Below are positions 1-43,681 of a stretch of 43,681 nt of DNA, in pieces. The stretch is taken from positions 1-43,681 of the IMG/VR virus record IMGVR_UViG_3300046168_000029; one strand, written 5' to 3'. This DNA is from a virus. Numbering within the stretch: the first letter of the stretch is position 1; each line of letters begins with the position of its first letter. The notes beneath the pieces were generated by a model. That model had not been told where the DNA came from. It ran no database searches and saw nothing but the letters and a program-made list of their open reading frames with translations. The translations under genes were made by a program, and so were the position numbers.

Positions 1-1997
1 AAGTAATGGTGAGTTCTGCGAAAAGATTTGCGAAATTCATGGGTACAAGACCGCCAATGAAAAGCAAAATTGTTTTAGCACAAAGTGAGGGCATGAGAAA
101 AACTATGTCGAGTGTAAACATGAACCCTGAGCAAGAGGTATGGCTTATGGAGCTACCCAAGGAAAAGCCTGTCTTACCTTTGTACATGCCAAGCTCACCA
201 CCAAGAGGTGAGGGTACTACGACTTCAGGATTGGTAAGGAATAAAGATAGAAGTGATAGATTAGTTTCAGTTCACGCACAAGAATTATGGCGATCACCTG
301 AGCAAACAATTACAAGTGCAGACACATCTATAAATGACAAAAAATTGCCTACAGGTTTTACTAATTTAATTAAGAAAAATATTTTTAAGAAAAATCAAAT
401 TGTTGTAGATATTGGTGGAGGAAAATTTGACAACGCTGTTGATAAACTTAAATCTATTGGTGCTTACCTACATGTTTATGATCCATTTAATCGATCAATA
501 AAGCATAACGAAGCTGTCATAAAAAAAGTTGCAGATGGTGGTGCTGATGTTGCTGTCTCAAACAATACCTTGAATGTAATTGCTGAAGATAAAAATATTA
601 TCACAGTAATAGCACAATCGCACAATGCCTTAAGAGACAATGGTAAGGCATACTTCACAGTTTATGAAGGCGACAGGTCGGGCATGGGTAAGGTGACCTC
701 AAAAGGCTTTCAGCGTAACCTGCCAACACAAAGCTACATAGACATGGTCAAAGAGGTTTATGGCAATGATGTAAAGAAAGAGGGAAATGTTATTGTCGCA
801 ACTAAGAAACCACTAAAGCTAGTTAAAGAAGACATACTGTTTAAACAGTCAGGTGAAGATACTGCACATGGACATGTGCCATCTGTCATCAGGAATGCTG
901 ACGATAGCTTGCCATTATATATCCCTAACTTTTTAGAGGGCGAACCGATTATGCCAATTGTTGGCGATAGGTTAATGGCATCGCCTTTTACAGCACGCAG
1001 TGGCAAAATATTTGAGTGCAGAGGTGGGCATGACCATCCTCTAGTTAAAGATCATAAGGGTCAAGTGGCATGGGCATGTGGGCAAAGCGGTAGCGAGCCT
1101 GATAATGTAGCCTTAGGGTTGATGAGAGCTATCGAGCAATCACCAAATGGTTACGCCGCTACACTTCTAATGCACCCACAAGCTCATGTATCAAACAGGA
1201 CTTTTTCACGAATAGTTTTAGATGAAATGATATTTGATGCAATGAATGCAAAGGATGGCGAAGAGATAGTGTTTAAACACGCTGAAGATGCTATTGCTTT
1301 GTGGAATGCTAAAATGAAAAAAGATGGTAAGGATAAATTACTAGACAGAACTAACTTGAAAACTTTTCAAGACTTAGCAGAGCACATGCCGACTATTCCA
1401 TTTCAGCAAAGAAAAGACCTTGTGCTATATTTGTTTAACGATGCTTATAAAAAGAAAATAAAAAAAGCAGGTGGTTTTGATCCAATTAATTGGCGTGACC
1501 TCGTAAAGCGTACAGGTCAGTATATGCCTGAAGATGGGTATCAAATTGGTGACATGATTCACATTATAAAATTTGACACAAGCAATCCTATTATAGATTT
1601 AAAAGAAATCGGAGCTACACCTGACCCTACTTATGACATTAGTTTTAGAGGTAAGCATGTTCATACATTTGAGGGCAAAGTTTCAGCATATGATTTATTT
1701 AAAGGTAGCTTAGATTATTTTGCTTACGATCCTGTATGGACGGCAGAGAACAAAAAAGTACCTGATGCTGTTAGGACTGTGGAGAAAGGCAAGATTGGTT
1801 CTGATGCATTTCAAATGTTTAGGTATCACGGAACTAAACCGCAAATGCGAACACCTGTAACTCAGGAAAACACAATACCTGCAAGCAGACCTTTAAACTA
1901 TACTGCAAAAACAAAAAAAGAAAATATGTATTTGGATAATAGACGAAAAGAAAACACTAAAATTCGAAAAAGAAAATTAGCAGAACTGAAAGGATAA
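1..1997 (+). CDS. Giant polyvalent virion protein, C-terminal part (continues from base 43681)
   Basis: The frame is open to the window edge; the first internal ATG is at 6. The last base of the window plus bases 1-2 make a Lys codon, followed by GTA and ATG, so this is the continuation of the frame that runs off the right end. The junction reads FYDKVMVSSAKRF, which from memory resembles a recurrent segment of large phage polyvalent proteins. Around bases 400-790 there is a class I methyltransferase-like segment: VVDIGGGKFDNA (glycine motif I), HVYDPFNR after the second strand, then an N-rich NNTLNVI and YFTVYEGDRSG. The rest is unrecognised and the C-terminus is very basic. The likely role is an internal or ejected virion protein; methyltransferase activity is inferred from motifs only. 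Confidence 0.75.
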   Translation, partial: VMVSSAKRFAKFMGTRPPMKSKIVLAQSEGMRKTMSSVNMNPEQEVWLMELPKEKPVLPLYMPSSPPRGEGTTTSGLVRNKDRSDRLVSVHAQELWRSPEQTITSADTSINDKKLPTGFTNLIKKNIFKKNQIVVDIGGGKFDNAVDKLKSIGAYLHVYDPFNRSIKHNEAVIKKVADGGADVAVSNNTLNVIAEDKNIITVIAQSHNALRDNGKAYFTVYEGDRSGMGKVTSKGFQRNLPTQSYIDMVKEVYGNDVKKEGNVIVATKKPLKLVKEDILFKQSGEDTAHGHVPSVIRNADDSLPLYIPNFLEGEPIMPIVGDRLMASPFTARSGKIFECRGGHDHPLVKDHKGQVAWACGQSGSEPDNVALGLMRAIEQSPNGYAATLLMHPQAHVSNRTFSRIVLDEMIFDAMNAKDGEEIVFKHAEDAIALWNAKMKKDGKDKLLDRTNLKTFQDLAEHMPTIPFQQRKDLVLYLFNDAYKKKIKKAGGFDPINWRDLVKRTGQYMPEDGYQIGDMIHIIKFDTSNPIIDLKEIGATPDPTYDISFRGKHVHTFEGKVSAYDLFKGSLDYFAYDPVWTAENKKVPDAVRTVEKGKIGSDAFQMFRYHGTKPQMRTPVTQENTIPASRPLNYTAKTKKENMYLDNRRKENTKIRKRKLAELKG

Positions 1998-2001
1998 AAT
2001 T

Positions 2002-2199
2002 ATGAGTGATGTAATGACATGGAATTGGTACGGCAATGCAGGTGCAATGCCTTTAGGTAGAAATGGAAGTAACGCAAGTTCAGGAGGTGGGATTGTTGCG
2101 GATGATAATAATCCTGTCGATAATTCAGACAGTGCTGACAACCAAGAACCACCACCACCAACGGATGACCCAAACTCAGGCGGTTCTTACACTCCTTAA
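2002..2199 (+). CDS. Small low-complexity acidic/proline-rich protein
   Basis: A 65-residue protein starting five bases after the giant gene stops, with a weak AAAGGA ribosome site inside the upstream gene. The N-terminus is aromatic (MTWNWYGN). The rest is Gly/Ser/Asn/Asp-rich with a run of four prolines, so it is probably disordered. It is the last gene of the virion transcription unit before the first repeated promoter. No family was recognised; a minor virion or linker peptide is possible. Confidence 0.5.
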   Translation: MSDVMTWNWYGNAGAMPLGRNGSNASSGGGIVADDNNPVDNSDSADNQEPPPPTDDPNSGGSYTP

Positions 2200-2206
2200 T
2201 CTAGCC

Positions 2207-2214
2207 GTTTAAAC
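2207..2214. repeat. GTTTAAAC palindrome in an intergenic region
   Basis: An intergenic copy of the genome-wide octamer, between the end of the virion operon and the first repeated promoter. It is followed by a T-rich stretch but no stem, so it does not look like a terminator by itself. Confidence 0.85.
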
Positions 2215-2250
2215 ACTTAGGGAACTTTCTTACATTTTTTTCTTTTATGC

Positions 2251-2285
2251 TTGCTTTATGTTTTATAATAAACATATTGGTATGT
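2251..2285 (+). promoter_or_regulatory. Repeated promoter P1, predicted leaderless start
   Basis: TTGCTT (2251-2256), a 16-base spacer, then CATATT (2273-2278). The ATG of the next gene lies 7 bases after the -10 element, so transcription would begin at or next to the start codon. A T-rich tract precedes the -35. It aligns with five other copies in this window. Confidence 0.7.
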
Positions 2286-3062
2286 ATGAACAATACATTA
2301 CCTAACAAAAGAAAAGAAATACAAGAGTATATGATGAGGGTCGCAGAGATTCCTTATGTGCTTTTTATTAACGAGCTTGGTCATGGGTTTACCTTGAATA
2401 GGCAATACAAATTACTTCACGAAAACATTGGTGATTGGAATGGTATGCCTCGCCATGTTATTTCAGGCATGTTACCACTTGCATCGAAGATGGAGCAAGG
2501 CTATCCACTTACTGATCGTGAAGCAATTCCTTCATGGGTCAACAAGTCCAAGATTGCACAGCGTGGACATGAATTTAAGACCTATTGGTTTGATATAGAC
2601 CCAATGGTCATAGATGCATTTTTTGAGCCTGAATATGAAAGTGGCGTGACCAAGCATTACGCTAGTGCCAAAGGTTTAAGTGCAGAAATCAAAGCACGCA
2701 AGGCAGTACAGCGTGCAGAAATTACCAAGCAATATCGCGAAGAGTTTCGCATTCGTAAACCATTTTTAAGTGATGGCATGATCCGTTTTTATTTGGATGC
2801 AGACAATGACGATCAGCAAAATGTTTGCACTCAATGGAATGATGGGTGGTGGGTTACAGAAAATTTTACAAATAAAGAGTTGGACAGGGTTATTGAGGAT
2901 ATAAAAAAGTTTCTATTCTCAGAGAAGTTGACAGGAGCATTTCACATTCATTTAGAGGGTCAATACTGTGCCTGCTCTTCTTTTGAGGAAGCAGAGGCAG
3001 GTCTGTATGAGCCTTGGGGTGACCACTTCCAAATTAACCATATCGTAACCATCAAAGTATAA
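2286..3062 (+). CDS. Unknown protein, first gene after promoter P1
   Basis: A 258-residue protein. The start at 2286 (MNNTLPNK) is chosen because it sits exactly where the other repeated promoters place their ATG; a longer frame to 2247 would put coding sequence inside the promoter. The middle (about residues 130-160) is rich in Lys/Arg/Glu and probably helical. The C-terminal part has Trp/His clusters (NDGWWVTEN, HIHLEG) and two nearby cysteines. There is no recognisable domain. It is an early-type accessory gene by position, in an operon with the next gene. Confidence 0.8.
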   Translation: MNNTLPNKRKEIQEYMMRVAEIPYVLFINELGHGFTLNRQYKLLHENIGDWNGMPRHVISGMLPLASKMEQGYPLTDREAIPSWVNKSKIAQRGHEFKTYWFDIDPMVIDAFFEPEYESGVTKHYASAKGLSAEIKARKAVQRAEITKQYREEFRIRKPFLSDGMIRFYLDADNDDQQNVCTQWNDGWWVTENFTNKELDRVIEDIKKFLFSEKLTGAFHIHLEGQYCACSSFEEAEAGLYEPWGDHFQINHIVTIKV

Positions 3063-3083
3063 AGACAACAGGAGAAAAATCTA

Positions 3084-3470
3084 ATGGACGGCAAATCAGT
3101 ATTAAATTTTAACTTGAAAGACAGACGGCTCGACTGCGAGTCACAAGTAATCTTAAAAGACAGCATCGCAAGAAAATATCAGGATGCTTGTGCTAGAAGG
3201 GAGCGAGCACAAAATCTTGTTGAAAAATATGAGATGCAACTTAAGGAACAAAGAAGGGTAGTGCAAAGACACGAAGAGCTTCTTAAAGAAGAGGAAACAA
3301 GCAGAAGAAAACTACATGCACTTTTGCGAAAGCATGACGATTTAAACATGGAAGAATATACTGACTACAGTGTACAAGTTTGGCTCGGAGATTGGGAGGA
3401 AGACATGCCGTATCAGGACACATGGGAAGAGGCATATAGTCACGCAAAGTGGTTGCTAAAACAATTCTAA
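3084..3470 (+). CDS. Small coiled-coil protein
   Basis: A 128-residue protein with a good Shine-Dalgarno (AGGAG) 21 bases after the preceding stop, so it is probably the second gene of the P1 operon. Residues about 30-95 are almost entirely charged helix with heptad spacing (ERAQNLVEKYEMQLKEQRR), indicating a coiled coil. The C-terminus is acidic and Trp-rich (WLGDWEEDMPY). Function unknown. Confidence 0.8.
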   Translation: MDGKSVLNFNLKDRRLDCESQVILKDSIARKYQDACARRERAQNLVEKYEMQLKEQRRVVQRHEELLKEEETSRRKLHALLRKHDDLNMEEYTDYSVQVWLGDWEEDMPYQDTWEEAYSHAKWLLKQF

Positions 3471-3488
3471 CTTTTTTTCATTTAGGGC

Positions 3489-3516
3489 TTGCATAATGTA
3501 AAACAATAAGCATGCT
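3489..3516 (+). promoter_or_regulatory. Repeated promoter P2 (not leaderless)
   Basis: TTGCAT (3489-3494), 16 bases, CATGCT (3511-3516). Downstream bases match the other copies, but ATT stands where they have ATG. The gene start is instead at 3558, behind a GTTTAAAC leader. This is the one member of the promoter family with a real 5' leader. Confidence 0.65.
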
Positions 3517-3531
3517 GTTCATTATTACATC

Positions 3532-3557
3532 GTTTAAACACCTAACCCAAAATTATT
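3532..3557 (+). promoter_or_regulatory. GTTTAAAC A/C-rich leader before start codon
   Basis: GTTTAAAC starts exactly 26 bases before the ATG at 3558, the same distance as in three other leaders (4679, 5005, 5636). The bases between are A/C-rich and contain no Shine-Dalgarno. This copy is the most diverged after the first 13 bases. Confidence 0.65.
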
Positions 3558-4019
3558 ATGACACCTGCAACATTTAAAAAATACAAAGAACTCGCTCAAG
3601 ATTTAGAAACACGCACTCCACTTCCTGTCGCACAGATTAATCGTGGGCTACATCACTTAGAGGATGCGTACAAGAAAACGATTCGTGGCGTTGTAAGTAA
3701 GATAGCAGACAGGTCGCATCAATATAAGGTTGAGCTTCGGTATGAGCCTAAAGAAGTTCTCTTGGGTGCACCTGACGGCATAGAGTCTACACACGGCGGT
3801 CATTGGGTATGCTCTTTGAAGAGGGAAGTATATAGCTCCTACACTACGATGTGGAAAGGTAAAGAAATGAGTGATATGAAGAGTGCAGAAATACGAGAGT
3901 GGTTCACTTTTACAACGACAGAAGAGTTACTCAAACGCACTGAGAACTGCGTAAAATTTCTTGAGGGTTTCAAACTGCAACATGACAGCAAAACAGTATT
4001 AGAAGAGGATTGGAAATAA
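3558..4019 (+). CDS. Unknown protein
   Basis: A 153-residue protein under promoter P2 with the GTTTAAAC leader. It contains a basic N-terminal helix, then an alternating hydrophobic/charged middle and a late segment with Thr/Glu clusters (FTTTEELLKRTEN). No motif or family was recognised. There is no Shine-Dalgarno in front of the ATG; the start is fixed by the conserved 26-base leader spacing. Confidence 0.75.
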   Translation: MTPATFKKYKELAQDLETRTPLPVAQINRGLHHLEDAYKKTIRGVVSKIADRSHQYKVELRYEPKEVLLGAPDGIESTHGGHWVCSLKREVYSSYTTMWKGKEMSDMKSAEIREWFTFTTTEELLKRTENCVKFLEGFKLQHDSKTVLEEDWK

Positions 4020-4043
4020 TACACACTTTTCTTCATTTAATAC

Positions 4044-4078
4044 TTGCTTTTTGTAAAACAAAATACATACTGTACATT
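4044..4078 (+). promoter_or_regulatory. Repeated promoter P3, predicted leaderless start
   Basis: TTGCTT (4044-4049), 16 bases, CATACT (4066-4071), then 7 bases to the ATG at 4079. The stretch from the -10 through the ATG (GTACATTATGAAC) is identical to promoter P4. Confidence 0.75.
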
Positions 4079-4669
4079 ATGAACCGCGAACAATACTTAA
4101 TCTCAGCAACGAAGTTCTTTGCTAAATCATTATTCACGCCTGTCGGATTGACTGTACCATCCGATGTTAAAGTGGCTTGCTCACTGCCTAGCAAGCGAGC
4201 ATTCGGAGCACGCCAAAAAACTATTGGTCAGTGCTTCCCACGCTCACGCAGTGATGCCAAGGTCAACGAAGTTTTCATTAGCCCAACCATTGACGACAGT
4301 GTGGAGGTCTTAGGCGTGTTAATCCACGAGTTGATCCACGCTATTGACGATTGTCAGAATGGACATCGCAAGCCATTCGTCGACATGATGAATGCTGTCG
4401 GACTTGGTGGTAAGCCAACAGCTACTATCGTAGTTCCTGATAGTAAGATCGAAAAGCTTGCACAGCGTTTCATCAAACAGCGTGGCGAATATCCACATAG
4501 CAAGATCAACGGACGCGGAGGTAAAACGCAAACAACTCGTATGATTAAGATCGAGTGCCCATCCTGTGGCTTCAAAGTCCGTGCCTCACGCAAAGTCATC
4601 GAGGAAATCGACTCTGAGTACATACAGTGTTGGTCATGCGGACAAACTCACCTCCAAATCGGAGGGTGA
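4079..4669 (+). CDS. SprT-like zinc metallopeptidase
   Basis: A 196-residue protein. The motif HELIH (His83, Glu84, His87) with a downstream His96 in NGHRKPF is the SprT/HExxH zincin arrangement. The C-terminus has a zinc ribbon, Cys160-x2-Cys163 and Cys184-x2-Cys187, as in SprT/Spartan-type proteins. Those families act on DNA-associated proteins in the cytoplasm; the phage target is unknown. The start at 4079 is set by the leaderless promoter geometry; the longer frame to 4010 would run through the promoter. It is the first gene of the P3 operon with the next two small genes. Confidence 0.85.
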   Translation: MNREQYLISATKFFAKSLFTPVGLTVPSDVKVACSLPSKRAFGARQKTIGQCFPRSRSDAKVNEVFISPTIDDSVEVLGVLIHELIHAIDDCQNGHRKPFVDMMNAVGLGGKPTATIVVPDSKIEKLAQRFIKQRGEYPHSKINGRGGKTQTTRMIKIECPSCGFKVRASRKVIEEIDSEYIQCWSCGQTHLQIGG

Positions 4670-4678
4670 GTCCACACT

Positions 4679-4704
4679 GTTTAAACACTCAACACAACAA
4701 CACT
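4679..4704 (+). promoter_or_regulatory. GTTTAAAC A/C-rich leader before start codon
   Basis: GTTTAAAC followed by an 18-base A/C-rich stretch ending CAACAACACT, directly before the ATG at 4705. Two near-identical copies stand at 5005 and 5636. There is no Shine-Dalgarno, so the leader itself may be the translation signal. Confidence 0.7.
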
Positions 4705-5010
4705 ATGAAAGAAAAATACACTGATATAATAAAAAAAATCGACATCGATGTCGCTAGAATAAATGAGAAGCTTGTACCTATGGAAACACAGATGGTAAGA
4801 CTTCAAATGGAGGAAGACTCACTTTATGATATCATAAATGATGCAGAAAAGAGGTTGAAGGAATTGAAGCTTGCATTGCACAGCAAGAGAGCACACGGAA
4901 ACTCTAAGAAGGTCTATAAGTCTATCGGACTATGCGATGAGGTTTACTCGCTGAAAAAAGAAAAGAAAATTTTAGAGGATTTTAGAAAAACTTACACGGA
5001 TACTGTTTAA
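4705..5010 (+). CDS. Small coiled-coil protein
   Basis: A 101-residue protein, nearly all charged helix with heptad-like spacing (METQMVRLQMEEDSLYDII and later ELKLALHSKR), so a coiled coil is likely. The start at 4705 is chosen because the ATG follows the conserved leader; the longer frame overlaps the SprT-like gene. The stop codon TAA lies inside the next GTTTAAAC copy (GTT-TAA). Confidence 0.75.
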   Translation: MKEKYTDIIKKIDIDVARINEKLVPMETQMVRLQMEEDSLYDIINDAEKRLKELKLALHSKRAHGNSKKVYKSIGLCDEVYSLKKEKKILEDFRKTYTDTV

Positions 5011-5030
5011 ACACCCAACACGACAACACT
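5005..5030 (+). promoter_or_regulatory. GTTTAAAC A/C-rich leader before start codon
   Basis: The second near-identical copy of the 26-base leader. Its GTTTAA supplies Val-stop of the preceding gene, and the rest leads to the ATG at 5031 without a Shine-Dalgarno. Confidence 0.7.
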
Positions 5031-5291
5031 ATGAACAACAAAATATGTTATCAGGTTTATTTTATTGGCGTAAGAACATTTGTGCGTTCACCAATATTTA
5101 AGAAATTAAAATCAGCAGAAAATTGGCTCGAAAGAAACAAGCACAGAGTAGTGGAAGATTGCCAATACATCAAATATGATTCTACCAAGACTGATTGTAA
5201 ATATACATGGCATCACACAGACAACGATTATAAGCTAGGCAGGATGATTGACACAGGTTGGTGTGCTCCTATGTTTCCACATCAAAAATAA
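5031..5291 (+). CDS. Small unknown protein
   Basis: An 86-residue protein translated behind the conserved leader. It has an amphipathic N-terminus (YQVYFIGVRTFVRSP), then a segment with Trp, His and Lys (ENWLERNKHRVVEDCQYIKYD) that resembles small phage proteins with an alpha/beta fold, but no family can be named. It is the third gene of the P3 unit. Confidence 0.7.
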   Translation: MNNKICYQVYFIGVRTFVRSPIFKKLKSAENWLERNKHRVVEDCQYIKYDSTKTDCKYTWHHTDNDYKLGRMIDTGWCAPMFPHQK

Positions 5292-5315
5292 TTTACACTT
5301 TCTTAATCTTTTTTC

Positions 5316-5350
5316 TTGCTTTATATAAAACAATAAGCATACTGTACATT
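5316..5350 (+). promoter_or_regulatory. Repeated promoter P4, predicted leaderless start
   Basis: TTGCTT (5316-5321), 16 bases, CATACT (5338-5343), 7 bases to the ATG at 5351. A long pyrimidine tract precedes the -35, as in the other copies. Confidence 0.75.
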
Positions 5351-5641
5351 ATGAACAACACACTTACACTCAAATCAGAACAAATCACACGCATCATTGA
5401 CTTAGCTAAGACAGCATTCGGCAATGAAACTAAAGGACAGTTATCAGATTATTGGAACGCAATTGAGACAGCAGATGGACAACACATTGACATCAATATT
5501 TGGCTCAAGTCAGATGAAGATGACAAAGATGAGGTGCACGCAGTCACTGCATATGAAGTAGCAGATGATCTTACTGTCACAAACAATTTTGTCCAAGTGG
5601 CAACATTCATTAATGGCGAGCTTGCTCACTACATCGTTTAA
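5351..5641 (+). CDS. Small acidic unknown protein
   Basis: A 96-residue protein, acidic in the centre (KSDEDDKDEVHAV). The start at 5351 follows the promoter geometry; the longer frame begins inside the previous gene and crosses the promoter. The stop codon TAA is inside GTTTAAAC at 5636. No family recognised. Confidence 0.75.
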   Translation: MNNTLTLKSEQITRIIDLAKTAFGNETKGQLSDYWNAIETADGQHIDINIWLKSDEDDKDEVHAVTAYEVADDLTVTNNFVQVATFINGELAHYIV

Positions 5642-5661
5642 ACACCTAACACAACAACACT
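5636..5661 (+). promoter_or_regulatory. GTTTAAAC A/C-rich leader before start codon
   Basis: The third near-identical leader. It contains the stop of the upstream gene (GTT-TAA) and ends at the ATG at 5662, with the same 26-base spacing. Confidence 0.7.
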
Positions 5662-6180
5662 ATGAAATTCCACAAATTCAGCACATCCATGAGCCTCTAT
5701 GATGCATTAGAGGCACGAGACAATTCTTATATTTTGAAATCAGTTTACATCGACATGAAATTAGAGTTTATAAATAATTTTAATGCTTACCTTACGAAGC
5801 ACAAAGATGATTTTCTAAATGACGCTAGTGCACATTACCCTAATGATCCAATATCTGATAATGTAGTGCCACTTAAAGCTCAGTTTGTAGAATATTTGCA
5901 TCGTGCACCTGAGACAAACTCTGCTGACATTGGGCATTCTGAAATGTTAATGAAGTGCATTTGGCTTATGTTTGAAGCATGTGGTCACCACAAAACACTT
6001 AAAGAAGAGTTCCCAACACTTATTATATTTTGGGAAAAGTTAGGTTCTGACGAGCGTGCCTTTGTAACTGATGCACGGAAAATTCTTGGTATTAGAGAGA
6101 CTTTGCTTAGTTGGGAAAAACTTGCTCATATAGGAAATAACCTGCAATCAGCACTCTATGTTAGTGAGGCAGGACATTAA
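5662..6180 (+). CDS. Unknown helical protein
   Basis: A 172-residue protein, largely alpha-helical by composition, with hydrophobic stretches interrupted by charged turns (LIIFWEKLGSDERAF). It is second in the P4 unit and the last gene before the integrase promoter, which begins three bases after its stop. No family recognised. Confidence 0.75.
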   Translation: MKFHKFSTSMSLYDALEARDNSYILKSVYIDMKLEFINNFNAYLTKHKDDFLNDASAHYPNDPISDNVVPLKAQFVEYLHRAPETNSADIGHSEMLMKCIWLMFEACGHHKTLKEEFPTLIIFWEKLGSDERAFVTDARKILGIRETLLSWEKLAHIGNNLQSALYVSEAGH

Positions 6181-6183
6181 TTC

Positions 6184-6211
6184 TTGACACATTACAAATA
6201 ACCACTATTAA
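6184..6211 (+). promoter_or_regulatory. Integrase promoter
   Basis: Consensus TTGACA (6184-6189), a 16-base spacer, then TATTAA (6206-6211). It is a closer match to sigma70 consensus than the repeated promoter family. It lies upstream of the attachment core (6266-6310), so integration would separate it from the body of the integrase gene. Confidence 0.7.
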
Positions 6212-6224
6212 CATCAATTCACAA

Positions 6225-7385
6225 GTGCCATCTAAATATTTAGAGCCTAAAGGGCGAGGAGACGACTGCAAATCTCCTATTCGTCGGTTCGATTCCGACC
6301 CGCGCCTCCATTCCAATCGATGGTTGACAGTCGAGAGCATTGATATAGAAATCTCTCGCTTCGTGCATGTTGATGTAAACATATTGCTCGATACAACTTC
6401 TCATAAAATTTCCCTCTCATTCGATTACAAAGGTAAGCGAAGAATTAATCTGAACTGTTCTCTCGATGAGTTAACAGAGCAGGATGTTAGGGGTATTGTG
6501 AGAGCAAAGATGAACGAGGTGGATCGAGTGATCAGCCTTGCGGTACTGTGTGGATTTATATTAGACAACGATGACTGCGGTGGTAGCAAAGACACACGCA
6601 AAAAAGTCATCGCCAATTTTAAGGATTATTTAAAGCGAGAGAAAATTGATTTATCTAGCTCGACGAGAGTCCTGTTACAAAAAGATGAATACGGACGAAC
6701 ATTACCTGAGCGTTGGCAGGAGGAATATAAATTGCCACACAAGCTCAGGCAGGTTCGTTCGATGTTTAGTAAAAAGAATTTAGTGTTGTTCAATCGTGAA
6801 GGTTGGGACACTAGTCATTTCGGTAGCTTTATTTCTTTCGTTGCCGAATCGACAGTGTCTCAGCCTTTTACGACAAGCGATTCTGAAGTCGATCATATAA
6901 TAAATCATTTTAATTCAGTGAGTGCTAAGCATCCTGTATTCTATGATTTGTATATGTTAGCAATGGGTTGTGGTCTTCGTCAGTCTGAAATTTATCAGGT
7001 CAGATACGAAGATTTCACAACATTCGGCGGTCAATGTTTTCTTGTCCTCCCTTTTGCTACGAAACGCACGAAGCTTAAGGGATTAAACACGGCTGAAAAA
7101 GTAGGTATTCCTGAACAAGTATACATACATTTCACAGGCAGAGAAAAGACAGGTCTTGTCATCGAAGGAGGCAAGCGACTGCATAAGAGATTTATAAAAT
7201 ACTTGAAGACTGAGGTAGGCATCACTGAGGTGAAAGCTTGCCATCGTCTTCGGAAAATATTGGGTGCACGATTGGCATCGACCGCAGGTATATATCATGC
7301 GGCTAAGACACTCAGGAATAGTGTGGGCGTAGCAGAGAAATATTACTCTGATCTCGTCCAACACAAGAACGAATTGGCGGTGTAG
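6225..7385 (+). CDS. int: Tyrosine-family site-specific integrase
   Basis: Catalyses recombination between attP and host attB. Counting from GTG 6225, catalytic residues are Arg252 (GLRQSEIY), His340 and Arg343 (HRLRK), and the nucleophile in EKYYSDL (Tyr373 or Tyr374). An Arm-type N-terminal segment (SLSFDYKGKRRINL) precedes a SAM-like core-binding domain. The frame from GTG 6225 stays open straight through the attP core, so about 30 N-terminal residues would be translated tRNA sequence. The true start may be later, at TTG 6324 or GTG 6363; none has a good Shine-Dalgarno. The family call is firm, the start is not. Confidence 0.88.
   Translation: MPSKYLEPKGRGDDCKSPIRRFDSDPRLHSNRWLTVESIDIEISRFVHVDVNILLDTTSHKISLSFDYKGKRRINLNCSLDELTEQDVRGIVRAKMNEVDRVISLAVLCGFILDNDDCGGSKDTRKKVIANFKDYLKREKIDLSSSTRVLLQKDEYGRTLPERWQEEYKLPHKLRQVRSMFSKKNLVLFNREGWDTSHFGSFISFVAESTVSQPFTTSDSEVDHIINHFNSVSAKHPVFYDLYMLAMGCGLRQSEIYQVRYEDFTTFGGQCFLVLPFATKRTKLKGLNTAEKVGIPEQVYIHFTGREKTGLVIEGGKRLHKRFIKYLKTEVGITEVKACHRLRKILGARLASTAGIYHAAKTLRNSVGVAEKYYSDLVQHKNELAV
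6266..6310 (+). other. attP core: 3' half of tRNA-Cys(GCA)
   Basis: A perfect 3' tRNA half: anticodon loop CTGCAAA (anticodon GCA), stem TCTCC, variable TATTC, T-arm GTCGG-TTCGATT-CCGAC, acceptor strand CCGCGCC, discriminator T and CCA at 6308-6310. The matching 5' acceptor strand GGCGCGG is not present upstream, so this is not a complete gene. Next to a tyrosine integrase, this is the expected form of attP for integration into host tRNA-Cys, restoring the tRNA. A near copy of the 5' anticodon stem (GGAGA) sits at 6258-6262 but is offset by three bases. Confidence 0.85.
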
Positions 7386-7397
7386 TGGAGGGATAAT

Positions 7398-7610
7398 TTG
7401 GTTTACATATCAAACAGTCAGGCTGACAATGGTGACTCATTGTTAAGTAGCGTTGAGTTACAAGATAACAATATGTCTTTAACTCTTACAAATGATCAAC
7501 TTAAAGTTGTAATTAACGGAGAGTGGAATGGATCGATGCAGGATTTAATAGGATCACTGTACGAACTAGTAAAAATGCAGGAGGTGGATGATGATAAACT
7601 CGCGAGCTAA
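7398..7610 (+). CDS. Small unknown protein (TTG start)
   Basis: 70 residues. A TTG codon 13 bases after the integrase stop is preceded by GGAGGG at good spacing. An internal ATG at 7473 has no ribosome site. The C-terminal part (LTNDQLKVVINGEWNGS) looks like a compact beta/alpha element. The end overlaps the next gene. Function unknown. Confidence 0.6.
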   Translation: MVYISNSQADNGDSLLSSVELQDNNMSLTLTNDQLKVVINGEWNGSMQDLIGSLYELVKMQEVDDDKLAS

Positions 7611-7917
7611 AGGTGCTAGGTACGAACGCATGGTAGCTCAGTTTCTGAGAGAGCATGGATACGAGGCACGCCGTGGCTGTCAATTCTCAGGCTCAGCGGA
7701 TTCTCCTGATGTAGTCAGCGACTTTCCTTGTCACATCGAAGCCAAGTTCGTGGAGCGTTTAAACATCGTGGATGCATTTAAGCAAAGCGAGCGAGACTCA
7801 GGTGATAAACCGCCGTGCGTGATCCACAAAAAGAAACAGCAGAAATATCATCTCATCACGATGAATCTAGAAGATTTTATTAACCTAATAAAAACACACA
7901 AAAACAATGAACAATGA
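7591..7917 (+). CDS. Holliday-junction-resolvase-like PD-(D/E)XK nuclease
   Basis: A 108-residue protein that begins inside the previous gene. Motifs follow archaeal Hjc/RecB-like resolvases: RAKGARYERMVAQFL (Glu12) at the N-terminus, SPDVV (Asp40) and HIEAKF (Glu50-x-Lys52). The expected role is cleavage of branched DNA in the phage recombination pathway, which fits its place before ERF. GGAGG at 7580-7584 is better spaced for ATG 7591 than for ATG 7588. Restriction-endonuclease-fold nuclease is confident; the specific substrate is inferred. Confidence 0.75.
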   Translation: MINSRAKGARYERMVAQFLREHGYEARRGCQFSGSADSPDVVSDFPCHIEAKFVERLNIVDAFKQSERDSGDKPPCVIHKKKQQKYHLITMNLEDFINLIKTHKNNEQ

Positions 7918-8530
7918 AATTAATCAAACATCTAATTTGGTTGAGTTTTCAGCAATCTTTACGGCTTTTGCTGAAGCTCAGGCAGTATTATCTAATCCTG
8001 TTAAGGACAGTCAGGGTTATAACTATAAATATTCGAGCCTTGATCAGATAATTAATATCTTAAGAAATGTCCTGCCGACTTACGGCTTGGGCTACACTCA
8101 GAATTTACAGCATGTTGAGGACGAAGGTGGACAGCCCATGATCGCGGTTGAGACGATTGTGTTCCACAAGTCAGGTCAACAGCTTCAACCTAGTTACTTC
8201 ACCATGCCTGTCGAGGAAGGTAGAGGAATGTCACAGGCTCAAAGCTATGGTGCTACAATTACCTACGCTCGACGCTATGCACTGACAGCCATATTTTGCC
8301 TAGCAAGCGAGGATGATACAGACCTGAGTGGTCAAAAGGATGCCAACACAGAGCTACGCGATCGTGTTGCACAGATGATAAAAGAATGTGGTGCTGAAGC
8401 ATATGCTGATAGCAAAGGCATTGATCCAAAGAAGACATCAGTAGCCACACTTAGAAGTATCGATAAGCTCTCTAAGGAGGAAATCATCAAGCGTGTGAAA
8501 ACTTTCGAAGCAGAAAGGAAAGTAGCATGA
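7907..8530 (+). CDS. erf: ERF-family single-strand annealing protein
   Basis: 207 residues. The N-terminal two thirds fit the ERF superfamily: FAEAQAVLSNPVKDSQGYNYKYSS, then YGLGYTQ, and the hallmark SYGATITYARRYAL (residues about 115-128) followed by CLASEDDTDLS. ERF proteins anneal complementary single strands during phage recombination and genome circularisation. The C-terminal third is charged helix. It overlaps the resolvase-like gene by 11 bases and the exonuclease gene by ATGA, so the three are translationally coupled. Confidence 0.9.
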   Translation: MNNEINQTSNLVEFSAIFTAFAEAQAVLSNPVKDSQGYNYKYSSLDQIINILRNVLPTYGLGYTQNLQHVEDEGGQPMIAVETIVFHKSGQQLQPSYFTMPVEEGRGMSQAQSYGATITYARRYALTAIFCLASEDDTDLSGQKDANTELRDRVAQMIKECGAEAYADSKGIDPKKTSVATLRSIDKLSKEEIIKRVKTFEAERKVA

Positions 8531-9213
8531 CAATGGACAGGCTTGTAGGTCACAATATCGATCGATTTGATATTACATATCTGATCAGATGGTCAGTTTA
8601 TAACGGAATAAAAGTTCCATTTAATCTCGTGCCAAACGGAAAGTTTCGAGGGTGGAGAAGTTGCATCTTCGATACCATGACCGAACTCGGTGCAGGTGAA
8701 TACAATTACATGATCAAGCTTGAATTAGCGGCTCGTGCATGTGGATACGAGGGCGGTAAAACAGGAAACGGAAAGTTCTTCTATCAGATGTCTGAGGAAG
8801 ATAAGAAAGAATATCTAACGGCTGACATCGAGATGGTTGACTATCTCTTTGAGCATTTTATGGCGAGCTACGAGTTGGACTATAAACCTGTGATTTTCGA
8901 TATCGAAACCGAACCACTCGACTACGACAATCTAGATCGACTTGCACCAAAATTTAATCCTGATGATGTTGCTGTCGGTAATCTCAAAGACCCTGAAAAG
9001 ATCAGGGCAAAGATCGAGACTGCCGAGGCAAATCACATCAAGAAGATTCAGGATGGTGCAGGTTTGCAAGCTCACTATTCAAAGCCCATCGCAATCGGCT
9101 ACAAGATCGATGGCAAAGTCGAGTTAGATTTTAGCGAACCAAAAGAGCTAGTCACACGCTTTTGGGAAATCGCAAACGATGTGTGGTACAACAACAACTC
9201 AAAATCAATATGA
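8527..9213 (+). CDS. DEDDy 3'-5' exonuclease with circularly permuted motif order
   Basis: 228 residues. A normal DnaQ-like exonuclease runs Exo I, Exo II, Exo III. Here Exo II comes first (Asn10 and Asp15 in GHNIDRFD), then Exo III (Tyr96-x3-Asp100 in EYLTAD), and Exo I is last (Asp125 and Glu127 in VIFDIETEP), followed by IAIGYKIDGK and ELVTRFWEIAND, which normally lead straight into the Exo II segment. All four acidic residues are present. The start overlaps the ERF stop as ATGA and the end overlaps the SSB-like gene as ATGA, so the permuted frame is intact rather than a fragment. The likely role is end processing with ERF and SSB. Confidence 0.82.
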   Translation: MTMDRLVGHNIDRFDITYLIRWSVYNGIKVPFNLVPNGKFRGWRSCIFDTMTELGAGEYNYMIKLELAARACGYEGGKTGNGKFFYQMSEEDKKEYLTADIEMVDYLFEHFMASYELDYKPVIFDIETEPLDYDNLDRLAPKFNPDDVAVGNLKDPEKIRAKIETAEANHIKKIQDGAGLQAHYSKPIAIGYKIDGKVELDFSEPKELVTRFWEIANDVWYNNNSKSI

Positions 9214-9602
9214 AAACAACAGCAGGAATCGTGGGTGTTTACACATCCAATCAGGACGGCGAAGAATATGTTACACGCAATGGTAATCCATATCTGAAAT
9301 TATTATGGAAGACTGACAATGAGAAGACGATCTACGATGCGTTTTTCATGACCGAGAAAGCTCATTGGAAGTGCGAGAAACTATTTGAAGCCTGTGGCAT
9401 ACAAGCACCATCAGCAACTGATCTTAGTACGAAAGATTTCGAGAGTTTGATAGGCAAAAAGTGTGTGGTGGAAATAGGAAAAAACAAGGCAGGATATGAC
9501 ACTGTCTTCAAGTACGAACTAGCTGAGGATGAGCCAAAGATCGAAGAGCCTGTCGAGCCTATCGAAGTAGACGAAGACGATCTTGACGAAATCCCATTCT
9601 GA
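9210..9602 (+). CDS. SSB-like single-stranded DNA-binding protein
   Basis: 130 residues from ATG 9210 (ATGA overlap with the exonuclease). The N-terminal about 100 residues look like an OB-fold-type beta domain (GIVGVYTSN, YLKLLWKT, KKCVVEIGKN). The C-terminus is a strongly acidic tail ending DDLDEIPF, closely like the SSB C-terminal tip (DDIPF) that recruits replication and repair partners. Similar small proteins accompany phage recombinases. The SSB role is inferred from the tail and context. Confidence 0.75.
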   Translation: MKTTAGIVGVYTSNQDGEEYVTRNGNPYLKLLWKTDNEKTIYDAFFMTEKAHWKCEKLFEACGIQAPSATDLSTKDFESLIGKKCVVEIGKNKAGYDTVFKYELAEDEPKIEEPVEPIEVDEDDLDEIPF

Positions 9603-9603
9603 C

Positions 9604-10206
9604 ATGAGCGAGGGCTATTCGATAACTGTTAAACTGAGTCCGTTTCTTGAGAAATATGTCAAGACACGAGGTGACTTTTTGGGGCAGTCATACAAGTCTG
9701 TAGTCATTGATGCGATCACTCGCTTGGCTGAGGCTGATGGACTGCCATATCAAAACAGCACCAAATCGACTATCGAATCGACCCCTGATTCAGCACCAAA
9801 TCCGTTCATGACTCCTGTTCCTGTTCAGGCAGTAGTCGAACGAAACGACACCAAATCGACCCCTGATTCGACTGTTGATTTGGTGCTGAATCACCCTCCC
9901 TCGCGTGCGTTAAATAATATATATAATATTAATAATAAGAATAATAATATAGAAATATATAATGAGAGTCTGAGAGAGGTTTGGGGAGAGTTTGTGCAGT
10001 TCAGGAAAGAACAGCGAAAACCAATAAAGCCAACACAGATGAAAAAGCTGTGGGCTAAGTTTGACAACATAATCAAAGAGAACGGCGTGGATGGATTAGT
10101 CGCGTCGATCAATCAAACTATCGAGCGAGGATATCAGGGCGTGTTTCCTGTAGCCGAGCAGGTGGTTAACAATGACAACACAACACACAATTCGGAGGAC
10201 TTTTAA
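9604..10206 (+). CDS. Replication initiator-like protein (RHH-like N-terminus, DnaD-like C-terminus)
   Basis: 200 residues. Residues 5-45 (YSITVKLSPFLEKYVKTRG) resemble a ribbon-helix-helix or similar DNA-binding element. Residues about 50-115 are low-complexity, and the DNA encoding them carries the origin-like repeats. Residues 120-185 (VWGEFVQFRKEQRKPIKP … INQTIERGYQGVFPV) match the C-terminal segment typical of phage DnaD-like or replisome-organiser proteins. The helicase loader gene follows at once. Binding its own internal origin, as lambda O does, is an inference from layout. Confidence 0.72.
   Translation: MSEGYSITVKLSPFLEKYVKTRGDFLGQSYKSVVIDAITRLAEADGLPYQNSTKSTIESTPDSAPNPFMTPVPVQAVVERNDTKSTPDSTVDLVLNHPPSRALNNIYNINNKNNNIEIYNESLREVWGEFVQFRKEQRKPIKPTQMKKLWAKFDNIIKENGVDGLVASINQTIERGYQGVFPVAEQVVNNDNTTHNSEDF
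9759..9965. other. Candidate replication origin inside the initiator gene
   Basis: Direct repeats: CACCAAATCGAC at 9759-9770 and 9849-9860, and AATCGACCCCTGATTC at 9776-9791 and 9854-9869. Inverted repeat: GATTCAGCACCAAATC at 9787-9802 with its exact complement at 9877-9892. Immediately downstream, 9910-9962 is almost pure A/T, suitable as an unwinding element. The arrangement of iterons plus AT-rich DNA within an initiator gene, next to a helicase loader gene, parallels the lambda O origin. Function is inferred. Confidence 0.72.
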
Positions 10207-10207
10207 T

Positions 10208-10930
10208 ATGATACCATGCAGAGAATGCGGTCAGGACTCAGGGTGGACTGAGGAACTACTTAACGGCTTACTTTTTCAGGGTAATGCCAACTGTGCAGTA
10301 TGCGATGACTGCTGTGACAAATACGAGGCGAGCAAGCGTTTAAACGATGAGCAGGAACAACAGCCAACAATTCGCGAGCCGTTAAACAAATTGATTAGAC
10401 CGCTGTACCTTGAAACGGACTATCACAAGCTACCAAAACAGGCACAGCATATTTGGATGAATATTCGACATTGGACTCCAACTAACAGGATTGGATTACG
10501 GCTATGTGGATCGAGCAGGACAGGCAAGACACGACTGATGATGATGCTACTTAAGAAACTCTATGATGATCAGGAAAACTTTAAAGTATTTTACGCAGGT
10601 GAGTTTCACGCAGAGTTGTCTGACGCAAAGCGTTCATCGTTTTATAAGCATTGGAGGGATGAAGTAGTCAATGCTCCGATACTTGCGATCGACGATCTAT
10701 TCGCTGAAAAGATGACACCAACAACTGAGGCAGGTTTGTTTGAGATTGTTAATCAAAGAATGGAAAGGCGTTTACCATTGCTCTACACATCTCAGGTAAA
10801 GGCAGGAAGTGCGATCGATCGATTTGATGACAAAGCACGAGGTCAGGCATTTGTGAACAGACTCAAGGAAACCACTCGACTACATTATTTCGAGACGATC
10901 AAACAGGAGGAAATGGCATATGCGGTTTGA
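10208..10930 (+). CDS. DnaC-like AAA+ helicase loader
   Basis: 240 residues from ATG 10208, with GGAGGA upstream. The N-terminus has a possible zinc site (Cys4, Cys7, Cys29, Cys32, with Cys35 and Cys36 nearby). Walker A GSSRTGKT is at 101-108, Walker B ILAIDDLF at 158-165, and a sensor-like LLYTSQV near 195, as in DnaC/IstB-type loaders. It would place the host replicative helicase at the phage origin; no phage helicase or polymerase gene was found. It overlaps the next small gene by 11 bases. Confidence 0.82.
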   Translation: MIPCRECGQDSGWTEELLNGLLFQGNANCAVCDDCCDKYEASKRLNDEQEQQPTIREPLNKLIRPLYLETDYHKLPKQAQHIWMNIRHWTPTNRIGLRLCGSSRTGKTRLMMMLLKKLYDDQENFKVFYAGEFHAELSDAKRSSFYKHWRDEVVNAPILAIDDLFAEKMTPTTEAGLFEIVNQRMERRLPLLYTSQVKAGSAIDRFDDKARGQAFVNRLKETTRLHYFETIKQEEMAYAV

Positions 10931-11090
10931 TTGGGAACTACTGTTTACAGTGATCGCGTTGGTTATCTTTTGGATACTAATATTTGCTAACATGGGATGC
11001 TCATTGTTTAAACGCTTTGAGCATCATACATGTCCTCTACCAAAACATGGCGACTGTCCAATTTGCGGAAAGGTAGACAATGGCAGGTAG
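10920..11090 (+). CDS. Small membrane protein with cysteine/zinc-ribbon-like tail
   Basis: 56 residues. The start ATG 10920 has AGGAGG upstream, inside the end of the helicase loader gene. Residues 7-24 form one hydrophobic span (LLFTVIALVIFWILIFA), followed by a basic tail containing CPLP and CPICGK, with three cysteines that could bind metal. Its end overlaps the next gene by 11 bases. A GTTTAAAC copy lies in the middle (Phe-Lys). Function unknown. Confidence 0.65.
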   Translation: MRFDWELLFTVIALVIFWILIFANMGCSLFKRFEHHTCPLPKHGDCPICGKVDNGR

Positions 11091-11499
11091 AGAGAAGATA
11101 TCGGCTAAGAAGATTCACAATATGGGCTACGCTAAACTAGAGCATGCTTGCTCAGAAATAGTGAGGCAATACATGGCGAATGATCATCCACTTAGCTTAA
11201 CCAAAGATGACGAAGCGACTATGCACGCACTAGCCAATCTAAGTCCGCAAGAATGGGGCGAAAACTTGATGGGTTTTCAAAGATTGCTCGTGTCGCAATT
11301 GATACACAAATCGATCAAAGACATTAAGCACATGAAAGCAGGGCAAAGTCACATTGCACTCAAGTATGCAATGGACTCGCTCAGAGAGATGCAGGGAGAT
11401 TCTAGTCAACATGTAACACAGGCACGCCGTGGAATGACTGCTGAAGAGGCTCAAGGGATATTGAACTCGTTGCCCAAAAAAGCAAAGCAGGATGACTGA
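11080..11499 (+). CDS. Unknown protein, possible small terminase or DNA-binding protein
   Basis: 139 residues, start overlapping the preceding small gene. It is mostly helical. The segment HMKAGQSHIALKYAMDSLREMQGDSSQHV followed by a basic ARRG resembles, from memory, the C-terminal part of some phage small-terminase-like proteins, but the resemblance is weak. Its position upstream of the large terminase gene is compatible with that. It overlaps the next gene by 8 bases. Confidence 0.65.
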   Translation: MAGREKISAKKIHNMGYAKLEHACSEIVRQYMANDHPLSLTKDDEATMHALANLSPQEWGENLMGFQRLLVSQLIHKSIKDIKHMKAGQSHIALKYAMDSLREMQGDSSQHVTQARRGMTAEEAQGILNSLPKKAKQDD

Positions 11500-11749
11500 C
11501 GCTGATCATCATCTAGCAGAGGCACTGAAAAAGAAGCGATCTCTAGATACAGTGACCTTTGATCAGATATTGGAGGGTGAGAATGCATTCTACAGGCAAG
11601 CAAGATTACGGAAAGGTAAGAAAGGTACTAAGCACAAAAAGGCTGAATACTATTGGTCTGAGCATGAGGGAATGATGGAAACACCTGCACCCCATAGATA
11701 CCCTGTGTATAGGACATCCAAATTAAGGAGGCAGGAGCTATCGTGGTAG
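11492..11749 (+). CDS. Small basic unknown protein
   Basis: 85 residues, start overlapping the preceding stop. It is Lys/Arg-rich in the middle (RLRKGKKGTKHKKAEYYWSEH), suggesting nucleic-acid contact. No family recognised. The coding pattern looks normal for this genome, and the start fits the tight overlaps seen throughout this operon. Confidence 0.65.
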   Translation: MTDADHHLAEALKKKRSLDTVTFDQILEGENAFYRQARLRKGKKGTKHKKAEYYWSEHEGMMETPAPHRYPVYRTSKLRRQELSW

Positions 11750-12018
11750 ATTACACATGTCAGATCATCAAAAGAGCTTCTAGCGTGCTTCCTGAGCTTT
11801 TAAACGATATAATCGGTTGCACATGTCCTGTTTGGTTTGGTCTTCCTGCGTGCGTACGCTCATTAATAAGGCGTTTTGTACCCAATATGATACTGAATCG
11901 CTCCAATCCCACTGTCTATCAGGGTGCACAGAGGATTAATAGTCCTCTTTTGTGCTCTAGAAGGGGTGGGGGGGGTGCATCGAGACATCGATCCATTTTT
12001 AGCGACCGATTGTGTTAG
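11743..12018 (+). CDS. Doubtful small ORF (GTG start)
   Basis: 91 residues from GTG 11743, with AAGGAGG at good spacing, overlapping the previous stop. The first about 50 residues (VDYTCQIIKRASSVLPELL) could be real. The last 30 run through a hairpin and a G-rich tract (RRGGGGASRHR), which does not look coding. It may be a short gene ending in degraded sequence, or no gene at all; the 11750-12031 stretch then has no other coding content. Confidence 0.35.
   Translation: MVDYTCQIIKRASSVLPELLNDIIGCTCPVWFGLPACVRSLIRRFVPNMILNRSNPTVYQGAQRINSPLLCSRRGGGGASRHRSIFSDRLC
11930..11981 (+). terminator. Weak hairpin with short T run, then G-rich tract
   Basis: AGAGGA (11930-11935) and TCCTCT (11943-11948) form a 6-base stem with a 7-base loop, followed by TTT. 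About 20 bases further on is a run of eight G. The stem is short, so this is only a candidate attenuator or terminator in the least coding-like part of the genome. Confidence 0.35.
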
Positions 12019-12031
12019 AGAAAAATTTTAA

Positions 12032-12229
12032 GTGAACGAACTTTACCGACTTATAAATAATATGACCACAGAAACACACATACTGTCCTACTTACAGGAC
12101 TATGGAATAATCTCTGATAACTGCTACAGGGTGCATCATGTAATCAACGACTATGAGGCATATGCATTCATAAAGTCTAAGCAGAGAGAGTTTAATGCGT
12201 GGGTAAATGGAGAAATACAGACATGGTAA
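12032..12229 (+). CDS. Small acidic unknown protein
   Basis: 65 residues from GTG 12032, or 55 from ATG 12062. Neither has a clear Shine-Dalgarno. It contains YLQDYGIISDNCYRV and a Tyr/Asp-rich centre. Its end overlaps the nuclease gene by 7 bases, which supports it being translated. Function unknown. Confidence 0.55.
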   Translation: MNELYRLINNMTTETHILSYLQDYGIISDNCYRVHHVINDYEAYAFIKSKQREFNAWVNGEIQTW

Positions 12230-12687
12230 GACCAAGATACGAAACGGAAAAGGATAGAGAGAACGAAAGAAGGGTAGGTAGCTTTTTGGGACAGCTATGG
12301 AACTGTGAGTTTAAGAAGCTAAACGAGTACAAGTATGTGGTGGATTTTTTAATAAAGAACGGAAAAGAGCCACACGCATTTGCCGAGCTTAAATGTTTAA
12401 ACAGACAATACGATTCGTATCCGTTTATGATAAGCTTTACAAAGATACTTGCGGCAGAAGAGTTGTGTAGCTTAGGCAGGATACCTTTTATCCTTTTATT
12501 TCGCTGTGATGACGAATTGTGCTTTCACACTTGGGATTTTGATAGGCACTACAAGTTAGAGTGGGGTGGTAGGACGGCAACAAAGAGGGACGAGGAGGAT
12601 GAGGAACTTGTCTTTCGTATTCCGATAGAGGACTGCAAAACAATTAGGAGTTATAGAAAGAATGAACATTTGGTCACCAACAGGTAG
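12223..12687 (+). CDS. PD-(D/E)XK-type nuclease
   Basis: 154 residues from ATG 12223; an in-frame GTG at 12199 is less likely. The nuclease core is VVDFLI (Asp41) and FAELKCLN (Glu55-x-Lys57), followed by SFTKILAAEEL and GRIPFILLFRCDD, which matches the helix-strand end of small restriction-endonuclease-fold proteins. Its role could be DNA repair, packaging or host DNA degradation. It lies in the terminase operon and overlaps the next ORF. Confidence 0.7.
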   Translation: MVRPRYETEKDRENERRVGSFLGQLWNCEFKKLNEYKYVVDFLIKNGKEPHAFAELKCLNRQYDSYPFMISFTKILAAEELCSLGRIPFILLFRCDDELCFHTWDFDRHYKLEWGGRTATKRDEEDEELVFRIPIEDCKTIRSYRKNEHLVTNR

Positions 12688-12889
12688 AGAATCAAAGCCG
12701 TTTCCTCAGTGGGTCATAAGACTTGAGGAGGAAAATAGAAAACTAAGGGAGATAATAGAGTTATATGAAAAGCGAGATACAGTTAAGCGAGGAGCTAGGG
12801 ATGGACAGGAGGGTGATCAGGGATATACGGATGAATGTCCTTACTGCCGATTCGTGGACAAAGGAGGGCAATCGAGTGGTGTACACTAA
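12662..12889 (+). CDS. Short coiled-coil ORF, only the first part looks coding
   Basis: 75 residues, starting inside the nuclease gene end. Residues 1-38 (…WVIRLEEENRKLREIIELYEK) are a convincing leucine-zipper-like helix. After about 12765 the frame overlaps the next gene by 125 bases and its residues look like out-of-frame reading. Either the two genes really overlap this much, or the helix was once joined to the HTH protein by a +1 shift near 12767. Confidence 0.45.
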   Translation: MNIWSPTGRESKPFPQWVIRLEEENRKLREIIELYEKRDTVKRGARDGQEGDQGYTDECPYCRFVDKGGQSSGVH

Positions 12890-13160
12890 GAATGGAGAAC
12901 ATGCTCTGAGGAACGAGATACAAAAAGAATTGGCGAGTCAGGAGTTGAGTGATCCGTTACCTGAGCTTGAGGAGAAAGAGTTTACGATCACACACATTCC
13001 GTTTAACCGCAGAATGGTTATAAGTGATGGCGTAAAGATCAGGGTCAGCGATAATAAGAATTTTTTGACAGGTATGAAGGTTCGTGCTCGTCCACCTGTG
13101 AGTGAGGGCGAGATATGGGTAATGTTGGGCAGATGTCCACGATGGAGAGGGAGATATTAA
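12765..13160 (+). CDS. HTH DNA-binding protein, possible small terminase
   Basis: 131 residues. The N-terminus has a helix-turn-helix signature (IQLSEELGMDRRVIRDIRMNV), and the C-terminal half is beta-rich (HIPFNRRMVI, GVKIRVSDN). It sits two genes upstream of the large terminase gene, which is where a small terminase or DNA-binding regulator would be. The stop overlaps the next start as TAATG. The small-terminase role is a guess. Confidence 0.65.
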   Translation: MKSEIQLSEELGMDRRVIRDIRMNVLTADSWTKEGNRVVYTKNGEHALRNEIQKELASQELSDPLPELEEKEFTITHIPFNRRMVISDGVKIRVSDNKNFLTGMKVRARPPVSEGEIWVMLGRCPRWRGRY

Positions 13161-13303
13161 TGAGTAGAGAGAGTGAGAATATAGTCAGGCAATGGGAAGA
13201 GCAGAAGATAATCAAGCGAGAGGGCGATAAACTAGACAAGATGTTTAAACAGCTTGCCGAGGGTATGAAGCCAAAGCCAAAACCTAAAAAGAAGAAAAAG
13301 TAA
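13160..13303 (+). CDS. Very small basic protein
   Basis: 47 residues from ATG 13160, overlapping the upstream stop (TAATG) with GGAGAGGGA before it. A helical segment (ENIVRQWEEQKIIKREGDKL) is followed by a Lys/Pro tail (KPKPKPKKKKK). It ends TAATG into the terminase gene, so all three are coupled. It could be a terminase accessory or DNA-binding peptide. A longer frame to 13115 is less likely. Confidence 0.65.
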   Translation: MSRESENIVRQWEEQKIIKREGDKLDKMFKQLAEGMKPKPKPKKKKK

Positions 13304-14928
13304 TGGAGTGGACTAATCACCCATATTATCCGATTCCCTCAAGAGAAGAGGGTGAAAAAATGGGTACGGAGGCATTGATTGAATTTTATCATAAAAGAGA
13401 GGAGGCAATCTATGCGGAACGAGCTGATCCATTTCACAATGGATACGAGCCTGAACATTGGTCAATGGCAGACGAAGTATTTGCACAAACCGATGAGTGT
13501 GTGATACTTGGGGGAAATCGGAGTGGAAAAAGTGAATTCGCTAGTAAAAGAGTAGTAAAGTGCATAAATGATATACCTGAAGCAAATGTTTTGTGTATGC
13601 ATACTACCGCTTCCACTTCTGTCGAACAGCAACAGCAGTATGTTTATAAATATTTGCCGTCTGAGTGGAAACAGGCGAAAAAGGGCAAAGTTACTAACCT
13701 GACTTTTTCTAAGAAGGGTGGATTTACAGAATCATGCTGTGTCGCACCTAACGGCAGTCGAGTTTTCTTTCGTAACTACTCTCAGAATTTGGATACAGGC
13801 ATATTGGAAGGTTCTGAGTGGGATATGGTATGGCTCGACGAGCTTTGTGGAGTAGACCATATCAATGCCTTGCGGTTTAGATTGGTCACTCGTGCTCGTA
13901 GACCTGCACCAAACTATCCAAACGGCTATCCGTGGCGTGGAATGTTGATCACATTTACTCCTGTCGCAGGATATACGCCCACAATTCGTGAATATTTGCA
14001 GGGTGCAACGACAGAAAAGTGGGCAAGTGCCGATCCTGACCTTTTGCCTAACGAAAAAGTGCCTGTGATTCAGCAACCACTGCGAACAAACTCAAAGGTC
14101 ATTTATTTTCACAGCATTTGGAACAAATTTAATGACTACAAGTCGCTAAAACGGACTTTGCAGAACGATCCTAAGCAAAAAATTCTAACTCGTGCGTATG
14201 GAGTGCCAACTAAGGTCAGTGGGGGTCAGTTTCCAAAATTTGGAGACGCTCATTTAGTTAATTCTGAGCAAATTCCTGATGAGGGAACGAATTATCACAT
14301 AGTTGACCCATCTCACGGCAAAAATTGGGTGATGATATGGGTAAGAGTGGCTAAAGACGGAAAATGCTATGTATATCGCGAGTTTCCTGATCAAATTAGA
14401 CCGATTGATGGGGTAGGTATGGCAGGAGAATGGGCTGTGGCAGGTAAAAAAGTGGACGGCGACAAGGGTTTGGCTCAGGAGAGTTGGGGTTGGTCGTTGG
14501 CTAGGTACATGCAAGAAATACATCATTTGGAAAAAGATGAGGATGTCGCAGTCAGAATTATGGACTCTAGGTTTGGTTCTAGCCCTACGCCGACAAAAAG
14601 CGGTGTAACCACATTGATAGACCAAATGGCTGACATGGATATGCATTTTGAGCCAAGTGTTGGCGTGAGAATCGAAGAAGGCATAACAATGGTAAATGAT
14701 TTGTTAGACTACAATCAGGATCAGGAGGTAGATTGTTTAAACACTCCGAGGCTGTTTGTGCACGAGGACTGCAAGAACTTGCGGTTTGCTCTTTCTACTT
14801 GGACAGGGCAGGACGGAAAGCACGGAGCTTCGAAAGATTTTACTGATGTACTTCGGTATTTTTGCTTATCAGCACCTACCTATTTTGACTCAGGGAGTGG
14901 TGTATTGGACAGCGGCGGCAGTTATTGA
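13303..14928 (+). CDS. terL: Terminase large subunit
   Basis: 541 residues. Walker A GGNRSGKS is at 70-77 and Walker B MVWLDE at 175-180, for the packaging ATPase. The C-terminal RNase H-like nuclease has acidic residues at Asp335 (HIVDPSHGKNW), Asp421 (RIMDSRFGS) and Asp515 (FTDVLRY). It drives DNA into the prohead and cuts concatemers. The length and motif set are complete. It is coupled to the preceding basic peptide through TAATG. Confidence 0.93.
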   Translation: MEWTNHPYYPIPSREEGEKMGTEALIEFYHKREEAIYAERADPFHNGYEPEHWSMADEVFAQTDECVILGGNRSGKSEFASKRVVKCINDIPEANVLCMHTTASTSVEQQQQYVYKYLPSEWKQAKKGKVTNLTFSKKGGFTESCCVAPNGSRVFFRNYSQNLDTGILEGSEWDMVWLDELCGVDHINALRFRLVTRARRPAPNYPNGYPWRGMLITFTPVAGYTPTIREYLQGATTEKWASADPDLLPNEKVPVIQQPLRTNSKVIYFHSIWNKFNDYKSLKRTLQNDPKQKILTRAYGVPTKVSGGQFPKFGDAHLVNSEQIPDEGTNYHIVDPSHGKNWVMIWVRVAKDGKCYVYREFPDQIRPIDGVGMAGEWAVAGKKVDGDKGLAQESWGWSLARYMQEIHHLEKDEDVAVRIMDSRFGSSPTPTKSGVTTLIDQMADMDMHFEPSVGVRIEEGITMVNDLLDYNQDQEVDCLNTPRLFVHEDCKNLRFALSTWTGQDGKHGASKDFTDVLRYFCLSAPTYFDSGSGVLDSGGSY

Positions 14929-14958
14929 ATCCACATAAAACTTTTTTTCTTTTTTTAC

Positions 14959-14993
14959 TTGCTTTCTGTTTTATAATAAGTAAGATGGTAATT
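14959..14993 (+). promoter_or_regulatory. Repeated promoter P5, predicted leaderless start
   Basis: TTGCTT (14959-14964), 16 bases, TAAGAT (14981-14986), 7 bases to the ATG at 14994. It is preceded by a long pyrimidine-rich tract directly after the terminase gene. Confidence 0.7.
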
Positions 14994-15251
14994 ATGACAG
15001 ATACAAAATTAACTTACTTTATAAGTGAAAAGCCGAGTCTTGAGAAAGCTCAAGAATTAGTCGGAGGATTAGTTCAATTGATTGAACTTAAAAACGGGGA
15101 TCAGTTGTTGGTCAACGAAGAGGGATTGTTTCAAGACCTAGAAATTAATGTTGAGGCGACTCACATCGCACAGCATCAAAGCGATGCCTTGATAATGGAT
15201 GGCATTCGCGGTAACGCAATTATTCTGAGGGAGGATGCAAAATGGAACTGA
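14994..15251 (+). CDS. Small unknown protein
   Basis: 85 residues from ATG 14994, chosen by comparison with the other leaderless promoters (an in-frame ATG at 14985 overlaps the -10). Resembles a small alpha/beta protein (YFISEKPSLEKAQELVGGLVQL, then GDQLLVNEEGLFQDLEIN). No family can be named with confidence; similar short proteins with NxEG motifs are found in other marine phages. It overlaps the next gene by 10 bases. Confidence 0.75.
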   Translation: MTDTKLTYFISEKPSLEKAQELVGGLVQLIELKNGDQLLVNEEGLFQDLEINVEATHIAQHQSDALIMDGIRGNAIILREDAKWN

Positions 15252-15484
15252 GTAAAAAAAACGCCCAAGCCTTATGGGCTTGGAAAGGTGAAAAAGAGCT
15301 AGAGGAAATCAAATCCGAAATCCGTGATCTGAAAAAGCGGATACAAAGTTTAGCCAACAAGCTTGCCTCAAAGAAAGGCTTAAGTGATCAGCGTTTAAAC
15401 CTATTGGTGACACTAGCAAAGACACTTGAGGAACGACGCAAGTACCTTCACCACATCTACGATATCAAAGATATGGCAATTTAA
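15242..15484 (+). CDS. Small coiled-coil protein
   Basis: 80 residues with GGAGG upstream. Residues about 17-50 are a strongly charged coiled coil (KELEEIKSEIRDLKKRIQSL). It ends just before the T-rich tract of the next promoter. A GTTTAAAC copy at 15393 encodes Leu-Asn. Function unknown. Confidence 0.75.
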   Translation: MELSKKNAQALWAWKGEKELEEIKSEIRDLKKRIQSLANKLASKKGLSDQRLNLLVTLAKTLEERRKYLHHIYDIKDMAI

Positions 15485-15496
15485 TTTTTTTATTAC

Positions 15497-15532
15497 TTGC
15501 TTTTTATTTCATATAAAACATAATACAAGACA
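15497..15532 (+). promoter_or_regulatory. Repeated promoter P6, predicted leaderless start
   Basis: TTGCTT (15497-15502), 16 bases, CATAAT (15519-15524, the best -10 of the set), 8 bases to the ATG at 15533. Confidence 0.7.
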
Positions 15533-15616
15533 ATGATTATTACCCTATTATTTTTAACTCAGATCGCAGTAAGCATTTACATCACTGCATCTATAATTTT
15601 CTCAGAAGATGATTGA
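15533..15616 (+). CDS. 27-residue membrane peptide
   Basis: Starts where the other leaderless promoters place their ATG. The peptide is one hydrophobic span (IITLLFLTQIAVSIYITASI) with an acidic tail SEDD. The stop overlaps the next gene's ATG region by 8 bases, so it could also couple translation of that gene. It could be a small membrane effector; lysis or exclusion roles are only guesses. Confidence 0.55.
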   Translation: MIITLLFLTQIAVSIYITASIIFSEDD

Positions 15617-15962
15617 TAAATTCCAAAATATATTAAGCACATTCCGATATTGCGGAGCACAAGACACTGCATACGGAGACTATATGCCTGAGCAATACGG
15701 CACGCTTCATAACCACTGCGGTTGTGTCAGCTACGCCCTTCAACAAATGATGGGAGGTGACATTATGCAGGGTAAAGTTAACGGCGTTTCACACATGTGG
15801 AATAGCATTAACATGACAGAGGTTGACCTCTGCTCTGAACAGTTTGGTGCAACGCCAATAACTTTCTTTCCTGCGAGTGGACGAATCGTCAAGCCTCGCA
15901 AAACAATAAACAAAAGATTCCAAACCTTTTGGGATCGAGTACAAACCCAATATTACAGATGA
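15609..15962 (+). CDS. YunG-like protein
   Basis: 117 residues. The arrangement HNHCGCVSYALQQMMGG, then VNGVSHMWNSI, then EVDLCSEQFG resembles the YunG-like family, which has a Cys, a His before Trp-Asn, and an Asp in a V-D-L-(T/S/C)-x-x-Q-F segment, suggesting a papain-like Cys-His-Asp set (Cys37 or Cys39, His62, Asp73). The biochemical role of that family is not established. It is coupled to the membrane peptide upstream and to the next gene by ATGA. Confidence 0.65.
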   Translation: MIDKFQNILSTFRYCGAQDTAYGDYMPEQYGTLHNHCGCVSYALQQMMGGDIMQGKVNGVSHMWNSINMTEVDLCSEQFGATPITFFPASGRIVKPRKTINKRFQTFWDRVQTQYYR

Positions 15963-16252
15963 AAATAGTTAAATTACATAAAGTTAATTCTGCTCACTCT
16001 GAGCAATTCGGAATATGGTCAGGAAAAACGCTTGCAGAAATATCTGTCGGCAAAAACCATCATCAAATATCACATGGTGGTTGCAATGATCAAGTCGATC
16101 ACATTAAAGTTGGTGACGGCAGTCACGAAGCATTCTTGTGGTTTGACAGTATGCAAGAGGTATATGATTTCGGAGGCAAGCTTATCGAGTTGGCAATAGA
16201 GTCTGACACTAGGAAAATAGACGCAATCAAGGCGAAACTAGATGACAAATGA
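15959..16252 (+). CDS. Small unknown protein
   Basis: 97 residues from ATG 15959 (ATGA overlap). His-rich in the middle (GKNHHQISHGGCNDQVDHIKVGDGSH) with a helical C-terminus. The His/Asp density could allow metal binding but no family is recognised. It overlaps the next small gene by 11 bases. Confidence 0.7.
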   Translation: MKIVKLHKVNSAHSEQFGIWSGKTLAEISVGKNHHQISHGGCNDQVDHIKVGDGSHEAFLWFDSMQEVYDFGGKLIELAIESDTRKIDAIKAKLDDK

Positions 16253-16418
16253 CAAAAAGTCAGAACTTAAAATTAAGCTTACGCTTAGATTTATGGGCAT
16301 TTTTAAAGACAAGTACATGCACAAGCTGTATGCAGATTTAGCAGATGCGTGTTTAAACGGAAGGATTGTATATGTTGACAGTAAAAAGAAAAGAGCTTGC
16401 TCCTACACAAAAACCTGA
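16242..16418 (+). CDS. Small basic protein
   Basis: 58 residues starting at ATG 16242, inside the end of the preceding gene. Basic N-terminal segment (SELKIKLTLRFMGIF), then LYADLADACLNGRIVYVDS, a sensible amphipathic pattern. It overlaps the next gene by 47 bases in another frame, which weakens the call. GTTTAAAC at 16351 encodes Leu-Asn. Confidence 0.5.
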   Translation: MTNDKKSELKIKLTLRFMGIFKDKYMHKLYADLADACLNGRIVYVDSKKKRACSYTKT

Positions 16419-16644
16419 TTTTATGTTTTACATAAAACAGATGGAAAAAGATAAGTCTAAATTAGGGTGGGGAGGCAAGCGAGATAATCAGCATGGTCGC
16501 CCCAAGTTGCCAACGGAAGAGCGTCGAGTGTATCTTGGTGTTCGCATAAAACCTGAGACTAAGGCTTTTCTTGAAAAAGATGAGCAAAGCCAAGGTGCGG
16601 CAATTGATAAGCTTGTTGTAAGAGCTAAAGCAAAAAAGATTTGA
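16372..16644 (+). CDS. Ribbon-helix-helix-like DNA-binding protein
   Basis: 90 residues from ATG 16372, with GGAAGGA upstream (an in-frame TTG at 16366 is possible). The C-terminal half (RRVYLGVRIKPETKAFLEKDEQSQGAAIDKLV) has the strand-helix-helix pattern of ribbon-helix-helix proteins. The N-terminus is a Lys-rich linker with a GGKRDNQHGRPKLP segment. It is a plausible transcription regulator, and one candidate to bind the GTTTAAAC palindrome, although nothing shows that directly. Confidence 0.65.
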   Translation: MLTVKRKELAPTQKPDFMFYIKQMEKDKSKLGWGGKRDNQHGRPKLPTEERRVYLGVRIKPETKAFLEKDEQSQGAAIDKLVVRAKAKKI

Positions 16645-16658
16645 CCTAAATCCTTACA

Positions 16659-16684
16659 GCTTGCCATGTCTAAAAATGGCGAGC
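16659..16684 (+). promoter_or_regulatory. Hairpin covering a start codon
   Basis: GCTTGCCAT (16659-16667) pairs with ATGGCGAGC (16676-16684), nine pairs including one T-G, with an 8-base loop. The ATG of the downstream HTH gene is at the start of the 3' arm, so folding would hide it. Confidence 0.45.
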
Positions 16685-16882
16685 TTGGAAGTAAAAAAAG
16701 CCTTGTTGAGGCGAGGTGAGGTAAAAAAAGCATTGGGGATCAGTGAGCAAGAAATGTCTCATATGGTCAAAGAAGGATTAATTAAAGCACACTACTATCG
16801 GCAGGGTGCTCGTGCTTACTACCTCAAGTCTCAAATAGAAAAGCTACTTACGCAATGGGAAGCTCAGGAGGTTGCCGCGTGA
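16676..16882 (+). CDS. MerR/excisionase-like HTH protein
   Basis: 68 residues from ATG 16676 (an in-frame TTG is at 16661). The pattern RRGEVKKALGISEQEMSHMVKEGLIKAHYYRQGARAYYLKSQIEKLL is the helix-turn-helix-17/MerR-like layout found in excisionases and small regulators. It lies directly before the portal gene, with its stop overlapping the portal GTG. It could be an excisionase, a regulator or a packaging DNA-binding protein. Confidence 0.65.
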   Translation: MASLEVKKALLRRGEVKKALGISEQEMSHMVKEGLIKAHYYRQGARAYYLKSQIEKLLTQWEAQEVAA

Positions 16883-18999
16883 GAGAGTACGATCGTGACA
16901 GGAATAAACTATCTGTTGAGCCTGATATTGCTGAGCTACAAGCTGAGCTTGCTGACATTTTAGAAGATGCCCATAGAGGTATTCGCAGAAGATCAGACTA
17001 CGATGATGTAAGATATGCTCGTTGGGAGGGTCAATCCGACTCAGGCAGAAAGCACGAGGAATTTATTGGTCAAAAGCCTGTTCCTTGGGAAGGGGCAAGT
17101 GACACTCGCAATCGTCTAGCTGATAAAATTGTAAATCGTCATGTCCATCTTGCTATTGAAAGTTTTTTCCGAGCAAACATGGATGTCATTGGTGTAGAGC
17201 ATAGTGATTCAAAGAAAGCATCGCATTGGCGTGATACGCTAAAATATTTTCTTAAACAAAAGCAATTGCCTGAGCTACGCCGAGAGGTGGAAATCTTAGC
17301 ACAAGAATTATACTCAGGATCACCTGCTATCGCGATATTAGGTGTTTATTGGCAACAGGAGACAATCATGCGAATGAAGCGATTTAGCATGGAAGATGTT
17401 GCTATGCTTGTTCAGCAAATGGGTGGTGACGAGAATGCACTGCAAGAAATTGTGATGATCCTGCAAGACCCTGATATGGAGGAACAGGCATTGCTTGTAA
17501 TGCGACAGGTATTCACAGGAGTCAAAGATAAGTTGCTAAAAAAAGGTCTAAAAGAATTTCGTGCGACAGGTCAGACAAAACTTCCTGCACCAACCTCACA
17601 CGAGAACAGACCAAGGTTTGTAGCACATCGTTTAAACGAGGATATTTTTGTTGATGCAAACTGCACAGAACTAGATCGTGCTAGAGTAGTGATGCGTAAG
17701 GAATGGTTTACGGAAACAGAGCTACGCGACAAGATTTTAACAGAAGGATTCAACGAGGACTTTGTTGAAGAGGTGTTGGAAAAAACCGAGAGCGTTTCAG
17801 GTGTAGCACAGTATGACCACAGGACACCAATTAGGTTTGGTGCTAATGTAGAGGGCAGGGGGTCAGAAGGAGATTTTGATGATCTCTATGAAATATTTTA
17901 TGCGTACCAAAGGGTTTACGACCCTGACACAGGAGTTCCTGCAATTTACTGCACAGCTTTCTCTGCTAGTGTTAACGACAATTACGGCAAACACACAATG
18001 CTAGAATATGGACATAACCAAATGCCGTTTGTCTTGTTTAGTCGTGAAAGGCTGAGTCGTTCAATATTTGATTCTAGAGGAATACCTGAGATTGTTGCCA
18101 CAAACCAATACGAATCAAAAACGCATCGCGATCTTAGGAACGATGCAGGTCAGATTAGTGTTATTCCACCACTCCTAGTAAATGCACGGCGTGGAGGTCT
18201 TAACTTGCTAATCGCACCTGCGTCACAAATGACTATTACTAGACCTGATGACATTCAGTGGTTGCAACCACCTCCTATTTCTCAGGGATCAATTGAGGCA
18301 GAGCAAGCGGCGATTGCAGATGCTAACGAATATTTTGGTAGATCAGAAAACCAAGAGGATAACATGCTGTACAATCAGTGTGTCGTGAATCGTTGGTTAG
18401 ACTCGTGGAAAGAAGCACTTAGCCAAGCACTTTGCCTATGTCAGCAATATCTTTCAGAAGAATTTGTGGCTAGATTAACAGGTGGGAATGTAGAAGACAT
18501 TGCTGTCATGCCTGATGATATTCAGGGTAGATATGACCTAAACCTTAGATTCTCTGTAGACACATTGAACCCTGAGTTTATGGAGAAAAAATTACAGGCA
18601 GTTACACAACTTACACAATTTGATACAATGGGTGCAATCGATAGAAATGCACTTGTACAGATATCTGCTGAGACAATTGATCCTACGCTTGCCGAAAGAA
18701 TTGTAGTAGATAAGCAGACAGCTTCTCAAAAGGAAATTGAAGACGAACAGAATGCGTGGGTCAAGATTATGGCTGAGATCGAGCCGATACCGCAAGAGGG
18801 AGTCAACTTCCAACTCAGGCAACAGACTGCACAGCAAATTATACAGACATCACAAGAGTTGCAAAAGAAGATGTCAGAGAAACCATTAGTTAAGCAATTA
18901 TCTGAAAATCGCATGAAATACTTGCAGTTCGGAATACAGCAACAAGAAAACGCTCAGATCGGAAGAGTCGGAGTTAAGCCTGTTACCCAAGGATACTAA
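16879..18999 (+). CDS. Portal protein
   Basis: 706 residues from GTG 16879, chosen over ATG 16855 because AGGAGG lies 8 bases upstream and the GTGA overlaps the previous stop. The size and layout fit the large podoviral portal group (about 700 residues, P22-like size): an N-terminal acidic helix, the central wing and stem (WEGASDTRNRLADKIVNRHV, AIESFFRANMD), and a Gln-rich helical C-terminus. It forms the dodecameric DNA channel at the head vertex. The identification rests on position, length and general features. Confidence 0.82.
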   Translation: MREYDRDRNKLSVEPDIAELQAELADILEDAHRGIRRRSDYDDVRYARWEGQSDSGRKHEEFIGQKPVPWEGASDTRNRLADKIVNRHVHLAIESFFRANMDVIGVEHSDSKKASHWRDTLKYFLKQKQLPELRREVEILAQELYSGSPAIAILGVYWQQETIMRMKRFSMEDVAMLVQQMGGDENALQEIVMILQDPDMEEQALLVMRQVFTGVKDKLLKKGLKEFRATGQTKLPAPTSHENRPRFVAHRLNEDIFVDANCTELDRARVVMRKEWFTETELRDKILTEGFNEDFVEEVLEKTESVSGVAQYDHRTPIRFGANVEGRGSEGDFDDLYEIFYAYQRVYDPDTGVPAIYCTAFSASVNDNYGKHTMLEYGHNQMPFVLFSRERLSRSIFDSRGIPEIVATNQYESKTHRDLRNDAGQISVIPPLLVNARRGGLNLLIAPASQMTITRPDDIQWLQPPPISQGSIEAEQAAIADANEYFGRSENQEDNMLYNQCVVNRWLDSWKEALSQALCLCQQYLSEEFVARLTGGNVEDIAVMPDDIQGRYDLNLRFSVDTLNPEFMEKKLQAVTQLTQFDTMGAIDRNALVQISAETIDPTLAERIVVDKQTASQKEIEDEQNAWVKIMAEIEPIPQEGVNFQLRQQTAQQIIQTSQELQKKMSEKPLVKQLSENRMKYLQFGIQQQENAQIGRVGVKPVTQGY

Positions 19000-19305
19000 A
19001 TGTTTAAACGACTACTCCAACAGCTTAGACCAAAGGCAGTTTTGGTGAAATATCCTGAGCCACTTAAGCCTGAGCAAATAGCAAATATTTTTCACGAGTA
19101 CGGAGAGGATAGTAAGATTTGGCAAGCGTTAGATGCAGTTATCGACCAACAGCTTTTAGATGCAGTCAATGAAGTGTCAGAGGCAAAGGCAGAACATTGT
19201 GCTCGTGCACACGCCGCAGGTCGAATTGATGCCATATCTACTTTAAAAGGAAGATTTGAAGAATTTAAGAAATGGAACACACAGCGGAACAGAAATTTAA
19301 AATAG
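19000..19305 (+). CDS. Small unknown protein following the portal gene
   Basis: 101 residues. The ATG directly follows the portal stop, and the GTTTAAAC copy at 19002 encodes residues 2-3 (Phe-Lys). Helical with Ala-rich stretches (AVIDQQLLDAVNEVSEAKAEHC). It may be a head-completion or scaffolding accessory. It overlaps the next gene by 34 bases. Confidence 0.7.
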   Translation: MFKRLLQQLRPKAVLVKYPEPLKPEQIANIFHEYGEDSKIWQALDAVIDQQLLDAVNEVSEAKAEHCARAHAAGRIDAISTLKGRFEEFKKWNTQRNRNLK

Positions 19306-19463
19306 CTCATCGTGCTTTACTTGATCGTTGGGTGGAAGAATCTGACATTGAGGACATGCGTATAGCAGGAATTGCGATGGAAGATATTGAAGAGTGGCTT
19401 GACGAGGATGTCGTTGAGTTTGAATGCGAAATAGATTTGGAGGAAACCGATGGCGAGGACTAA
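19272..19463 (+). CDS. Small acidic protein
   Basis: 63 residues, very acidic (DEDVVEFECEIDLEETDGED), in contrast to the two strongly basic peptides that follow, which suggests possible charge pairing. The start overlaps the previous gene by 34 bases. No family recognised. Confidence 0.6.
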   Translation: MEHTAEQKFKIAHRALLDRWVEESDIEDMRIAGIAMEDIEEWLDEDVVEFECEIDLEETDGED

Positions 19464-19566
19464 AAAGAAGAGAGGTGTAGACGGAAAAGCTTGTTGGAAG
19501 GGCTACAAGTTTGCAGGGACTAAGAAGGGTAAAGATAAGTGCGTAAAAGTTAGGAAAAGGAAATGA
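19450..19566 (+). CDS. 38-residue basic peptide with CWKGY motif
   Basis: Starts within the end of the acidic gene and ends ATGA into the next peptide gene. 16 of 38 residues are Lys or Arg. It contains KACWKGYKFAGTKKG and a second Cys. From memory, tiny CWKGY-type peptides recur in the head-gene regions of marine phages; their role is not known to me. Possible DNA or capsid binding. Confidence 0.7.
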   Translation: MARTKKKRGVDGKACWKGYKFAGTKKGKDKCVKVRKRK

Positions 19567-19658
19567 GAAAAAACAAACAAAAAACATCTTACAAGTTGCC
19601 CAAGAAAAAAGTTGTGAAAAAGGGTACTGTTAAGGGCAAGAAGAGAAAATCTTGTTAG
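19563..19658 (+). CDS. 31-residue lysine-rich peptide
   Basis: ATGA overlap with the preceding peptide gene, and ends one base before the metallophosphoesterase ATG. About half the residues are Lys or Arg, and it ends RKSC. Its tight coupling on both sides supports it as a real gene. It may condense DNA or line the head interior. Confidence 0.6.
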   Translation: MRKNKQKTSYKLPKKKVVKKGTVKGKKRKSC

Positions 19659-19659
19659 C

Positions 19660-20373
19660 ATGAAATCTTTCGTGTTTGCCTCTGACTTACACGGAGACAA
19701 ACAAAATTATGAAGCTGTAAAAGGCTTACTAGAATTTGTAAAAGAGTTTAAGCCTGATGTGCGAATATTTGGCGGCGACCTTTTTGACTTCTCACCATTA
19801 ATGAGAGGTGCAGATGTTGCAGAAAAAAATGCATCGATGGAGGCAGATGTCGAGGCAGGTATGGAATTTCTTGATGCCTTTAAACCTGATTATTTTTTAC
19901 TAGGTAACCATGATGATCGACTGTGGCAGACAGCAGAAAAGCACAGCGTAGGTATTATCAGAGATACTGCGAAGATGGGAATCAAAGACATCAAAGCAAA
20001 ATGTCGATCTATAAAGTGCAAGATGCTACCATATGATGTCGATAAGGGCATACTAGAGTTAGGTAAAATAAAGTTTTGCCACGGATATTTTCATGGAATT
20101 ACTGCAACAAAGAGACATGCCGAGACATTTGGTACAAGTGGTGGTTTGGTGATTCATGGACACATACACTCTATACAAATGTATTCTATTCCTAGAGCAG
20201 GAGGTTGTGCAGGAATAAGTGCAGGATGCTTGGCAACAACAGCAATGGATTGGAATCGTGCAAAGGTCAATAGACTAGCACACGAGTGCGGTTGGGTTTA
20301 TGGGTATTACTCAAGAACAGGTTGGGTTGCCAATATAGCTAGGAAGGTTGATGGTAAGTGGGTAAGAAAATAA
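19660..20373 (+). CDS. Calcineurin-like metallophosphoesterase
   Basis: 237 residues with the full motif set: SDLHGD (Asp9, His11), GGDLFD (Asp40), GNHDDR (Asn83, His84), CHGYFHG (His141) and HGHIH (His166, His168). These bind two metals and hydrolyse phosphoesters. It lies between the portal and scaffold genes, so it may act on DNA or nucleotides during head assembly or on the host. The specific substrate is unknown. It overlaps the next gene by 16 bases. Confidence 0.88.
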   Translation: MKSFVFASDLHGDKQNYEAVKGLLEFVKEFKPDVRIFGGDLFDFSPLMRGADVAEKNASMEADVEAGMEFLDAFKPDYFLLGNHDDRLWQTAEKHSVGIIRDTAKMGIKDIKAKCRSIKCKMLPYDVDKGILELGKIKFCHGYFHGITATKRHAETFGTSGGLVIHGHIHSIQMYSIPRAGGCAGISAGCLATTAMDWNRAKVNRLAHECGWVYGYYSRTGWVANIARKVDGKWVRK

Positions 20374-20612
20374 ATTGGGCAAAAGGTCTACAGGAGTTAT
20401 CTAAGTCAACAGATAAAACGCCAAACGGAGAAGGGTGGTTTACTGCGATTGATTTTCAAAAAGAATCAGGCGTAGGAATTAACAGGACTTACACGCTCCT
20501 AAAGGCAGGACTACAAGAAAAGAAATTAGAAAAATTTCAAGGTACAATATACGACGAGGATCATCGGCAACAAGTTCGTAAGTGTTGGTATCGGTTTGTT
20601 AACAGCAAGTAG
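20358..20612 (+). CDS. Small winged-helix-like protein
   Basis: 84 residues from GTG 20358, overlapping the phosphoesterase end. NGEGWFTAIDFQKESGVGINRTYTLLKAGLQEKKLEKFQG resembles a winged-helix DNA-binding domain. It is the last gene before the intergenic hairpin and the scaffold gene. Confidence 0.6.
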   Translation: MGKKINWAKGLQELSKSTDKTPNGEGWFTAIDFQKESGVGINRTYTLLKAGLQEKKLEKFQGTIYDEDHRQQVRKCWYRFVNSK

Positions 20613-20630
20613 CAACAGGTTAATAATATG

Positions 20631-20663
20631 CTTTGACATAGCGTTAAGTGGGTCAAAGTTTTT
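20631..20663 (+). terminator. Candidate rho-independent terminator
   Basis: CTTTGAC (20631-20637) and GTCAAAG (20652-20658) are exact complements across a 14-base loop, followed by TTTTT. It lies in the 119-base gap before the scaffold gene. Further on, CGTGA (20683-20687) and TCACG (20693-20697) form a small palindrome that could be an operator. Confidence 0.5.
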
Positions 20664-20731
20664 AGTTAACATTTAATTCGTCCGTGACGATATCACGAGC
20701 TAAGTTCCAACGCCAACGAACTTAAAAACTT

Positions 20732-21703
20732 ATGACAGATGAAAACGAGGTCGCACCTTTAACAGCAGAAGAAAGTACAACGGAATCCGACTCATTACTC
20801 GCCGACATAGCGGAGGCGGCAGGGGTTGAATCGATCTTTGATAACGCAAACATTGAAGAACCTGAAGAAGCTAAGGAAGAGGCTGAAGAGGTTGTCGAGG
20901 AAGAGGCACAAGAGCCAATTGTACAGGAAAGTGTACAAGAGGAAGAAGTGCAGGTTGACGGAGAAGTGTCGCAAGACTCTGACGGCGTTAAGAAACGAAT
21001 TGGCAAACTTATAGAGGCAAGGGATCAAGCTAAAGGGGAAGTAGAAAAGCTTAAAGAGCAACTAGAGGAATCGCAGAATCAAACTAAACAACCAAAGCGT
21101 GAGCAAAAAGGTTTGAGTAGGTTTGATGATGTGACGAATTTAGATGACTTACAAGCTCGCGAGGATGATGCCGAGCACTTAAGGGAGTGGTTATTAGCTA
21201 ACCCTGATGGCGGTGAATATACGGACGCGAGTGGTCAAGAGCATGATGTTGAGTATGATCAGGCTAGGCAATTAATTGTCGAAACCGATAGGGACTTGCG
21301 TAAAAACATTCCCTCGGTCAGGCAGAGACTAGTAGAGACTCAACAGCAAGAAGCGATCGCAAATCAAACTTTTAAATGGATGAGCGATCAGGGTAGTTAT
21401 GAGAACCAAGAGCTTCGCAACATTCTCAATCACAACGAGAATCTACAGTCCTACGCACAGCGTGACCCATATGCCAAAGTAGTTTTAGGGTATGCAATTG
21501 AGGGATTTAAATCAGTACAGATGGCTAAACAACAACAAAAAGCGATGCCAAAAGACACTGTTGCTCCTCAAATACCTGTCGCACCAACTCGTGCAAAACC
21601 TGCGGTAGTAAGACCTAAAAAAGACAACCTTAAATCCCTCTTCGAAAAAGCAAAATCAGGTGATGTAGATGATGCGGCATCATATTTAGAAAAATTGTTA
21701 TAA
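20732..21703 (+). CDS. Scaffold protein
   Basis: 323 residues directly upstream of the major capsid gene. The N-terminal 95 residues are extremely acidic (EEAKEEAEEVVEEEAQEP), then a coiled coil (RIGKLIEARDQAKGEVEKLKEQL) and a basic C-terminus with KPAVVRPKKDNLKS. This is the usual composition of phage head scaffold proteins, which guide capsid assembly and then leave. The call is by position and composition. Confidence 0.8.
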   Translation: MTDENEVAPLTAEESTTESDSLLADIAEAAGVESIFDNANIEEPEEAKEEAEEVVEEEAQEPIVQESVQEEEVQVDGEVSQDSDGVKKRIGKLIEARDQAKGEVEKLKEQLEESQNQTKQPKREQKGLSRFDDVTNLDDLQAREDDAEHLREWLLANPDGGEYTDASGQEHDVEYDQARQLIVETDRDLRKNIPSVRQRLVETQQQEAIANQTFKWMSDQGSYENQELRNILNHNENLQSYAQRDPYAKVVLGYAIEGFKSVQMAKQQQKAMPKDTVAPQIPVAPTRAKPAVVRPKKDNLKSLFEKAKSGDVDDAASYLEKLL

Positions 21704-21728
21704 ATAAAAGTTTTAGGAGGAAAATAAA

Positions 21729-22778
21729 ATGGCAGGAATAGTTGAGAGATCACAAAGTTTAAAAAGGGAAGACCTAAGTTCGCTTCTCACCATCGTAGAC
21801 AGAAAAAGTACACCTTTCAGTTCGCAAGTCAAAAAGGGGAGTGCACCACGAAATTCATTACTTGAATGGGGTGTTGATAAGCATAAAGTCAACATGGTTC
21901 AATCCGCAACCTACAGTTCAGGAGTTTCTGATAAAATCCCTGTGGACGGAACTGACACCACATCGTCTGATTTTGAAAATTATGACGATCGTGCAAAATG
22001 TCAGGTTTATGTACAGTACGCACGCAGATTCCCCAAGGTGTCTCGTTTGGCTGACATGACCTCCGATATCGCGGGCGTTGGATTTCGCAAAGAGATGGCA
22101 AATTCCGTGGCTAAAGCACTCGTAACTCACGGCAGAGATATAGAGTCTACGCTTTGCTCGTCACAGGACACAAATCAGGAAACAGGAAGTGAGCCATATC
22201 AAACTCGCGGTCTTGGTTCTTGGATATCTAGTTCAGCACAATCAAACCTAGCTGTACCATCTTCGTTTTTGACTCCAAGTGAGTCTATCGTAAGTGCAGG
22301 TGGAGCGGCTAATGCTAAAGAAGAAGACATTCGTGATATTCTTCAAAGCATCTACGAACAAACAGGTGAGAGTGATAAAACTTTCTTCGGTCTTTGCGGA
22401 ACTGCAATGAAGAAGACTATCTCTAACTTCACTTTGTTTACACCACGCACAAACAACCTCGTGATGTCGAATCGTGACACTGATGATGGTCGTTTAAGTG
22501 CCGCTGTTGATATCATAGAGAGTGACTTCGGAACAATCACTTTGAACCTGTCGAGTTTCTTAGAGCAAGACGCTCGTACAAGTGGAAGTTATGACGCATC
22601 TAAAGGACAAGAAACTCTCTTTGTTCTTAACATGTCGCAGTTTGAGTTAGCGTTTGCTGAAAATACTAATGTTCGTGAATTGCCTGATCTCGGTGGAGGT
22701 GCACGCTCGCTTATTGAGTCTGTATTTGCACTTAAGTCTTACTCAGGTGGACTTGATCACGGAAAATACACTCTGTAA
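21729..22778 (+). CDS. Major capsid protein, SU10/DUF5309-like
   Basis: 349 residues with a strong AGGAGG ribosome site, as expected for high expression. The start IVDRKSTPFSSQVKKG and the YVQYARRFPKVSRLAD segment match the SU10-type major capsid family (DUF5309) as I know it. The protein forms the HK97-fold shell. This 4-kb head region (19010-23132) has no GTTTAAAC copy. Confidence 0.85.
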   Translation: MAGIVERSQSLKREDLSSLLTIVDRKSTPFSSQVKKGSAPRNSLLEWGVDKHKVNMVQSATYSSGVSDKIPVDGTDTTSSDFENYDDRAKCQVYVQYARRFPKVSRLADMTSDIAGVGFRKEMANSVAKALVTHGRDIESTLCSSQDTNQETGSEPYQTRGLGSWISSSAQSNLAVPSSFLTPSESIVSAGGAANAKEEDIRDILQSIYEQTGESDKTFFGLCGTAMKKTISNFTLFTPRTNNLVMSNRDTDDGRLSAAVDIIESDFGTITLNLSSFLEQDARTSGSYDASKGQETLFVLNMSQFELAFAENTNVRELPDLGGGARSLIESVFALKSYSGGLDHGKYTL

Positions 22779-22790
22779 TTTGGGTTAATA

Positions 22791-23138
22791 TTGTATCGTT
22801 CGATGTTCGATCCTGCCACACAGGAAGTTGTCGTTGATGGTAAAAACATCACGAAAGAAGTTTGGGGTAACTTAGCTTCTATGTGGCAGGACGATCTCGA
22901 CCGAGCAGAGGAAGAACAAGTTAAGCTTATGCAAGCTGAGCGTAGGCTTACAGGTGGTGAGAGAAAAAATTTAGATTTTGGATACATTCGATTTAGACTT
23001 TGTCCTGAAGTTTTTGCTTTTTGGTCAGAAAAGTTAGGTGAAAAAATATGGCAGGATGAATCATTCAAAAAGTGGCTTGGAAAAAGATTCGATCATCTTG
23101 TTAAAGTAAAATCTGTCAGCAATAAGATAGTTGTTTAA
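22791..23138 (+). CDS. Small protein after capsid gene, possible head completion
   Basis: 115 residues from TTG 22791, or 111 from ATG 22803. It is mixed-charge and helical (WQDDLDRAEEEQVKLMQAERR), then WLGKRFDHLVKV. The position between capsid and adaptor suggests a head-completion or capsid-associated role. The stop TAA lies inside the GTTTAAAC copy at 23133, and the adaptor ATG follows after 3 bases. Confidence 0.7.
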   Translation: MYRSMFDPATQEVVVDGKNITKEVWGNLASMWQDDLDRAEEEQVKLMQAERRLTGGERKNLDFGYIRFRLCPEVFAFWSEKLGEKIWQDESFKKWLGKRFDHLVKVKSVSNKIVV

Positions 23139-23141
23139 ACA

Positions 23142-26100
23142 ATGCGTAGCATACCCTATTCCGATATAGAAAAAGGTGTTGCCGCGATTGCAGGTATCGA
23201 CCCCACTTCTTTGCTTGCACACGAAAAGGTGTTGCTTGCAGAATACATTTCAGACGCAACAAAATACTGTTGGGACTATTACCCTTGGTCGGAATTTACA
23301 AAGACCGAAAAAAGATATTTTAGAGATTCTTTTGTACCATCCACTAGCTATAAGGCAGGTGACGAAGTTTTTCATAATGGAAAATATTATCGTGCAAGAG
23401 TGGACAATGCTGACGCAGTTATTGATATCTCTATAGTTAATTGGTACGAGGTCGGCGATGTAATTGGTGCACCTGAGTGGTCTGCAAAAGGATTGTACTA
23501 CAAGGGGGCAAAAGTACAGCTAGACGGAGTCATGTACATCTGCATTGACCAACCTATTTCAAACATTGAGTCTCACGGAGAAGACCCATGCTCCTTTGAT
23601 CTGAATGGCATTCATATAACTGACACAAATTACTTTGAAGAGATATACAATATCTTCGATCGATATATTGCCTATGAGCAAGTAGGTAAAGATGCAATAG
23701 GCACTTGCTTAGCTATTACCTTAGAAGACCCTAGATATAATGATACAAAGCCTCTTAATTGGCGTGAGGATCGTGAGGGTATATATATTTTCCCTAACGA
23801 ACTAAGCTTCAATGAGGTTTGGGTTAGATATCGTTTGCAAGCACCTGTGTTTACAAGTCAAAGTGCAGACGAAGATATACCAAGGTTTCTAGCACAAGCT
23901 ATTAAAACTTTTGCGTACAAGCATTGGCTTATAGGAGATGGACAGCATGAAAAGGCAGTACAGCAGGACATGTACGGCATGGACTTGCTTGTTCGTGAAC
24001 TCGATAAGATGGATTCGCATCAAGAGCGTGGACAGCCTTATGTTATAATCAAAAATCCTTATCGCCGTTTAAACGCAAAGCAGGGATATGTTGCTCCAAT
24101 CACAGAAGACCAAATTGGGAATCTTGTAGAAGGCACGACAAATATTACTATAGAGGTCGGTAAAGTTGCGGATGCTTTTAATGCCGTTAAGCGTGGCTAC
24201 GCGAGTAGCATGGCAATAGAAGTCTCTACTGAAGTTTTCGGTAAAAATGCACTAAAAGAATCTACAGCAGAAATTTCTACAGAAATTAAGCTAGGCAAAT
24301 CGATGGGTCTTAATGTGGCAGTTGATGCCTATCCTGATGAGATCGGAACTAGAGTTAAGCTCGGCACTCCTATCGCAGGTAGAACAAAAATAATTGGTTA
24401 CAACGCAGTAAAGAAAACAAACCTTAAGGCATCGCAGGGTCGGATAACTTGCAATACATTTACCAAAGGTTATAAGCTAAATGCAGTTCTTTGGTCAGGT
24501 TGGAACTTTCCTCCACCGATAATTGTTATTGAATGCGAAAATGTAATTGCAGAAAAGATATCTCCTGAGACTTCACAGGTGGTTGCGTCTTTTTCTGTTG
24601 ATGGAACATTTGCAGGTAGAAATGCTGTTGTAGAATCACAAGTTACAATAGGCTTAGCTAAATCAGTTATTTGTAATGGCAAGACAGCAATTCAGGAGGG
24701 TAGTGCGAGTATTGCAAGTGAAGTATTCTGCTCAGTTTTTGGCAGAAGCTCGGTGGTCAATGCATCAGCAAGCTCTGCCATAGTTGTTAGCTCTACATCA
24801 ACAGGGTCAAATGTTGTTGTGAGATCAGAGGTAACGCCTATGCCGATAGCTATGCAGACTAGTGTTAATGGTCGTAGTTCTGTAGTTTACGGAAATGCTA
24901 GTGGATTAATAAATCTATTAGTAACAACATCTGTTCAAGGGTTTGAGGCTGTTGTTATAGGTTTTGCTAATTCATCGATAGCTGTTGGCTTGCAAGCAAG
25001 TGGTTATAACTCATTAACAGCAGGAGAAGCTTCTGTAGCTTTATCAATTGGGCTAGAAAATGTTGATCGTAGAAGAGAAACAAATGGCTCAGTCGTAGAC
25101 ATGGACATTGAAATGTTCTTAGGTAAGCCTGCTGATGTGCAGTTATTTAATGCTGACTATATAAATAAATCTACCAATTGGCGTGGAGGTATCACTAGTG
25201 ATACAGGACAAGGGCTTGATCGTGATGATATGTATTTATCTGTGGGTTCAAGTTATTATGCACCTGTCCAAGAGCTTTACGCAAGTGACGATTTTACGCC
25301 TGTATTGACGCAAGATTTGTCAAAATACAATTTCGGTAGTTATGGAGATGGGTATACTTTTGAGTATTTAATGGCAGACCCTGATGTTTTAACAGGCAAT
25401 CGAGTCAACAATGCAATAGATTATCCATTGCAAGATAATACTATTTTAATCAAGAAAACCCCATTAACTCTACTACGATGGTCACAAGACCCAAATGATG
25501 CTCCTGTTCAGGGATACTTAATTGGATTTCCGAATAGTTTTATACATCCCACAACAGGTAATTTCACAACATTTAATACAGGCGTACATTTAGACCGAGA
25601 TACAAAAGCTTATCCAAACACAGAGGACTATAGTGTAAGTTTCTATTGGGCTGTGGTCGCTCCATATGAGGGTTATATAAATCATCCACAACAAGGCACG
25701 CTTAGAACAACAAATTTTAATGCGTTTATATATGACTATATATATAACTCCAACAACCAAGGTGGTGGAGTAAGTATGTCTACAGCAACAAGCTATAGGT
25801 TTGGTAGTTATGGTACAAAGCGAAATAACTACGAAGGATGGAATGACCCTGCTACTTCTTTAAATAGCTATCATAATTTGCGTAACGCATTGTGGAGTAG
25901 AACCAATCCTTGGTATTATGTACGCAAATTTGTTTACGACGAGAATGTACATCCCGAACAATACCAAGCTGATGGAACATATTTATTTGAAAGTCTAGAT
26001 AGAGTACATGGAGGCACGCAGGTTATAAAAGCAGGAGATCATCCATGTGAGTACGACAATTACACATATGGATTTCATAAGGATAATGATATATTGTATC

Positions 26101-27032
26101 ACAATATGTATGATTCTGCTGACCCTTGGGACTTAACTGTTGCTTGGGATGGTAATAATAGGCTTCATTATGGGCTATCAGAAACGAGTATAGAAAACAC
26201 CAAAACTCTCTTTCGTGTTATACCAAAAAAACTCAAAGACAGATTTCCAATACAGTTTCAAGATTGGGTGTCTGATGAATTATATCGAGGTGCTCCAAAA
26301 TTTGTAGAAGCTGTTAAGCATGTTGAGCCCTCTTACCCTAATGCTTATTCAATTACATCAGGTCAAAATTCTTATGCTGTTATTCCACAAGGCACACTTG
26401 ATTTCGGATCAAGTAATTTTACGATTAGTTTTTGGTGTCGTCCTACAAACTTACCAAGCACTATGGCTGCTTATAAAAAAATCTTTTATACTAGATCATT
26501 ATTAAATTCCACAACAAGAAATTTAGAAATCTCGATAGGTACTGATACCGCAGGTGTGGTTGTACAACAAACTGCAAGTGGCTCAACAACTCAAAGTTCA
26601 AATATGTTCTTTTTTGATGGTTCTACTATTATGCAGAATGACGCATGGCATCATGTCTTGATAGTAAAAAGCGGTGCAGGGAGCAATGACTCATCCATTT
26701 ATATCGATGGAACACAAATAGAAACAGGTCAAATTGCTGATTTAGGTCTTGATAATGGTGATGCATGGCTAGGCACAACAGGACAATCAGGGACTGACTA
26801 TGAAGGTCAAGTAGACGAGTTCGCTGTTTGGAAAAAAGCACTATCACTATCAGAAATTGCAACAGTTTATAATAATGGAAAACCAAATGATCTATCGTCA
26901 TTGAATCCAAATGATTGGTGGAGAATGGGGGATAGCGATTCAGGTGTCGGCACTACTGTAACTAACGAAATTAGCAGTAGACCTGCTGTAACACTAGCTA
27001 CAGGAACAACCTTTTCAAGCGTCACACCATAA
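23142..27032 (+). CDS. Head-tail adaptor fused to repeat region and LamG adhesin
   Basis: 1296 residues. Residues 1-310 resemble the podoviral adaptor (tail-tubular-A-like) protein that binds the portal, with an inserted pair of short aromatic modules (SYKAGDEVFHNGKYYRAR, YYKGAKVQLDGVMYICI) resembling carbohydrate-binding repeats. About residues 330-645 are a run of roughly 22-residue beta repeats (GRNAVVESQVTIGLA, GRSSVVNASASSAIV, GFEAVVIGFANSSIAV). Residues about 645-1060 are unrecognised and Tyr-rich. From about 1065 to the end is a LamG/concanavalin-like domain (FTISFWCRP, WHHVLIVKSG, GQVDEFAVW), likely binding host surface sugar. Confidence 0.78.
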   Translation: MRSIPYSDIEKGVAAIAGIDPTSLLAHEKVLLAEYISDATKYCWDYYPWSEFTKTEKRYFRDSFVPSTSYKAGDEVFHNGKYYRARVDNADAVIDISIVNWYEVGDVIGAPEWSAKGLYYKGAKVQLDGVMYICIDQPISNIESHGEDPCSFDLNGIHITDTNYFEEIYNIFDRYIAYEQVGKDAIGTCLAITLEDPRYNDTKPLNWREDREGIYIFPNELSFNEVWVRYRLQAPVFTSQSADEDIPRFLAQAIKTFAYKHWLIGDGQHEKAVQQDMYGMDLLVRELDKMDSHQERGQPYVIIKNPYRRLNAKQGYVAPITEDQIGNLVEGTTNITIEVGKVADAFNAVKRGYASSMAIEVSTEVFGKNALKESTAEISTEIKLGKSMGLNVAVDAYPDEIGTRVKLGTPIAGRTKIIGYNAVKKTNLKASQGRITCNTFTKGYKLNAVLWSGWNFPPPIIVIECENVIAEKISPETSQVVASFSVDGTFAGRNAVVESQVTIGLAKSVICNGKTAIQEGSASIASEVFCSVFGRSSVVNASASSAIVVSSTSTGSNVVVRSEVTPMPIAMQTSVNGRSSVVYGNASGLINLLVTTSVQGFEAVVIGFANSSIAVGLQASGYNSLTAGEASVALSIGLENVDRRRETNGSVVDMDIEMFLGKPADVQLFNADYINKSTNWRGGITSDTGQGLDRDDMYLSVGSSYYAPVQELYASDDFTPVLTQDLSKYNFGSYGDGYTFEYLMADPDVLTGNRVNNAIDYPLQDNTILIKKTPLTLLRWSQDPNDAPVQGYLIGFPNSFIHPTTGNFTTFNTGVHLDRDTKAYPNTEDYSVSFYWAVVAPYEGYINHPQQGTLRTTNFNAFIYDYIYNSNNQGGGVSMSTATSYRFGSYGTKRNNYEGWNDPATSLNSYHNLRNALWSRTNPWYYVRKFVYDENVHPEQYQADGTYLFESLDRVHGGTQVIKAGDHPCEYDNYTYGFHKDNDILYHNMYDSADPWDLTVAWDGNNRLHYGLSETSIENTKTLFRVIPKKLKDRFPIQFQDWVSDELYRGAPKFVEAVKHVEPSYPNAYSITSGQNSYAVIPQGTLDFGSSNFTISFWCRPTNLPSTMAAYKKIFYTRSLLNSTTRNLEISIGTDTAGVVVQQTASGSTTQSSNMFFFDGSTIMQNDAWHHVLIVKSGAGSNDSSIYIDGTQIETGQIADLGLDNGDAWLGTTGQSGTDYEGQVDEFAVWKKALSLSEIATVYNNGKPNDLSSLNPNDWWRMGDSDSGVGTTVTNEISSRPAVTLATGTTFSSVTP

Positions 27033-27128
27033 TGAAATATTTATTTAGAATTTTACATCTACGGAGAGTCACATCGATTTACCAAAACTTGTAAAAGCAA
27101 CAAAAAACAAAAATAAGGAGAAAATAAA

Positions 27129-27557
27129 ATGGCACAAGCAACAGATTATTACGAGGGAATATCTCTCTCAGCATTAGCAACACTTGGTAGTGTTGATCTT
27201 GCAACAGGTAATGTAACGGCAGGTAGCGGTGGATACATCGGATTATTGACAGCCGCTCCAAGTGACTCTTCAGGCGGCACAGAGGTCTCGACTTCAGGTA
27301 CAGCTTACGCTAGGAATCAAGTAGGGTCATCAGGGCAGGGAAGTTTGTCAGGAACAGCAGGATCGATCACTAATGACGCTGAGTTTAAATGGAATGACGC
27401 GACTAGCGATTGGGGTCAAATTACCCATGTAGGACTTTATGATGCCGCTTCGGGTGGTAACCTTTTAGTTTATGGTGAGTTACAGACAGCAGTCGATATT
27501 ACTAGCGGTGATATCTTTAAGATTCCTGCAAGTGGCTTTACCATCACTATGGCTTAA
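27129..27557 (+). CDS. Small beta-rich tail fiber/decoration protein
   Basis: 142 residues with AAGGAG upstream. It matches, from memory, a widespread small phage protein annotated as tail fiber or capsid fiber: GYIGLLTAAPSDSSGGTEVS, TAYARNQV, then WGQITHVGLYDAASGGNLLVYGEL. Gly/Ser/Thr-rich, beta structure. It overlaps the next gene by one base. Confidence 0.72.
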   Translation: MAQATDYYEGISLSALATLGSVDLATGNVTAGSGGYIGLLTAAPSDSSGGTEVSTSGTAYARNQVGSSGQGSLSGTAGSITNDAEFKWNDATSDWGQITHVGLYDAASGGNLLVYGELQTAVDITSGDIFKIPASGFTITMA

Positions 27558-27976
27558 TGCTTAAGCCTTGTTTGCTTTTACTTGTAGCTTGCACAACAGG
27601 CTGTTCTCTAAAATCCCTCCTCCCTCCCTCTCTCGCGGTTGTGGGGGGAGGGGTTGGAGCGATCAGTGGTTCACCTGCATTAGCCGCCACAGGGGCAGGA
27701 GCAGGTGCGGCTGTAGGCACTATTCTTGTAATGGATGATAAGGAGCGTGAAAGTAAACAAATGATGGTAGATGCCCTAACGAGTGGAGATGTAAATAAAC
27801 TAGTAGACAGTAAACTAAAATCAGCACGCGATGATGGTTTCTTTGATAGTATTCTACAGGAAATTTATGGAGTCATTAAGCTGTGTGTCATTGGTTGTGC
27901 ACTGTGGTTTATAGTACCAATGATTTACTCGCATTGGAGAGCAAAAAGAACAGAGAAGAAATGGAAACAAACTTAG
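27557..27976 (+). CDS. Lipoprotein-like membrane protein
   Basis: 139 residues. The N-terminus is a signal peptide with a lipobox-like LVACTTGC, then a Gly/Ala-rich hydrophobic stretch (ALAATGAGAGAAVGTILV), a charged middle, and a second hydrophobic span near residue 110 (LCVIGCALWFIVPMIYS) with a basic tail. It could be part of the lysis system or of envelope attachment; neither is shown. It overlaps the next gene by 16 bases. Confidence 0.65.
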   Translation: MLKPCLLLLVACTTGCSLKSLLPPSLAVVGGGVGAISGSPALAATGAGAGAAVGTILVMDDKERESKQMMVDALTSGDVNKLVDSKLKSARDDGFFDSILQEIYGVIKLCVIGCALWFIVPMIYSHWRAKRTEKKWKQT

Positions 27977-28194
27977 TATTTTACGCATTGCAGTGCGTTA
28001 GTGGATGCCTTTTTGCTGTAGGAGGCTTTATGATTAAAGGAGTGTTTGCTGAAATGAAATGTCAGTCGCAAAGAATAGGTAAGCTAGAAGTAGACATGGC
28101 TAGAAATACATCAGAAAATGAAACACTGTTTAAACGCTTAGATGGCATCGAAATAAAATTAGATAAGATTCTTGAAAATTGGAGAAAAAATTAA
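27961..28194 (+). CDS. Small membrane protein with coiled coil
   Basis: 77 residues from ATG 27961. One N-terminal hydrophobic span (LVFYALQCVSGCLFAVGGF), then a coiled-coil tail (RIGKLEVDMARNTSENETLFKRL…IKLDKIL). Together with the preceding gene it resembles a holin/spanin-type pair, but the topology does not decide the point. GTTTAAAC at 28128 encodes Phe-Lys. The stop directly precedes the next ATG. Confidence 0.62.
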   Translation: METNLVFYALQCVSGCLFAVGGFMIKGVFAEMKCQSQRIGKLEVDMARNTSENETLFKRLDGIEIKLDKILENWRKN

Positions 28195-29706
28195 ATGCCA
28201 CGATATCGGTCGCATGGTCAGCTAGATGATCCATTCATTGAAGATGGTGACCAAGTATTCACAGGGTTAGATGCATACACTGAGCCAAGCTTGTTACAGC
28301 AGGGCATTGTATCTAATGCTGAAAATATAAGATTTGATCAGGGCGTAGCCAAAGTAAGAAAAGGATCATCAAAAAAGAAAACACTAACGAACGGAAGATC
28401 ACTTGTCGCATTTACAGACCCTGATGGGGTCAGTGATCTATATGTAATATCTGACTTTCAGATATCACCTGTCTTTACCAATGGCACTCCTCGGACACTG
28501 CTACAGGAGTCAGGTAAAAATGTAAATGCGATACAGCTTTTTAATAAGCTTATAATTTTCGACGAAGGAAATCGTCCACAAATTTGGGACGGCACAAGTC
28601 AAACTCTATCAGAGTTATCTGCTACGCCGACAATAACTGACGGCACTTTTATAGCTTGTCCTGACGCACCATTCGGTCACTACATAGCAAACAGGTTAGT
28701 AGTTCCAAACTACAGTGACAGCCCAACAACAGTTGTCTGTAGTGATATATTTAATGAGAATTTGTTTCAGTTAGCTACAGGTGAGTTTTTCTTAAATCGC
28801 GGAACTAAAGATAGAACTTTAGCCATCGAGACTTTTCAAGAAAATCAAATAATTTGCTTTAATGCTGAATCTGTTCACATCGTAAATAATTTACACAGTC
28901 TAGACTCAGCTAGTTTTGAGATCACTAGACAGCTTGGTATTTGTGGAAGGAAAGCAGTCTGTCAGAGTGGTAGTTACATTTACTTCATGTCCAATGAGGG
29001 TGATGTGCAGGTTCTTGTTCCATCGTCTGATCCTGCAAAAGGGTTAGGCATAGCTATTAGTAAAACAACGCTTGATAGAGAACCACTATCTAAGCCAATT
29101 ACACCAATCCTAGACAATTTAAATTTAAGTGCGTTAGATAAAACAATTCTGCACTACCACCGCAATAGGGTATATTGTGCTGTATGTTTAAACGATGAGA
29201 CTACACCAAAACATATAGCTGTATATAACAGTTTACTATCAGTTTGGGAGAGTATCGACTCTGTGCCATATGGCATTTTAGATATAGAGTCTTTCGATGG
29301 TAAATTATACCTCATGTCTGAGAATGCAGTCTTTGAATATGAGAGCAGTCAAGACGATGATGGAAGTCAGATTGTTGGAAAGATTACTACTAGAGATTAT
29401 GTGTTGGGCAGTCGCGACATTAAGAGGTTTGTTCGTGGCACGATGGGTTACGCAAGTGCTGACGGAGCTACCACTAAAATAACTGTACAAACAAAAAATC
29501 CTGATAGGCAGGTAGCAAGCCTAGAAGCAACTGCTGACGCTGTCGGCTTTAGTAGGATGCAAAGGTTTTCAGCTAGACAGAGAGGTTACTCTGCTAGTGT
29601 CAGTGTTGAGAGCACATCAGGGCTACAGCAAACAGAAATAAGGCGTGTTAGCATAGAGGGTTTTGTAGCTAACGGCAGGACGGAAGGAGGATTTGATGGC
29701 AATTGA
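28195..29706 (+). CDS. Tail nozzle/stabilisation protein
   Basis: 503 residues, starting immediately after the previous stop. The pattern of a beta-propeller tail-tube protein (LVAFTDPDGVSDLYVISD, NAIQLFNKLIIFD, NRPQIWDGTS, FQENQIICFNAESV) and a length close to podoviral nozzle or stabilisation proteins (about 470-800 residues) suggest it closes the tail below the adaptor. It overlaps the next gene by 11 bases. The family is inferred from fold-like repeats and position. Confidence 0.7.
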   Translation: MPRYRSHGQLDDPFIEDGDQVFTGLDAYTEPSLLQQGIVSNAENIRFDQGVAKVRKGSSKKKTLTNGRSLVAFTDPDGVSDLYVISDFQISPVFTNGTPRTLLQESGKNVNAIQLFNKLIIFDEGNRPQIWDGTSQTLSELSATPTITDGTFIACPDAPFGHYIANRLVVPNYSDSPTTVVCSDIFNENLFQLATGEFFLNRGTKDRTLAIETFQENQIICFNAESVHIVNNLHSLDSASFEITRQLGICGRKAVCQSGSYIYFMSNEGDVQVLVPSSDPAKGLGIAISKTTLDREPLSKPITPILDNLNLSALDKTILHYHRNRVYCAVCLNDETTPKHIAVYNSLLSVWESIDSVPYGILDIESFDGKLYLMSENAVFEYESSQDDDGSQIVGKITTRDYVLGSRDIKRFVRGTMGYASADGATTKITVQTKNPDRQVASLEATADAVGFSRMQRFSARQRGYSASVSVESTSGLQQTEIRRVSIEGFVANGRTEGGFDGN

Positions 29707-30091
29707 TGCGATAGTCATACCTGCTCCACCTGCGGCGGTAGGTACGGATATTAAGGAAGCTCTTAATAAAATTGGAAAACCAACTGTGCGTGTCCCAACG
29801 GACGCTATAACAATAGCACAGGGAGAAACGCTTACAATTAATGGAACTTTATTAGTCAACGGCTTGCTACAAGGTGAAGGAGTTCCGTCAGGTATTGTAG
29901 ATAAAATCGGTGACCTATCAGATGTGCAAGCTAGTCCATATGCTGACAATTCTATTTTACAGTACGACAAGCCAAACGAACAATGGGTAGCTCGTGCGAA
30001 TGATGAGTTCTTTGACGGATCAATTGATGGAGGATTTCCTGACACTGTCCATATAGACATCCTTGATATAGATGGGGGGCGTGCGGCGTGA
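29696..30091 (+). CDS. Small tail protein
   Basis: 131 residues from ATG 29696, with GGAAGGAGG upstream. A Pro/Ala-rich N-terminus, then an AQGETLTINGTLLVNGLLQGEG segment typical of beta-strand fiber modules. It overlaps the next gene by 4 bases. It is probably a tail-appendage anchor or connector; no named family. Confidence 0.68.
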   Translation: MAIDAIVIPAPPAAVGTDIKEALNKIGKPTVRVPTDAITIAQGETLTINGTLLVNGLLQGEGVPSGIVDKIGDLSDVQASPYADNSILQYDKPNEQWVARANDEFFDGSIDGGFPDTVHIDILDIDGGRAA

Positions 30092-30327
30092 GTGTTTATA
30101 GACGCATTAGAGTACGCAGAGGTCAAGCAAGTGAATGGCAGACGAGCAATATCGCCCTAGATCAGGGTGAGATAGGAATGGACTTAACTGCTAAGAGAAT
30201 GAAGGTTGGAGATGGGTTCACCTCTTGGAACAGTTTGCCGTATGTGGACGATGCAGGACTAAATCAAATTCGTGCAGAGTATGGCGACGAAGTAACTTTT
30301 GGATTAAATTTCGACTTAAACAAATAA
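30088..30327 (+). CDS. Mtd N-terminal-like tail module
   Basis: 79 residues, GTG start with GTGA overlap. RIRVRRGQASEWQTSNIALDQGEIGMDLTAKRMKVGDGFTSWNSLPYVDD matches the N-terminal domain of major-tropism-determinant and related fiber proteins (RRG…W…LxxGExGxD…KxGDG…W..LPY). Here it stands alone as a small protein, with no variable C-terminal domain and no reverse transcriptase nearby. It is likely an assembly module of the tail fiber. Confidence 0.8.
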   Translation: MSVYRRIRVRRGQASEWQTSNIALDQGEIGMDLTAKRMKVGDGFTSWNSLPYVDDAGLNQIRAEYGDEVTFGLNFDLNK

Positions 30328-30340
30328 CAAAAAATATATT

Positions 30341-31138
30341 ATGGCGGCAACAGACATTCTAGGAAAAATCGGTGAGAAAGTAGGATTAGAGTTTAGTGAG
30401 TTAAAGGTGAGCTTAGGCAATCTTTATGCTACGCAAACAAGTTTAAACACAGTCTCAAATAAAGCAGATGCAAACGAAACGCAGGTCAGTTTAAACACAT
30501 CTGCTATTACTAGCTTGCAAAACTCATCAGCAGACTACGCAACTAAAGTGAGTTTGGGTGCAGTGAAGGCATCAATAAATGCAATTTACAGTGGGAATAC
30601 AACACTCGCCCATCTTCGTGCGACTGAGGGTACTTTTGATAATATTACAGTTTCAGGAACTACTACCACGCTGAACACTACAACAGTTTCAGTCGAAGAT
30701 AACATTATTGAGGTCAACCTTAAGTCTGATGGTGCAGAGACTGCACAGACAGGTGGTCTTGAGGTCAATCGAGGGCTTAGTCAAGATAAGGCAAAGTTGA
30801 TTTGGGATGACACTTTAGGTGTTTGGAAATTGCTTAAAGGAACAGCGGCAACCAAGCTTTATTACTCTAACCACTTTGCGAATCTTGCAGATTTACCAAG
30901 TGCAACAACTTATCATGGCATGTTTGCTCATGTCCACGCCACAGGTCGTGGTTACTACGCACATGGTGGAAATTGGGTAGAGTTGTTAGACAAAAATGCA
31001 GGTCAGACTTTAACAGGTGATTTGCTCTTTGGTACAGGCAACGCTGTGAAAGTTGCAAATGGTAGCGGCATCACAATCAACAATGTTTCACTTGGCAATT
31101 ACGCATCTTTTGAGACTCAATTTATTGCGAATAAATAA
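30341..31138 (+). CDS. Tail fiber protein with trimeric coiled coil
   Basis: 265 residues. The N-terminus carries DILGKIGEKVGLEF, a motif shared with the next gene (DILGQIGTRIGQEF), probably a common virion-attachment tag. Then a coiled-coil-like region (LYATQTSLNTVSNKADANETQVSLNTS) containing two GTTTAAAC copies 48 bases apart, both encoding Leu-Asn in the same SLNT motif, and a beta domain ending in a GDLLFGTGNAVKVANG segment. It overlaps the next gene by one base. Confidence 0.75.
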   Translation: MAATDILGKIGEKVGLEFSELKVSLGNLYATQTSLNTVSNKADANETQVSLNTSAITSLQNSSADYATKVSLGAVKASINAIYSGNTTLAHLRATEGTFDNITVSGTTTTLNTTTVSVEDNIIEVNLKSDGAETAQTGGLEVNRGLSQDKAKLIWDDTLGVWKLLKGTAATKLYYSNHFANLADLPSATTYHGMFAHVHATGRGYYAHGGNWVELLDKNAGQTLTGDLLFGTGNAVKVANGSGITINNVSLGNYASFETQFIANK

Positions 31139-31713
31139 TGTCTGACATTCTTGGACAGATTGGTACTAGGATTGGGCAAGAGTTCAATCTTGTATCTGAT
31201 CGTTTCCAAGGGTTGAGGGGTAGTGATGAATACTCTGAAATCACCTACGACACAAACGGCAATGTTTCATCTGTTTCTGTGTGGGAGGATTATACCAAAA
31301 CAGTTTTAATTAAAACCAAGACACTTAGCTATACATCAGGTGTTCTTAGTGAAATTACAGTTACTGACAAGTCTTCAACTCCTGTCCTGAGTCAGGACTT
31401 AACCTATGATGCTAATGGGAATCTAGTTTCTGTATTCAAGGATTACGCACCAATAAATTTAGGCACTATTTACACGAGGACAGCTAGTTCAAGTTTAAGC
31501 TTAAGTCTTTCAGTTAGTGGCGAAAAAGAGCAGGGTAGTTCATATAGTGTCGGTGATATTGTGACATGGACAGACACAAGCAGGAACTTAAGTTTTACTG
31601 CACATCTAGAGACATACAATGGTAGTGGATCGTGGGTGATTAAATATGATTGTGTCAACTATCCAAACGACTGTTACACAGAAAATAATGCACAGGAGTC
31701 TGATTTCAGTTAA
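31138..31713 (+). CDS. Tail appendage protein with shared N-terminal tag
   Basis: 191 residues. It begins with the same DILGxIGxxxGxEF tag as the upstream fiber. The body is beta-rich with TYDTNGNVSSVSVWED and a related TYDANGNLVSVFKDY, a YD-like beta repeat. Probably one of a set of alternative or co-assembled appendages. A 31-base gap follows. Confidence 0.7.
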   Translation: MSDILGQIGTRIGQEFNLVSDRFQGLRGSDEYSEITYDTNGNVSSVSVWEDYTKTVLIKTKTLSYTSGVLSEITVTDKSSTPVLSQDLTYDANGNLVSVFKDYAPINLGTIYTRTASSSLSLSLSVSGEKEQGSSYSVGDIVTWTDTSRNLSFTAHLETYNGSGSWVIKYDCVNYPNDCYTENNAQESDFS

Positions 31714-31744
31714 TGGGAATAAATAGCACAGTAAAGGATTACGC

Positions 31745-33952
31745 ATGAGTTTTTCTGAAGCAAGTAACAAGATCACACAAACAGGGACTGACACTGATCT
31801 TAGTGGGTTGAATGGAGTGACGGGAGTAACTACTACAGTTCGTGGAAACCACACTACTTATACAATTGCTTCCACTCATTTCCTAGAGGTTCAAGGAACA
31901 CTTAGCATTGATCCTGCCTATGAGACTTTGCAAATGATGAAGCAAGCCATCAATGCAGGTAGTGGGCATCCACTCACAGTAACAGGCACATTGAATCTAG
32001 GTGTCAAAACTACAGCAAATGGGAAAGACAAATACTCGGTCGGTGTAGGAATTGATTTACCAAATGAGAATCTGACAGGGCAAATGTATAATACCTTTGG
32101 CATTTCGTTTGGAGGTAGTTCTACATTTTTGTGGAATGGTGGAATAATTCGTACTACTGCAACTTTGCGAACTGCAAATGGGGCAACAGTTACAGTCAAT
32201 AGTGGGATCTTTTATAACCTTGCGAAACAGGGGTCATCTAACACAAACACATCTCAGTTTAGAATCGAGTCTTCTAATTCTACGAGTGATGCGAAAATAA
32301 ACATTTACGATTTAACTTTTGATGGTGAAACTTTGGAGTCTAGAATTTTTACAAAGAGTGGATGGAATGTTGGAATCTTTAAATTTAAAAAAGGTGGATT
32401 CCAAAGTTACAATTCGCCATTTCCTCCTTTGACTTTCGAGAACTTTGACACAAGCCCAAACTTACATGACTTCGACATAATTAATGTTACTAGAACTCAG
32501 TCAAGCGGAGAGACAATTACAATCAAAGGCTTTTCCGACAGATTACGAGTTGCACTAGATGCAGGGAGAAATAATTTTATGTATCTCAAATGCGTTAGAC
32601 CTATAAGTTTAGTAGTCGAAGATTTAAATGGTAACCCATTAACCTATTCTTATTACGCTAAAGATTTAGATAGTGGCAACAGAGCGATTGGATCAATAGG
32701 TCAGGACGATACAGATGACAAGGTTTACACAGCGACTAGCCAAACAGGTGATTTACAAGAAGAAATATTGGTCGAGGTAATCAATTACATTAATAAAACC
32801 ATTACCACTGATTCTCGCACTAATTCAAATTCAGAAATTCCATTTTCTATTATTGCATACAATCAGACAATAACAGGATTCGCGGAGGACTTAGTTGGAC
32901 TCGATACCTTGCATAGCACAGTTAAAATGACACCTGATTTGGTAGTGTCCGAAACAAACAGGTCAGTTGTGGATGCGTATACTGCAATAGACACTCCACA
33001 GAAATTTTACGACATCGCAAAATCCTATCTTGTCAATAATTATGCAGGTGAAACTTCACCAATTGTCAATCGAGATGGTTCAACAATAAATGCAGGTGCA
33101 TATAATGTTATTTTTGACACTACTGCAACGAATCCATTCAGTATTAGTGGTGGCACGATAACTTTAAATGCATCTAGTTTTAATGGTACGATTATTACTA
33201 GTGGTAGCGTTACGCTCAATTCGACATCATACTTAGGATCAATATCTGATAGTTCAGGCACTCGCTCTTTTGGTGCTTATGCGATTACAAATTTACTATC
33301 AGGCTCACGAGTGCAAGTTTACAATGTAACACAAAGCTCAGAAGTTTTTAATGGTGTCGTTAATAGCACATCACTTAACCAAGGATTTGGTTCTGAAATG
33401 GCAGAGGGTGATTCCATTAGAGTTAGAGTTACCTATCAAGATGGAGTTGTTGCAAAACAACCACAAGAATTTATTGTCACCTGTCGAATACCTAGTTGGG
33501 AAGTTTCAGCAAATCAGATCGATGCGATAGAATATAACGCTTTTAATACAGACGGAAGCTCTATTTCCGAATTTAGTTTAGATTTAGTTGGCGGTAAAAT
33601 TGAAGTAGATATATCTGATTCTGACAATTCAACACAGATTCAAAGAGTTGGTTCTTGGTATTATGCTGAACTGATGACAAGCAATGGAATTGCTGATTTA
33701 TTCGGTGGGATTAGTTGGATCGCATCTAATCAAATTTCAATCGATGTAAGCAAGGTGGATTTAAAATTAGATAATACTAAATCTGATCCATTATTTTTAA
33801 CAGGAGGAAGACTTTATCGTACTGATGAAACCACAATTATAGCATCAACAAGTAATTCAATTCAAATCGATTACTCTCCAATCTATATTACGAACGCTCC
33901 ATTAATAGAAGATATAAATAAAAACGCTAAACTAATCCCTGCATTGTTATGA
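31745..33952 (+). CDS. Large tail fiber/spike protein
   Basis: 735 residues. Beta-solenoid-like composition in the first half (repeated NGxTVTVNSG, TNGxxVTVxGT patterns; Ser/Thr/Asn/Gly-rich) and a more varied second half (TITSGSVTLNSTSYLGSI). It is probably a receptor-binding spike or fiber. It ends ATGA into the GNAT-like gene. Confidence 0.75.
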   Translation: MSFSEASNKITQTGTDTDLSGLNGVTGVTTTVRGNHTTYTIASTHFLEVQGTLSIDPAYETLQMMKQAINAGSGHPLTVTGTLNLGVKTTANGKDKYSVGVGIDLPNENLTGQMYNTFGISFGGSSTFLWNGGIIRTTATLRTANGATVTVNSGIFYNLAKQGSSNTNTSQFRIESSNSTSDAKINIYDLTFDGETLESRIFTKSGWNVGIFKFKKGGFQSYNSPFPPLTFENFDTSPNLHDFDIINVTRTQSSGETITIKGFSDRLRVALDAGRNNFMYLKCVRPISLVVEDLNGNPLTYSYYAKDLDSGNRAIGSIGQDDTDDKVYTATSQTGDLQEEILVEVINYINKTITTDSRTNSNSEIPFSIIAYNQTITGFAEDLVGLDTLHSTVKMTPDLVVSETNRSVVDAYTAIDTPQKFYDIAKSYLVNNYAGETSPIVNRDGSTINAGAYNVIFDTTATNPFSISGGTITLNASSFNGTIITSGSVTLNSTSYLGSISDSSGTRSFGAYAITNLLSGSRVQVYNVTQSSEVFNGVVNSTSLNQGFGSEMAEGDSIRVRVTYQDGVVAKQPQEFIVTCRIPSWEVSANQIDAIEYNAFNTDGSSISEFSLDLVGGKIEVDISDSDNSTQIQRVGSWYYAELMTSNGIADLFGGISWIASNQISIDVSKVDLKLDNTKSDPLFLTGGRLYRTDETTIIASTSNSIQIDYSPIYITNAPLIEDINKNAKLIPALL

Positions 33953-34317
33953 ACCACCCCAAAGTAATAAAAATCAATAACCCTGAGACTAGAGATTTAG
34001 TCGCTGATCTAGCTAGAGAAGATAATGATAACATGCAGATACCTACTCATGCGGTCATTAAAGGAGAGGAAATTGTAGGTGGTTGGAATCTGTGTGAAGT
34101 TCCAATTGTTTTAGCGTGGCATCACACCAAAAAAGTTACAGCAAGAAACTCTATTATGCTGACGCAGATAATGGAAAGTATGGTTAGTCAAAAAGGATAC
34201 AATCAGCACTACATCGCTTGCAACAGTCACAGCCCATACTATGAGCATATGGGTCAATTAGGATTCAATCCTGTTTGGACAACTAATATATTTCATAAAA
34301 ATTTACCAAAAATCTAG
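33949..34317 (+). CDS. GNAT-like protein, possible internal virion protein A
   Basis: 122 residues, overlapping the previous stop (ATGA). HAVIKGEEIVGGWNLCEVP followed by a helix and KGYNQHYIACNSHSPYYEHMGQLGFNPV suggests an acetyltransferase-like fold, and small GNAT-like proteins sit at this place (before the internal virion proteins) in other podoviruses. No acetyl-CoA motif is clear, so it may be structural. Confidence 0.6.
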   Translation: MNHPKVIKINNPETRDLVADLAREDNDNMQIPTHAVIKGEEIVGGWNLCEVPIVLAWHHTKKVTARNSIMLTQIMESMVSQKGYNQHYIACNSHSPYYEHMGQLGFNPVWTTNIFHKNLPKI

Positions 34318-34328
34318 GAGATAAAATT

Positions 34329-36809
34329 ATGTGTGGAGATAATATAACTTACCAACCACCTGCAACTGTTGACTACGGAGAGTCAATGAGGGATGGATTA
34401 TCGGCTCAAGCAGAACTAGCACCTGCTTTATATGCCGCAGAAGCTGACCCAAACTCAGGAAGAAAAGCTTATGCTCGTTTAAACCAAGAGATACTTAACG
34501 AAACATTGCTTGGTCGTAAGGTCACATACGATAGTGAAGGCAGGATTGTTAAAGGCTTTAGAAGTGATTCATCAAAGTATGAGATCGTTAGTGAACCATC
34601 ATTAAGTTCTACAAAAAAGAAAGTTAGCAACAGTCCTAAGTCAAATTCTACACACACCAATTCAATTGAAGTTTTAGAGTCGAACTATGTCATTTATGAC
34701 AAAGAGACAGGAGAAAAACTCGGTAACTATGAAACTACTGAAGAAGCTTTAAAGGAGGTTCGAATTTTAGGAGGCACAGGCTATTCACCGATCTATGAAG
34801 AGGACGGAAATGGTAATGTAATAAAAGACCTTGGTCAGGCAGGTAAGACCACTTACACAGGTGGTGGGATGGTTAGTAATGTTGGTGGAGATCAGGAAAG
34901 AGAATTTATTGAAGCTGACGGAACGAAAAACACAAGAAAAGCAGGGTTTGATAAGGATGGAAATTTTGCAGGAGTGTCAGCACTTGCTCGTGATTTACAG
35001 CAACTCGATACTGCTCAAAGATTTACAGGTGAGTTAAAGGCAATTGAAGACAATGCTGATCAATTTACTCAAGCTTATAGGAGTCAAGGTAATATCAAAG
35101 GTGCGTTAGCTAAAGTTGAACAACTTAGTAATGTTAGCTCAACTCCTACAAACATATCAGCACGAGGCAATTCATTAACAGACATTGCTAAAAGTTTTAA
35201 TGCACCTCAGATAGGTGTCGGACAGCAATCACAACAGCAGATAGGTGTCGGACAGCAATCACAACAGCAGTTGGGTGGGCAACAGGAAGCACAACAGCAG
35301 TTGGGTGGGCAACAGGAAGCACAAGGTAGTGGCATGGCATCAGGCATGGGTGAGCAACAAGTTGATGGCACGACAGGTGGGCGACAGTTTGTGGAAGATG
35401 ATAGAGCAATATCACCAACGACAGCAGTGGACAAGGTAGCACCACCCCCTGTTGATGACCCAAGGCAAGGTGTTACAGGCGGTGGAGCACAGCGATTAGG
35501 TGAAGGTCAAAGATCACAAGCTTTGACTACTAGCACAAGACGCAGGGGCGACACTTATATAACTGAGATTAGGGATGTTCAAGGCAATATAGTTGAGCAA
35601 CATTCTTCTGATAATTATCAAGATGCCTTAGCATGGGGTGAGAATAATATTGAAAGAGTTAAGGCAGAAAGAACTTATGATTCTCAGCAGGAAACACTTG
35701 CTACTAATAATTCAAAAAGTGAAGAGGCAGGACAACAGCAAGCCTCAGAATTATTAAATTCTGCTACAGCTAATCAACAACAGCAGGTTAGTGGACAGGG
35801 TGCACTTCCGACAGTATCAGCGGAAGGCGTTGGTGACATGGATGGGTTGAGGTCGTCAATGCTAACGCAAGCTAAAAATGATTTAGCATTGGGTGGTGAT
35901 CTTTCGGATAGAGAATTAAGAAATGCTCAACAGCAAGCTCGTATGGCATCAACAGCACGCGGTCGCGAAAGAGACACATCTAGTATTTTGACCGAGCTAC
36001 AGAACAATGAGATGGCATCTCGTACAAGAGAAGCTGAGCGTAGGGGTTTTGCTTCACAGGTTTACGGCATGGAAGGACAAATCGGAACAGCAGATGCACA
36101 GTTGCAACTGCAAGCAGAGATGTCAAATCAGCAGACTAGCTTGGCGGCTCAATCCGCAAACCAACAGGCAAGAATGCAACAGCAATCACAACTCTTGGAT
36201 GCCGCAAAAGCTGACATTGATCGTGGTGTGGCAGTAGATCAAATGAATACGCAGTACGCGATGGCAGGACTTGCACAGGATCGTGGAGCGGCGGCTCAGA
36301 TGGTTGGACTTGAACAGGCGACATCAATTGATCCAACGCAAGCAATGTTTGGTAGACCATCAGGTGCAGGAACATTTGCAGGACAAAATTTATACGGCAA
36401 CGCCGCAAGTACAGGTCAGATGCCAATGCTTTATAATCCATCGCAGGGTGCTGAGTTTGCGGCTAATCAAGCCGCAGGTTTAAACAGTTACAACGCCGCC
36501 TACATGGGTGCACAGGCACAAGTCTCGGCAGGTAAGTCTGCGATGTTTGGTAATATTGTTGGAGGTATTGCAGGTGGGCTTGGTACGGCATATGGGGGTA
36601 CACTTTGTTGGGTAGCTAGAGAAGTCTACGGGTCGCATAATCCAAGATGGGTAATGTTTAGGAGTTGGATGCTAGGCGAATCGCCGTCGTGGTTCAGAAT
36701 CCTTTATCTAAATTTTGGCGAAAGGTTTGCAAAGTTTATAAAAGACAAGCCAAGACTAAAAACACGCATCCGCAAATGGATGGATAGTAAAATCAATAGG
36801 AGCGTTTAA
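34329..36809 (+). CDS. Internal virion protein with Gln-rich repeats and CWVAREVYG C-terminus
   Basis: 826 residues with AGGAG upstream. The middle is Gln-rich, including a tandem 10-residue repeat (35211-35330), and long helices rich in Gln/Ala (residues about 500-700). The C-terminus (CWVAREVYGSHNPRWVMFRSWML … RKWMDSKI) is a domain that, from memory, ends many unrelated phage virion proteins. It is probably an ejected or internal protein. The stop TAA lies within GTTTAAAC at 36804. Confidence 0.75.
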   Translation: MCGDNITYQPPATVDYGESMRDGLSAQAELAPALYAAEADPNSGRKAYARLNQEILNETLLGRKVTYDSEGRIVKGFRSDSSKYEIVSEPSLSSTKKKVSNSPKSNSTHTNSIEVLESNYVIYDKETGEKLGNYETTEEALKEVRILGGTGYSPIYEEDGNGNVIKDLGQAGKTTYTGGGMVSNVGGDQEREFIEADGTKNTRKAGFDKDGNFAGVSALARDLQQLDTAQRFTGELKAIEDNADQFTQAYRSQGNIKGALAKVEQLSNVSSTPTNISARGNSLTDIAKSFNAPQIGVGQQSQQQIGVGQQSQQQLGGQQEAQQQLGGQQEAQGSGMASGMGEQQVDGTTGGRQFVEDDRAISPTTAVDKVAPPPVDDPRQGVTGGGAQRLGEGQRSQALTTSTRRRGDTYITEIRDVQGNIVEQHSSDNYQDALAWGENNIERVKAERTYDSQQETLATNNSKSEEAGQQQASELLNSATANQQQQVSGQGALPTVSAEGVGDMDGLRSSMLTQAKNDLALGGDLSDRELRNAQQQARMASTARGRERDTSSILTELQNNEMASRTREAERRGFASQVYGMEGQIGTADAQLQLQAEMSNQQTSLAAQSANQQARMQQQSQLLDAAKADIDRGVAVDQMNTQYAMAGLAQDRGAAAQMVGLEQATSIDPTQAMFGRPSGAGTFAGQNLYGNAASTGQMPMLYNPSQGAEFAANQAAGLNSYNAAYMGAQAQVSAGKSAMFGNIVGGIAGGLGTAYGGTLCWVAREVYGSHNPRWVMFRSWMLGESPSWFRILYLNFGERFAKFIKDKPRLKTRIRKWMDSKINRSV
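35211..35330 (+). repeat. 30-base in-frame tandem repeats
   Basis: Two exact 30-base copies (35211-35240 and 35241-35270) encode IGVGQQSQQQ. They are followed by two copies of a related 30-base unit (35271-35300 and 35301 onward, the second breaking down near 35325) encoding LGGQQEAQQQ. It looks like recent slippage expansion of a Gln-rich linker. Confidence 0.9.
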
Positions 36810-36811
36810 AC

Positions 36812-39169
36812 ATGCAGTCACCATATTTCAGTAACATAAATCAGGCTCAGGCAGACTACTCACCGCTTACTCAGGCAGGTGCTAACATCGGCAGGATGTA
36901 TGCTGACATGGGTGCTAATATTGGCAGAAATTTAGGTCAGGCTATAGGAGCGGCAGGTTCTAAATATTTTAATGATAAAAAGACAGAGCGAGCATTTGCC
37001 CAATACATAAAGACAGAAGAGGGTGGTAATTATTTACTATCAAATGGCTACAATCCTTTTGATATTGAAGAGATGCGTAGTAGTCCTGAAAAGGTTGACA
37101 AAGAGGCAATGAAAATTGTCAAAGATGTTGGGCTAGACAAAATCAGAAACACTTTCCAACAGCAGGAAGCTACTCGTTTGGCTGAAGAAAAGCATCAGCA
37201 AGCGACAAATTTATACAACTTAACGCTACAGGAAAAGAAGATGGCAGTTGAAGATGCTCAAGCACAGCGAGAAGTTGCAAAACAAACAAATCTGTATTTA
37301 TCTCACCTTGGTTCTGATTCAGGTGACGGCAGACAGATGCGTGACACGCTTAATCCATCAGCAGGATTCTTACAGCCTGATGAGAATGGCGTGATCGATC
37401 CTGTACGATTGCAAGCTGTGCAAAGGGTTAACAAAGAAATGAACCTTGGTAAGTATTCACCTGCAATGGTTTCAACCATACAGGAAAGCTTCCGCAGAAA
37501 AGATGAGGGTGGGACAGGTAAATTATTAAAGTCTGTTAACTTTAAAAGTCAGGCAGATTTTGAAGAACAATTCTCTGAGTTTGTGAAGAAGAATCCTAGT
37601 CTGCCGAAGGAGCAAATTACAGCCGCTCGCGAACAGTTGCAAAAACTTGTAGCACCTACAGGAAAAATTAGTGAGGTAATAAAGAAAGCTATCGAAGACT
37701 CACAGTTTGGTGCATTCATCGAAACAGCAAAAACTCAAGCAGGAACGATGGGCAGGTTTAGTACGCTTTTAGATGAAACCCTAACCACAACTATCGGAGA
37801 AGACGGCGGTGAAATTTCTAAGATCAAAAATCCTGTAGCCGCCTCGGTAGTTCTAATGCAATTAGCAAGGATGGCACAGGGTGTCGGTGTTCTTTCTAAT
37901 CAGGATGTTAATCTTATTAGGGGTGACCAAAGAACTACTGAGTCAATCAGAAGGTTTATGGAAAAATACATTGGCGAGTCTGTAGACCTGACGCAGGAAA
38001 TGATTGATGCAGATGATCGTTGGGCAAAGGCAATAAATCCACAGACAGGAAAAGTATTTAAGGTTGGTGATCCTGTAAATCTAGGAGGTGCAAATTTATC
38101 TGCTCGCGACTTAATGATGTTTAAAGACATAGCAAAAGTTATGGACGATAAGCACCAAGAAATGCTTACAAAAATTATACCACAAATTTATGATGTTGTT
38201 CGTGGAAACTTTGGCGGTCTAACAACAAACGAAATTCACGAGTTTTCTGATCTAGATATGTTCTATCCTGACAACACAGGTAATGAGTCAGTACCACTAG
38301 ATGGCGTTGATGAAGACAAGGTGACAAATTTATTTGATGCTCGTTTAAACGGACAGTCTAAAGAAAGTTTAAGAAAGTACATACAGTCGCAGGAGAGTTA
38401 CACGGAAGCAGATGAGCCTGAATTAAATATGATGCTAGACAAAGCTGAGGCTATGTATGAAAAGCATCAGTCTAATGATGCAAGAGATAGCAGGTACAAT
38501 CTACCATCCTATCGCAACGCAACTGAAGGCAACTTTGATTCGTCAACGGCAACTAATAGTGATTCATACGGAGATGGAACTAAAGACTTATTACAACTTG
38601 GCGGTGCGGTAACAACGGCGGCTTTAGTGAACAAAGGTTCTGACAATCTAGCTAGAGGAAACATGATAGAGTCTAAAGGCATGTCAAGTAAAAGCTATAA
38701 CGAAAGTATACGCGAAATAGACAAAGGCAAGATGTCAGGTGTCAAAAATGCAGGTAACCGATATGGCTTAAATAGATCAGACTACAAGTCAGACAAAGCC
38801 TACAGAAATGCGGTTAAAAAACAATTTAAGACAGAGGTAAAAGGTAAGGTAGGTGAATACTTGGCTAAACGAGGTATAGCTAAAAAAGTAATTAGCAAAG
38901 TTGTTACAGGCACAATAGGTGGTGGTTTGATAGGCACTGCTGTGGGAACTATTGGTGCGTTGTACGATGTCTACGATTTAATACAAGGAACTAAAGAATT
39001 AAAAATTGCAGACCTCAGACAGAAGCAAGCAAAGTACAAAAAAGGTTCAGAGAATTACAAAATTTTAGAGGAACTAATTAAAGAAACAGATGATCCATTT
39101 GGTGCAGGTGCTTATACTGAAACTGTTAGAGACTCAATGAATGTGGACTTCAGGATTATAGGATATTGA
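36812..39169 (+). CDS. Internal virion/ejection protein
   Basis: 785 residues starting just after a GTTTAAAC copy. Long alternating helices, Gln-rich N-terminal region, and near the C-terminus a Gly-rich hydrophobic stretch (VVTGTIGGGLIGTAVGTIGALYDVYDLI) that could insert into a membrane during DNA ejection. It is in the position of podoviral internal core proteins. No catalytic domain recognised. Confidence 0.72.
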   Translation: MQSPYFSNINQAQADYSPLTQAGANIGRMYADMGANIGRNLGQAIGAAGSKYFNDKKTERAFAQYIKTEEGGNYLLSNGYNPFDIEEMRSSPEKVDKEAMKIVKDVGLDKIRNTFQQQEATRLAEEKHQQATNLYNLTLQEKKMAVEDAQAQREVAKQTNLYLSHLGSDSGDGRQMRDTLNPSAGFLQPDENGVIDPVRLQAVQRVNKEMNLGKYSPAMVSTIQESFRRKDEGGTGKLLKSVNFKSQADFEEQFSEFVKKNPSLPKEQITAAREQLQKLVAPTGKISEVIKKAIEDSQFGAFIETAKTQAGTMGRFSTLLDETLTTTIGEDGGEISKIKNPVAASVVLMQLARMAQGVGVLSNQDVNLIRGDQRTTESIRRFMEKYIGESVDLTQEMIDADDRWAKAINPQTGKVFKVGDPVNLGGANLSARDLMMFKDIAKVMDDKHQEMLTKIIPQIYDVVRGNFGGLTTNEIHEFSDLDMFYPDNTGNESVPLDGVDEDKVTNLFDARLNGQSKESLRKYIQSQESYTEADEPELNMMLDKAEAMYEKHQSNDARDSRYNLPSYRNATEGNFDSSTATNSDSYGDGTKDLLQLGGAVTTAALVNKGSDNLARGNMIESKGMSSKSYNESIREIDKGKMSGVKNAGNRYGLNRSDYKSDKAYRNAVKKQFKTEVKGKVGEYLAKRGIAKKVISKVVTGTIGGGLIGTAVGTIGALYDVYDLIQGTKELKIADLRQKQAKYKKGSENYKILEELIKETDDPFGAGAYTETVRDSMNVDFRIIGY

Positions 39170-39170
39170 T

Positions 39171-41795
39171 ATGGCTATAGACTTAGGAAAATTTGATAAG
39201 AAAAAAAATTACGGAAGAGGGATTAGCCTTGGTGTATTCGATAAGATTCCTGAAGACTTAGACTTTGATGCGTTTAAACGCGAATACATAGAAAGAGAAA
39301 AGAGAAGCATAGGCGACTCTGTGTGGGAATGGGCTGATGCATTTCCTACAGGTGTGGATCAAATGATTGATTCCGCAAAAGAATCTATGACTAATAAGTC
39401 AGTAGTGAAAGGCATGTTTAACTTTGCTGACTTCGACGAGATGAAAGATGCTTGGAAGACAGTAGGCTTGACTGCTAAGATTGGTTTAGCTGACGAGTGG
39501 CACACCTACAGAGCAATAAAAAATAATATTCAAAATGAGTTAAGTTCTAGCTCACAGGATGATAAGATAAGAAAAGCTTACGAGCTTAGAAAATTCAGAG
39601 AAAACTATTTCAATGTAGACAGAGAGAATATGCTGTCTGAAGTGCCAAAAGAATTTAGAGCAGACGCAGATTTTGGTGCAGACTTTTTGACTCCAACAAA
39701 TCTCTTACCTGCATTCTTTGGTAAAAAAGTCATAGACAAACCTGTTCGTGCCTCGATCAAGGGAGGCGTGAAAGGTGTAAGCCTAGTTGCTAAAGGTGCA
39801 GAGAAACTTTCTGAAGGGATAGAGAAAGGTCTTGGTTATCCAACCAAAAAACTTGACGAGCTTATGCCGAAAGGTGGTATAGCTTATCGCGGTGCTCAAA
39901 TGGTAGCATTAGCTAGTGACACAGGCATTGGTACGATGTTTGGCAGTATGGTATTTGTGGAAGGGTTGGCTAAAGTAGCTAAGAAAACAAGTCGCGAAAT
40001 AAGTGAGGTAACAAGAGTGTTTGCACAACCAAGCAGTCACGCAAGATTCTTGTACAGACTTTCTACGGATGAAGCTGTCAGTGCATCTACACGCAAGCTT
40101 GCGGCTCGTATGTATAAATTGCGTGGCACTCGTGCATACGACATTCTGTTTGATGGACTAGTGGCAGGACTGTCATCAAGTGCCATGCAGTCAGCTATGG
40201 AATTTGCACAGGGCAGTAGTGCGGAAGAGATGGGTCAAGCGTCAGGTGCAGGTTTGGTTTTGGGTGCACCTGTGGGCATGGTAAGTGGCTCAAGAAACTC
40301 AGGTAAGGCAGACGAGGATCGAAGTGATCTCAGCATAAATAATTATTTAGAAAAGAAAGCCAACCAACAGAATAAAGACACTGTTAAGGCTTTAAAGAAA
40401 TTAGATCGTGACACACTGATAAGTCTGTCAACTATGGATGAATTTGCTGAGCTAGGTGACTACAACATGCAGTTGATGGATCACAAAAATTTCAAGAAAC
40501 AAATACTTGGAGAGGACGAAAGTGTTGATAGTAAAAATTTACCTGCGGCTTCATACAATCAGGAAACAAAAGTTATACTTCTAGACGAATCAAAACTTAA
40601 GGAAGGAACTGAGAAGGCACGCAAGATTGTTATGCACGAAATTGGTCATGCATACATGCGTGAGATGCTTGGATCAAATCCATTAATGCGTCGAAAAATT
40701 TTAGAGAAGTTTGAAGATGAAAACGGCAGGGAATATTTCTTCAAAGATTTAGATGGAGTAAAAAACGGAAGCATTAAAGTTAATAAACAGGCTGAGAATT
40801 TTATGCGTGAGTATGCACTGCTCATGGGAGTTAAGCCTGAAGATTTTGCAAAATCAAAATATGCCGACAACGCATTTTTATTGGCTGAAGAAATTGGTGC
40901 TGAGCAGTTCAGTGCACTAATGCGTGAAACACCTAATGTGTTTAAACGCTATGAGAAATCATTTAGACACAGCTTGTTGAATGCAGGTAAGGATGTTCTT
41001 AGCAAGCTCGGCATTATAGACGCTGACAGTGGTAACTTAATTGACAGCCCGATATCAGTGAGCTTGCGAAAAAATAAGGATGTACAGAATCTTTTTACCA
41101 ACTACATGCAAGCACGCAACGATCACTACAGGATGCGTGCTGATGACATTGAGAAAGGCAGGAAGCATGAGCCAAGAAAAGGGCAGGATTCTTCAAATAG
41201 ATTCACTGAATTATTTGGCGGTCACGGAATTAACATTGGGCTAGGTGCACACTTTTCTGTCAAAGACAGGCAGATGTTTAACGAGCTTATTAAAGCCGCA
41301 GAGTTAGACGCTCAGGGAGCAGACAGTGACCTGACAGGCATTGGAAAAAACTTTGAGGGTAAAAGGCTAGGAGCTAAGACGAAAGACATTTTCAGGAAGG
41401 CAGGAGCAAACGGCGGTGGTGCTATGAACATCATCGACTTTTTCCAAAACGCTATCGATACGCGATCTATGATAAAGTTTGGTTACCGCTCTGCCAAGTG
41501 GTGGGATCGCAGTCATTACAATCCTTTTTACGAGCGTAGCTTTACAGGAATTGGTTGGCAAATATCACCCAAGAAACCAACCACTCGTCTTGGTAGAACA
41601 ATCTATCCAAACTTAAAGATTGTTGGATACGATGCTGACCTAATCATGTCTAATGCTGAGCTACTCAGTCAGGCAGGTTTCCTCAAGGGTAAGTATAAAG
41701 ATACGGCAGAGTTTTTAGATGCGTTCTCAGAACACGCTGAAAGTTTGTTGCAACAGACAGGCGAGAAAAGTAATCAACCCATTAGGACAGGGTGA
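39171..41795 (+). CDS. Giant virion protein, N-terminal part, with HExxH metalloprotease domain
   Basis: 874 residues to TGA at 41793. Two hydrophobic, Ala/Gly-rich segments lie around residues 240-390 (ALASDTGIGTMFGSMVFVEG; DGLVAGLSSSAMQSAM). The zincin motif KIVMHEIGHAYM (His489, Glu490, His493) follows. Homologous large virion proteins continue far beyond this length, and the next frame (+1) is convincingly coding from about 41767 to the window end, so the two parts may be one protein joined by a +1 frameshift or split by an indel. Confidence 0.78.
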   Translation: MAIDLGKFDKKKNYGRGISLGVFDKIPEDLDFDAFKREYIEREKRSIGDSVWEWADAFPTGVDQMIDSAKESMTNKSVVKGMFNFADFDEMKDAWKTVGLTAKIGLADEWHTYRAIKNNIQNELSSSSQDDKIRKAYELRKFRENYFNVDRENMLSEVPKEFRADADFGADFLTPTNLLPAFFGKKVIDKPVRASIKGGVKGVSLVAKGAEKLSEGIEKGLGYPTKKLDELMPKGGIAYRGAQMVALASDTGIGTMFGSMVFVEGLAKVAKKTSREISEVTRVFAQPSSHARFLYRLSTDEAVSASTRKLAARMYKLRGTRAYDILFDGLVAGLSSSAMQSAMEFAQGSSAEEMGQASGAGLVLGAPVGMVSGSRNSGKADEDRSDLSINNYLEKKANQQNKDTVKALKKLDRDTLISLSTMDEFAELGDYNMQLMDHKNFKKQILGEDESVDSKNLPAASYNQETKVILLDESKLKEGTEKARKIVMHEIGHAYMREMLGSNPLMRRKILEKFEDENGREYFFKDLDGVKNGSIKVNKQAENFMREYALLMGVKPEDFAKSKYADNAFLLAEEIGAEQFSALMRETPNVFKRYEKSFRHSLLNAGKDVLSKLGIIDADSGNLIDSPISVSLRKNKDVQNLFTNYMQARNDHYRMRADDIEKGRKHEPRKGQDSSNRFTELFGGHGINIGLGAHFSVKDRQMFNELIKAAELDAQGADSDLTGIGKNFEGKRLGAKTKDIFRKAGANGGGAMNIIDFFQNAIDTRSMIKFGYRSAKWWDRSHYNPFYERSFTGIGWQISPKKPTTRLGRTIYPNLKIVGYDADLIMSNAELLSQAGFLKGKYKDTAEFLDAFSEHAESLLQQTGEKSNQPIRTG

Positions 41796-43681
41796 AAACG
41801 AATTGTTTGTCGCGGCTCTTGGTCGGATCGCAGGTGAAAAATTTATACCAAAAATTCAAGACCCTGAGCTTAGTGATTTCTTCACTGATCCAAACAGCAA
41901 GCTTAAGCAAGCCTACAGGTCGTATGATGTCGGAGGAATGGCAGGAGTTACTAGCCTTAACAAAAAAGGATTAGCGTTTAACTACAGCAACGCAAAGCAC
42001 AACTACATGCCATCTCTCAGTGGTGCAGGTTCAGAAGGTAGCACTATTCCTAGAACCTTGTACATGCCTAGAAGTGTATACTCAGGCACACTAGATCAGC
42101 GAGGTCTAGAGCACAACTTGTTTGAAAAAATATTACCTAATATTAAGCAGGAAAAATTTACTCCTGAACAATTAATGTCTGAAGTAAATAAGAATAAAGG
42201 TGCACAAGAATTTTTAGATGACATTGGAATTACAAAAGATGTGCTTGAAGAAATTAAAGTTAAGAAAACTATCTCTAAGAGTGCACTAGAGTTTCTTATA
42301 AATGCGAACCAAAAAATTATTGATTTAGAGGTTGAAAGTTCTAAAGGTGGCGAAGCGTTGTATGAGGGATATTTAGAGAAAGGTGATTATACTAATTACG
42401 AAGAAATGGTTTTTGTTTTGCCTGAATCTGAAAAATACATTGGTGATGACAATAGTGGAGGGCATTGGGAAAATCCAAGAGTGCTCTTTCATGTAAGAAA
42501 ATCCGACAGGACATTACCTAATGGTGAAGCAACTTATCATGTAGAAGAAATTCAAAGTGATTGGCATCAACATGCTAGGCGAGTAGGGTACGCAGATAGC
42601 CCTGAAGTATTAGAAAGATTTGGACGGATTAAAGAACTTTCTGAAAAAATACAGAAGCTTGATAGAGGGTATGATCATGCTATCAATGATGAGGTTCTCT
42701 TCGTGATGAATGAAAACAAAGAACTTATTAGAGAAGCAGAGAGATGGATTCTCACAGAAAGAAATAGAAATTACTTTGAAAAACACCCTGAAGAATTAGA
42801 AGGATCAATCAATGAACATGTAGATTTTGTTTACTCCGATAGACGCGATAATGAAGGCTATCAAAGATACAAATATTTAAAAGAAAAGATTAGCGAGTAT
42901 AAAAAACATATTTATCAAAAGCAGATTAATAAAGTAGCAAGGGATGGGGCTGTTAAAGCTGAGGCAGACGGATTGTTTCCGCAGGAAGGTGAAATAAACT
43001 TTTTTGACCTTAACTATGAGAGTCAACTAACAGACAAACAGTTTGAAGTTTGGGAGAGATCATTTGTTGGCGATACAAATACTTACTCATCGAAATACTA
43101 CAAACACAGAAAACTTCTTAGCGAACCTGATCCATATGAAAATGGTGGAAGTTTTGAGTCTGATGTACAACTTGTACAAAAATTAACAACATTAGGAGCA
43201 GAGGTTAATGAAGTAGTTAATAATAAAGAAAATCTGCGTGACAATGATACCGAGCTTCAAGCTATGAGGAAGGAAAGACGCGAGCTAGATAATAGATCAA
43301 ATCAAGCACAGTCACCTGCACCAATGAAAAACTCCTATCATTCTCGTGCATTAGCAGAAGCAATTAACAATGCATGGAAAGAAGGTAAACGCTATCTTAC
43401 ATGGGTGACAGGTGAAAGGTCTGCACAACAAAACAGATTGGATGAACATTTTGATTTTGTAAATGTCGAGCAAGGTTTTGGTAAGTACAGAGTACATGCA
43501 CAAGTAAAAGATGGCAGGTCGATAAGAAGAAATGTCGAGACAGCAGATGAACTAGCCAAACTTATTGGTAAGGATGCGGCTAAGCAAGCCGTAGATAGGT
43601 TAAAGGGGGAAGCTACAGGTACAAAAATTTCTGTCCATGATGTTGAGAAAAAACACGAAGGCAGAAGGGTATTTTACGACA
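41719..43681 (+). CDS. Giant polyvalent virion protein, middle part (continues at base 1)
   Basis: A frame open from ATG 41719 (just after a TAG) to the window end, continuing at 1-1997 for about 1,319 codons in all. It overlaps the previous frame by 77 bases; the first about 16 residues look non-coding, and the protein looks genuine from VINPLGQGENELFVAALG. The segment TYHVEEIQSDWHQHARRVGY (about 42535-42595) with APMKNSYHSRALAEAI and LTWVTGERSAQQNR matches a domain that, from memory, recurs in large phage polyvalent proteins. No ribosome site is evident at 41719. Confidence 0.75.
   Translation, partial: MRSQNTLKVCCNRQARKVINPLGQGENELFVAALGRIAGEKFIPKIQDPELSDFFTDPNSKLKQAYRSYDVGGMAGVTSLNKKGLAFNYSNAKHNYMPSLSGAGSEGSTIPRTLYMPRSVYSGTLDQRGLEHNLFEKILPNIKQEKFTPEQLMSEVNKNKGAQEFLDDIGITKDVLEEIKVKKTISKSALEFLINANQKIIDLEVESSKGGEALYEGYLEKGDYTNYEEMVFVLPESEKYIGDDNSGGHWENPRVLFHVRKSDRTLPNGEATYHVEEIQSDWHQHARRVGYADSPEVLERFGRIKELSEKIQKLDRGYDHAINDEVLFVMNENKELIREAERWILTERNRNYFEKHPEELEGSINEHVDFVYSDRRDNEGYQRYKYLKEKISEYKKHIYQKQINKVARDGAVKAEADGLFPQEGEINFFDLNYESQLTDKQFEVWERSFVGDTNTYSSKYYKHRKLLSEPDPYENGGSFESDVQLVQKLTTLGAEVNEVVNNKENLRDNDTELQAMRKERRELDNRSNQAQSPAPMKNSYHSRALAEAINNAWKEGKRYLTWVTGERSAQQNRLDEHFDFVNVEQGFGKYRVHAQVKDGRSIRRNVETADELAKLIGKDAAKQAVDRLKGEATGTKISVHDVEKKHEGRRVFYD

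Follow-up and report, generated by a model that had tools for sequence, protein, structure and literature searches.

The gene at positions 8527 to 9213 of the window, which is the whole 43,681-base stretch of viral DNA analysed here, is very likely a natural circular permutant of a PolB-type DEDDy 3'-5' DNA exonuclease, with one probable origin and most likely a role in ERF recombination. The circular permutation was proposed in the first-pass annotation of the sequence, and it was supported by the union of two swapped domains on rotation, the rotated order of the secondary structure elements, homologues with the same motif order, relatives with the straight order, and purifying selection acting on both halves. 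With this support, circular permutation of a DEDDy exonuclease accounted for all of the data.

Motif order and rotation of the exonuclease

The DEDDy 3'-5' exonucleases usually carry their motifs in the order Exo I, Exo II, Exo III, which is not known as a requirement for catalysis. In the window protein the order was Exo II, Exo III, Exo I, and the gene was divided into two halves as follows.

8527..9213, + strand: predicted circularly permuted DEDDy (PolB-type) 3'-5' exonuclease gene, 228 amino acids
8527..8871, + strand: Exo II/Exo III half, residues 1-115, equivalent to the C-terminal half of linear relatives
8872..9210, + strand: Exo I half, residues 116-228, equivalent to the N-terminal half of linear relatives
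8548..8571, + strand: Exo II motif GHNIDRFD, residues 8-15 (N10, D15); G, H, N, F and D invariant in the permuted family, F-D invariant in 27 linear relatives
8812..8826, + strand: Exo III motif YLTAD, residues 96-100 (Y96, D100); Y and D invariant in the permuted and linear sets
8899..8907, + strand: Exo I motif DIE, residues 125-127 (D125, E127); D and E invariant in the permuted and linear sets

The open reading frame, its coordinates and the residues N10/D15, Y96/D100 and D125/E127 were all as described in the first-pass annotation when read from the sequence. The retention of all catalytic residues claimed there extended to every permuted member, in which the DEDDy signature was complete (Exo I DxE, Exo II N-x(3)-F-D and Exo III Y-x(3)-D) and D125, E127, N10, D15, Y96, D100 and the segment GNGKFFYQ were invariant. 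The ATGA coupling on both sides was seen directly, at 8527-8530 (ERF stop and exonuclease ATG) and at 9210-9213 (exonuclease stop and ATG of an SSB-like gene). A second copy had been said to be absent nearby. A profile of the linear family, built from 33 straight-order phage exonucleases, matched each swapped half a single time, and nowhere else, when the window and seven related phage records were searched in full. The proposed perfect join of head and tail was backed by the linear relatives: in L095, for example, the segment EFWDALRGEMGRVNTAVGFNIFAFD aligned against the permuted tail RFWEIANDVWYNNNSKSI and the permuted head MTMDRLVGHNIDRFD.

Against the linear profile, the native window protein matched as two swapped domains, with profile positions 106-217 at residues 2-113 in the Exo II/III half (46 bits) and positions 4-99 at residues 121-214 in the Exo I half (20 bits). 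After rotation of the protein by about 116 residues, a single continuous domain covering positions 4-217 was obtained with 77 bits, and the same change from swapped to single domain was observed in all eight distinct permuted proteins (the window protein and seven others). In rotation scans, the best score fell at residue 112-120 in each of the four permuted members scanned, and the two linear proteins used as controls scored best unrotated. The native window protein reached 68 bits with two swapped domains versus at most 7.6 bits in 5000 shuffles of the same protein, among which the swapped domain pair was never seen. Both halves are thus homologous to one family, swapped in order, and joined in one continuous match after rotation, as in a natural circular permutant.

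Curated profiles responded to rotation in the same direction. For PF10108 (curated cut-off 24 bits), the window protein had no match in the native order and 18.5 bits when rotated, and the permuted relative L004 rose from 22.5 to 32.9 bits; for phrog_403, the window protein rose from 29.8 to 41.3 bits. The de-permuted L004 query matched linear relatives over 92-93% of its length, while the native window query gave one partial match to one record of the phage collection, over 43% of the query length, and nothing significant in native-order searches of Pfam and PDB sequences. Matches of rotated queries to pentatricopeptide designs in phmmer were repeat artefacts.

Predicted structures of the permuted and linear proteins

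The model of the permuted protein, predicted from a nine-row alignment, had a pLDDT of 82 and a pTM of 0.78. Its elements ran strand-helix-(small elements)-long helix and then long strand-helix-helix-helix-strand-strand-helix, and the linear L095 model (pLDDT 92) showed matching elements, with the long strand first; the two predicted secondary structures were rotations of each other. Residues 1-223 of the L095 model aligned with the exonuclease domains of family B polymerases (Z 17-19, rmsd 2.6-3.0), for example with residues 135-329 of Tgo. Residues 1-118 of the permuted model aligned to residues 201-333 of PolB polymerases, the second part of the exonuclease domain, with a Z of 5.7 (Deep Vent, rmsd 3.8 over 112 residues), a value that is unremarkable alone and counts only jointly with the sequence evidence. 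No significant full-length fold match was found for the permuted model with Foldseek or VIA-align, as would be expected of aligners that appear to follow chain order and so leave the other half out of the same match. Scattered matches of the permuted model to Maf, ITPase and CinA folds (Z 5-7.6) were rejected, lying in the range marked as a common arrangement.

The rotated chain would presumably form the same RNase H-like sheet. In the permuted model, helix 90-115 was connected with strand 122-130 by a link of only six residues, which agrees with old N- and C-termini that lie near each other in the linear relatives; the old C-terminal helix would run straight into the old first strand, which carries Exo I. 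The new chain ends would lie in the loop between helix αA and the Exo II strand, and the same two-metal site may be rebuilt in space from D125, E127, D15 and D100, with Y96.

The permuted lineage, its gene cluster and its origin

A native-order search of viral contigs identified eight further contigs from seven metagenomes with the same motif order; two of them carried an identical exonuclease sequence, leaving seven distinct sequences, which were 39-49% identical to the window protein over the full length. A phylogeny of 57 proteins, rotated or linear, placed all permuted members in one clade (support 100/99), and separate analyses of the two halves each recovered a single permuted clade as well (99/98 and 100/98). 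Close pairs gave dN/dS values of 0.06-0.21 over the whole gene and of 0.04-0.20 in either half, which indicates purifying selection on the permuted gene. The genes around the exonuclease in the window were as follows.

6225..7385, + strand: tyrosine integrase, first in the cluster (weak scores, Phage_integrase 2.2e-4 and phrog_1 7.7e-5; 51-61% identical integrases at the same place in the relatives)
7588..7917, + strand: PDDEXK/Holliday-junction-resolvase-like nuclease (phrog_244 6.5e-20; PF24608 5.2e-06, just below the cut-off)
7907..8530, + strand: ERF single-strand annealing recombinase, upstream of the exonuclease gene and overlapping it (PF04404 3.1e-26)
9210..9602, + strand: SSB-like (DUF669/phrog_378) gene, overlapping the exonuclease gene by ATGA (weak scores, phrog_378 1.3e-4 and PF05037 0.0085; a conserved neighbour)
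9583..10206, + strand: replication initiation O-like protein (phrog_678 1.8e-9)
10172..10930, + strand: DnaC-like helicase loader (phrog_50 1.3e-13, Bac_DnaA 2.6e-6)

The order integrase, PDDEXK nuclease, ERF, exonuclease, SSB-like protein, replication initiator and DnaC-like loader was shared by the window and its seven distinct relatives. The homologue search suggested in the first-pass annotation revealed a stable lineage, the window and eight further contigs, in one clade and with a conserved gene slot. Assembly rearrangement, the alternative named there, was excluded by the related contigs of seven other metagenomes. Although the window record is a metagenomic virus contig, a rearrangement or a chance arrangement of motifs is vanishingly improbable, given the same order at 39-49% identity in one conserved gene cluster and the negative shuffle control. 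The same order in other metagenomes, the single clade, the purifying selection and the common gene slot together argue for a stable lineage and not for an assembly artefact.

Since the window record contains terminase, major head protein and integrase genes, the virus is probably a temperate tailed phage. Its capsid protein had distant phage matches only, and a search of its helicase loader for relatives pointing to a host gave no match. The 3' half of a tRNA-Cys-like sequence was present at 6250-6310 (GACTGCAAATC ... GGTTCGATTCCGACC ... TCCA), within the first part of the integrase ORF as called, and the relative L002 carried the same half at about 2645-2702; ARAGORN called no whole tRNA. This segment resembles an attP core that would direct integration into a tRNA-Cys gene, and the true start of the integrase is probably downstream of 6310. 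In L004, the integrase was found in two overlapping ORFs (2809-3654 and 3627-3833), an apparent frameshift. Three relatives (L002, L004 and L005) had an extra short ORF of about 60 amino acids between the exonuclease and SSB-like genes, at about 5705-5910 (KKWEIIGYRQIQKPFKKVISKLLEVEARTEAEAEKAGKNYAKMMGV in L004), for which the window has no room because the two genes overlap. Elsewhere in the window, an uncharacterised phage family gene with the nuclease-like stretch FAELK was observed at 12199-12687 (phrog_7141, 4e-16), and a metallophosphoesterase gene lay directly before the head genes at 19660-20373 (phrog_221, 3.8e-10).

Relatives with the straight motif order were found in phages (MW202520, Rhizobium phage RHph_Y25 and many IMG/VR contigs), and the nearest ones by sequence were found in Verrucomicrobiota/Lentisphaerota bins (L094-L096, L098, L113, L114 and others). 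The best segments of L094-L096 were 41-46% identical to the window protein. The segment FDPxxVKxGNxKDPxKI was common to these three linear proteins and the permuted ones, and, as in the window, a homologue of the same PDDEXK nuclease lay upstream of the exonuclease gene; unlike in the window, their motif order was straight and no ERF was matched nearby. By eye, the exonuclease gene of L094 and L095 followed an ORF with an SSB/DUF669-like look. ERF was located upstream of the linear exonuclease in MW202520 and L098. In the 57-protein tree, the permuted clade lay within the part holding most bacterial linear proteins, near the Verrucomicrobiota linear set, with poor support for its exact sister, and the Exo II/III half alone did not resolve it. 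In the phylum to which the L095 bin belongs, 388 genomes yielded no permuted copy, and every full match read as linear.

The single permuted clade, for the whole protein and for each half, fits a single origin. That event probably took place in an ancestor of these temperate phages, with a linear exonuclease of the Verrucomicrobiota/Lentisphaerota-bin type as its source. The simplest route to the permutant would be a tandem duplication from which both outer halves were then trimmed away. Parts of a loop that is single in the linear relatives persisted in both the tail and the head of the permuted protein, as this route would leave. No duplicated intermediate was found in any of the fetched loci, which comprised the permuted ORFs (the window and eight contigs, some repeated), 79 linear ORF entries from overlapping loci, and three partial matches in long polymerase-like ORFs. 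The gap of about 205 bp after the exonuclease gene in L002, L004 and L005 contained no motif of a second-copy remnant, and one frame there was the short shared ORF.

The gene might instead be a fusion of halves from two different linear exonucleases in swapped order, and not the rotation of one ancestor. L094-L096 were the best matches of the Exo I half (75-92 bits), the Exo II/III half scored about equally against L113, L114 and L095 (63-66 bits), and the relative divergence of the halves differed among close members, which would speak for two sources. We consider such a fusion quite unlikely, as both halves pointed to the same broad Verrucomicrobiota linear group, with L095 in the top three for each, and the permuted set was one clade for either half. 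Rotation of one linear ancestor is therefore preferred. As for the divergence itself, dN in L004/L005 was 0.19 in the Exo II/III half and 0.07 in the Exo I half, and dS in L007/L009 was 0.40 and 1.23, respectively, in the opposite direction; recombination inside the gene or next to it may be the cause.

Probable role of the predicted exonuclease and relation to known systems

The DEDD fold with these residues predicts a metal-dependent 3'-5' DNA exonuclease, and the selection together with the invariant catalytic residues suggests that the gene is working. Overlap with the ERF and SSB-like genes points to a part in ERF recombination, in which the predicted enzyme would most likely trim DNA 3' ends or 3' flaps during ERF-mediated single-strand annealing and recombination-dependent replication, acting beside the SSB-like protein. 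The permutant could also fold without catalysis and assist ERF by binding DNA or as a scaffold, since some DEDD-fold proteins, such as Maelstrom, are thought to be inactive (PMC2848206); with the DEDDy residues invariant in every permuted member even where identity drops to 39%, this is very unlikely. The main rival on the role is a genuine permuted exonuclease that acts as the proofreading or editing subunit of a replication polymerase and not in recombination. The label of phrog_403 ("DNA polymerase exonuclease subunit"), the fold of the linear relative, which is nearest to PolB proofreading domains, and the replication genes downstream agree with such a subunit, but the overlapping neighbours were ERF and an SSB-like gene, no polymerase gene was present among the neighbours examined, and some linear relatives also adjoined ERF, so that proofreading appears unlikely, if less so than loss of catalysis, and a recombination exonuclease is preferred.

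The predicted PolB-related 3'-5' exonucleases of PF10108 (DNA_pol_B_exo2) and phrog_403, which form cluster F.12 of a survey of the RNase H-like superfamily (PMC3985635), have the same catalytic residues as the window protein. The linear relatives found here had, like the window protein, an insert that separates Exo I from the next strand, and some lay beside ERF, SSB or PDDEXK nuclease genes; their motifs run I-II-III, whereas those of the window protein, which lacks a native PF10108 match, run II-III-I. The exonuclease domain of family B DNA polymerases (KOD, Tgo and Pol epsilon) has the same DEDDy fold, with which the whole linear relative aligned, but it is an unpermuted domain of a polymerase. 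Phage D3, like the window, has an ERF annealase with an adjoining exonuclease, and its Erf/Exo pair (orf52/orf51) replaces lambda Red in recombination (PMC3945230), which shows that a recombination exonuclease can occupy the slot beside ERF, although that of D3 is annotated as YqaJ-like and belongs to another nuclease family than the DEDDy fold.

Other natural circular permutations have been described in phage DNA methylases (PMC7824862) and proposed for DnaE/PolC (PMC3919608); these are the same kind of evolutionary event in different folds, and none is a DEDD exonuclease. In the open-access literature searched, which does not prove priority, no permuted DEDD, DnaQ-like, proofreading or RNase H-like exonuclease was found, and the word stem "permut" was absent from the broad 2014 survey of the RNase H-like superfamily (PMC3985635). 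It is rather likely that the DEDD exonuclease (DnaQ/PolB exonuclease) fold had no known natural circular permutant before the window protein, and that this protein is a catalytically active enzyme of single origin which became fixed in one lineage of temperate phages, where it partners the ERF annealase; its new ends, at the beginning of the Exo II strand, may contact ERF or the SSB-like protein. The chemistry and the family are known, and the topology with its permuted order appears to be new.

DEDD exonucleases are among the most widespread nucleases and act in proofreading and in the 3' trimming of RNA and DNA. Order-dependent annotation misses genes of the permuted kind, as illustrated by the window protein, which had no significant Pfam match. 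A selected natural permutant with linear and several permuted relatives offers a direct test of the tolerance of this fold to rotation, and the same set informs how a permutation arises in a compact gene cluster and how moved chain ends affect the active site.
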